Both the position numbers and the translations under genes were made by a program. This document shows, piece by piece, positions 1-34,040 of a DNA stretch of 34,040 nt. A model generated the notes under the pieces. The model had not been told where the DNA came from. It made no database searches and saw only the letters and a list, made by a program, of their open reading frames with translations. Numbering within the stretch: position 1 is the stretch's first letter; each line of letters opens with the position of its first letter. This stretch comes from Trueperaceae bacterium (GTDB lineage: Bacteria > Deinococcota > Deinococci > Deinococcales > Trueperaceae). The stretch covers positions 15,771-49,810 of the forward strand of contig JACFNR010000006.1 in NCBI GenBank assembly GCA_019454765.1. The letters are read 5' to 3'.

Positions 1-384
1 AGCGACGTGGCCGGCGACGGCGAGGTGGCCGAGGCGCCGGTCCTCACCAAGGAGACGTTCGTCGTGCTCGTGGCCGACCGCGTGGCGCCCCGCGTGCGGA
101 GCCTCGCCGACGTGCACGCCCAGGTGGAGCAGGCGGTGCTGTCGCAGAAGCGGCAGGCCGAGCGCAACGCCTGGCTGGCCGAGCAACGCGCCGCCATGAC
201 CATCGTCGAGACGGCGCAGCCCGACCTGGTGCTGCCCACCGACTCGCTGCCGGAGGCTGCGGGCGCCGACCAGGGTGGCGCCGCCGCGCCGGCGGGCGAG
301 GACGCCGCCGGCGCTGCCCCCGACCAGGCCCCCGAGGCGACGCCGGAAGGCGCCACCGAGGCGACCCCCGGCGCCGCCAACTGA
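1..384 (+). CDS. C-terminal end of a probable parvulin-type peptidyl-prolyl isomerase/chaperone (5' end outside window)
   Basis: The reading frame is open from base 1 and ends at a TGA at 382-384, so only about 127 C-terminal residues are seen. The first half (KETFVVLVADRVAPRVRSL, then a helix rich in Gln, Lys and Arg) resembles the tail of PpiC/SurA-type periplasmic isomerases. In those, a strand 'f.v.kv.dr..p...sl..v' is followed by a helix 'v...l..qk......w....'. The last 50 residues are a low-complexity Ala/Gly/Pro/Glu tail of the kind found on exported or anchored proteins. The catalytic domain lies outside the window, so the family assignment rests on the tail alone. It is followed by purH after a 74-base gap. 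Confidence 0.45.
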   Translation, partial: SDVAGDGEVAEAPVLTKETFVVLVADRVAPRVRSLADVHAQVEQAVLSQKRQAERNAWLAEQRAAMTIVETAQPDLVLPTDSLPEAAGADQGGAAAPAGEDAAGAAPDQAPEATPEGATEATPGAAN

Positions 385-458
385 CCGTCCGGGCAACCGC
401 GAGTAGAGGCGGCCACTCCGAGCGAGTGGCCGCCGCCGTATCGAGGAGGAGGAGCGCC

Positions 459-2003
459 ATGACTGCCGTGGAAGGTGGGGCCGCCAAGCGGGCCCTGGTG
501 AGCGTTTCGGACAAGCGCGGGCTCGAGCCCCTCGCGCGCGGGCTCGTGGGGCTCGGCTTCGAGATCGTGAGCACGGGCGGCACGCTCGCGGCCCTGCGCG
601 GCTGGGGCATCCCAGCCACCGCCGTGCAGGCCGCCACCGGCTTCCCGGAGATCCTGGACGGCCGCGTCAAGACGCTCCACCCCAAGGTGCACGGCGGCAT
701 CCTGGCGCGGCGCGAGCCCGGTCATATGGCGGAGCTCGCGCGGCACGACATCGTGCCCATCGACGTGGTGGTGGCCAACCTCTACCCGTTCGGGGAGACG
801 GTCGCCCGCCCGGGCGTGACGGACGCCGAGGCGGTCGAGCAGATCGACATCGGCGGTCCCAGCATGGTGCGCGCCGCGGCCAAGAACCACGCGAGCGTGG
901 TGGTGGTCGTGAACCCGGACGCCTACCCGCGCGTCCTGGAGGCGCTCGCGCGCGGGATCACCCTCGACGAGCGGCGCGAACTGGCGCTGGAGGCGTTCGC
1001 GCACACGGCCGCCTACGACGCCGCCATCGTGGCCTACCTGGGGCGTGGCGAGGAGCTCCCCCGCCACCTGGACGTCGCGTTGGAGCGGGCGGAGGTGCTG
1101 CGGTACGGCGAGAACCCGCACCAGGCCGGCGCCCGCTACCGCGAGGTGGGTGCGCGCTCCATCTGGGACGCGGCCACGCTGCACTCGGGCCTCGCCCTGT
1201 CCTACCTCAACCTGTTCGACGCGGAGGCCGCCTGGCGGCTGGCGCACGCGCTCGCCGCTCACGGTCCCGCGTGCGTGATCGTGAAACACGCGAACCCGTG
1301 CGGTGCCGCGTGGGGCGCCGACCTGGCGGAGGCGTACACGCGCGCGTTCGACGCCGACCCCAAGTCGGCGTTCGGCGGCGTCGTGGCGCTGCCGGGACCG
1401 GTCGACCTGGCGCTCGCCGAGCTCATCGTGGCGCGCCCCAAGGCCGACGTCCTGTTGGCGAGCGGTTACTCGCCCGAGGCGCTCGAGCTGCTGGCGCGCA
1501 AGCGCAAGAACACGCGCGTGCTCGAGGTCGCGGCGCCGGCCGCGGCGGGCCTCGAGTTGCGGCGGGTCGACGGCGGCTTCCTGGTGCAGCGGCCCGACGC
1601 GGTCACCCTCGACCGCGCGACCTGGCGGGTCGTCACGACGCGACAGCCGAGCGAGGCGCAGTGGCGCGACGTCGTCATGGCTCAGCTCGTGTGCGCCGCC
1701 ACCTCGTCCAACGCCATCGTGCTGGCTGCCGGCGGCGTGGCGGTCGGCATCGGTGCGGGGCAGCAAAGCCGCGTCGATGCCGCCGAGATCGCCGTGCGCA
1801 AGGCGGCGGGACGGGCGGCGGGCGGTGCGTGCGCGTCGGACGCCTTCTTCCCCTTCCGCGATGGGGTCGACGCCGTGGCGGAGTCGGGCGTCGCGGTGGT
1901 GGTGCAGCCCGGCGGCTCGGTCCAGGACGAGACCATCGTGGCCGCCGCGGAGGAGCTCGGCCTGGCGATGGTGATGACGGGGGAGAGGCACTTCCGCCAC
2001 TAG
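459..2003 (+). CDS. purH: Bifunctional AICAR formyltransferase / IMP cyclohydrolase PurH
   Basis: PurH catalyses the last two steps of de novo IMP synthesis in the cytoplasm: formylation of AICAR with 10-formyl-THF, then ring closure. The 514-residue product has the usual family length. The N-terminal MGS-like cyclohydrolase domain (about residues 8-145) begins with [12 protein letters not shown] and contains [20 protein letters not shown] and [15 protein letters not shown]. The transformylase domain follows, with LRYGENPHQ, the KHANPCG motif and KSAFGG, and the protein ends in RHFRH. The ATG at 459 was chosen because a strong purine-rich Shine-Dalgarno tract (GAGGAGGAGGAG, 443-454) sits just upstream; an in-frame upstream ATG would add 11 unconserved residues. 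The frame closes with TAG. Confidence 0.97.
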
Positions 2004-2038
2004 GGGCACGCCGGGTCCGCGGCGCAGCCGGGAGGCCG

Positions 2039-2056
2039 CGTACCACATGTGGTACG
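2039..2056. repeat. 18-bp perfect palindrome, candidate operator or purH-end hairpin
   Basis: CGTACCACATGTGGTACG is a perfect palindrome 36 bases after the purH stop and upstream of nrdJ. It has no T-tract, so it is not a classical terminator. Its core ACCACATGTGGT could be a repressor site. The NrdR repressor uses two boxes about three helical turns apart. The only other inverted repeat here (2080-2093) is centred 39 bp away and differs in sequence, so NrdR is not supported. Confidence 0.5.
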
Positions 2057-2105
2057 GCGCGCGTGCGTGCCGGCTCGTACTTGTATCCACAAGGCCCAAC
2101 GGAGG

Positions 2106-2135
2106 TTGCTCCGCGCTCGACCCGGGTGGTAGGGT
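2106..2135 (+). promoter_or_regulatory. Candidate promoter for nrdJ
   Basis: TTGCTC (2106-2111) and TAGGGT (2130-2135) are separated by 18 bases, a reasonable sigma-70-type pair. It would give a 5' leader of about 280 nt before the nrdJ ATG. This rests on sequence pattern only. Confidence 0.35.
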
Positions 2136-2419
2136 GCGGCTCGTGTGACGCTGACGGTCGGGCCCTCCCAGCCCGGCCGCGATGACCTCCCTTGCCGGGG
2201 AAGCCTCGGCGGGAGGGGCGCTGCCAGGTCCGCCGAGCCGCGCTGTGACGGATGGCTCATCGGTCAAGCGCTTGTAGGCTGTAGCGTAGTAGGCACAAGG
2301 GCTAGTACCTGGGAGGGGTCCGGCCCGGCCAGTAGGGCGCACGACCACGCTCCCGCGAGGGGCGCAGACAGTCAACCAATGCGGGCGGCCACGGCCGCCC
2401 GCCGTCCGGGAGGAACGCC

Positions 2420-5400
2420 ATGCACGACCAACAGTCCGCCGACTTGGGGCCCGCCAACGCGGGCTTCGACGCCCACGCCGTCGCCATCGCCAAGAGGCAG
2501 TACTTCCAACCCGGCGAGGAGTCGGTGGCGGACATGTTCCGCCGCGTGGCGGACTGGGTGGCCATGCCCGAGCGCGCCGCCGTGCGCGACGAGCAGGCCG
2601 AGCGCTACTACCGGCTGATGATCGACAAGCGCTTCTGCCCCGGCGGCCGCGTGCTCGCCGGCGCCGCCACGCACCACGGCAACGTCCTCAACTGCTTCGT
2701 GCAAGACGGCAGCCCGCAGGAGGTCGGCACCGACGCGTGGGTGCTCCACTTGGCCACCAAGCTCGCGCTCGTCACCAAGGTCGGCGGCGGCAACGGCGTC
2801 AACCTCGACCCGATCGGGCCCAAGCGCCACTTCGACGGCGTCACCGGCCGCCTCTACCTGACCATCGACCGCGCCCACGCCGACTACCAGAAGGTCGCCA
2901 CCGGCACCTTCCTCGACCTGGTGAGGGGCGAGATGGTCACCCGCGGCTACCGGGCCGGCACGTTCGTGGAGCGGACCGCCCTGCCGGCGGGCGTGACCGT
3001 GCGCCTCGTTGGTGACTCGGTCGAGGACATCTGGCGCGCCGCCGCAGACGCCGTGATCGCCAACCTGGCCGGCGCCGACATCGTCATCGACCTCTCCGAC
3101 CTGCGCGCCGAAGGCACGCCCGTGGCCGGCTCCGGCGGCACCTCGAGCGGGCCCTCCTCGTTCGCGGTCGAGGTGTACGACAACTTCGCCGTCTGGGCCC
3201 GCCTGGGTGGCGCCCGCTTCGCGGGGCCCGTGGCGACGCTGCGGTACGTCTTCGCGCCCACGCTTCGGGCCATACGTCAGGGTGGTTGCCTCCACCCCGA
3301 CACCCTGGTGAACACCAGCAAGGGCACGCTCAGGCTGTCGGAACTCGTCGACGCACACCAGAGCGGCTGGCAGGACCACCACCTGAAGGTCGCCACCGAC
3401 GAGGGCTGGAAGACGAGCCCGCGCGGCTACAACAACGGCGCCGCCGACACGCTTCGCGTCATGTTCGCCAACGGTCAGTCCCTCCGCGGCACCCCCAACC
3501 ACAAGGTCAAGGTGCTACGCGAGGACGGTGCTCGCGAGTGGATCGAGTTCGGGCACCTCCAGCCGGGCGACCACGTCATCCAGGTCCTCGATCAGCACAC
3601 AGGTGCGCCAGTGGCCCTGCAGCCGGTCGACGCGCCGCACCACAACGCCAACCCCATCTCGATGCCCGAGGTGCTGACCGAGCGCTTGGCGTTCTTCCTC
3701 GGCTATCTATGGGGCGACGGTTTCGTTAGCAGTGGTCGGGTAGGTCTTGCCGTCAGCCACGACTCGCCGATGATGACCGAGGCCCCGGACCTGTTCCGCG
3801 AGCTGTTCGGGGTGGAGGTGGCCGTCGAGCAGAAGGATGACGACCGCAGCGTCGTCTTCGTCGCCAAGACCGCTCACCTGATCGACTGGTTGGCCGTCAA
3901 CGGTCTAGCGAAGCCCAAGGCGCGCGCGCTGAGCATCCCCAGGGCCGTGCGGATGTCGCCGAGGCCTGTCGTCGGGGCGTTCCTGAGGGGGCTCTACGAG
4001 GCCGACGGGACGATCACCCACGGCATGCCGGTCCTCAGCACCGCGTCGCGTCTCCTCGCCGAGGACGTGGCCACCATGCTCGCGGGCCTCGGCATCCCCA
4101 GCAAGCGGCGTTCCGTGGGAACCCGCGTTGACCGCTACTCCAGACACGCGGTCCACCACGTGACCGTTGTCAGCCACAAAGGGCACGAGAGGTGGCTCGA
4201 ACGGATCGGCTACATGGACGGCTCGCGCTTGGCGGCCGCCGCCGATCACCGCCCCGACACCTCCAAGGAGCACGCCTGGGTCCTGCCGCACGCACCCTCG
4301 CTTTTGCAGGAGGCTGTCGCTGCCGCCCCGGTGGGAGTGAAGGGACGCCCGTCGGCTCTCACACCCTTCCGTAAGGACGCATCGCGCTACATCCGCGCCG
4401 AGCGCAACCTGACCGCCACCGGTTTCGAGCGGCTCAGGACCAAGCACGGCCTCGAGGAGCAGCTTCCCGGGTTCGACTACGCCGAGTACTACGTGAAGGT
4501 CGTCTCGGTGCAACCTGCCGGCCGCGCCCTCACGCTCGACCTGTCGGTGGACGAGAACAAGACGTACCTGGCGGGCGGCTTCGTGACTCACAACACGCGC
4601 CGCGGCGCCGGCATGGCCACCCTCGCCATCACCCACCCCGACGTCGACGACTTCATCACCGCCAAGGACCTAGACCGCGAGCGCGCCGAGGGCGACATCA
4701 GCACCTTCAACATGTCCGTCCTGGTCACCGACGACTTCATGGCGGGTGCCGGCGGCGAGCACGGGCGCGGCAAGCTGTGGGACATCGCGCAGCACGCCTG
4801 GGCCACGGGCGAGCCCGGCCTCATCTACGTCGACCGCATCAACGAGCACAACCCCATGCGCAGCGCCCTCGGCGACATCCGCAGCACCAACCCCTGCGGC
4901 GAGATCCCCCTCTACGCCGGCGAGCCGTGCGACCTGGGCGCCCTCAACCTCGCCGCCTACGTCACCCGGCGCGACGCCGGCCTCGCCGGCTACGACTTCG
5001 AGTCGTTCCAGGCCGACGTTGCCACCAGCGTCCGCTTCCTCGACAACGTCCTCGACGTGAACCGTTTCGCGCTCGACGACAACCGCGACATGAGCATGAA
5101 GCTCAGGCGCTTGGGTCTCGGCGTCATGGGCCTCGCGGACGCCCTCATCCTCATGGGGTACGGCTACGACACCGAGGAGGGCCGCGACGCCGTCAGCGTC
5201 ATCATCGGCGCGCTCCGCAACGCCGCGGCGGCCGCCTCGGTGGCGCTGGCCGAGGAGCGCGGCGCGTTCCCGCTCTACGACATCAGCGACCTCAGCGTGG
5301 CGCGCCGCAACGTCGCCATCCTCACCGTCGCCCCCACGGGCACGACGAGCATGCTGATGGGCGTGTCGTCGGGCGTCGAGCCGGTGTTCGCGCCGTTCAT

Positions 5401-6610
5401 CTACCGCAAGATCGGCACCGACTACCACGCGCTCATCCACCCGCTCTTCCAGGAGCTGCTCGAGGAGCACGCGCCGCCGCCCGACTTCCGCAAGGACGGC
5501 AAGTGGGACTGGGACGCGGTGGTGGCGGCCGTGCAGGCCAACCACGGCTCCGTGCAGGGCCTCCACTTCGTGCCGGAGGAGGTGCGGCGCGTGATGGTGT
5601 GCGCGCACGATATCAGCCCCGCCAGCCACGTCCGGATGCAGGGCGCCGTGCAGCGAGCCTTCGATGGCGGCGACAGGGTGGCCAACTCCATCAGCAAGAC
5701 CATCAACCTCCCCAACCACGCCACCACGGCCGACGTCTACGACGCCTACCGGCTGGCGTTCACCACCGGCTGCAAGGGGATCACCGTGTATCGGGACGGC
5801 TCGCGCGAGTTCCAGGTGCTCTCCACCTCCTCCGCGCCCGCCAAGGAGGCTGCCGCCGATCCGGTTGCCACCGATACGGTTGCCACCGATACGGTTGCCG
5901 CCTCGGAGCCCGCCTTCGAGCAGGGTGCCGCCGTCGTGGCGGCCGTGGCCGTGTCGGTGAGCGACGCGGGGATGGTGGCGGGCGCCATGACCGCGGCGGC
6001 AACGACCGCGGGCGCCGTGGTCCAAGCGTCCGCGCCCGCCACCGCACCCACCGCGCCGCCCATCGCCGCGCCGACCGCGTCCGCGGCCGAGCCGCGCATG
6101 ACCGGTCAGGCCACGCAAGCCAAGCCGGCGCGGCAGCCGGCCACGGAGCACCTGCCAGGCGAACCGCTCTTCACGCGCCCGACCCGCCTCGCGGGCTTCA
6201 CGGACGCCGTCAAGCTCATGCTCCCGAGCGGCGAGAAGCGCGGCTTCTTCGTCACCGTCAACATGCAAGACGGCCTGCCCGCCGAGGTGTTCATCGTCTC
6301 GGGCAAGGCCGGCGACGAGGCCAACGCCGACAGCGAGGCCCTCGGCCGCGTCGTCTCCATAGCCCTGCAGTACGGCGTCCCGGCCGAGGCGCTCGTGAAG
6401 ACCTTGCGCGGCATCAACGGCGGGATGTTCGGCACCTACCAGGGTCGAATGGTGGCGTCCAAGGCCGACCTGCTCGCCGTGGCCCTCGAGACCGTAGGCG
6501 TGGAGAACGTCCTCAACCGCGGGAAGGGTTGCCCCGATTGCGGCGCTCCCCTCCGGTTCGAGGAGGGCTGCGCCAAGTGCGAGGCGTGCGGCTACAGCAA
6601 GTGCGGCTGA
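2420..6610 (+). CDS. nrdJ: Class II (adenosylcobalamin-dependent) ribonucleotide reductase with in-frame intein
   Basis: NrdJ reduces ribonucleotides to deoxyribonucleotides using a B12-derived radical. The precursor is 1396 residues and about 960 after removal of the intein (residues 290-725). Radical-chemistry residues are visible: redox Cys92 (VLNCF), thiyl Cys826 in STNPCGE, and partner Cys837 in GEPCDLGALNLA. The spacing of 11 between the last two is as in characterised class II enzymes. APTGTTSMLMG and SISKTINLPN follow. The catalytic barrel ends near GCKGITVYRDGSR. Next comes an Ala/Thr-rich linker of about 120 residues, a TSCPD-type domain (RPTRLAGFTDAVKLMLPSG onward), and a C-terminal CPDC...CAKC..C...C cluster, a zinc-ribbon or redox tail that probably re-reduces the active site. 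The ATG at 2420 follows GGGAGGA. The gene stands alone, with a hairpin after its stop. Confidence 0.96.
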   Translation: MHDQQSADLGPANAGFDAHAVAIAKRQYFQPGEESVADMFRRVADWVAMPERAAVRDEQAERYYRLMIDKRFCPGGRVLAGAATHHGNVLNCFVQDGSPQEVGTDAWVLHLATKLALVTKVGGGNGVNLDPIGPKRHFDGVTGRLYLTIDRAHADYQKVATGTFLDLVRGEMVTRGYRAGTFVERTALPAGVTVRLVGDSVEDIWRAAADAVIANLAGADIVIDLSDLRAEGTPVAGSGGTSSGPSSFAVEVYDNFAVWARLGGARFAGPVATLRYVFAPTLRAIRQGGCLHPDTLVNTSKGTLRLSELVDAHQSGWQDHHLKVATDEGWKTSPRGYNNGAADTLRVMFANGQSLRGTPNHKVKVLREDGAREWIEFGHLQPGDHVIQVLDQHTGAPVALQPVDAPHHNANPISMPEVLTERLAFFLGYLWGDGFVSSGRVGLAVSHDSPMMTEAPDLFRELFGVEVAVEQKDDDRSVVFVAKTAHLIDWLAVNGLAKPKARALSIPRAVRMSPRPVVGAFLRGLYEADGTITHGMPVLSTASRLLAEDVATMLAGLGIPSKRRSVGTRVDRYSRHAVHHVTVVSHKGHERWLERIGYMDGSRLAAAADHRPDTSKEHAWVLPHAPSLLQEAVAAAPVGVKGRPSALTPFRKDASRYIRAERNLTATGFERLRTKHGLEEQLPGFDYAEYYVKVVSVQPAGRALTLDLSVDENKTYLAGGFVTHNTRRGAGMATLAITHPDVDDFITAKDLDRERAEGDISTFNMSVLVTDDFMAGAGGEHGRGKLWDIAQHAWATGEPGLIYVDRINEHNPMRSALGDIRSTNPCGEIPLYAGEPCDLGALNLAAYVTRRDAGLAGYDFESFQADVATSVRFLDNVLDVNRFALDDNRDMSMKLRRLGLGVMGLADALILMGYGYDTEEGRDAVSVIIGALRNAAAAASVALAEERGAFPLYDISDLSVARRNVAILTVAPTGTTSMLMGVSSGVEPVFAPFIYRKIGTDYHALIHPLFQELLEEHAPPPDFRKDGKWDWDAVVAAVQANHGSVQGLHFVPEEVRRVMVCAHDISPASHVRMQGAVQRAFDGGDRVANSISKTINLPNHATTADVYDAYRLAFTTGCKGITVYRDGSREFQVLSTSSAPAKEAAADPVATDTVATDTVAASEPAFEQGAAVVAAVAVSVSDAGMVAGAMTAAATTAGAVVQASAPATAPTAPPIAAPTASAAEPRMTGQATQAKPARQPATEHLPGEPLFTRPTRLAGFTDAVKLMLPSGEKRGFFVTVNMQDGLPAEVFIVSGKAGDEANADSEALGRVVSIALQYGVPAEALVKTLRGINGGMFGTYQGRMVASKADLLAVALETVGVENVLNRGKGCPDCGAPLRFEEGCAKCEACGYSKCG
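3287..4594 (+). mobile_element. Intein with LAGLIDADG homing endonuclease inside NrdJ
   Basis: This is a 436-residue in-frame insertion between ...RQGG and TRRGAGM of NrdJ. The splicing residues are all present: Cys1 (CLHPDTLV), block B T69-P-N-H72, block F (VKVVSV...LDLSV), and a C-terminal His435-Asn436 followed by extein Thr+1. The endonuclease has both dodecapeptide motifs, LGYLWGDGF (Asp144) and FLRGLYEADGT (Asp240), so nuclease and splicing activities both look intact. The exact ends follow from the rule Cys at the start and His-Asn|Thr at the end, and they restore the conserved reductase sequence GGTRRGA. Codon use is slightly less GC-extreme in places (e.g. ggctatctatgg, ggtcgggtaggtctt), in keeping with transfer. 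Confidence 0.95.
5858..5902 (+). repeat. Three tandem 15-bp repeats in the nrdJ linker
   Basis: Near-identical 15-mers (GATACGGTTGCCACC type) at 5858-5872, 5873-5887 and 5888-5902 encode repeated Asp-(Pro/Thr)-Val-Ala-Thr/Ala units. They lie in the low-complexity linker between the catalytic barrel and the TSCPD domain. Slippage-prone, so linker length probably varies between strains. Confidence 0.9.
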
Positions 6611-6655
6611 GCACCGCCCCGCGGCCGGCGGGGGAGGGCCCCGCGCCTGCGTAAC

Positions 6656-6676
6656 GCCGAGACGCAGGGTCTCGGC
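6656..6676 (+). terminator. Stem-loop after nrdJ, probable terminator
   Basis: GCCGAGAC - 5-nt loop - GTCTCGGC forms a perfect 8-bp stem 46 bases past the nrdJ stop. There is no T-tract after it, so it may act as a processing or stabilising hairpin rather than an intrinsic terminator. Confidence 0.45.
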
Positions 6677-6685
6677 CCGAGGCGT

Positions 6686-6691
6686 TAACCT
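6686..6691 (+). promoter_or_regulatory. -10 box TAACCT upstream of the FMN-reductase-like gene
   Basis: TAACCT is followed after 6 bases by an ATG at 6698, the same geometry seen at other probable leaderless genes here. The transcript should begin near 6698. Either that ATG is used directly, or the RNA has a 60-nt leader to the GTG at 6758. Confidence 0.5.
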
Positions 6692-6722
6692 CGCGGCATG
6701 GCGCCTAAGCGCCATGCCGCGA
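6691..6722. repeat. 14-bp perfect inverted repeat at the predicted transcript start
   Basis: Arms TCGCGGCATGGCGC (6691-6704) and GCGCCATGCCGCGA (6709-6722) flank a CTAA loop. The structure covers the end of the -10 box and the in-frame ATG at 6698, so it could be an operator. In the RNA it would be a 5' hairpin hiding that ATG. Confidence 0.75.
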
Positions 6723-6757
6723 TGCGCGTCGGCGGCGCGGAGAGTGGAGGTGGCCCA

Positions 6758-7309
6758 GTGGGTGTCAGGGTTGCGGTGCTCGTGGGGAGCCTGCGCGCGG
6801 GCTCCCTCAACAAGCGGCTCGCCCTGGCGCTCGAGCGGTCCGCGCCGGCCGACTGGGTGTTCGAGCGCCCCGACATCGGGGCGCTGCCCCTGTACGACGA
6901 CGACCTGCTGGCGACTCGCCCGCCCGTCGTGGCGTCCCTCAAGCACTCGGTGGCGGTGGCCGACGCGGTGATGATCGTGTCGCCCGAGTACAACCGCTCC
7001 ATCCCCGGCGTCCTCAAGAACGCCCTCGACTGGGCCTCCCGGCCTCCCGCCGAGAACGTGTTCGCCGGGAAGCCCGTGCTCATCGCGGGCGCGACCACCG
7101 GCCGCATCGGCACGGCCGTCATGCAGAGCCACCTACGCGTGGTGCTCGCCTTCATGGCCGCCGTACCGATGCCCCGCCCCGAGCTCTACATCACCCTCGA
7201 CCCGCCCGACCTCATCGGCCCCGACGGCGTGGTCACCCAGCCGGCCACGGCCAGGCACCTGGAAGGGGCGATGACGAGCTTCGCCGCCTGGGTGGCCCGA
7301 CACGGTTGA
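6758..7309 (+). CDS. NADPH-dependent FMN reductase family protein
   Basis: A flavodoxin-fold oxidoreductase of about 183 residues, likely an NAD(P)H:flavin/quinone or chromate reductase. The N-terminus MGVRVAVLVGSLRAGSLNKR carries the GS(L)RxxSxN FMN-phosphate loop. The middle has SPEYNRSIPGVLKNALDW, the flavin-contact motif of the family, then KPVLIAGATTGRIGT. I chose the GTG at 6758 because GGAGG (6746-6750) lies 7 bases upstream and homologues begin right at this strand. An in-frame ATG at 6698 would add 20 residues and fits the leaderless pattern, so the start is uncertain. A DUF488 gene follows in the same direction but has its own -10 box. Confidence 0.85.
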   Translation: MGVRVAVLVGSLRAGSLNKRLALALERSAPADWVFERPDIGALPLYDDDLLATRPPVVASLKHSVAVADAVMIVSPEYNRSIPGVLKNALDWASRPPAENVFAGKPVLIAGATTGRIGTAVMQSHLRVVLAFMAAVPMPRPELYITLDPPDLIGPDGVVTQPATARHLEGAMTSFAAWVARHG

Positions 7310-7349
7310 GCAGGTGAGGGGCGGCACTGCCGCGCCGGGCCCGCGGGAC

Positions 7350-7355
7350 TAACCT
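7350..7355 (+). promoter_or_regulatory. Leaderless-type -10 box TAACCT for the DUF488 gene
   Basis: TAACCT, 6 bases, then ATG at 7362. No Shine-Dalgarno sequence is present, so transcription probably starts at or next to the A of the start codon. Confidence 0.6.
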
Positions 7356-7361
7356 TAGGTC

Positions 7362-7700
7362 ATGATCAAGATCAAGCGAGCGTACGAGGCCCCGAGCGCC
7401 GGCGACGGCAAGCGCGTCCTGGTGGACCGCATCTGGCCGCGCGGGGTGACCAAGGAGGAAGCCGACATCGACTGGTGGGCCAAGGACGTAGCCCCCAGCA
7501 CGGAACTCCGCAAGTGGTTCGGGCACGACCCCGCCAAGTGGCCCGAGTTCCGCGAGCGTTACCGGAAGGAACTCAAGGGCAACCAGGAGCTCGCGCGCAT
7601 CGGCGAGATGGCCAAGTCCGGCAACCTGACGCTCGTCTACAGCGCCAAGGACGAGGAACACAACCAGGCCCGCGTGCTGCTCGAGCTGCTCACCGCCTGA
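7362..7700 (+). CDS. DUF488 family protein (YeaO-like)
   Basis: A 112-residue cytoplasmic protein matching the DUF488/YeaO family. It opens with IKIKRAYE, followed by GKRVLVDRIWPRGVTKEEA, then W(A)KDVAPSTELRKWFGHDP and KWPEFRERY, and ends in LTLVYSAKDEEHNQARVLLE. These blocks define the family, whose function is not established. It converges with the MazG-like gene, the two stops being about 30 bases apart. The start is secure because the conserved sequence begins immediately and a -10 box lies 6 bases upstream. Confidence 0.9.
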   Translation: MIKIKRAYEAPSAGDGKRVLVDRIWPRGVTKEEADIDWWAKDVAPSTELRKWFGHDPAKWPEFRERYRKELKGNQELARIGEMAKSGNLTLVYSAKDEEHNQARVLLELLTA

Positions 7701-7727
7701 ACAGTCGGCGGGCTCGCGGGCTGAGCG

Positions 7728-8066
7728 TCAGCGGTCGTCGCCGCTGCCGGTGATCACGCCCCGCTCCCTGCGGCTCTGCAGCTTGGCCAGGTTGACCGCA
7801 GCCACGTGCCCGAGGCTCACGCCCAGGTCGGCCGCCAGGTTCGCCACGTACCACAGCACGTCACCCAGCTCCTTGACGAGCTTCTCCCGCTGCTCCTCGC
7901 TCAGCGCGTCGCCGGGCCGGTACCCCTCGTCCCGCATGAACTTGCCGAGCTTCTCGGCCACCTCGCCCGCCTCGCCCGCCAGCTTGAGGGCGGGGTAGAG
8001 GACGGTCACGCTTCGCGAGTAGAGGGCGGTGGAGCGGGCGCCTGACTGGTAGTCGTCTAGGGTCAT
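7728..8066 (-). CDS. MazG-like nucleotide pyrophosphohydrolase
   Basis: A 112-residue protein of the all-alpha NTP pyrophosphohydrolase superfamily, which hydrolyses (d)NTPs or modified nucleotides to monophosphates (house-cleaning role). It begins MTLDDYQSGARSTALY. The metal-binding pattern is visible as EAGEVAEKLGK, with a downstream KELGDVLWYVANLAADLG helix, i.e. the ExxE...ExxD arrangement of MazG/MazG-like enzymes. A single domain is present, unlike the duplicated MazG of enterobacteria. There is no Shine-Dalgarno site; a TACCAT box lies 6 bases before the ATG. Confidence 0.9.
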   Translation of the reverse strand: MTLDDYQSGARSTALYSRSVTVLYPALKLAGEAGEVAEKLGKFMRDEGYRPGDALSEEQREKLVKELGDVLWYVANLAADLGVSLGHVAAVNLAKLQSRRERGVITGSGDDR

Positions 8067-8072
8067 GGCCAG

Positions 8073-8078
8073 ATGGTA
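8073..8078 (-). promoter_or_regulatory. Leaderless-type -10 box TACCAT for the MazG-like gene
   Basis: On the minus strand TACCAT is followed by 6 bases and the ATG at 8066. No ribosome-binding site lies between them. Confidence 0.6.
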
Positions 8079-8213
8079 CCCGAGCGTTGCGCCGCTGACG
8101 CGCCGAGCCGGCGGCCGCCTAGGCGGCGCCCCGCTTAGGTGTGTGTTGCCAACGCCCGCGCGCTCTTGGTAAGCTTCCCTTCGCTCCCGGCGCCAAGGCG
8201 CCAGGACGCGCGT

Positions 8214-8288
8214 TCGGCGGTAGCTCAGCGGCAGAGCGATCGGCTGTTAACCGATTGGTCGTAGGTTCAAATCCTACCCGCCGAGCCA
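8214..8288 (+). tRNA. tRNA-Asn (anticodon GTT)
   Basis: A complete 75-nt cloverleaf with encoded CCA. Acceptor TCGGCGG pairs with CCGCCGA (U1-A72 is usual for tRNA-Asn); discriminator is G. D-stem GCTC/GAGC, anticodon stem ATCGG/CCGAT with loop CTGTTAA giving anticodon GTT, and T-arm GTAGG-TTCAAAT-CCTAC. Two stem-loops follow directly. Confidence 0.98.
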
Positions 8289-8297
8289 GATGACTTG

Positions 8298-8313
8298 GCC
8301 CGTGAGAACGGGC
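8298..8313 (+). terminator. Stem-loop just after tRNA-Asn
   Basis: GCCCGT-GAGA-ACGGGC, a 6-bp stem capped by a GNRA tetraloop, begins 10 nt after the tRNA CCA. It may stop transcription or mark 3' processing. No T-run follows. Confidence 0.4.
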
Positions 8314-8319
8314 AATTGC

Positions 8320-8350
8320 ATGGGCGGGTCGCTTCCGGCGGCCCGCCCAT
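8320..8350. terminator. Strong stem-loop between tRNA-Asn and the convergent small gene
   Basis: ATGGGCGGG (8320-8328) pairs with CCCGCCCAT (8342-8350), with further partial pairing inside. It lies between the tRNA and the minus-strand gene ending at 8451, so it could be a bidirectional terminator. No T-tract is seen. Confidence 0.4.
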
Positions 8351-8450
8351 CACCATGGTCGTCCAGCTTCCACCGCTCGTGGCCGGTCGGCGTCCCGTGA
8401 GGCCGGCCCGGAACCGGCAAGCGGTGGGCGGGATCGGCCAGGCGACGCCC

Positions 8451-8735
8451 TCAGGCGCTCTGGCGCTTGCGCGCCGCTCCCAGCGGGTTCGAGACGGCGT
8501 GGCGCGCCGCGGCCCAGGCGCGCTTGAGCTCGAGCTCGTGTGGGTCCAGCGTGGCCTCGCTCGCCTCCGCGAAGCGGGCCACCTCGTCGCTCTTGGCGTT
8601 CAGGACGGTGTTGAGCACCGCGTGGAGGGACGCGCGGACGGCCAGGCCCTCGCGCAGCATGTCCTGCAGTTCCAGCACGCGGTTGACGAGGTCGTCCTGG
8701 CTCATCGCTTCGAGTTCGGCGCGGGTGCGCTGCAT
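8451..8735 (-). CDS. Small conserved-looking helical protein, unknown function
   Basis: A 94-residue protein that I do not recognise. It is predicted almost wholly helical: MQRTRAELEAMSQDDLVNRV, a Leu-rich amphipathic stretch (LELQDMLREGLAVRASLHAVL), then acidic and basic helices, and a short basic Pro/Gly tail. No membrane segment, signal peptide or metal site is seen. Coding use is supported by strong third-position GC and by a TAGGAT box exactly 6 bases before its ATG. It is transcribed alone, towards tRNA-Asn and divergently from the amidase gene. Confidence 0.65.
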   Translation of the reverse strand: MQRTRAELEAMSQDDLVNRVLELQDMLREGLAVRASLHAVLNTVLNAKSDEVARFAEASEATLDPHELELKRAWAAARHAVSNPLGAARKRQSA

Positions 8736-8741
8736 GGCCGC

Positions 8742-8747
8742 ATCCTA
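8742..8747 (-). promoter_or_regulatory. Leaderless-type -10 box TAGGAT for the 94-residue protein gene
   Basis: TAGGAT, 6 bases, ATG at 8735 on the minus strand, with no Shine-Dalgarno sequence. Confidence 0.6.
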
Positions 8748-8819
8748 CCGCGGGTGGCCGGCGCTCACGGGACCCGCCGGTCGCCGCGCGAAGGGGGGCG
8801 GCGCCTCGGACCCTCGCGG

Positions 8820-8825
8820 TAGCAT
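8820..8825 (+). promoter_or_regulatory. Leaderless-type -10 box TAGCAT for the amidase gene
   Basis: TAGCAT, then GCCGC, then ATG at 8831, a 5-base spacing. There is no ribosome-binding site. Confidence 0.6.
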
Positions 8826-8830
8826 GCCGC

Positions 8831-10183
8831 ATGTCCGAACAGCTGACGTCGCTCACGCTCACCGACCTGGCGAGGCGTTACAGGGACGGTTCACTGGATC
8901 CCGTGACGGTCACCGAGGCGTACCTGGCCGCCATCGAGGCCCACCCGGAGGGCCGGGCGGTCTACCGGGTGGTGACGGCGCAGCGCGCCCTGAGGCAGGC
9001 GCGGGCCGCCAAGCGCCGCTTCGAGGACGGCGTGGGCGGCGGGCCGCTACTGGGCGTGCCGATCGCCATCAAGGACCTGCTAGGCACGGCCGGTGACGTC
9101 ACGGCGGCCGGGTCGAGGGTCATGGCGGAGCGCGCGCCGGAGGCGGAGGACGCGCCCGTCGCGGCGCGGTTGGACGCCGCGGGGGCGGTCTTCCTCGGCA
9201 AGACGAACATGACGGAGCTGGCGTACTCGGGAATCGGCATCAACCCCCACTTCGGGACCCCCGGTTGCGCGCTCGACCCGCGCCGCATCCCTGGCGGGTC
9301 GTCCTCGGGCTCCGGGGTGGCCGTCGCGGCGCGGCTGGCGGCCGCCGCTGTCGGCTCCGACACGGGCGGCAGCGTGCGCATCCCGGCGGCCGTCAACGGC
9401 ATCGTGGGGTTGAAGGTCACCGACTCCCGGCTACCCACGGACGGCTGCATGGCCTTGTCGACCACCCTCGACACGTTGGGACCCATGGCGCGCACGGCGG
9501 CGGACGCGTGGTCGCTGTTCCTCGCCATGGCCGCCGAGCCCCCCGCCGCCCTGCGGCCCGTGCGGGAGCGACTCACGTTCCTGGCCCCCACCACGCTGTT
9601 CCAAGACGACCTCGACGCGGCCACCGCCGCGGGCTTCGAGGCGGGGCTCGTGCGGCTCGAGGCGCTTGGCCACGAGGTGCGGCGCGCGCCGCTGCCGCTG
9701 CTGCTCGAGGCGCCCGCGGCGTACGCGCGCTTCGGGTCGTTCGCCAGCCACGAGGTGTGGGCCCTATACCAGGAGGAGTTCGAGGCGCGCCCCGGCGACT
9801 TCGACCCGCGGGTGCTTCAGCGCGTGGTGAGGTTCAAGGGCCGCCCCTCGGCGGATTACATCAGGCTCCGTCGCGCCCGCGCCGAGTTCCAGCGGGGCTT
9901 CTGGTCGGAACTGGCGGGGGTGGACGCGCTGGTGGCGCCCACCATCCCGCACGTGGCGCCCCTCACCAGCAGCATCGCCACGGACGACGAGGCGTACCAC
10001 CGCGAGAACGACCGCATCCTGAGGAACACCGCGCCGGTCAACTTCCTCGGGAGCCCCGCCGTCAGCGTGCCCTGCGCCACGACGGGCGCCGGCCTGTCGA
10101 TCGGCCTGATGGTGGTGGTGCGGCCCTACGAGGAGGAACTGGCCCTGGGGGTGGCGCAGCAGGTGCAGGCGGCGGCCGCCTAG
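8831..10183 (+). CDS. Amidase (amidase-signature family)
   Basis: A 450-residue amidase-signature hydrolase that cleaves C-N amide bonds; the substrate cannot be read from the sequence. The Ser-cisSer-Lys triad is complete: Lys81 in GVPIAIKDLLG, cis-Ser157 in PGGSSSGSGVA, and nucleophile Ser181 in GSDTGGSVRIPAAVNG, with the family's 24-residue spacing between the two serines. GKTNMTELAYSG is also typical. The length matches free-standing amidases. It is related to GatA of the tRNA amidotransferase, but no gatB or gatC is adjacent and the C-terminal half looks like a general amidase. The MaoC-type gene converges on it, stops 37 bases apart. Confidence 0.92.
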   Translation: MSEQLTSLTLTDLARRYRDGSLDPVTVTEAYLAAIEAHPEGRAVYRVVTAQRALRQARAAKRRFEDGVGGGPLLGVPIAIKDLLGTAGDVTAAGSRVMAERAPEAEDAPVAARLDAAGAVFLGKTNMTELAYSGIGINPHFGTPGCALDPRRIPGGSSSGSGVAVAARLAAAAVGSDTGGSVRIPAAVNGIVGLKVTDSRLPTDGCMALSTTLDTLGPMARTAADAWSLFLAMAAEPPAALRPVRERLTFLAPTTLFQDDLDAATAAGFEAGLVRLEALGHEVRRAPLPLLLEAPAAYARFGSFASHEVWALYQEEFEARPGDFDPRVLQRVVRFKGRPSADYIRLRRARAEFQRGFWSELAGVDALVAPTIPHVAPLTSSIATDDEAYHRENDRILRNTAPVNFLGSPAVSVPCATTGAGLSIGLMVVVRPYEEELALGVAQQVQAAAA

Positions 10184-10220
10184 GGCGCCGTCACGGCTCG
10201 GTTCGGTCGCGCCCGCGTGC

Positions 10221-10676
10221 CTAGGCGACGAGCAGGTAGAGCACGTCGGCGACCAGCGCAGGCGTGGCGGCCCCCTCGGCCTCCACTCGGCACGTAAGGG
10301 TGGCCAACCACCGGCCCTCGCCCTTGGGTTCGAGCTTGGCGAGGACGGCCGTGGCGCGGACCTTGGAGCCGACGCGCACGGGCGCGGGGAAGCGCAGCCT
10401 ATCGATGCCGTAGTTCACGACCAGGCTGAGGCCGGTGGGGAAGAAGCCGACCTCCGCCACCATGTGAACCAGTAGCGACAGCGTGAGGTAGCCGTGCGCC
10501 ACGGTGCCGCCGAAGGGGCCGGCCGCGGCGCGAACGGGGTCCACGTGGATCCATTGGTGGTCCAGGGTGGCGTCGGCGAAGGCGTCGATCCGGTGCTGGT
10601 CGACGGTGACGTAGGGCGAAGGGCCGAAGGTGCTGCCCACGAGGCCCTCTAGCTCTTGGATGGAAGACGGTGCCAT
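10221..10676 (-). CDS. MaoC-type hot-dog dehydratase (enoyl-CoA hydratase-like)
   Basis: A 151-residue single hot-dog protein of the MaoC/(R)-specific enoyl-CoA hydratase group. The hydratase motif appears as FADATLDHQWIHVDP (Asp and His catalytic) followed by FGGTVAHGYLTLSLL. YGIDRLRFPAPVRVGSKVRA is the following family strand. The probable reaction is reversible hydration of an enoyl-CoA in fatty-acid or polyhydroxyalkanoate metabolism; the true substrate is unknown. The ATG at 10676 is preceded by AAGGA. It lies 76 bases downstream of the VUT-family gene on the same strand, with an extended -10 promoter in the gap. Confidence 0.9.
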   Translation of the reverse strand: MAPSSIQELEGLVGSTFGPSPYVTVDQHRIDAFADATLDHQWIHVDPVRAAAGPFGGTVAHGYLTLSLLVHMVAEVGFFPTGLSLVVNYGIDRLRFPAPVRVGSKVRATAVLAKLEPKGEGRWLATLTCRVEAEGAATPALVADVLYLLVA

Positions 10677-10728
10677 CTGGGTCCTTCCCGCCCTGGCGCG
10701 GTGGCCGGCGCTACGGGGTGTGCCGGCG

Positions 10729-10734
10729 AGCCTA
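10729..10734 (-). promoter_or_regulatory. Extended -10 promoter for the MaoC-type gene
   Basis: The minus strand reads TGC-TAGGCT, an extended -10 element about 52 bases before the start codon, between the VUT gene and the MaoC gene. Confidence 0.4.
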
Positions 10735-10752
10735 GCACGCCCCGGGTTGCCC

Positions 10753-11679
10753 TCAGGACTCCTCGGCGGCTCGTCCCGGCAAGAGGCCGCGCAGTAGGGC
10801 GATCATGCCCAGGGCGGCGGCGAGGCCGCTGGCGTACTTCACCAGGAGGTCGGTGACTATCACCTGCACGAGCCAGGCGGGCGTTGCGAACGGTTCGCCC
10901 CAGAACGCCAACAGGGTGAAGAGCAGGGTGTCGAGCGGCGCGCTCACGGCGTTGGAGGCGGCCACGCGGGTGAGCCACCGGCGGCGCAGCAGGCGCTGGT
11001 ACACCTCCGTGTCGGCGGTCTCGGAGACGACGATGGTGAGGAACGACACGGCGACGTACCGCAGCGGCGTGCCGAGGGCCGCGGCCAGCGCGACGTTGGC
11101 GGTGGCGGCGGCGAGGATCATCAGGTAAACGGCCCGGCGCCCGTGGCGGTGCGCACGGTCGCGCTGCGTGAAGGTGAGTCCGAAGAAGAGCGTCCCGACG
11201 TTCACCAGGAAGAACCCGCCGAGGGGCAGGAACGAGTCGAGCGTGAAGTTGGCGAGGAGGGTGGCGGCCGTGTAGGTGGTGGCCGCGGCGAGGAGGCTGC
11301 GGCGGCGGTTGGCTCCCTCGCCCTCGCCGAGCCGCGCGAGGAGAGCCAGGGCGACCGCCAGGCCGACGGGAGCGAGCACGTACTCCCACCGCCCCATGCC
11401 TGCGGCGGCCAAGCCCAGCGCCGCGGCGGCCGCGATGGCGAGCAGCCGGCGAGTCGCGGTGGCGGCCCGGCCGGGGGTGGCCACAGAGCGCAGGTCGGTG
11501 GCGGCGCCGACGAAGAGGAGGCCGTAGAGGCAGATGGCGAGGAGCGGCAGTCGCGCCGTGGGGGTCGGTCCGAAGGTGGAGAACCACGCCAGCGCCGTCG
11601 GCCCGCCGCCCAGCGCGAGCCCCATCAGGGTCCCGGCCAGGGTGGGGCGGTTGGGCGGGGCGGCTCGCGGTTCGCTCAT
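10753..11679 (-). CDS. VUT-family (DUF165/YhhQ-like) membrane transporter
   Basis: A 308-residue polytopic membrane protein with about 8-9 hydrophobic segments. The C-terminal half carries the VUT signature: a conserved SETADTEVYQRLLRRRW block, then ASNAVSAPLDTLLFTLLAF and a final helix pair. Characterised relatives (YhhQ/QueT-like) import queuosine precursors; others are called vitamin uptake transporters. This protein is longer than YhhQ because of extra N-terminal helices, so its substrate is uncertain. A tgt gene, which uses such precursors, is in the same window but about 10 kb away. No ribosome-binding site is obvious; a TAGAGT box lies about 37 bases before the ATG. Confidence 0.75.
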   Translation of the reverse strand: MSEPRAAPPNRPTLAGTLMGLALGGGPTALAWFSTFGPTPTARLPLLAICLYGLLFVGAATDLRSVATPGRAATATRRLLAIAAAAALGLAAAGMGRWEYVLAPVGLAVALALLARLGEGEGANRRRSLLAAATTYTAATLLANFTLDSFLPLGGFFLVNVGTLFFGLTFTQRDRAHRHGRRAVYLMILAAATANVALAAALGTPLRYVAVSFLTIVVSETADTEVYQRLLRRRWLTRVAASNAVSAPLDTLLFTLLAFWGEPFATPAWLVQVIVTDLLVKYASGLAAALGMIALLRGLLPGRAAEES

Positions 11680-11715
11680 GGGGCGGGGCGGCCGGGGGAC
11701 TGTGCCGCGGCGTCC

Positions 11716-11721
11716 ACTCTA
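11716..11721 (-). promoter_or_regulatory. Candidate -10 box TAGAGT for the VUT-family gene
   Basis: TAGAGT on the minus strand would start transcription about 30 nt before the ATG at 11679, divergent from the thioesterase promoter. Confidence 0.35.
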
Positions 11722-11761
11722 CAACCCGCCCGCGCCTAGCCGCCGGGGCGGCCCTGGGGCG

Positions 11762-11767
11762 TATGGT
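11762..11767 (+). promoter_or_regulatory. Leaderless-type -10 box TATGGT for the PaaI-type gene
   Basis: TATGGT, GCGGC, then ATG at 11773, a 5-base spacing with no ribosome-binding site. Confidence 0.6.
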
Positions 11768-11772
11768 GCGGC

Positions 11773-12231
11773 ATGGACGGTGACGACCACGACGAGCGCC
11801 GGCCGGCTCACGCCGGAGCTGGCGCGCAGGCGCAGGAGACGGGCCGGCGGGAGCCCGTCACCCTGTTGACGACCCTGGGCATCGAGCTCGAGACGGTGGG
11901 GCCCGACCTGGTGGTGGCGACCATGCCCGTCACCCCCGCTCACCATCAGCCGCACGGCATCCTCCACGGCGGGGCCTCGGTGGCGTTGGCGGAGACCGTC
12001 GCGTCGATCGGCGCGAGCGCCGCGTTGGCGCGGGCCGATCAGCGGGTGGTGGGCCTGGAGATCAACGCCAACCACCTGCGGGTCGTGACGAGCGGCACCG
12101 TCACGGCCACCGCCACGCCGGTACACAAGGGGCGCAGCACCCAGGTGTGGGCCGTCGAGATCCGCGACGACGCCGGCCGCCTCGTGTGCGTGTCGCGTTG
12201 CACGTTGGCCGTCCTCGCCGCGCACGGTTGA
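11773..12231 (+). CDS. PaaI-type hot-dog acyl-CoA thioesterase
   Basis: A 152-residue protein of the PaaI/YdiI/MenI-like hot-dog thioesterase group. After a variable, charged 30-residue N-terminus come [19 protein letters not shown] and [20 protein letters not shown]. The HGGxxxxLAE block is the active-site helix, with Glu acting as base. The central helix continues to [12 protein letters not shown], and the end is [10 protein letters not shown]. It likely hydrolyses a CoA thioester, possibly DHNA-CoA or phenylacetyl-CoA intermediates; no pathway neighbours decide this. It converges on tRNA-Pro, and the predicted mRNA is leaderless. Confidence 0.88.
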
Positions 12232-12296
12232 ACCGGAAGGTAGTGAGGCGGGTTGGTAGTGAGAATGGGCGGGACCCCGCGAAGGGCCCCGCCGGC

Positions 12297-12373
<77 letters not shown>

Positions 12374-12410
12374 ACGCAACTTGTGAGTCTACCGAGGTGC
12401 CGGGCGGCGG

Positions 12411-12620
12411 TCAAGCGCCGTCGCGGCAGCGGACGCACGCGAGTGCGGCTCCCAGGCGCGACAGCCTGCCCGCCTCCGTGAGCACCCACGCGCGCGTCAC
12501 GAGCGGCGGGTCGTGCCGCACGTGCTGGGAGTGACCGCACTCGAGCATGGCCACCCACTGCCCCTCCTCGTCGCGCGCGAAACCCACGATGCGGCGCCTG
12601 GGAGCCGCGTCAGTCGTCAC
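12411..12620 (-). CDS. DUF3565 family small protein
   Basis: A 69-residue protein matching DUF3565. It has RRIVGFARDEEGQWVAMLEC, then GHSQHVRHDPPLVTRAWVLT and a C-terminal ACVRC. The Cys/His residues (ECGH, QHVRH, CVRC) suggest a small zinc-binding fold; no function is established. The GTG start at 12620 lies inside the end of recX (11-base overlap), so translation is probably coupled. It is the last gene of the minus-strand 3D-domain protein - permease - recX chain. Confidence 0.82.
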   Translation of the reverse strand: MTTDAAPRRRIVGFARDEEGQWVAMLECGHSQHVRHDPPLVTRAWVLTEAGRLSRLGAALACVRCRDGA

Positions 12621-13131
12621 CCGCGAACCACCCCACGTCCTCCAGGGCTCCCTGGGCCGCGTCCACCGTGAAGCCCCGCCTGGCGAGGAACGCGAACGCC
12701 TTGGCGCGGGCGCGGAGCAGCTCCGGGCCCACGGCCGTGCCGGCCGCGGGGCGGTAACGCCACTCGTTCTTCCGTAGCAGCGCGGCGGCCGCGGCGCGCT
12801 GCGCGTCCGGGGTGAGGTCGCTCAGTTGCGCGTCTATGAGCGCCCGCGGCACGCCCTTGCGCGCCAGCTCGCGCCCGAGGCCGAGCCGCCCGCGCGCCGT
12901 GGCGCGCGAGTCGACGTACATGGCCGCGTAGGCCGCGTCGTCCACGAGTCGCAACTCGACCAACCGGTCGATGAGCTCGCGCGCCTGGCCCTCGGGCACC
13001 CCCCGGCGGCGCAGCTTCTCGGCGAGCTCGGCTGTCGTGTACATGCGCCGCGCCAGTATCGTCAGCAGGTAGTCCCAGGCGCGCTCGGGGCTCGGCGGTC
13101 CGTCGGCGCGCTCCCTTGGCGGTCCGGCCAT
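12610..13131 (-). CDS. recX: Regulatory protein RecX
   Basis: RecX modulates RecA filaments. The 173-residue product shows its three-helix repeats: WDYLLTILARRMYTTAELAE with KLRRRGVPEG, IDRLVELRLVDDAAYAAMYV, RELARKGVPRALIDAQL, and AKAFAFLARRGFTVDAAQGAL. The length fits the family. The ATG at 13131 shares one base with the TGA of the permease gene (TGATG), so the start is firm. No recA lies in this window; RecX here is linked to a lipoprotein-release permease instead, an uncommon pairing. Confidence 0.92.
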   Translation of the reverse strand: MAGPPRERADGPPSPERAWDYLLTILARRMYTTAELAEKLRRRGVPEGQARELIDRLVELRLVDDAAYAAMYVDSRATARGRLGLGRELARKGVPRALIDAQLSDLTPDAQRAAAAALLRKNEWRYRPAAGTAVGPELLRARAKAFAFLARRGFTVDAAQGALEDVGWFAGDD

Positions 13132-14312
13132 CAGCGCAGCACGGCCACGGGGTCGAGGCGGGCGGCGCGCCGCGCCGGCAGCAGGCCGGCGATCACGCTG
13201 GTGGCCAACGTGACGCCGCAGACCCACGTCACGTCCCACGGCTGCAACTGCACCGGCAGTTGCGTGATGAAGTAGAGGTCCCCCGGTAGCGGGTAAGGCT
13301 GGAACCGGAAGTAGGCGGCCACGCCGAGGCCGAGGAGGGCGCCGAGCAGCGTGCCTGCGCCACCCAGCAGGAAGCCCTGCAGCGTGAACGTAGCCAACAC
13401 CTGGCCCTCGGACGCCCCCAGGGCGCGCAGGATGGCGATGTCCTCGGTCTTCTCGTTGACGGTGAGCACGAGCACGTTGGTGATGCCGAAGGCCGCGACG
13501 ATCACGATGAGGAAGACGACAACGCCGATGACGGCCTTCTGCAGCCGCAGCTGCGAGATGAGACTGGCGAAGAGGCCCTCCCAGCTCAAGGGGCGAAGAG
13601 AGTACTTGCCGGCCAGGTGGAGCCCGACGGCGTGTGCCGTCGTCGGTTCCGCCAGCCGCAGGTGGTAACCAGTGACGCGCCCCTCCTCGCCCAGGTAGGC
13701 CTGCAGGTTGGCGAGGGACATGTAAGAAGTCACCGAGTCGATGAGCTCGTTGCCGACGCGGAAGGTGCCCGCCACCTCGAACTGCGCCGTGGCGCCCGAG
13801 ATGTCGCGCACCATCACGGTGTCGCCGACGACCACTCCGAGCGACAGCGCCAGCGTCGAGCCAAGCACGATCCCGCCGGCCGTGTCGAGAGCGCCGGCTT
13901 GCGCTGCCAGGACCGGCAGGTCGAGCACGGCCGTCTCCAGCGCCGTGTCGATGCCGACGATCTGGGTGAAGCCCTGCCGGGCGCTCACCCCCAGCGCCTG
14001 GCTGGCGCGCCGCGCGATGAGGGCTTGGCCGGATAGGAACGGCGCCACCGCCGTGACGCCAGGTTCGGCCCCGAGGGTCGCCAGCAGCTCGGGGTCCTCC
14101 GGCAGCGTCTCGCCCGGCATGAAGCTCTGGAGGCTGAGCATCGGGGTGGCGCGCAGGGTGCTCGTGATGAGCTCGTCGATGAAGCCGTTGGTGAGTGACA
14201 ACGCCACGATGAGAACGGCCACGCCGACCGCCACGCCGGTGACCGTGAGCACCGACTGCAGCCCGCGGCGCCGCACGTGACGCCAGGCTAGGTAGGGAAC
14301 GAGCGCCCGCAC
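13131..14312 (-). CDS. LolC/LolE-like ABC transporter permease (FtsX/MacB superfamily)
   Basis: A 393-residue inner-membrane permease. An N-terminal helix (LQSVLTVTGVAVGVAVLIVA) is followed by a large extracytoplasmic domain, about residues 45-250. Three C-terminal helices contain the FtsX core NEKTEDIAILRALGASEGQV, which contacts the ATPase, and PLPGDLYFITQLPVQL, typical of LolC/LolE. It ends in LLPARRAARLDPVAVLR. Its likely role is extraction of lipoproteins from the inner membrane or a related export task. The ATPase partner is not in the window. The GTG at 14312 sits 9 bases after the preceding gene and 6 bases after a TAAGCT box, so it may have its own leaderless transcript inside the operon. 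Confidence 0.9.
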   Translation of the reverse strand: MRALVPYLAWRHVRRRGLQSVLTVTGVAVGVAVLIVALSLTNGFIDELITSTLRATPMLSLQSFMPGETLPEDPELLATLGAEPGVTAVAPFLSGQALIARRASQALGVSARQGFTQIVGIDTALETAVLDLPVLAAQAGALDTAGGIVLGSTLALSLGVVVGDTVMVRDISGATAQFEVAGTFRVGNELIDSVTSYMSLANLQAYLGEEGRVTGYHLRLAEPTTAHAVGLHLAGKYSLRPLSWEGLFASLISQLRLQKAVIGVVVFLIVIVAAFGITNVLVLTVNEKTEDIAILRALGASEGQVLATFTLQGFLLGGAGTLLGALLGLGVAAYFRFQPYPLPGDLYFITQLPVQLQPWDVTWVCGVTLATSVIAGLLPARRAARLDPVAVLR

Positions 14313-14318
14313 GCGGCG

Positions 14319-14324
14319 AGCTTA
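14319..14324 (-). promoter_or_regulatory. Leaderless-type -10 box TAAGCT overlapping the upstream stop codon
   Basis: The TAA stop of the 3D-domain gene is the first half of TAAGCT. Six bases later comes the GTG of the permease gene: an internal promoter built into a stop codon. Confidence 0.45.
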
Positions 14325-14957
14325 GCGCGCGGCCAGCAGGATGGGCGCCGCCTCGAAACCGGAGGCGAGCGCGGGGAGCAGCTCGGGGCCGTGGCGGCCG
14401 TAACGGACGAGCTCCACCTCGACCTTGCGCACGCCCCAGGTCACCGCCTGCGAGTACGACTCGAACCAGACGTCCACCTGCTGCGACTTGCGGGAGTGCA
14501 TGGTGTCCTCGACGATGAAGAGTTGGTCGTCGAGCAGGGCCTGGAACGCGCCGACGCCGCGGCCGGTGTGGTAGTTGCCGAGGTCCCGGAGCCGGACGAG
14601 CGAACCGTACGGCAGGTCGGAGCCGAGCAGGTCGCGGCTCACGGCCATGATCCCGAAACGGGTCCGCACGCCCGTGGCGGTGATGAACGGCGTGGCGTCG
14701 GTCTGACTCGCGTGGGAGTTGTAGCCAGTGGCCCGCAACACGAAGACCGGGTTGGCGGTCGGGCCTTGCACTGGGGGCGTGGCGGGAGAGCTGCCGCGCA
14801 TGGCGAGGACTTCGGCGCGCGGTTCGATGCTGAGTTCGACGGGCGTTGGCGCCCCGGTGGGTTCGACCTCGTCGACGCGCGGCGCGCTGAAGGCCGTGAT
14901 GAGAGCGGAGATCACCAGCCCGAGGGCGATGAGCTTGCCGCTGATGTGCAGAGCCAT
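14322..14957 (-). CDS. Exported 3D-domain (double-psi barrel) protein, cell-wall associated
   Basis: A 211-residue protein with an N-terminal membrane anchor or signal (SGKLIALGLVISALITAFSA), a Pro/Glu linker, then a 3D domain. The domain includes VLRATGYNSHASQTD, FGIMAVSRDLLGSDLPYGS, VEDTMHSRKSQQVDVWF and VRKVEVELVRYG. The DTM...VD acidic residues are those that name the 3D family (MltA/YabE-type barrel), usually peptidoglycan-cleaving or stationary-phase surface proteins. The ATG at 14957 follows GGGAGGTG with 4-base spacing. It is divergent from the glycosyltransferase/lytic transglycosylase fusion and heads the permease-recX chain. Confidence 0.85.
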   Translation of the reverse strand: MALHISGKLIALGLVISALITAFSAPRVDEVEPTGAPTPVELSIEPRAEVLAMRGSSPATPPVQGPTANPVFVLRATGYNSHASQTDATPFITATGVRTRFGIMAVSRDLLGSDLPYGSLVRLRDLGNYHTGRGVGAFQALLDDQLFIVEDTMHSRKSQQVDVWFESYSQAVTWGVRKVEVELVRYGRHGPELLPALASGFEAAPILLAAR

Positions 14958-14977
14958 CTGCACCTCCCAGTCGCGGC

Positions 14978-14983
14978 ATCTTA
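14978..14983 (-). promoter_or_regulatory. Extended -10 promoter of the 3D-domain gene
   Basis: Minus strand TGC-TAAGAT, about 14 nt of leader, then GGGAGGTG and ATG at 14957. This gene thus uses a conventional leader, unlike many neighbours. Confidence 0.5.
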
Positions 14984-15127
14984 GCAGACGAAGTGTGAGA
15001 GTTCGCACATGTTGAGCACGGTGAAGGTGAACGCCCCTTAACCGGCCCGTCGCGCCCGCAGCGCCCGCGGGTGTCGGCCGGAGGCGCCGGTCGAGGTCCC
15101 CGCCCCGGTAACGTTGCTGGACGAAGG

Positions 15128-15149
15128 CTGACAGAAACTCGTCAGTTTT
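15128..15149 (+). promoter_or_regulatory. Small inverted repeat with T-run upstream of the glycosyltransferase fusion
   Basis: CTGAC-N8-GTCAG-TTTT in a locally A/T-rich patch (15128-15170) between two divergent genes. It is more plausibly an operator or promoter element than a terminator, since no gene reads into it. Confidence 0.3.
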
Positions 15150-15183
15150 CGCGTGATATAGCAAGACCGAGGAACCGATCCCC

Positions 15184-18129
15184 GTGCCCTTCATCCCCGG
15201 ACTACTCGCCACCCCCACCGTGATAGCCAACGCGCTGTTCAGCCTGGCCAGGGACGCGTCGCTGCCCGTCCTCGGTCCCGACCGCGTCGGCGTGATAGCG
15301 CCCATGTTCAACGAGGAGCTCGGGGCCGCCTCCGCGCTCGCCTCGTTGCTCGAGCAGACCACCCCCTTCGACGAGCTCGTCGTCAGCATCAACGGCGGCA
15401 CCGACGACACCGGCGGCGTCGTGAGACGGACCCTCACGGAGCACGGCTACCGGCTCGTACATCAAGGGCACGTGCCCGCCGCGACCGCCACGTTCGAGCG
15501 GTGGCTCCTCACGGGCGGGCCGACGGTCGCGGTGGTGGACCACGCGCTGCCGCTCTCCAAGTCAGACAGCATCAACGCCGCGCTCGAGGGCGGTCTGCTC
15601 AACACCGACCGCGTCCTCGTCGTGGACGGCGACACCGTCCTCGACCCGGGCTTCCTGAGCGGCCTGAGGCGTCACTTCTACCGCCTCAGGCGCAGGGGTC
15701 GTGGCGCTGCCACGCTCTACGTGCTCGAGGACTACGCCATCCAATCGGGCTCGGTCATGTCGGCGCCACCCGTTGACGGCAGGCCGATGGCGAGCCTCAT
15801 CCACAACGCCCGCGCCGCCGAGTACGCCATCTCGACGGTCTTGCGGCTCGGCCAGACGACCCGGCTCGGGGACGGGGCCGTCTTCGGGCGTTCCCGCCTG
15901 TACACCGTCGTGGGCTGCGGCTTCACGGCGCGGCGCCAGTGCTTCCCCATGCCCTCCGACACGCTCACCGAGGACCACGACTTCACGCTCGCCGTGCAGA
16001 ACGAGCCCCTCGCCGCGGAGCCGGTCACGGGCGCCGAGCTGGCCGAGCGGGGCTTCCGTGTGGTGGTGGACGGCGAGGAGCTGCCCCTGGACGCCGTCAC
16101 CGGCGATCACCCCGTGGTGTTGCGCCGGGGCGGCGACGCCAGGTTCGTCAGCGACGCCCTCATGTACACCGACGACCCACCCACCCTACCTGGCTACCTG
16201 CGCCAGATCGAGCGCTGGAACGGCGGTGGGGTCGAGAACGCCCTCAAGCGCCTGTTCGTGCGTCCCGTCTGGCGCGGCCTGCACGGCAACGTGCGCTTCA
16301 CCCTGCTGGCCGCTCAGTTCGAGAACCTCCTCGGCCTCCTCCTGCTCCTCCTCATGCTGCCCCTCGCGTTGGGGCTCAACTTCGCGTTGCCCGGTCACGG
16401 CACGCCCCTGAGGGGCATGCTCGTCTGGCTGGGCGTGGACCTGCTGGCCACGGGCCTGCTCACCACGCTCGGCTTCTGGCGGCAGGGGCGCGGGCTCGGC
16501 CGGTCGGGCGCGCCGCTGCAGCGGTGGATGTGGCGCCGCATCCCCGGCTCCGTCCTAGCGCTCGGCCTGTTGCGCGTCTTCAACGCCGTCACGTTCGTCA
16601 CCGGTGCGCTCCGCGCCACCGCGCGCTTCGTGGGGCGCAAGGAGGTCGACCCTCGCGCCACCATCACGTGGGTGCGCCCGCGAGCGGGCACGGCCAAGCG
16701 CACGCAAGCCAGGTTCCTCGGGGCCTCCGGCGGCCTGATGTCCTTCGCCGTCGGCATCTTCGGGCTCACCGCCTGGATCGCCGGCGACTCCAGACCCGGC
16801 TACCGCGACACGTGGCGCCTCATCAACGAGTCCGTTCCCGTGCTGCAGTCGCAGCACCAGCAGCTGCCCCTCCCCCTCGCCGGCAGCAGCGTGCTGGGCC
16901 TGGTGCCTGACGCAGGCCTCACGGCCGATGCCGCGACCCCCATGAAGGACGCAGCCGGCGGCGGCGTACCGGCAGCGGACGGTGCGCCCGCCACGGGCGG
17001 TGCGCCCGCCACGGGCGCCGACAGCCACGCCGACACCCGCCCCGACGCGGCGGTCGCCACCACCGGTACCGCCGAGGGCGCCGCCGATGGCATCGGCGAC
17101 GGCATCGGGGCCGTGGTCGGCGCCGTGGTGGCCACGCTGGGTGCCGACGCGGGCCCCGCGGACGGGGCGGGGGAAGCCGCCAGCGCGGCCGGGGCAGCGG
17201 ACGCCGTCGTAGCCCACACACGCGCCGTCACCGGACCGGTGGCCGCGCTCCCGCCCGGGACCGAACTGCTCGGGTCGGCGCAGGCCGCCCTCGGCCTGAA
17301 GGTCGTCACGACCGGCACGGGACGCCACGGCGTGTCGGCGTTCTGCAGCGTCGCGGACGTGGCGCGACCGGCCGACCGACCGCGGCTCCTCGCCGGCCCC
17401 GCCGACGAGTACGAGCCCCTGTCGAGCTGGGGTCTGCTCGTGCTGGCGCGCCTGGCGCCGCTCGTCGCCAACATCGAGGAGGCGGCGACCGCCTACGACG
17501 TGCCCGCCGACCTCGTGCTGAGAGTGCTGCTCAACGAGTCGTACCTCGACCCGCTGGCGGTCGGACCGACGGGGGACCTCGGGCTGTCGCAGGTGACCAG
17601 CGACGCGTTGACGCTGTTGAGGGCGATCTCCACGGACGCCCTGTCGCCCTTCGCGAACGGCCGCTTCTTCGCCGGCGACTTCTCGGTGTTCGACCCCGAC
17701 TTCTCCGTGTGCGCCGGCGCCGCCAAGCTGGCCTGGGCGCGCGCCCAGCCGGGAGGCGCCGACGAGCGGTTCGCTTACGCGCGCTACATCAACCCGTTGG
17801 CGGGCGTCGTGCGCGGCAAGATCAGCCCGCGTCACCAGGAGCTCGTCGAGGCCATCGGCGACCTGAGGCCGCTGGCTGCCGCGCTGGAGCGGACGATCGC
17901 CGCCTACCGCCGTGACCCGCAGTCGGTGACCGACAAGGAGCGCGCCCTGCTCGGCGTCACCACCCTCGTCGCCGACGGCACGCTCACGGTCGGTCAGGCA
18001 TACTTCGTCACGGCGGAGCTGGTGCAGAGCTTCGGGATCGACGACCGCGACCTGTACGACGCCGTGCGACACCGGCTTTACGGCGAGGCCGCGCAGCCGC
18101 CGAGCGATGGCGGGGGCGGCGTCGGTTGA
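15184..18129 (+). CDS. Fusion protein: GT2 glycosyltransferase + membrane helices + lytic-transglycosylase-like domain
   Basis: A 981-residue protein. Residues 33-350 form a processive-type GT2 domain: VIAPMFNEE, VVDGD (Asp148/150, nucleotide-sugar/metal), TEDHD (262-266, base) and QIERW (341-345). A non-canonical insert of about 50 residues lies between the last two motifs. Hydrophobic segments follow near 374-402, 411-431, 454-482 (possibly interfacial) and 514-534. A low-complexity Ala/Gly linker spans 575-690. Residues 750-890 resemble SLT lytic transglycosylases: VPADLVLRVLLNESYLDP (Glu785) and VGPTGDLGLSQV. One polypeptide could therefore polymerise a glycan and, if the C-terminus is extracytoplasmic, cut or bind peptidoglycan. 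The GTG at 15184 follows GAGGAA. The stop is 18 bases from the convergent dehydrogenase gene. Confidence 0.85.
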   Translation: MPFIPGLLATPTVIANALFSLARDASLPVLGPDRVGVIAPMFNEELGAASALASLLEQTTPFDELVVSINGGTDDTGGVVRRTLTEHGYRLVHQGHVPAATATFERWLLTGGPTVAVVDHALPLSKSDSINAALEGGLLNTDRVLVVDGDTVLDPGFLSGLRRHFYRLRRRGRGAATLYVLEDYAIQSGSVMSAPPVDGRPMASLIHNARAAEYAISTVLRLGQTTRLGDGAVFGRSRLYTVVGCGFTARRQCFPMPSDTLTEDHDFTLAVQNEPLAAEPVTGAELAERGFRVVVDGEELPLDAVTGDHPVVLRRGGDARFVSDALMYTDDPPTLPGYLRQIERWNGGGVENALKRLFVRPVWRGLHGNVRFTLLAAQFENLLGLLLLLLMLPLALGLNFALPGHGTPLRGMLVWLGVDLLATGLLTTLGFWRQGRGLGRSGAPLQRWMWRRIPGSVLALGLLRVFNAVTFVTGALRATARFVGRKEVDPRATITWVRPRAGTAKRTQARFLGASGGLMSFAVGIFGLTAWIAGDSRPGYRDTWRLINESVPVLQSQHQQLPLPLAGSSVLGLVPDAGLTADAATPMKDAAGGGVPAADGAPATGGAPATGADSHADTRPDAAVATTGTAEGAADGIGDGIGAVVGAVVATLGADAGPADGAGEAASAAGAADAVVAHTRAVTGPVAALPPGTELLGSAQAALGLKVVTTGTGRHGVSAFCSVADVARPADRPRLLAGPADEYEPLSSWGLLVLARLAPLVANIEEAATAYDVPADLVLRVLLNESYLDPLAVGPTGDLGLSQVTSDALTLLRAISTDALSPFANGRFFAGDFSVFDPDFSVCAGAAKLAWARAQPGGADERFAYARYINPLAGVVRGKISPRHQELVEAIGDLRPLAAALERTIAAYRRDPQSVTDKERALLGVTTLVADGTLTVGQAYFVTAELVQSFGIDDRDLYDAVRHRLYGEAAQPPSDGGGGVG
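16981..17016 (+). repeat. Two tandem 18-bp repeats in the linker of the fusion gene
   Basis: GGTGCGCCCGCCACGGGC occurs twice back to back (16981-16998 and 16999-17016), encoding Gly-Ala-Pro-Ala-Thr-Gly units in the linker between the membrane helices and the C-terminal domain. Confidence 0.9.
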
Positions 18130-18147
18130 CGCGCGGCGGCGGGTGGA

Positions 18148-19476
18148 CTACTCGGCCGGCGCCTCCCGCAGGCGCGCCAGCGTGCCGTCGACGGTGAGGA
18201 GCAGCACCTCGCCCTGGGGTCCGGCGACGATGGCCAGCATGGCCCCCGCCCGCTCGAGCAGCGGTCGCACCTCGCCGGTGGCCCTGTCGAGGGCCCAGAG
18301 CCGTCCCGAGATGAAGTCGCCGAAGAGGTAGGCCCCCCGCAGGGACGGTAGCTCCCTGTCGGTGACCTCCACGCCGCCGACCACCGACTTGCCGCCGGCC
18401 TCGTCGGTACCGGGGTGCCCGTAGTAGGCGATGGGCGCCACGGTTGCCAGCGCCTCGCAGTCGCCGGCGACGAGGGTGCCGTCCTCGGGGTGGTGGAAGC
18501 ACTCGGGCCCCTCGCGGACGGGCCAACCGTAGTTGGCGCCCGCCGCCACCAGGTCGATCTCCTCCCAGCGGTCCTCGCCCACGTCGGCGAGGAGCAACGC
18601 GCCGTCCGAGGGCGCGAAGGTGAACTTCCACGGGTTGCGGAAGCCGTAGGCCCAGACCTCGCCGCGCGCGCCCGCGGCGGCGGCCGCCGCGTTCGTGGCC
18701 GGCGTGAACGGGTTATCGGACGGCACCGCGTACGGTGCGGCGCTGCCCTGGGGGAACGGGTCGAGACGCAGGACCTTGCCGCGCAGCGAGCTCAGGTCCT
18801 GCGCCGCGTGCGGGCGGTCATACAGGTAGGCGGGGTCCTGCTGGCCGTCGCCTATGCTCACGTAGAGCATGCCGTCCGGTCCGAAGGCCACCTGGCCGCC
18901 GTGATGGAACGGTTGCGGCATCGGTTGGCGCAGGAGCACCACCTCGCCCTCCCCGTCGGCTCCGTCTAGGTCCGGCAGGAGCGGGTAGGCGGCGACGACG
19001 AGGTCGTTCGTGCCCGCCTCCGTGAACGCCGCGACGAGATGCGCCGGCCCGCCTCGCGCCGCCGCTCGCTCCCGCGGCTCGAGGGCGACGGAGAACAGGC
19101 CTTGCTCGCCCAGCAGCCCGGTCACGCGCCCGGCGAGCGACAGGAACGGGTCGGGTTCCACCCGTCCGTCCTGGTAGCGGAAGACCGAGCCGTCCAGGGC
19201 GACGACGAGCAGGGCCCCCGTGTCGTAGAGCGGTACCGCGGCCACGGGGAGCCGCAGGCCGGTGGCGAGCACCTCGAGGCGGTAGCCCGGGGGGCTCGGC
19301 GGGACCGCGGGCGGAGCCTGTTGGGCGGCGCCGGTGGACGAAAGGGCCGCCGCGAGGACCGTCAGGGCCACGACGAGGAGGGTCGCCGAGAGGCGCCGGG
19401 CGCCGGTGGGGCGGTGGTCGGGTGAGCGAGGCCGCTTTCGGGGGTGGCGGGCGGGGGGCCGCTGGGCGAGGTTCAT
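18148..19476 (-). CDS. PQQ-dependent sugar dehydrogenase-like protein (soluble aldose dehydrogenase family)
   Basis: A 442-residue exported protein. A basic N-terminus and hydrophobic stretch (LSATLLVVALTVLAAALSS) end near GAAQQ, a likely signal peptide. The six-bladed propeller is of the sGDH/Asd/HHIP type: LRLPVAAVPLYDTGALLVV, EQGLFSVALEP, FHHGGQVAFGPDGMLYVSIG (catalytic His area), WAYGFRNPWKFTF, WEEIDLVAAGANYGWP and GAYLFGDF. It should oxidise an aldose in the periplasm with PQQ, if that cofactor is available; no pqq genes are in the window. Its ATG overlaps the TGA of the upstream GH26-like gene (ATGA), so the two are co-translated. Confidence 0.9.
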   Translation of the reverse strand: MNLAQRPPARHPRKRPRSPDHRPTGARRLSATLLVVALTVLAAALSSTGAAQQAPPAVPPSPPGYRLEVLATGLRLPVAAVPLYDTGALLVVALDGSVFRYQDGRVEPDPFLSLAGRVTGLLGEQGLFSVALEPRERAAARGGPAHLVAAFTEAGTNDLVVAAYPLLPDLDGADGEGEVVLLRQPMPQPFHHGGQVAFGPDGMLYVSIGDGQQDPAYLYDRPHAAQDLSSLRGKVLRLDPFPQGSAAPYAVPSDNPFTPATNAAAAAAGARGEVWAYGFRNPWKFTFAPSDGALLLADVGEDRWEEIDLVAAGANYGWPVREGPECFHHPEDGTLVAGDCEALATVAPIAYYGHPGTDEAGGKSVVGGVEVTDRELPSLRGAYLFGDFISGRLWALDRATGEVRPLLERAGAMLAIVAGPQGEVLLLTVDGTLARLREAPAE

Positions 19477-20507
19477 CGCCCGGCGATGTTACTCCTTGCG
19501 GGCGCGGTACTCGCAAGCGAGGCCGCGCCGAGCCCGCGTCGTGCCCCGGCGGCCTCGAAGTAGTTCCGGAACGCCTCCAGGGAGTCCGTGGAGCTCTCTA
19601 TGCGCCAGTCGGTCTCCTTGTCCTCGTTGAACCAGACGAGCGCTTCGACGCGGGGGAAGGCCGTGGAACGGAGCATGTCCTCGATCCAATCGGCCTTGTC
19701 GCCGCCTGATTCGGCCGAGGCGATCTCGGCGAGCCACACGGCCTGGGGTCCCACGCGGGAGATGCGGCGGTACCCCTCGGCGAAGACCTGCTCGAAGCTG
19801 CGCCAGCCGATGTACGGCTTCACGTCGCCCCAGTTGTAGCCGTCGAGGCCGAGGACGTCGACGTAGTCGTGACCCGGGTAGTAGAGCTCCATCGCGTTGG
19901 CGGCGGTGCGCGGCTCGTCGGTCACGTTGGGCGTGAACACCCACCGGACGTTGGTGGCGCCCTCCCGCCTGAAGAGGTCGACGACGTGGCGCCAGGCGGC
20001 CCGCAGCGTGGCGGGGTCGCCGCTCCACGGCGTCCAGTCGCCGTTCATCTCGGGGAAGATGCGCACGTACACGACGCCGGCCGCGCCCCTGACGCCTCGC
20101 GCCCACGCGGCGATGTAAGCGTCGTGGCGGCCCGCCACGATGTCGGGCAGGGTCTGCGTGTGCGCCTGCCAGGTGACGAGGGGGATACGCCCATGCTCGA
20201 GGACGTCGTCGACCGGGACGGGGTCGTAGGGGGTGTCCCACGAGGCGTACCAGTGAGCCAGGACGAACTCGCCCCCCAGTCGCTGTTCGAGCGCCTTGAA
20301 CGGGCCCAGGTCGTTCCACACGCCGGACGGGATGAACGCGCCCACCAGCGGCGGCGTGTGCGGGAGGTCGGCGGCGCGGTCGGTCGGCGCGGAGCAGGCG
20401 GGGACGACGAGGAGCGCCGCCAACGCCAGCAGCGCGGGGAGGGCCCACGACGACCGGGGTCGCGCGGGGCGCGTGCGCGTGGCGGGGGGAGGGAACGGTT
20501 GCGTCAT
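19473..20507 (-). CDS. GH26-like glycoside hydrolase lipoprotein (copy 1)
   Basis: A 344-residue lipoprotein. The N-terminal basic/hydrophobic region ends in the lipobox LVVPAC (Cys38). The remainder is a (beta/alpha)8 barrel of GH26 type: PLVGAFIPSGVWND, HWYASWDTP, VRIFPEMNGDWTPW with the candidate acid/base Glu, GATNVRWVFTPNVTD, YVDVLGLDGYNWGD, and VWLAEIASAESGG with the candidate nucleophile Glu. In characterised GH26 mannanases a His precedes the acid/base Glu; here it is Pro, so the substrate may not be mannan. It is closely related to the gene at 20625-21620 (tandem duplication). It overlaps the dehydrogenase gene by 4 bases. The start has no clear ribosome-binding site. Confidence 0.85.
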   Translation of the reverse strand: MTQPFPPPATRTRPARPRSSWALPALLALAALLVVPACSAPTDRAADLPHTPPLVGAFIPSGVWNDLGPFKALEQRLGGEFVLAHWYASWDTPYDPVPVDDVLEHGRIPLVTWQAHTQTLPDIVAGRHDAYIAAWARGVRGAAGVVYVRIFPEMNGDWTPWSGDPATLRAAWRHVVDLFRREGATNVRWVFTPNVTDEPRTAANAMELYYPGHDYVDVLGLDGYNWGDVKPYIGWRSFEQVFAEGYRRISRVGPQAVWLAEIASAESGGDKADWIEDMLRSTAFPRVEALVWFNEDKETDWRIESSTDSLEAFRNYFEAAGARRGLGAASLASTAPARSNIAGR

Positions 20508-20554
20508 GGCGTCCGGGCTGCGGACGTGGTCGGTCCGCTGTGAGTTTCCTCACG

Positions 20555-20584
20555 AACGTAACACCCTCGGGGTGGCGCGCTCAA
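20555..20584 (-). promoter_or_regulatory. Candidate promoter of GH26-like copy 1 and the dehydrogenase gene
   Basis: On the minus strand TTGAGC (20579-20584), an 18-base spacer, then TACGTT (20555-20560), about 48 bases before the ATG. It would let copy 1 be transcribed independently of the riboswitch-controlled copy 2. Confidence 0.45.
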
Positions 20585-20624
20585 CACCCGGCGCGGACGG
20601 TTAAGGCGTCGCTTCGCGCGACCG

Positions 20625-21620
20625 TCAGCGGGCGTCGGCGAGGACGATGCCCGCGGCCAAGGACTCGCGGAACGCCTGCAGCGTGGCGGGGTCGGAGTCG
20701 ATGCGCCAGTCGGCTTCCTTCTCCTCGTTGAACCAGATCAGGGCCTCGATGCGGTCGAAGCCGGTGGTGGCGAACATGTCGCGGACCCAGTCGCTCTTGT
20801 CGCCCCCCTCGTCGGCGCTGGCGAACTCGGCGATCCAGACGGGTTGGTCACCCAGCGCGGTGACTCGGTCGTAACCGCCGCGGAACACCGTCTCGAACGA
20901 GCGCCAGCCCACGCTCGGCAGCGCGTCGCCCCAGTTGTAACCGTCGAGGGCGAGCACGTCCACGTAGTCGTCGCCCGGGTAGTAGAGCTCCATCGCATTG
21001 CCCGGCGTCCGGGGTGAGTCGGTCACGTTGGGGCTGAACACCCAGCGGACGTTGGTGGCACCCTCCTCGCGGAAGAGCGTCACCAGCCGGCGCCAGGCCG
21101 CGCGGAGGGTGGCGGGGTCGCCGTTCCACGGCGTCCAGTCGCCGTTCATCTCCGGGAACGGTCGCACGTATAGGAGGCCGGGCGCCGTGGCGGCCCCCCG
21201 GGCCCACTCCCGGATGTAGTCGTCGTAAGCGCCGGCGGCGATGTCGGCGTTGGACTGGTTGTGGCTCTGCCAGCTGATCATTGGCCTACGGCCGCCCTGC
21301 GAGGCGAGCGCGACGAGTTCCGGGAAGTACGGGTTCTCCCAGTTGGTGAACCAGTGCACGACGTCGAGGCGCCTGCCGATGTTGAGCTCGAGCTGCAAGA
21401 TGGGGTCGATCCCCTGCCACACCCCGCCGAACGTGAAGGCGCCGAACAGCGCCGTGGACTCGAGGCTGCTCTCGGTGGGCTGCGGCACGTCGCGCTCAGT
21501 ATGTGCCGGGGCGGTGCCGCAGGCGCTGAGGAGCAGGGCCACGCTCAGGGCGGCCGCGGCCCGCAGGTCGACGCGCCGGCGCCCGCGGCGCCCCTCATCG
21601 TGCACTTGCAGTCTCGCCAT
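20625..21620 (-). CDS. GH26-like glycoside hydrolase lipoprotein (copy 2, riboswitch-controlled)
   Basis: A 331-residue lipoprotein: basic start, hydrophobic helix AAAALSVALLLSAC with the lipid-carrying Cys34, then a GH26-type barrel. Matching blocks to copy 1 include VRPFPEMNGDWTPW, GATNVRWVFSPNVTD, YVDVLALDGYNWGD and VWIAEFASADEGGDKSDW, giving the same candidate catalytic Glu pair and the same His-to-Pro change. I chose the ATG at 21620 because GGGG lies 6 bases upstream; an ATG at 21626 would add two residues. Its leader of about 325 nt carries tandem c-di-GMP-II aptamers and a hairpin over the start site, so expression should answer to cyclic di-GMP. The product probably trims an extracellular or cell-wall glycan. 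Confidence 0.85.
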   Translation of the reverse strand: MARLQVHDEGRRGRRRVDLRAAAALSVALLLSACGTAPAHTERDVPQPTESSLESTALFGAFTFGGVWQGIDPILQLELNIGRRLDVVHWFTNWENPYFPELVALASQGGRRPMISWQSHNQSNADIAAGAYDDYIREWARGAATAPGLLYVRPFPEMNGDWTPWNGDPATLRAAWRRLVTLFREEGATNVRWVFSPNVTDSPRTPGNAMELYYPGDDYVDVLALDGYNWGDALPSVGWRSFETVFRGGYDRVTALGDQPVWIAEFASADEGGDKSDWVRDMFATTGFDRIEALIWFNEEKEADWRIDSDPATLQAFRESLAAGIVLADAR

Positions 21621-21626
21621 GCGCAT

Positions 21627-21661
21627 CCCCGGACCCTCGGGTCCCGGGGCGCTCGCCCGGC
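21627..21661 (-). promoter_or_regulatory. Expression platform: two mutually exclusive hairpins over the GH26 start
   Basis: Hairpin B (21627-21649) pairs CCCCGG(G)ACCC with GGGTCCGGGG, burying the ribosome-binding site next to the ATGs at 21626 and 21620. Hairpin A (21644-21661) pairs CCGGGC with GCC(C)CGG and uses the same CCCCGG strand, so A and B cannot coexist. There is no T-run, so control is probably translational. Confidence 0.6.
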
Positions 21662-21683
21662 TTCACCGCGTGACGGTGCCTCC

Positions 21684-21755
21684 CTTGGCCGGTTGCGCTA
21701 CTAGCTCCATCTGTTCCAAGCGCCCAAATGCAGAACAGACTTCATCGCTGCCAAG
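21684..21755 (-). promoter_or_regulatory. c-di-GMP-II riboswitch aptamer, downstream copy
   Basis: Read on the minus strand it starts CTTGGCAGCGATGAAG and ends AGTAGCGCAACCGGCCAAG. P1 is CTTGGC/GCCAAG; an inner stem is TCTGTTC/GAACAGA; the loop TTTGGGCGCTTG can pair its GCGCT with the later AGCGC as a pseudoknot. This layout and the wording 'GGGC-CTTG ... AGTAG-GCAACCG.CC' are those of the class II cyclic-di-GMP riboswitch, with the clostridial GCACU/AGUGC pairing replaced by GCGCT/AGCGC, a compensatory change. Confidence 0.87.
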
Positions 21756-21756
21756 T

Positions 21757-21774
21757 GGGGTCCTCGAGGACCCC
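21757..21774. repeat. 18-bp palindromic hairpin directly 5' of the downstream aptamer
   Basis: GGGGTCCTCGAGGACCCC is a perfect palindrome one base before P1 of the aptamer (minus-strand sense). The upstream aptamer also has a hairpin one base before its P1 (21927-21943), so each unit is hairpin plus aptamer. Confidence 0.8.
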
Positions 21775-21775
21775 T

Positions 21776-21853
21776 GCCCGAACGGTTCGGGCTGCGGGCC
21801 ATGTGGGACCCGCGCTCGGACTCTGACGGCTAAGTGGATGAGGGGAGACTCAT
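21776..21853 (-). promoter_or_regulatory. Hairpin-rich spacer between the two aptamers
   Basis: Three more stem-loops sit here: 21776-21792 (GCCCGAA/TTCGGGC, 3-nt loop), 21794-21813 (GCGGG/CCCGC) and 21837-21854 (GATGAG/CTCATC). The last overlaps the final base of the upstream aptamer's P1 and could compete with it. None has a T-run. Confidence 0.5.
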
Positions 21854-21925
21854 CTTGGCCGGTTGCGCTACTCGCTCCGCCTGCCTCAAGCGCCCATATA
21901 CGAGACAGGTTTCTCAGCGTCCAAG
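21854..21925 (-). promoter_or_regulatory. c-di-GMP-II riboswitch aptamer, upstream copy
   Basis: The 72-nt first-transcribed copy is about 75% identical to the downstream one. P1 is CTTGG/CCAAG. The inner stem is CCTGTCTC/GAGGCAGG with one mismatch, different bases but the same stem as the other copy. The loop ATGGGCGCTTG and the 3' AGTAGCGCAACCGGCCAAG are unchanged. Differences fall mainly in stems, while the ligand-pocket and pseudoknot segments are kept. Confidence 0.85.
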
Positions 21926-21951
21926 CAGAGAGACGGACTCTCTAAGCGCAG

Positions 21952-21960
21952 AGTGTAGCA
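21952..21960 (-). promoter_or_regulatory. Extended -10 promoter of the riboswitch leader
   Basis: The minus strand reads TGC-TACACT. Transcription would begin near 21945, exactly at the first hairpin (AGAGAG-N5-CTCTCT, 21927-21943). The -35 region is poor, which an extended -10 can offset. Confidence 0.5.
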
Positions 21961-22004
21961 CAACTGAACGTTTCGCGCGTGAATATTCGGGCAACCGCCT
22001 CTGG

Positions 22005-22010
22005 TAGCAT
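22005..22010 (+). promoter_or_regulatory. Extended -10 promoter TGG-TAGCAT for tgt
   Basis: TAGCAT, preceded by TGG, would start transcription near 22017, giving a 5' leader of about 17 nt before the tgt ATG at 22034. It is divergent from the riboswitch promoter. Confidence 0.45.
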
Positions 22011-22033
22011 GACGGGCCCGGCGGGCGCCTCAG

Positions 22034-23326
22034 ATGACACACTCACGACGACCACGGCCTCAGGCCGCTCCAACCGCAGAGCCGGCGCGCGCCGACGCGG
22101 GCGCGCCCTTCCGCTTCGAGATCACCGGCGAGCTCGGCCCCGCCCGCGTGGGTCGCCTGACGACCGCGCACGGCACGGTGGCCACCCCGGCGTTCGTGGC
22201 CGTCGGCACGCAGGCGAGCGTCAAGAGCCTGAGCCCCGACGCCGTGGCGGCGGCCGGCACGCAGCTCCTCTTCGCCAACACCTACCACCTCTACCTGCGG
22301 CCGGGTGCGGACCTGGTGGCGGCGCACGGTGGCCTGCACAGGTTCATGCGTTGGGACGGCCCCATCCTGACCGACTCCGGCGGCTTCCAGGTCTTCTCGC
22401 TGGGCGCCGGGGTGGAGCACGGCGTCGGCAAGATCGGCAGCATCTTCCCTGGCGAGGACGGGCGCGGCGCGAAGCGGCGCCTCAGCCCGGGCAGCGGTCT
22501 CGTCAAGGTCGACGAGGACGGCGCCTGGTTCAAGAGCCACGTCGACGGGTCGCGCCACCGCTTCGACCCGGAGAGATCGATAGCGGTCCAGCGCATGCTC
22601 GGCGCCGACATCGTCCTGGCGTTCGACGAGTGCACCAGCCCCCTGCACGACGAGGCGTACACGCGCGCGTCGATGGCGCGCACGCACAGGTGGGCGCGGC
22701 GCAGCCTGGCGGCCTTCCGGGACGGGAAGGCGCTGCACGGGTACGACCAGGCCATCTACGGCATCGTGCAGGGCGGCGCCTTCCGGGACCAGCGCGAGGA
22801 GAGCGCCGCCGAGATCGGGGCGATGGGGTTCGACGGCGTGGCGGTGGGCGGCAACCTAGGCGCCACGCGCGCCGACATGTACGCCGTGCTCGACTGGACC
22901 CTGCCGCTCCTGCCTGCGGGCCTGCCGCGGCACCTGCTAGGCATCGGCGACGTGCCGAGCATCTTCGAGGCGGTGGCGCGCGGCATCGACACCTTCGACT
23001 GCGTCATGCCGACCCGCAACGCCCGCACCGGCACGCTGCTCGTGCGACCCGAGGCGGGCGGGAGCGGCGGCAGCCGCCTCAACATCCTGAACGCGCGCTT
23101 CCGGGAGGACCTCGGTCCCATCGAGCAAGGCTGCGACTGCTACGCCTGCCGCACGTTCACGCGCGCCTACGTCAGGCACCTCTTCAAGGCGGGCGAGGCG
23201 CTCGGACCGCAACTCGCCACCGTCCACAACCTGCGCTTCATGGCGCGGCTCATGGCCGACATCAGGGCGGCGTTGATGGACGGGACGTTCCAGGCGCTGC
23301 GGCGTCGGCTCGCGCCGCCAGGTTAG
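22034..23326 (+). CDS. tgt: Queuine/preQ1 tRNA-guanine transglycosylase
   Basis: Tgt swaps guanine-34 of GUN-anticodon tRNAs (including the tRNA-Asn encoded here) for the queuosine precursor. The 430-residue product is slightly longer than usual because of a polar 25-residue N-terminus before FRFEITGELGPARVG. Signature parts: GTQASVKSLSPD, ADIVLAFDECTSP, the substrate loop DSGGFQVFSLG (general acid Asp), the nucleophile region RGIDTFDCVMPTRNARTG, and the zinc site CDCYACRTFTRAYVRHL. The ATG at 22034 lacks a good ribosome-binding site. Its TAG overlaps the stop of the convergent secreted-protein gene. Confidence 0.96.
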   Translation: MTHSRRPRPQAAPTAEPARADAGAPFRFEITGELGPARVGRLTTAHGTVATPAFVAVGTQASVKSLSPDAVAAAGTQLLFANTYHLYLRPGADLVAAHGGLHRFMRWDGPILTDSGGFQVFSLGAGVEHGVGKIGSIFPGEDGRGAKRRLSPGSGLVKVDEDGAWFKSHVDGSRHRFDPERSIAVQRMLGADIVLAFDECTSPLHDEAYTRASMARTHRWARRSLAAFRDGKALHGYDQAIYGIVQGGAFRDQREESAAEIGAMGFDGVAVGGNLGATRADMYAVLDWTLPLLPAGLPRHLLGIGDVPSIFEAVARGIDTFDCVMPTRNARTGTLLVRPEAGGSGGSRLNILNARFREDLGPIEQGCDCYACRTFTRAYVRHLFKAGEALGPQLATVHNLRFMARLMADIRAALMDGTFQALRRRLAPPG

Positions 23327-23901
23327 AAGGTCTTCTCGATCAGGTCGATGGTGGTCCCGTCTTGCATCACGAAGCGGACGATGCCCACCGTCGGCACGAA
23401 GTAGATGTCGAGCAGCGTCTGTCCGCCGTTGCTCGTGAGCGTGGTCTGGCGGATGAGGAGCGCGTTGAAGCGCCCCGCGCTCGTCGCCACGCCCCGCAGG
23501 CCCACCACCTCGGAGTCGAGCGTGAGGCTGAAGCCCGGCAGCTGCGTCGTGCTGGTCCACTTGGCGCCAGGCGTGAGCGGCTCCGGCGGGTAGACGACGA
23601 TGGGTGGGTCGTACGGGAAGAGCTGACCGCCCGAGGCCGAGCCGTAGCTGAGGACGCCGGCCTCCCCGTAATCGAGGTAATCCTCCGAGACGGGCAGGCC
23701 GCCAAGGTAATGCGTGAGGACCATCACCTCGCGCCCCTGCAACTCCCGCGGGCCCGAGAGCGTCTGCGTCTCGCCCGACGAGTACGTCCAGCTGTAGCCG
23801 GTCTCCGCGGGGTAGTAGCCCTGCGCGGCCGCCCACCCGGCCACCAGCACGACCAGCAGGGCGCGCAGGGCGCGCAAGGCGAGGCGGGTGGCTCGCCTCA
23901 C
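23323..23901 (-). CDS. Secreted protein of unknown function
   Basis: A 192-residue protein with a clear signal peptide: a basic start, LRALLVVLVAGW, and cleavage expected after WAAA near residue 26. The mature part is beta-rich, Tyr/Gly/Ser-rich and Cys-free. It includes YYPAETGYSWTYSSGET, PGAKWTSTTQLPG and VPTVGIVRFVMQDG, which recall lipoprotein-like beta-sandwich proteins often found as 'hypothetical exported' in Deinococcota. I cannot name a family. Its GTG overlaps the proC stop (GTGA), so the two are coupled, and its last codons overlap the tgt stop on the other strand by 3 bases. Confidence 0.75.
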   Translation of the reverse strand: MRRATRLALRALRALLVVLVAGWAAAQGYYPAETGYSWTYSSGETQTLSGPRELQGREVMVLTHYLGGLPVSEDYLDYGEAGVLSYGSASGGQLFPYDPPIVVYPPEPLTPGAKWTSTTQLPGFSLTLDSEVVGLRGVATSAGRFNALLIRQTTLTSNGGQTLLDIYFVPTVGIVRFVMQDGTTIDLIEKTF

Positions 23902-24716
23902 CTGCCGTCCTCGCGGCTCAGCTCCCCGGCGCGCCGCGTGGCCTCCTCGATGGCGTCGATGAGCGCGAAGCGGAGTCGGTGCCGCTCGAGGGTGCGCACG
24001 CCGGCGATGGCCGTGCCGCCCGCGGAGGAGACCTCGTCCTTCAGCTCGCTCGCGTAACGCGTCTCGAGCAGGCGGGCGGAGGCGAGCAGGACCTGGCGCG
24101 CCACGTCGCGCGCCATGCTGCGGTCGAGGCCCACGCGCACGCCGCCGTCGGCCAGCGCCTCGGCCATGACGGCAACGTAGGCCGGGCCGGAGGCGGCCAT
24201 GCCCGTGAAGGCGTCGAACAGCTCCTCGCGCAGCTCGTAGACGCTGCCGACGGCGCCGAACAGGCGGCGCGCCAGCGCCACGTCGTCCGCCGTCGCCTCG
24301 GGCAGCCAGGTGAGCGAGGTGGCCCCGACGCCCAGTCCCGACCCGAGGTTGGGCATGGCCCGGATCACGCGCCGCGAGCCCACGCGCCTGGCGATGCTCT
24401 CGGCCGTGACGCCGGCCATGAGGCTGATGAAGGCGGCGTGGCGCTGCGCGATGGTGGGCGCCACCTGGGCGAACGACTGCGGCTTCACCGCCAGCAGCAC
24501 GTACTCGGCGTCGTGGAGGCCGGCGTCGTCGACGCCGGGCACGCCGTGGCGCTCCGTCAGCTCCGCGAGCCGCCGGGGGTTGGGGTGGAAGATGGCGACC
24601 TCGTCCTTGGTTATCACGCCGGCGCCGAGGGCGCCCTGCAGGACGGCTCCGCCCATGCGGCCGGCGCCCACGATCACGAGGCGGGGGCCCGCGGGCGGTT
24701 GGGAACTCGCGTTCAT
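23898..24716 (-). CDS. proC: Pyrroline-5-carboxylate reductase
   Basis: ProC makes proline from pyrroline-5-carboxylate with NAD(P)H in the cytoplasm. The 272-residue product has the Rossmann start RLVIVGAGRMGGAVLQGAL, LLAVKPQSFAQV, RAMPNLGSGLGVG, GMAASGPAYVAVMAEALADG, and a C-terminal dimer helix with SSAGGTAIAGVRTLE, the family signature. I chose the ATG at 24716 because TACAAT sits 6 bases upstream; an earlier in-frame start would add 15 unconserved residues. It lies downstream of the VanZ-like gene, whose last codons contain this promoter. Confidence 0.95.
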   Translation of the reverse strand: MNASSQPPAGPRLVIVGAGRMGGAVLQGALGAGVITKDEVAIFHPNPRRLAELTERHGVPGVDDAGLHDAEYVLLAVKPQSFAQVAPTIAQRHAAFISLMAGVTAESIARRVGSRRVIRAMPNLGSGLGVGATSLTWLPEATADDVALARRLFGAVGSVYELREELFDAFTGMAASGPAYVAVMAEALADGGVRVGLDRSMARDVARQVLLASARLLETRYASELKDEVSSAGGTAIAGVRTLERHRLRFALIDAIEEATRRAGELSREDGR

Positions 24717-24720
24717 GCCG

Positions 24721-25143
24721 TCATTGTAATGACCTGCGGTAGCGCCTGCGAGCCAGGCCATCGACGCAGAAGGCGCCGATGGCGCCGCCCACGGTGTCGG
24801 CCAGCACGTCCAGCAGCTCGGGGGCGCGCTCGGGCACGAACCACTGGTGGATCTCGTCGCTGACGCCGTAGCCGAGCGCGATGCCGACGCCGAGCAGTGG
24901 CTTGCCGCTGGCGAGCGTCACGAGGGCGCCGAGGAGGCCGAAGGCGCCGGCGTGCACGACCTTGTCGCTACCCGGAGGCAGGTTGGCGAGGAAGGCGCCC
25001 GCCGTGGACGAGCTCGACTCGGCGAAGAGGAACGCCGCCCACGCGACGGCCGCCGTCCACCCGACCGCGACCAGCCAGGTCGGGCGGCGGCGCCACGGAC
25101 GCTCGCCGGCGGGGCCTCGGTGGGCGGTCGGGGGGGCAGCCAT
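24721..25143 (-). CDS. VanZ-like membrane protein
   Basis: A 140-residue membrane protein with about four helices: LVAVGWTAAVAWAAFLFA, VVHAGAFGLLGALVTLA, LLGVGIALGYGVSDEIHQWF and VLADTVGGAIGAFCV. The block SDEIHQWFVPERAPELLDVL is diagnostic of VanZ-like proteins. VanZ gives low teicoplanin resistance, but most relatives are uncharacterised envelope proteins. The ATG shares one base with the stop of the epimerase gene (TGATG), and the proC promoter is embedded in the 3' end. Confidence 0.88.
   Translation of the reverse strand: MAAPPTAHRGPAGERPWRRRPTWLVAVGWTAAVAWAAFLFAESSSSTAGAFLANLPPGSDKVVHAGAFGLLGALVTLASGKPLLGVGIALGYGVSDEIHQWFVPERAPELLDVLADTVGGAIGAFCVDGLARRRYRRSLQ
24723..24728 (-). promoter_or_regulatory. 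Leaderless-type -10 box TACAAT for proC
   Basis: TACAAT lies in the last codons and stop of the VanZ-like gene, followed by 6 bases and the proC ATG. It is among the closest matches to the sigma-70 consensus in the window. Confidence 0.65.
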
Positions 25144-25643
25144 CAGCCGCGCGGGTGCTCGACGAGCTCGACGAGGACGCCGCCGCCGAAGCGCGGGTGG
25201 AGGAACGCCACCCGGGTGCCGTGGACGCCGGGTCGTGGGGTGGTGTCGACGAACTCGGCGCCGTCACGCTGCAGCCGGGCGATCTCCGCGTCCAGGTCGT
25301 TGACGCGGAACGCCAGGTGATGGAGGCCGGGCCCGCGCCGCGCGAGGAAGCGCGCCACCGGGCTGTCGTCGTGAGTGGGTGCGAGGAGCTCTAGCAGCAC
25401 GTCGCCGGCGCGCAGGGTGCGCACGATCACCTTCTGGCCGGCCACCGGCTCGTCGGCGCCGGCGGGAGCGAGCCCCAGCAGCAGGAACGGGGCCGCGCCG
25501 GCGTCCAGGCGCGGGACCGCCACGCCCACGTGGTCGAGGCTCGCGCCGGGCAGCTGCGGGTGCACCGCGCCCGGCCTTACGAGGCTCGCGTCGACGCCGG
25601 GGGGGTCGACGGCGGCGGGTTCGAAGAGGTCGTGGTCGGACAC
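25143..25643 (-). CDS. mce: Methylmalonyl-CoA epimerase-like VOC protein
   Basis: A 166-residue protein of the vicinal-oxygen-chelate family that most resembles methylmalonyl-CoA epimerase, which interconverts the 2R and 2S forms in propionate metabolism. After a variable 37-residue N-terminus it has LDHVGVAVPRLDAG (metal His), DVLLELLAPT, SPVARFLARRGPGLHHLAFR (second metal His), and GTRVAFLHPRFGGGVLVELV (metal Glu). The GTG at 25643 has no ribosome-binding site but follows TATGCT by 6 bases. It leads a tight chain with the VanZ-like gene, proC and the secreted-protein gene. No mutase gene is nearby, so a glyoxalase role is not excluded. Confidence 0.85.
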   Translation of the reverse strand: MSDHDLFEPAAVDPPGVDASLVRPGAVHPQLPGASLDHVGVAVPRLDAGAAPFLLLGLAPAGADEPVAGQKVIVRTLRAGDVLLELLAPTHDDSPVARFLARRGPGLHHLAFRVNDLDAEIARLQRDGAEFVDTTPRPGVHGTRVAFLHPRFGGGVLVELVEHPRG

Positions 25644-25649
25644 CCCGCC

Positions 25650-25655
25650 AGCATA
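25650..25655 (-). promoter_or_regulatory. Leaderless-type -10 box TATGCT for the epimerase gene
   Basis: TATGCT, 6 bases, GTG at 25643 on the minus strand. Confidence 0.6.
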
Positions 25656-25768
25656 ACGGCGCGCCGCCCGGCCGCCGTGACGGGGCGCGGGCGAGGCGGC
25701 GCTCCGCGCGGGCTTCGCGGGCGTGGTGCGTCCGAGGGCCTCGGGCCGGCGCCGCCGGTCCGAGGGCC

Positions 25769-26782
<1,014 letters not shown>

Positions 26783-26788
26783 GCTGCG

Positions 26789-26794
26789 ACTATA
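26789..26794 (-). promoter_or_regulatory. Leaderless-type -10 box TATAGT for the asparaginase gene
   Basis: TATAGT, 6 bases, GTG at 26782 on the minus strand, in the 55-base gap after the arginine operon. Confidence 0.65.
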
Positions 26795-26837
26795 CCGGCG
26801 GCTGGAGGCGCGCCGCGCACGCCCCCGGCCGCGCGCG

Positions 26838-27434
26838 TCACGGTATCCCGGGCGGCACCTGTGCCGGCGGCGGCTCCGGCAGGTTGTGCGGCATGGGGAC
26901 GCCGTCGAGCCGCTTGACGACGCCGTTCTCGTTGCAGCCGACGTAGAAGGGGCACCGCAGGCACTCGGACCACACCCGCGGGTGTAGGTCGCGCGTCTTG
27001 TCGATCAGCTCGAAGCCGCACCGCTCGAAGAACTCCACCTCGTACGTCCAGGCGAACAGCACGGGGATGCCCACGCGGCGCGCCTCGGCCTCGCAGGCGG
27101 CCACCAGCGCCCTGCCGACGCCGCGCGCGCGCACGTCGGGCGCCACGGCCAGACCCCTGACCTCGGCGATGTCGCCCCACAGGATGTGCATGGCGCCGTT
27201 GCCGGCGAAGCGGGGGCCGGAGCCGTCGTCGACCTCGGCCACGAAGAAGTCGCGCAGGTTCTCGAAGATGTTCTGCATCGGCCTGACGAGCATGCGGCCC
27301 TGCGCGGCCCAGTAACCGATGTTCTCGAATATAAGGGGCACGTCCTCGGCGCGGGCGTGCCTGACGCTCACCTGCTGGGCGGGAGCGTCGGCGGCGGCCC
27401 GCGTCACGGCGCGGACGCGCGGTTGGTCGCTCAC
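26838..27434 (-). CDS. GNAT acetyltransferase, probable short N-acetylglutamate synthase
   Basis: A 198-residue GNAT protein. The acetyl-CoA loop is visible as VRGLAVAPDVRARGVGRALV. The C-terminal part has VEFFERCGFELIDKTRDLHP, then RVWSECLRCPFYVGCNENGV, a Cys-rich block (CxxCP...C) typical of the short, kinase-free N-acetylglutamate synthases linked to arginine genes. It would make N-acetylglutamate, the first intermediate of arginine synthesis. Its GTG overlaps the argH stop (GTGA), which strongly supports the arginine role. The N-terminal 20 residues and Pro-rich tail are not conserved features I recognise. Confidence 0.82.
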   Translation of the reverse strand: MSDQPRVRAVTRAAADAPAQQVSVRHARAEDVPLIFENIGYWAAQGRMLVRPMQNIFENLRDFFVAEVDDGSGPRFAGNGAMHILWGDIAEVRGLAVAPDVRARGVGRALVAACEAEARRVGIPVLFAWTYEVEFFERCGFELIDKTRDLHPRVWSECLRCPFYVGCNENGVVKRLDGVPMPHNLPEPPPAQVPPGIP

Positions 27435-28867
27435 GGTTCCTCCCGGGTGGCGGCCGGCGCCATGGGGGCCGTGGCGGCGAGGTCCGCGGCGGCGGCCGCA
27501 ATCTGCTCGAGAACGCGCTCCCTTGCCGTGCCGCCATACGAGCGCCTGGCGTCGACCACGGCGTCAAGCTCGAGGGCCTCGTAGACGTCGGGCCCGATGG
27601 CCGCGGCGACGGCCTGCAGGTCGCCCAGGGGCAGCTCCTCGAGCGCGACGCCCCGTTCGACCGCCACGCCCACGAGCCGCCCCACGACGTGGTGTGCCTC
27701 CCGGAACGGGAGGCCGCGGCGCACGAGGTAGTCGGCGAGGTCGGTGGCGTTCGAGTAGCCGCGGCCGGCCGCTGCGCGCATGCGGGCGCCGTTGACGGTC
27801 ATGCGAGGCAACATGCCGAGGTAGAGCCGCACGCAGTCGCGCGCGGTCGCCAACGCGTCGAACAGCCCCTCCTTGTCCTCCTGCATGTCCTTGTTGTAGG
27901 CGAGGGGCAGCCCCTTCATGACCGTGAGCAGGCCGACGAGGGACCCGTAGACGCGCCCCGTCTTGCCGCGCACCAGCTCGCACACGTCGGGGTTCTTCTT
28001 CTGCGGCATGATCGAGCTGCCGGTGGTGTAGGCGTCGCTCAGTGTCACGAAGCCGAACTCCGCCGACGACCACAGGATGAGTTCCTCGCTGAGGCGCGAC
28101 AGGTGCATCATCAGTATGGCCAGCGCCGACAGGGTCTCGAGCATGTAGTCGCGGTCGGAGACGGCGTCGAGCGAGTTGGCGGCCACGGCGCCGAAGTCGA
28201 GCAGGTCGGCGGTGAGGTGACGGTCGATGTCGAAGGTCGTGCCGGCGAGGGCGCCGGCGCCAAGGGGGGAGACGTCGGCGCGCGCCAGCGCGTCCTCGAG
28301 GCGGCCCTGGTCGCGCCGGAACATCTCGTGGTACGCGAGCAGGTGATGGGAGAAGCGGACCGGCTGCGCGACCTGCAGGTGGGTGTAGCCCGGCATGATC
28401 ACGTCCACGTGCTCGTGCGCCAACGCCACGAGGACGCGGCGCAGCTCGACCACGAGGTCGCGCAGTTCCGACCCGCGGCGCCTCAGGTAGAGGCGCGCGT
28501 CGGTGGTCACCTGGTCGTTGCGGCTGCGGGCCGTGTGGAGCTTGCCGCCGGCGGGGCCTATCCGTTCGGTGAGGAGCGACTCCAGGTTCATGTGGACGTC
28601 CTCGAGGTCCTCGCGCCACGTGATGGCGCCTGCCCGCACGTCGGTGAGGAGCCGCTCGAGCCCGGCGACGATGGCGTCGCCCTCCTCGGCGGTGACTATG
28701 CCCCTGCGCGCGAGCATCCGCACGTGCGCCAGTGAGCCGAGCAGGTCCTCCTCCGCCATGGCGGCGTCCACGCCGATCGAGGCGTTCACGCGCTGAACCA
28801 GTGCGTCAGTGGGCTCGGTGAACCGGCCGCCCCACATGCGCGCGTCCTTGGCGGCCTTGTCCTTCAC
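27431..28867 (-). CDS. argH: Argininosuccinate lyase
   Basis: Splits argininosuccinate into arginine and fumarate. The 478-residue product has [13 protein letters not shown] near the start, [50 protein letters not shown], and the fumarase/aspartase signature [20 protein letters not shown] with the catalytic Ser loop. The GTG at 28867 was chosen because it overlaps the preceding TGA (GTGA) and gives the VKDK...MWGGRF start expected in relatives. An ATG at 28837 with AAGGA 7 bases upstream is the alternative, 10 residues shorter. Second-to-last in the arginine operon. Confidence 0.95.
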
Positions 28868-29346
28868 GGCGTGCCGTTCCGCCGCTGCCAGACGCCGCCC
28901 ACGCGCTTGGACAGCTCGAGGGGGTCGGTGCCGCTCGGTCGGTAGCCGAGGCGGTGGTAGTAGGGGAGGACGGCCGGGTCGGTGAGCGTGAGGGTGAGGC
29001 AGGGGACGTTGGTGCGGATGGCGTCGGCCTCGACCTTCGTCATGAGCCAGCGCCCGTACGCCTGGCCGCGATGCTCCGGGTGGGTGACGATCGGTTCGAC
29101 CCGCCAGCCGTCGCCCTCCTCCTGGTAGCGCAGGGCCGCCACCACGCCGTCGATCTCCTCCTCGACGAGGAGCGCGCCGTTCAGCGCCAGCCAGGCCCGG
29201 AAGTCGGCGGCGCCGAGGCCGAGCCGGGGCCGCGCCACGGCGTAGAGGTCGGCGAGGGCCGCGGCGTCGGCCACGGTGGCCTCGCGGAGCCGGGGCGGGG
29301 CGTAGTCGGACCCCGGCTTCTTGGGTAGGACGGCCGGGCTCGGCAC
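28864..29346 (-). CDS. GNAT family acetyltransferase inside the arginine operon
   Basis: A 160-residue GNAT protein: YAPPRLREATVADAAALADL at the start, VEPIVTHPEHRGQAYGRWL as the acetyl-CoA-binding loop, and VLPYYHRLGYRPSGTDPLEL. It starts (GTG) 10 bases after the argG stop and overlaps argH by 4 bases, so it belongs to the operon. It lacks the Cys-rich tail of the second GNAT downstream and its substrate is unknown. It might acetylate an arginine-pathway amine or ornithine-like compound, but nothing in the sequence proves this. Confidence 0.85.
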   Translation of the reverse strand: MPSPAVLPKKPGSDYAPPRLREATVADAAALADLYAVARPRLGLGAADFRAWLALNGALLVEEEIDGVVAALRYQEEGDGWRVEPIVTHPEHRGQAYGRWLMTKVEADAIRTNVPCLTLTLTDPAVLPYYHRLGYRPSGTDPLELSKRVGGVWQRRNGTP

Positions 29347-29355
29347 GGCGCCCGC

Positions 29356-30585
<1,230 letters not shown>

Positions 30586-30677
30586 GCTGTCTCCTTGACG
30601 GTGGCGGGACCGCGTCGGTGGCGCGGCCCTGATCTGGGGCGTGACCCGAACGGGCAGTGCGCGCGGCGGCCGCGGGC

Positions 30678-30701
30678 GGGCAGCGCGCGTGCACGCTGCC
30701 C
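30678..30701 (-). terminator. Strong stem-loop between the leader frame and argG
   Basis: Minus-strand GGGCAGCG pairs with CGCTGCCC around an 8-nt loop. It has no T-run. If an attenuator works here, this would be the terminator or pausing hairpin. Confidence 0.35.
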
Positions 30702-30723
30702 CCTGGCGGTGGCGCCGACGCGC

Positions 30724-30789
30724 TCAGCTACGTCGGGATCGTAGGTTGTCGTGGTTGCAGAGGTGGTGGTTGCGCGTGCTGGTCGACAT
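30724..30789 (-). CDS. Possible 21-residue Arg-rich leader peptide upstream of argG
   Basis: ATG TCG ACC ... CGA TCC CGA CGT AGC TGA encodes MSTSTRNHHLCNHDNLRSRR plus a final Ser. Four of 21 residues are Arg, three of them in the last five, and CGA/CGT are uncommon codons in this GC-rich DNA. The frame ends 22 bases before a strong stem-loop and about 140 bases before argG. This resembles an attenuation leader, but only a weak GGA ribosome-binding site precedes it. Confidence 0.35.
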   Translation of the reverse strand: MSTSTRNHHLCNHDNLRSRRS

Positions 30790-30907
30790 GGTGATCCGGG
30801 TGGAGCCTTGGGTGCAGCTAAGACCAGCGGATGCTTATGCATGCACGCTGATAATGGTGCAACCATAGCACCCGCTACTGGGGTCGTCAACGCGCGCCCG
30901 CGTCTGC

Positions 30908-31777
30908 TCAGGCGACGGGCCCCGTGAGGCGCGACCTCCTCGGCGCGCGCGGGAGCGCCGAGAGCATGGCCGCCCCCACCACCAACGCGCCCCCGAGCAT
31001 GCCGAGGAGGCCCAGCCGCTCCCCGAACAGCCACGCCGCCAGCGCCGCCGCCACCACCGGCTCGAGCGTGGCCACGAGGACGGCGCGCGACGCCTCCACG
31101 CGCCTCAACCCCGTGTAGTACACGAAGTAGGCCGCGTACGTGGACAGCACGGACATGAGCACGAGGTCGAGCCACACCCGCGCGTCGGCGCTCCTCACGG
31201 CCTCGAACGGCACGAGCGGCACCAACCCCAGCGCGCCGACCGGCAGGACGACGGCGTAGATGGTGGCCGGCCCGTAGCGCCTGAGGATCCACTTGCCGAA
31301 CAGGTAGTAGCTCGAGTAGGACGCACCCGCGACGAGGCCCCAGGTCACGCTCCGCACGCTCACCGTCATCCCCGCCTCGCCCCCCTGCGCCACCAGCGCG
31401 ACCCCCGCCACCGACATGACGACCAGCGCGAGCTTGACGGGCGTGAGGCGCTCGCCGAGGAGGAGCGCCGCCAGCACCGCCACGAAGGCCGGCGCCGAGT
31501 AGAGGAGGATGAACGCCAGGCTGACCCCGCCCGCCTCGATGGCCTGGTTGAGGGCGGTGTAGAAGAGCGTCACCCCGACCAGCGCGAACGCCACGAACGC
31601 CAGCGCGTCGGTGCGCCGCTGCAACCGCAACCGGCCCTCGGCCGCGGCGTGGGCGACGAACAGTGTGCCGCCGATGGCGGCGCGCCAGAACGCGATCTCG
31701 GCGGGACCGACCCCGGCGGCGAGCAGCCGCTTCGAGAACACCCCGAGGAGGGCCCAGAGCACGGCCGCCACCGCCAC
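30908..31777 (-). CDS. EamA/DMT-superfamily membrane exporter
   Basis: A 289-residue protein with ten hydrophobic helices in two EamA repeats: LWALLGVFSKRLLAAGVGPA ... SLAFILLYSAPAFVAVLAAL with LLGERLTPVKLAL, then YFVYYTGLRRVEASRAVLV and LEPVVAAALAAWLFGERLG. Both 'P...A..LGE' ends of the repeats are typical. Such transporters export amino acids or metabolites; the substrate is unknown, though position beside the arginine operon is suggestive. The GTG at 31777 is conservative; homologues usually begin a few residues earlier (GYALV...), so a non-ATG start such as CTG at 31795 is possible. It lies 52 bases after the upstream gene. Confidence 0.85.
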   Translation of the reverse strand: MAVAAVLWALLGVFSKRLLAAGVGPAEIAFWRAAIGGTLFVAHAAAEGRLRLQRRTDALAFVAFALVGVTLFYTALNQAIEAGGVSLAFILLYSAPAFVAVLAALLLGERLTPVKLALVVMSVAGVALVAQGGEAGMTVSVRSVTWGLVAGASYSSYYLFGKWILRRYGPATIYAVVLPVGALGLVPLVPFEAVRSADARVWLDLVLMSVLSTYAAYFVYYTGLRRVEASRAVLVATLEPVVAAALAAWLFGERLGLLGMLGGALVVGAAMLSALPRAPRRSRLTGPVA

Positions 31778-31829
31778 GAGCGCGTAGCCCGTCAGGTGTT
31801 GTCGCCCGCCACCCTCCGCGTGGAGCAGT

Positions 31830-34040
31830 TCAGCCCCCCGCGCGCAGCCCGAACGCCCTGGCCGTCTCCGGGTCGTTGGCCTTAAGCGCCCGCATGCGGC
31901 GCCCGTACGAGGCCAGCTCGACGAAGAACGTCACCAGGTTCACGAGGTAGATGACCCCCAGCGCGATCAGGTCCGTCATGAGGCCGATGGTGGGCGCCGC
32001 GCCGAGCGCGAAGTAGTGAAGCAGGGCGTCGACGCCGAAGATGGCCCACGACACCGACAGCAGCACGCCCCACAGCTCATCCGCCTGACCCGTTCCGGGC
32101 AGCAGAAGGGCGAGGAGGTGGTAGAGCGGCGTGCGCGGCGCGTTGCGCGCGAGCCTGGGTCGTGGCAGCACGAGCTGGACGAGGTTGAGGAGCGCGATCA
32201 GCAGGAACGCCACCACGATGACGAGCCAGAGCCAGTGAGCGACGTTCACGCCCGCGACGCCCGTGAGGGCCGTCCACGGGTCGGTGAACACCCCCGCCAA
32301 GGCGCCCTGGAACGAGCCGGCCACGGCGCTGCGCAGACGGGTCTCGTCCGGCACCACCAGCGCCTTGGCGTCCGGCGCGAAGGTGGCCAGGAGCCGAGAC
32401 GGGTTCGGGCCCTGCCTGAGGTTGAAGTTGGCGGCGGGCAGGCCGGGCTTGAGGTCGAGCGCGCGTCGGAATAGGGCTGCGTCGTCTTGCAGCACGCCCA
32501 GGTTGTTGACGGCATCGGCGTCGTCCGGGGCCGCGCGGTACGCCTCCGCGGCGGGGTCGGTGGCGCCCGCCATCTGCTCCGCGAAGCCGCGGACGAAGGC
32601 GACGGCGGGTCCGTGGCCATCCGTGCGCGCCACGGCGTCCAGCGCCGGGACCGATGCCAAGGAACCGGAGCCCCACGCGCCGGGAAGCGCGTCACCGTCG
32701 CGCGCCCAGCCCTGGAGGCCCGTTAGCGCCATGGCGGCCGCGAGGAGGAGCACGGCGACGAGCCGCTCCGTGAACGTCGCGTAGCGCAGGAAGAAGAGGC
32801 GCGCCAACGGGCTCTTGGAGCCGCCGCGCCGCAGCGTCACCGACTGCGGGCGCCAGTACTTGGCGGCCAGGGCGACGTAGAGCGCCAGGAGCGCCACGAG
32901 CAGGGCGGCCACGCCGTACCAACCCGTCCGGCCAACGTCGAGGGCGGCCTGCCGCACGGAGGAGGCCAGGTCGAAGCCGCCCCCCTCGCGTGACCGCTCG
33001 AGCCACCGGTCGGCGGCCTCGCGCTGGTCGTCGGCGCGCAGGTAGGTGGAGTACTCCCTCAACGCCGCCTGCGTCTCCGGCACGGCGGGCGTTGCCAGCA
33101 GGTAGACCCAGTCGGCCCAGAAGGCGGCGCCCTGCATGTCGCCCCGGCCAAGGGCGGCCTTCAAGGCGCCGAGCGGGAAGCCGTACGATTCGGCCAGCGA
33201 CTGGTCGAACAGGAGCGGGGCGCGGTAGCCGCGGGCAACGAAGTCGCCGAAGGCGGCGTACATGGCGCTGGCGGCGGCCTGGTTCTGCGGAGGCGAGAAG
33301 CGCATGAGCTCGCGTGCGAGCTGCGCCCCCTCGTAGAACGTGGCGGCGTTCTCGAGCGCCCCCTCGATGTAGTCGGCCTCGGCCGCGCTCCCGGGCTGCG
33401 CTGCGCGCGCCGCCTCGAGGTAGAGCCACGGGTTGGTGGGGTCCTGGCTCAACCGCGCCACCGGGTCGGCGACGGCCGCCTCGGTGCGGAGCCAGCCGTA
33501 CAGCTTGGGGTCGACGTCGAACGGCTCGAGCGACTCCGGCCCGCTGGGCAGGATCCCCATGCGCCCCTCGGCGCCGTTCGAGTAGGTCATCGTCACCACC
33601 GGCACGCCGGCGGAGGAGGTCACGGCGCTGACCTGGGCCGGCAGCCTGTAGCGGCGGTGGATGACGCCAGTGCGGGCGTCCACCACGAGGAGGCTGTTGC
33701 CGTGGCCGACGTACGCCTCGGTGCCGCTCTGCAGGACGCCGGCCGTCTCGCCGCTGCCGGGCTCGAAGCCGAGCGTCCAGACCGTGCTGCCGTTCTGGAC
33801 CCCCACGACCCCCGCATCGGTCAACTGAACGACCGGGTAGCCGAGCGCGCCGCCGGCCGCTTGGCTCTCCGACCCCTCGGTCGGTGGGGTGCCGGCGGGC
33901 GGCTCCTGCGTCAGGGCGGGCGGGGTGGTGCCCGGCGCCTGCGACGGGGTCTCGGGAGTCCCGGTCTCGGGAGTCCCGGGCGCGGGCGCCGTGGCGCCCG
34001 GCGTGGGCGCTGTCCCGGGGGTCGCGCCGGGCTGGGCCTC
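31830..34040 (-). CDS. Large multi-pass membrane protein with TPR-like segment (5' end beyond the window)
   Basis: The frame is open to the right edge, giving 736 visible residues. In order: a Pro/Thr/Gly-rich low-complexity stretch of about 60 residues, a beta-propeller-like segment (VVGVQNGSTVWTLGF, NSLLVVDARTGVIHRRY), a helical region rich in Ala and Tyr, a membrane helix (YGVAALLVALLALYVALAA), a second (LVAVLLLAAAMALTGL), a TPR-like part (DADAVNNLGVLQDD...FRRALDLKPGLPAANFNL), and three C-terminal helices. I do not recognise a family. The mixture of extracytoplasmic sensor-like and TPR parts suggests a scaffold or surface-assembly role, unproven. It precedes the EamA gene on the same strand. 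Confidence 0.75.
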   Translation of the reverse strand, partial: EAQPGATPGTAPTPGATAPAPGTPETGTPETPSQAPGTTPPALTQEPPAGTPPTEGSESQAAGGALGYPVVQLTDAGVVGVQNGSTVWTLGFEPGSGETAGVLQSGTEAYVGHGNSLLVVDARTGVIHRRYRLPAQVSAVTSSAGVPVVTMTYSNGAEGRMGILPSGPESLEPFDVDPKLYGWLRTEAAVADPVARLSQDPTNPWLYLEAARAAQPGSAAEADYIEGALENAATFYEGAQLARELMRFSPPQNQAAASAMYAAFGDFVARGYRAPLLFDQSLAESYGFPLGALKAALGRGDMQGAAFWADWVYLLATPAVPETQAALREYSTYLRADDQREAADRWLERSREGGGFDLASSVRQAALDVGRTGWYGVAALLVALLALYVALAAKYWRPQSVTLRRGGSKSPLARLFFLRYATFTERLVAVLLLAAAMALTGLQGWARDGDALPGAWGSGSLASVPALDAVARTDGHGPAVAFVRGFAEQMAGATDPAAEAYRAAPDDADAVNNLGVLQDDAALFRRALDLKPGLPAANFNLRQGPNPSRLLATFAPDAKALVVPDETRLRSAVAGSFQGALAGVFTDPWTALTGVAGVNVAHWLWLVIVVAFLLIALLNLVQLVLPRPRLARNAPRTPLYHLLALLLPGTGQADELWGVLLSVSWAIFGVDALLHYFALGAAPTIGLMTDLIALGVIYLVNLVTFFVELASYGRRMRALKANDPETARAFGLRAGG
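33948..33977 (-). repeat. Two tandem 15-bp repeats in the Pro/Thr-rich segment
   Basis: GGTCTCGGGAGTCCC occurs twice in tandem on the plus strand, encoding Gly-Thr-Pro-Glu-Thr twice in the minus-strand membrane protein. A sign of a flexible, length-variable linker. Confidence 0.9.

Follow-up and report, generated by a model that had tools for sequence, protein, structure and literature searches.

A tandem c-di-GMP-II riboswitch precedes an operon encoding two GH26 lipoproteins in a genome of the little-studied Trueperaceae, and GH26 is linked across the family to a gene in which a processive-type glycosyltransferase (GT2) is fused to a C-terminal lytic transglycosylase (SLT) domain. The locus was analysed within a stretch of 34,040 nucleotides, referred to here as the window. 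In the reading we prefer, to which we assign a probability of about one half, the neighbouring synthase makes a glycan, perhaps a beta-glucan, whose trimming or release is repressed by c-di-GMP; both the substrate and the sign of control are predicted. The unit is riboswitch-GH26(-GH26-GSDH) plus GT2-SLT, where GSDH is a sugar dehydrogenase, and not the entire stretch 14322-21960.

Genes of the module

The GH26a-GH26b-GSDH operon lies on the minus strand and converges with the plus-strand GT2-SLT gene, leaving a gap of 18 bases. GH26a (20625..21626, minus strand, with the start at 21626 or 21620) and GH26b (19473..20507, minus strand), the second copy in the operon, both exceed the cut-off for PF02156 (37.8 and 44 bits, respectively) and both have lipobox-type signal peptides in their sequences. 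GSDH (18148..19476, minus strand) is an exported glucose/sorbosone dehydrogenase-type protein of the PQQ family (PF07995, E 1.4e-31); its reading frame overlaps that of GH26b by 4 bases, which is consistent with one operon. GT2-SLT is encoded by one frame (15184..18129, plus strand) with matches to PF13632, PF00535 and PF01464 above cut-off. All four frames are backed by codon-position G+C, and close homologues of GH26a are present in Trueperaceae, Truepera sp. and Deinococcales MAG records. An earlier note on this DNA had named two GH26-like lipoproteins, a PQQ-type sugar dehydrogenase and a GT2/transglycosylase fusion, all of which are borne out.

The two lipoproteins share 53% identity in the GH26 alignment. 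The best PDB sequence match of GH26a is CtLic26A, the lichenase of Clostridium thermocellum (E 2.8e-50, 36% identity), and the AlphaFold model of GH26a (mean pLDDT 82) gave a Foldseek match to the same enzyme with a TM-score of 0.91 at 1.7 Å, the others among the GH26 structures listed reaching at most 0.69 (target-length TM). GH26a is thus predicted from its model to be lichenase-like, with CtLic26A as the best fold match and the activity likewise a prediction. Two Glu residues of CtLic26A, which we take from the literature on that enzyme to be its catalytic pair, have aligned counterparts in GH26; E159 is invariant in 21/21 aligned rows and E267 is conserved in at least 90%. In the alignment the His that precedes the acid/base Glu in CtLic26A is absent from both window copies, which have Pro instead, so activity and substrate may differ from those of CtLic26A.

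GT2-SLT is a single continuous frame in 16/16 aligned sequences, that of the window included. Residues D148, D150, T262-E263-D264, Q341xxR344W345, C721, E785, Q803 and C843 are invariant in all 16, such that the DxD, TED and QxxRW motifs of processive GT2 enzymes are all present, and long helices are predicted at 368-484 and 505-535. The SLT profile (PF01464) scores 29.5 bits against a cut-off of 21.3, with the catalytic Glu (E785) and the Gln of GLxQ (Q803) in place. The best Foldseek matches of the GT2-SLT model, a weak one (mean pLDDT 67), are hyaluronan, chitin and cellulose synthases, with E values of ~1e-10 and TM-scores of ~0.5 or less. A PDB search with the GT2-SLT profile gave no match at 1e-3, and the SLT part alone matched only MltC (E 0.35). 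In a phylum-wide search the SLT part of GT2-SLT was found in 23/111 genomes, all 23 of them Trueperaceae.

Tandem riboswitch leader

The leader of the operon holds two c-di-GMP-II aptamers, both of full length (model positions 1-84) and both above the RF01786 gathering score of 53.5: aptamer 1 at 21848..21931 (minus strand; 72.1 bits, E 1.6e-14) and aptamer 2 at 21678..21761 (minus strand; 78.5 bits, E 2.3e-16). The c-di-GMP riboswitch that the earlier note had placed before the distal lipoprotein gene is therefore real, but consists of two aptamers and not one. Just 5' of the leader is an extended -10-like box, TGCTACACT (21952..21960, minus strand), a candidate recognised from its sequence only; on visual inspection, most tandem GH26 leaders have a similar box upstream. 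A 5' hairpin (21927..21943, minus strand) abuts P1 of aptamer 1, and RNAalifold predicted four pairs for it from 13 leaders, three with two-sided changes. Between the aptamers lies a palindrome, GCCCGAACCGTTCGGGC (21776..21792, minus strand), which has no T run and is highly conserved in the alignment of tandem GH26 leaders, 13 of which were alignable. The putative anti-aptamer element, CGAGCGCCC (21647..21655, minus strand), is complementary to the aptamer loop GGGCGCUUG, and the CCCC adjoining it is able to base-pair with the GGGG that precedes the start codon.

Linkage of GH26 and GT2-SLT in the Trueperaceae

The aptamer search covered 39 family genomes; the GH26 search covered all of them but G003 and G006, which gives n = 37. 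At a presence threshold of E<1e-20, GH26 was found in 20/37 genomes and GT2-SLT in 23/37, with both in all 20; three genomes have GT2-SLT without GH26, and presence/absence agrees in 34/37 (Fisher p 1.1e-7, uncorrected for relatedness in a set of genomes that are related, not independent, with many fragmented assemblies). Genome G002 was scored as GH26-absent because its match (E 7e-15) fell short of the threshold, and GH26 was not seen in G008 because the contig ends just past the aptamer. The earlier note had taken gene order in relatives as the check on its proposal and unrelated loci as its refutation. The outcome was the opposite of that refutation: in 17/20 genomes GH26 lies on the same contig as GT2-SLT, the two being on different contigs in G007, G024 and G025. 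Three orientations occur, with GT2-SLT convergent in most genomes, divergent in G027 and, in G004 and G008, upstream and in the same direction.

The congeners G019-G022 keep the entire block, from the GH26 pair through RecX, and G018 has it divided between two contigs; the block also occurs, with a single GH26, in G010 and G026, which belong to other genera. TGT, ProC, LolC and RecX are equally conserved in the window genus, G010 and G026, as would be expected if GH26, GSDH and GT2-SLT were neighbours by descent without a common function. We consider this improbable, as the GH26/GT2-SLT pair is kept without the block in G004, G013, G014, G017 and G023, in other contexts and orientations, without GSDH and with different flanks (some of these contigs are short), and in view of the 34/37 match in presence and absence. 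The persistence of the adjacency through rearrangement argues for a shared function, and the linkage of GH26 with GT2-SLT is well supported. GSDH adjoins the pair in 11/17 cases and is therefore an optional partner.

A shared function with the synthase would not be needed if the GH26 lipoproteins digested environmental beta-glucan, with c-di-GMP as a lifestyle switch and GT2-SLT unrelated. CtLic26A comes from a cellulolytic clostridium and degrades plant glucan, and both this kinship and the exported dehydrogenase in the operon would fit such foraging, which is nevertheless improbable given the tight co-occurrence of GH26 with the synthase and the fact that profile search revealed no carbohydrate-binding module in either GH26 protein. 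The preferred reading, in which hydrolases and synthase act on one glycan, retains part of the coupling of synthesis and degradation that the earlier note had proposed: a glycan synthase does accompany predicted glycan-cutting lipoproteins under a c-di-GMP riboswitch. Riboswitch control would span the hydrolase operon and not the synthase, since GT2-SLT is encoded on the other strand from the GH26 operon and its gene has no aptamer of its own.

Neighbouring genes

The whole-window block was rejected as a single system since the housekeeping flanks separate from the GH26/GT2-SLT pair in several genera. The genes for the 3D protein, the LolC-like permease, RecX, TGT and ProC are linked to the pair only in the window genus, G010 and G026; they are tied to it within the ancestral block alone, and the claim that all genes of the stretch form one system falls. 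The candidate 3D-domain-like exported protein (~14322..14957, minus strand) is a neighbour outside the unit. Its listed ORF (14322-15437) extends too far, into the divergent GT2 gene, the likely start being near 14957. No 3D domain (PF06725) was found at E<=1 in the window protein, whereas 2/5 orthologues gave matches (E 0.01 and 0.07) below the 23.8-bit cut-off, and YuiC was the sole PDB match at E<=1 (E 0.84). The designation '3D-domain' wall protein is therefore plausible but unproven.

No PqqE was found above cut-off in the genome from which the window comes (hereafter the own genome), despite the PQQ-family dehydrogenase in the operon; PQQ uptake from outside could be an alternative supply. 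A LolC/E-like lipoprotein-release permease (13131-14312) lies beside the module in the ancestral block, with RecX also beyond the 3D candidate. Queuosine genes occur near a Q-type tRNA in the same window: tRNA-Asn, which is a Q tRNA, is encoded at 8214-8288 (anticodon GTT) and TGT at 22034-23326, and a match to a queuosine-precursor transporter (10753-11679) is weak and below cut-off.

The c-di-GMP-II regulon

The c-di-GMP-II aptamer was found in 33/39 family genomes, with 166 matches in total. The 150 matches listed were grouped into 119 clusters (L151-L269), all of which were taken, the other 16 matches being left out; a downstream gene was called in 109/119 clusters and 10 gave no gene. The longest-ORF rule served as a fallback where the G+C-based caller gave none, chiefly in low-GC genomes. 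Among the matches listed, 97/109 downstream genes encode export signals compared with 72/269 background ORFs (lipobox 70 and other export signals 27 of 109, compared with 17 and 55 of 269), the background including a few target genes and having a differently bounded upstream extension. It is well supported that the aptamers mark a family-wide regulon of exported proteins.

Pfam assigned the 109 downstream proteins (again among the matches listed) to the overlapping families GH26 (15), beta-helix (10), subtilase (9), Pel9A-like (8), pentapeptide (7), Big_7 (5), GH99 (3), GH114 (2) and pilin-type N_methyl (2), and BLAST grouping of the same set gave a GH26 group of 19 members in 18 genomes. The largest BLAST target group (22 proteins) proved to be chained and was not accepted as one family. 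Tandem aptamers, with a spacing of <=400 bases, precede 14/19 GH26 clusters and 11/90 others among the matches listed.

The own genome, of 2.91 Mb, has seven aptamers above cut-off at five places, while the search for c-di-GMP-I aptamers found no match in it or in any control genome. The other four places are before a GH114 lipoprotein, an operon of an Agd3-like deacetylase with a PelF-type glycosyltransferase, a beta-helix lipoprotein and an Ig-domain lipoprotein. Twelve GGDEF matches in this genome suggest that c-di-GMP can be made, and no PilZ match was found in it (the control was positive in 5/14 genomes); the riboswitches may thus be its main c-di-GMP readers.

A Pel-like locus was observed in this context (L089, L115, L092; C4:62158-77804 in the own genome). 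It encodes a PelF-type glycosyltransferase above the NCBIfam cut-off and two Agd3-like proteins, one of which has a sub-threshold score for the Pfam deacetylase domain. Riboswitches stand before the GH114 lipoprotein and the deacetylase operon, which are convergent as in the window. PelG was not found in the own genome, so the locus is incomplete or divergent.

Putative anti-aptamer pairing and predicted sign of the switch

The element CGAGCGCCC is conserved before the start codon and complements the invariant aptamer loop GGGCGCUUG. When complementarity was scored over 14 representative leaders, no other 9-nt window of the aptamer in the test reached the mean z of GGGCGCUUG (2.39), for which the pooled Fisher p is 2e-9, a value that assumes an independence which related leaders lack. 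In the register of GGGCGCUUG with CGAGCGCCC, for which aptamer 2 was used, 90.6% of cells pair in 13 leaders, compared with 32.5-59.0% when the register is slid by 1-3 columns. Compatible changes in the anti-aptamer helix are all one-sided, with no double changes, because the aptamer side never varies. Significance was confined to the pooled, position-specific test: complementarity of single leaders to the whole aptamer reached p<=0.05 in 10/99 leaders and in 2/19 for GH26 and was mostly not significant. In G014 and G017 the element is a poor one, as it is in G009 under the gapless-run test. The conserved complementarity suggests an anti-aptamer switch.

In 14/18 GH26 leaders, enforcing the aptamer made the ribosome site costlier to open than enforcing the anti-aptamer helix did (median +4.7 kcal/mol), the exceptions being G019, G021, G022 (slightly) and G023; with only P1 penalised the effect was smaller and mixed. 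The result in the 14 leaders favours OFF with c-di-GMP, which is the more likely, predicted sign for the GH26 leader. With the opposite sign, c-di-GMP would raise GH26, which would trim or release nascent chains. BcsZ, CcsZ and PssZ are cellulase-type partners of this kind in cellulose-type systems, and the known c-di-GMP/synthase/hydrolase operons run in such a synthesis-assisting mode. The parallel with these operons, the energy test of the G023 leader, which points to ON, and the short leaders of the same regulon described below lend this sign some credit, yet OFF is favoured in 14/18 GH26 leaders and the SD-pairing strand is overlapped by the anti-aptamer element, and we regard ON control of GH26 as rather unlikely.

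OFF control by an anti-aptamer strand may extend beyond GH26. In four beta-helix leaders (L154, L208, L219, L220), GGTTGCATC is the exact complement of GATGCAACC in the leader's own aptamer, and these leaders apparently follow the same anti-aptamer logic in other letters. In the same lipoprotein leaders GGTTGCATCC can pair either with GATGCAACC or with the GGATGC region that holds the start codon, an arrangement that constitutes a putative compact OFF switch. A cruder test on 80 targets included 26 leaders whose start comes within 20 bases; six have the SD inside aptamer helices (predicted OFF), nine favour its release with the aptamer folded (predicted ON) and the others point clearly neither way, so ON switches probably exist in the Trueperaceae. 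The leaders appear to fall into classes with the SD inside P1 (in low-GC genomes), with the SD just after P1, and with long anti-aptamer stretches.

Proposed mechanism

From these observations we infer a glycan substrate, a sign of control and a physiological role for the module. GT2-SLT would sit in the membrane as a synthase and both polymerise and extrude a linear glycan of the cell surface, which may be a beta-glucan; its extracytoplasmic SLT domain would perhaps open the peptidoglycan or process the chain. This glycan would be cut outside the inner membrane, where the two GH26 lipoproteins would be anchored, and the two-aptamer 5' leader would control GH26a-GH26b-GSDH. In the absence of ligand CGAGCGCCC would pair with the pseudoknot loop of the aptamer, leaving the ribosome site free; when c-di-GMP holds the aptamer folded, CGAGCGCCC would instead bind the GGGG ahead of the start codon and turn translation off. 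The glycan would then remain uncut at high c-di-GMP, and falling c-di-GMP would release the hydrolases, giving a dispersal or remodelling switch whose response the two aptamers would sharpen.

A broader picture, which we put forward only tentatively, is that the Trueperaceae regulon acts almost only on exported proteins, with anti-aptamer leaders shutting off matrix-cutting lipoproteins (GH26, GH114 and beta-helix) at high c-di-GMP and short leaders switching other secreted proteins on. c-di-GMP would in this way build and protect a matrix, including a previously undescribed GT2-SLT glycan, that dissolves as c-di-GMP falls. If true, biofilm-matrix turnover would be under the direct control of RNA sensors, in a phylum whose c-di-GMP output is little known and in a genome without a detectable PilZ protein. 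The module would also offer a concrete model of how the expression platform of a c-di-GMP-II riboswitch works, and a synthase-hydrolase pair for probing a new surface glycan.

Comparison with known systems

Synthase/hydrolase pairs under c-di-GMP are known, namely BcsA-BcsZ, CcsA-CcsZ and PssA-PssZ, and the module resembles them in that a synthase gene adjoins that of a glycoside hydrolase. It differs in its hydrolase family, in the control by a tandem riboswitch and in that no PilZ domain was found in the genome. CtLic26A is the closest solved relative of GH26a in both sequence and fold, with both catalytic Glu residues aligned, but the window GH26 proteins are lipoproteins in a synthase-linked operon and have Pro for His before the acid/base Glu.

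Synthesis of mixed-linkage beta-glucan by BgsBA of Sinorhizobium/Rhizobium is described as activated by c-di-GMP (PMC9495663), and RiGT2 of Romboutsia is described as making mixed-linkage glucan (PMC10374906). According to these accounts, both share with GT2-SLT a processive GT2 with the D,D,D,QXXRW motifs; they also offer a product cut by lichenase and, for BgsA, a link to c-di-GMP (PMC9495663, PMC10374906). In the BgsBA account, however, c-di-GMP acts on the synthase protein BgsA (PMC9495663), whereas in the window it is the hydrolase operon on which an RNA would act, and the synthase is fused to an SLT domain. Judged by term counts, the RiGT2 paper mentions neither GH26 nor a riboswitch (PMC10374906).

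Tandem c-di-GMP-II riboswitches have been reported as 59 doublets and 9 triplets, mostly at a Paraclostridium surface-anchor gene (PMC9481103), and tandem c-di-GMP riboswitches are reported to be enriched in the Deinococcota (PMC12452182), for which the COG table of the latter study gives no target. GH26, GT2-SLT and the anti-aptamer element belong to the present locus and were not found in the accounts of these two studies (PMC9481103, PMC12452182), nor did we find a publication in the open-access literature searched that describes the GH26/GT2-SLT module. The comparison points to an RNA-controlled build-and-trim system of which the general kind is known and the parts are new.

Follow-up and report, generated by a model that had tools for sequence, protein, structure and literature searches.

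A predicted processive polysaccharide synthase fused to a lytic-transglycosylase-like domain in the Trueperaceae

We identified a single open reading frame in which a family 2 glycosyltransferase (GT2) is joined to a domain resembling lytic transglycosylases (SLT). The frame lies in a stretch of 34,040 nucleotides from a Trueperaceae bacterium (contig JACFNR010000006.1), hereafter the window, in whose numbering coordinates are given unless another locus is named. It runs from 15184 to 18129 on the plus strand, encodes 981 amino acids, and starts with GTG about 10 nucleotides downstream of GAGGAA, which resembles a ribosome-binding sequence. The GT2 and SLT halves are each of a known kind, and no published fusion of a GT2 to a lytic transglycosylase was found in the open-access literature that we searched. 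Among the genomes searched, the fusion is restricted to one bacterial family, where it is closely associated with genes for lichenase-type GH26 lipoproteins.

The original prediction described this two-domain build from the translation, in which the 981-residue frame and the motifs VDGD, TED, QIERW, Glu785 and GPTGDLGLSQV are each present, and named an assembly artefact among the results that would overturn it. The fusion is real. Both domains occur in one frame in 22 sequences from 22 genomes, including one single-contig assembly, and in a 23rd sequence (L024) the contig is cut at its end so that the C-terminal part alone is visible. The build and its conservation are thereby borne out. Third-position GC is 0.89 to 0.95 along the entire window ORF, as in coding sequence, and in both the GT and the SLT parts the differences from relatives cluster at third codon positions. 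An artefact of annotation or assembly is refuted by the 22 independent one-frame copies, the single-contig assembly among them, and its probability is negligible.

The GT2 catalytic module, predicted to be cytoplasmic, occupies residues 33–370 (15280..16293, plus strand). It matches PF13632 (E = 1.7e-9), PF00535 and PF13641, all above their curated cut-offs, and PF13632 is matched by 22 of the 23 family members. The D,D,D,QxxRW signature of processive GT2 synthases is complete and consists of residues that are invariant in the family: D74, D148 and D150 of the DxD motif VDGD (residues 147–150; 15622..15633, plus strand), the catalytic-base motif TED (residues 262–264; 15967..15975, plus strand), and Q341, R344 and W345 of QIERW (residues 341–345; 16204..16218, plus strand). 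The module is followed by membrane helices (A, B and D, together with a segment C), as expected of such enzymes. The fusion is predicted to be a processive GT2 polysaccharide synthase.

In common with PgaC/IcaA, NodC, BcsA and the mixed-linkage glucan synthases BgsA and RiGT2, the fusion has the D,D,D,QxxRW residues, a GT module preceding the membrane helices, and an interfacial helix and a gating loop that come in the same order. In contrast to these synthases it lacks an N-terminal helix pair and carries the SLT domain where they have a cytoplasmic C-terminus. A PilZ domain, as would be required for assignment to BcsA, is absent among Pfam matches to E = 1. The GT2 part is divergent and scores far beneath the NCBIfam equivalog cut-offs for PgaC and NodC; the PgaC_IcaA profile gives 24.6 bits against a cut-off of 422.3. 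Between TED and QxxRW there is an insert of about 40 residues (272–312; window 15997-16119) that is missing from the unfused GT2 P0003.

The C-terminal domain spans residues 714–981 (17323..18126, plus strand) and comprises an SLT core (residues 763–868) and a conserved tail. The core matches PF01464 with E = 5.9e-7 and 29.5 bits, above the Pfam gathering cut-off of 21.3, so that the SLT-like character first proposed for this region is supported by the profile search; 22 of the 23 family members yield an SLT match (E ≤ 0.01). The best solved relative of the C-terminal profile is MltC (entry 4c5f, E = 0.0074). Glu785 (17536..17538, plus strand), the predicted catalytic acid/base, aligns with the MltC glutamate that is replaced in entry 4cfo. 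This residue is invariant in all 23 sequences, as are Ser786, Gln803, Tyr868 and Asn870, and further invariant positions are N784, P790, G794, T796, D798, G800, A864, Y865 and P871. The catalytic Glu followed by G-x-x-Q that characterizes family 1 lytic transglycosylases is found as E785 and G800-L-S-Q803. The AYN motif of standard SLTs appears to correspond to Y868-x-N870, with one inserted residue, in a manual reading against L082, the ordinary SLT of the same genome. Over this Glu-to-Gln stretch the domain aligns with L082 and also with L026, an SLT from a related genome, and the C-terminal family scores 11 and 28 bits against two standard SLTs. Because a separate ordinary SLT is present, the fusion is not the sole such enzyme in its genome.

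The domain shares with family 1 lytic transglycosylases such as Slt70 and MltC (GH23, PF01464) the catalytic Glu in an (N)ES context, the G-x-x-Q motif, and the GA..L helix. Unlike them, it is always fused to a synthase, contains an invariant pair of cysteines, appears to have YxN in place of AYN, and possesses the additional conserved tail. Identity to the window sequence is 42–78% for the SLT part and 45–70% for the GT part. Conservation is similar in the two parts, and the SLT part is therefore not a decaying passenger, which is expected if it is functional. AlphaFold2 models built from an alignment of the window sequence, L032 and L033 only had a mean pLDDT of 31.7 for the full protein and 40.3 for the C-terminal domain, and Foldseek with the C-terminal model at this pLDDT of 40 returned nothing meaningful. 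Matches of the whole protein to ribosomal P2 and SPAG1 in the PDB fall within the low-complexity linker and look compositional.

Two topologies had been considered in the original prediction, one with four crossing helices and the C-terminus inside, the other with residues 454–482 interfacial and the C-terminus outside. Three arguments from sequence support the second, and the SLT domain is very probably located outside the membrane. Helix A (residues 374–398; 16303..16377, plus strand) would cross from inside to outside and helix B (residues 411–431; 16414..16476, plus strand) would return. Segment C (residues 457–477; 16552..16614, plus strand) is less hydrophobic than helices A and B, carries a conserved Lys or Arg at its middle, and is probably an interfacial helix similar to IFH3. 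It is flanked by loops rich in basic residues, with family means of 5.5 K+R and 0.5 acidic residues in loop 432–456 and of 8.7 K+R and 2.1 acidic residues in loop 478–511; the A–B loop has a mean of 0.7 K+R. By the positive-inside rule, both flanking loops would be cytoplasmic, so that segment C would lie on the membrane face rather than cross it.

The second argument comes from the order of elements. TWVRP (residues 495–499; 16666..16680, plus strand), in which W496 and R498 are conserved in at least 90% of sequences, lies where BcsA has its gating loop and would be cytoplasmic. It is followed by helix D (residues 512–533; 16717..16782, plus strand), which is predicted to cross from inside to outside. 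We infer that the order segment C, TWxRP, helix D corresponds to IFH3, gating loop and next crossing helix in BcsA, for which the residues and order have been described (PMC10374906). The third argument rests on cysteines. After residue 470, numbered as in the window, all 23 sequences have exactly two, Cys721 (17344..17346, plus strand) and Cys843 (17710..17712, plus strand), and a lone invariant pair would be expected if a disulfide forms in an oxidising compartment; the two are probable disulfide partners. A protein with four crossing helices and a cytoplasmic C-terminus, whose SLT-like domain would have some other role inside the cell, agrees with a simple hydropathy count, by which residues 457–477 are hydrophobic enough to cross. 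However, the basic loops on both sides of this segment, the charged residue within it, and the two lone invariant cysteines in the C-terminal half make such an arrangement very improbable.

Helix D leads into an Ala/Gly-rich linker of variable length (residues 534–713; 16783..17322, plus strand), which would be extracytoplasmic. Such a linker had been predicted and is present, but its length is a peculiarity of this genome: the stretch equivalent to residues 534–700 has 167 residues here and 40 to 167 in the family, with a much shorter mean of 73. A feature that the original prediction did not include is a short hydrophobic stretch near the N-terminus (residues 5–22; 15196..15249, plus strand), which is conserved in the family and contains no Lys, Arg, Asp or Glu in 21 of 21 sequences. 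It may be an interfacial or re-entrant helix, or a reverse anchor.

Strong matches to the fusion were confined to the Trueperaceae, the family of the window, among the 151 genomes searched. The survey across Deinococcota that had been proposed as a check found strong matches to the C-terminal domain in 23 of 111 genomes, every one from Trueperaceae, and the domain always lies within the fusion frame with the exception of the cut contig L024. Occurrence within the family is patchy (23 of 39 genomes), and some Trueperaceae genomes are without the entire module. No further genome with the fusion was present among 390 genomes spread over bacteria, and no relatives occurred in viral contigs or plasmids. 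A contig search with one sequence as query recovered two true relatives only. Among close relatives, no unfused counterpart was found in the phylum.

The gene convergent with the fusion (18148..19476, minus strand) encodes a secreted protein resembling glucose/sorbosone dehydrogenases (PF07995, E = 1.4e-31). It too has an invariant Cys pair, and its best orthologues (greater than 450 bits) come from 15 genomes, each of which carries the fusion. Beyond it are genes for two lichenase-type GH26 proteins (19473..20507, minus strand, PF02156, E = 2.4e-11; and 20625..21626, minus strand, PF02156, E = 1.8e-9). The GH26 proteins beside the fusion have lipoprotein-type signals. Among the 39 Trueperaceae genomes, GH26 is present in 21 of the 23 with the fusion and in none of the 16 without it (Fisher 4e-9, with genomes treated as independent despite their kinship within one family). 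The 21 include G012, where the GH26 match is weaker and unlinked to the fusion. The fusion-bearing genomes in which GH26 was not found are G015 and G026; both assemblies are incomplete (89% and 79%), and in both the fusion lies close to the end of a contig. Clustering places GH26 beside the fusion at 14 of the 20 loci, to which G009, G016 and G027 can be added for a total of at least 17, and the two are neighbours even at loci that share no other synteny.

Two other genes close to the fusion, and some in related genomes, may be noted. The product of the divergent upstream gene (window 14322-14978, minus strand) is anchored in the membrane and contains a weakly matching 3D/YuiC-like domain (E = 0.53 for YuiC; for PF06725, E = 0.011 at best, in relatives). 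The gene is conserved at each of the 8 syntenic loci, and its product is possibly another peptidoglycan-acting protein. The adjacent gene (window 13131-14312, minus strand) encodes a LolC/E-like permease of the lipoprotein-releasing kind, whose match to TIGR02212 (E = 1.1e-66) falls below the cut-off. This permease is of interest because the GH26 partners are lipoproteins. In some relatives, right-handed beta-helix proteins, a fold that often acts on polysaccharides, are encoded near the fusion (L060, 9230-10855, minus strand; L051, 5561-7933, minus strand).

The closest solved relatives of the GH26 family are all CtLic26A (endoglucanase H, a lichenase), with 228 bits and E = 7.5e-67 over about 260 aligned positions, whereas other GH26 enzymes score at most 42 bits against the family profile (best E = 4e-10). 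Residues E159 and E267 of the GH26 partner, which we take to be its catalytic pair, are invariant and align with the conserved glutamates of EANGDW and AEFAS in CtLic26A. Lichenases form a branch separate from mannanases in the GH26 phylogeny (PMC6556568), and the partner is predicted to belong to the lichenase branch. In contrast to CtLic26A, which is a plant-wall degrading enzyme, the partner is a lipoprotein beside a synthase.

The best GH26 match outside Trueperaceae comes from a genome of a sister family (G043). At this locus (L094, 8928-11369, minus strand) three consecutive genes share one strand: a GH16 gene comes first, a gene for a processive GT2 that is not fused comes second, and the gene for the same lichenase-type GH26 is directly behind that of the GT2. 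The GT2 has TED and QRLRW and can be aligned with the fusion family over residues 28–359 (hhalign, E = 5.6e-15). We regard L094 as a candidate cluster for beta-glucan synthesis without the SLT fusion. The placement of its GT2 between GH16 and GH26, together with the co-occurrence and adjacency of GH26 and the fusion, upholds the earlier view that the fusion is part of a polysaccharide system. Since GT2 and lichenase-type GH26 are also paired where the SLT domain is absent, a polymer of the beta-glucan type is the best guess, and it is probably the product of the fusion system. Mannan is rated lower, as the GH26 resembles lichenase much more closely than it does mannanases. In one relative (L058), a polysaccharide deacetylase (PF01522; 14731-15885, plus strand) is encoded between the fusion and GH26. 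A possible amino-sugar polymer would fit this gene, which is a point against the beta-glucan reading.

Based on the domain build, the conservation of the catalytic residues and of the fusion itself, and the GH26 linkage, all established computationally, we propose that the protein could be a one-chain machine for synthase-dependent exopolysaccharide. We infer that sugars would be added processively from a nucleotide sugar by the GT2 module in the cytoplasm, and that the polymer would exit via the synthase's own membrane segments, namely two helices, the interfacial helix with the gating loop, and a third helix. This last helix would hold the lytic-transglycosylase domain outside the membrane by a flexible tether. 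In that place, the domain most likely cuts peptidoglycan locally, which would let the polymer pass or be laid into the wall, and the separate lichenase-type GH26 lipoproteins may trim or release the polymer, comparable to BcsZ in cellulose systems. The BcsA–BcsZ and PgaC–PgaB modules likewise combine a synthase with a glycosidase that works on the product outside the cytoplasm. They differ from the fusion, in which the synthase and the wall-acting enzyme form one covalent chain.

On the more conjectural matter of the target of the SLT domain, we favor the opening or remodeling of peptidoglycan at the site of polymer exit, and give this roughly an even chance. Synthase systems usually include extracytoplasmic hydrolases that act on their product (BcsZ, PgaB, PelA), and the domain might instead trim or terminate the nascent polymer as a lysozyme-fold glycosidase that does not act on peptidoglycan. 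Its tethering at the synthase exit, its altered third SLT motif and the distance of the family from ordinary SLTs, evident in the MltC E-value and the two bit scores above, are compatible with this role. However, dedicated GH26 partners are already available for trimming and the signature E...GLSQ belongs to peptidoglycan lytic transglycosylases, and we consider polymer trimming unlikely. The diverged third motif might also indicate a domain that binds peptidoglycan without cutting it and merely anchors the synthase to the wall. Yet all 23 sequences, some with an overall identity as low as 38%, keep the catalytic Glu and the Gln of GLSQ unchanged, a constraint that mere binding would not impose, and a purely binding role appears somewhat less likely again.

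Another role would be to join new polymer to peptidoglycan through transglycosylation. Lytic transglycosylases do perform a transglycosylation, the domain would be held at the polymer exit, and some Deinococcota carry wall-bound polymers. However, enzymes of this family do not usually catalyse intermolecular transfer, and ligation is the most doubtful of the three roles set against local cleavage. The same low likelihood applies to a self-contained synthase-ligase, in which the SLT domain would transfer the end of a peptidoglycan glycan onto the emerging polymer. If this were true, one chain would both make a wall polysaccharide and bond it to peptidoglycan.

How polysaccharides made by synthases pass the peptidoglycan layer, or are joined to it, is poorly understood. 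Wall-cutting enzymes have mostly been linked to protein machines that are exported, for instance flagella and secretion systems. In the fusion, synthesis is coupled to a wall-cutting domain and both catalytic sets are kept across the family, so that the question can be tested by point mutations in a single gene. For Deinococcota, about whose envelope polysaccharides little is known, the lichenase-type GH26 linked to the fusion offers a concrete hypothesis as to the polymer. With a single molecule, the cell may both make a polymer and open the wall for it.
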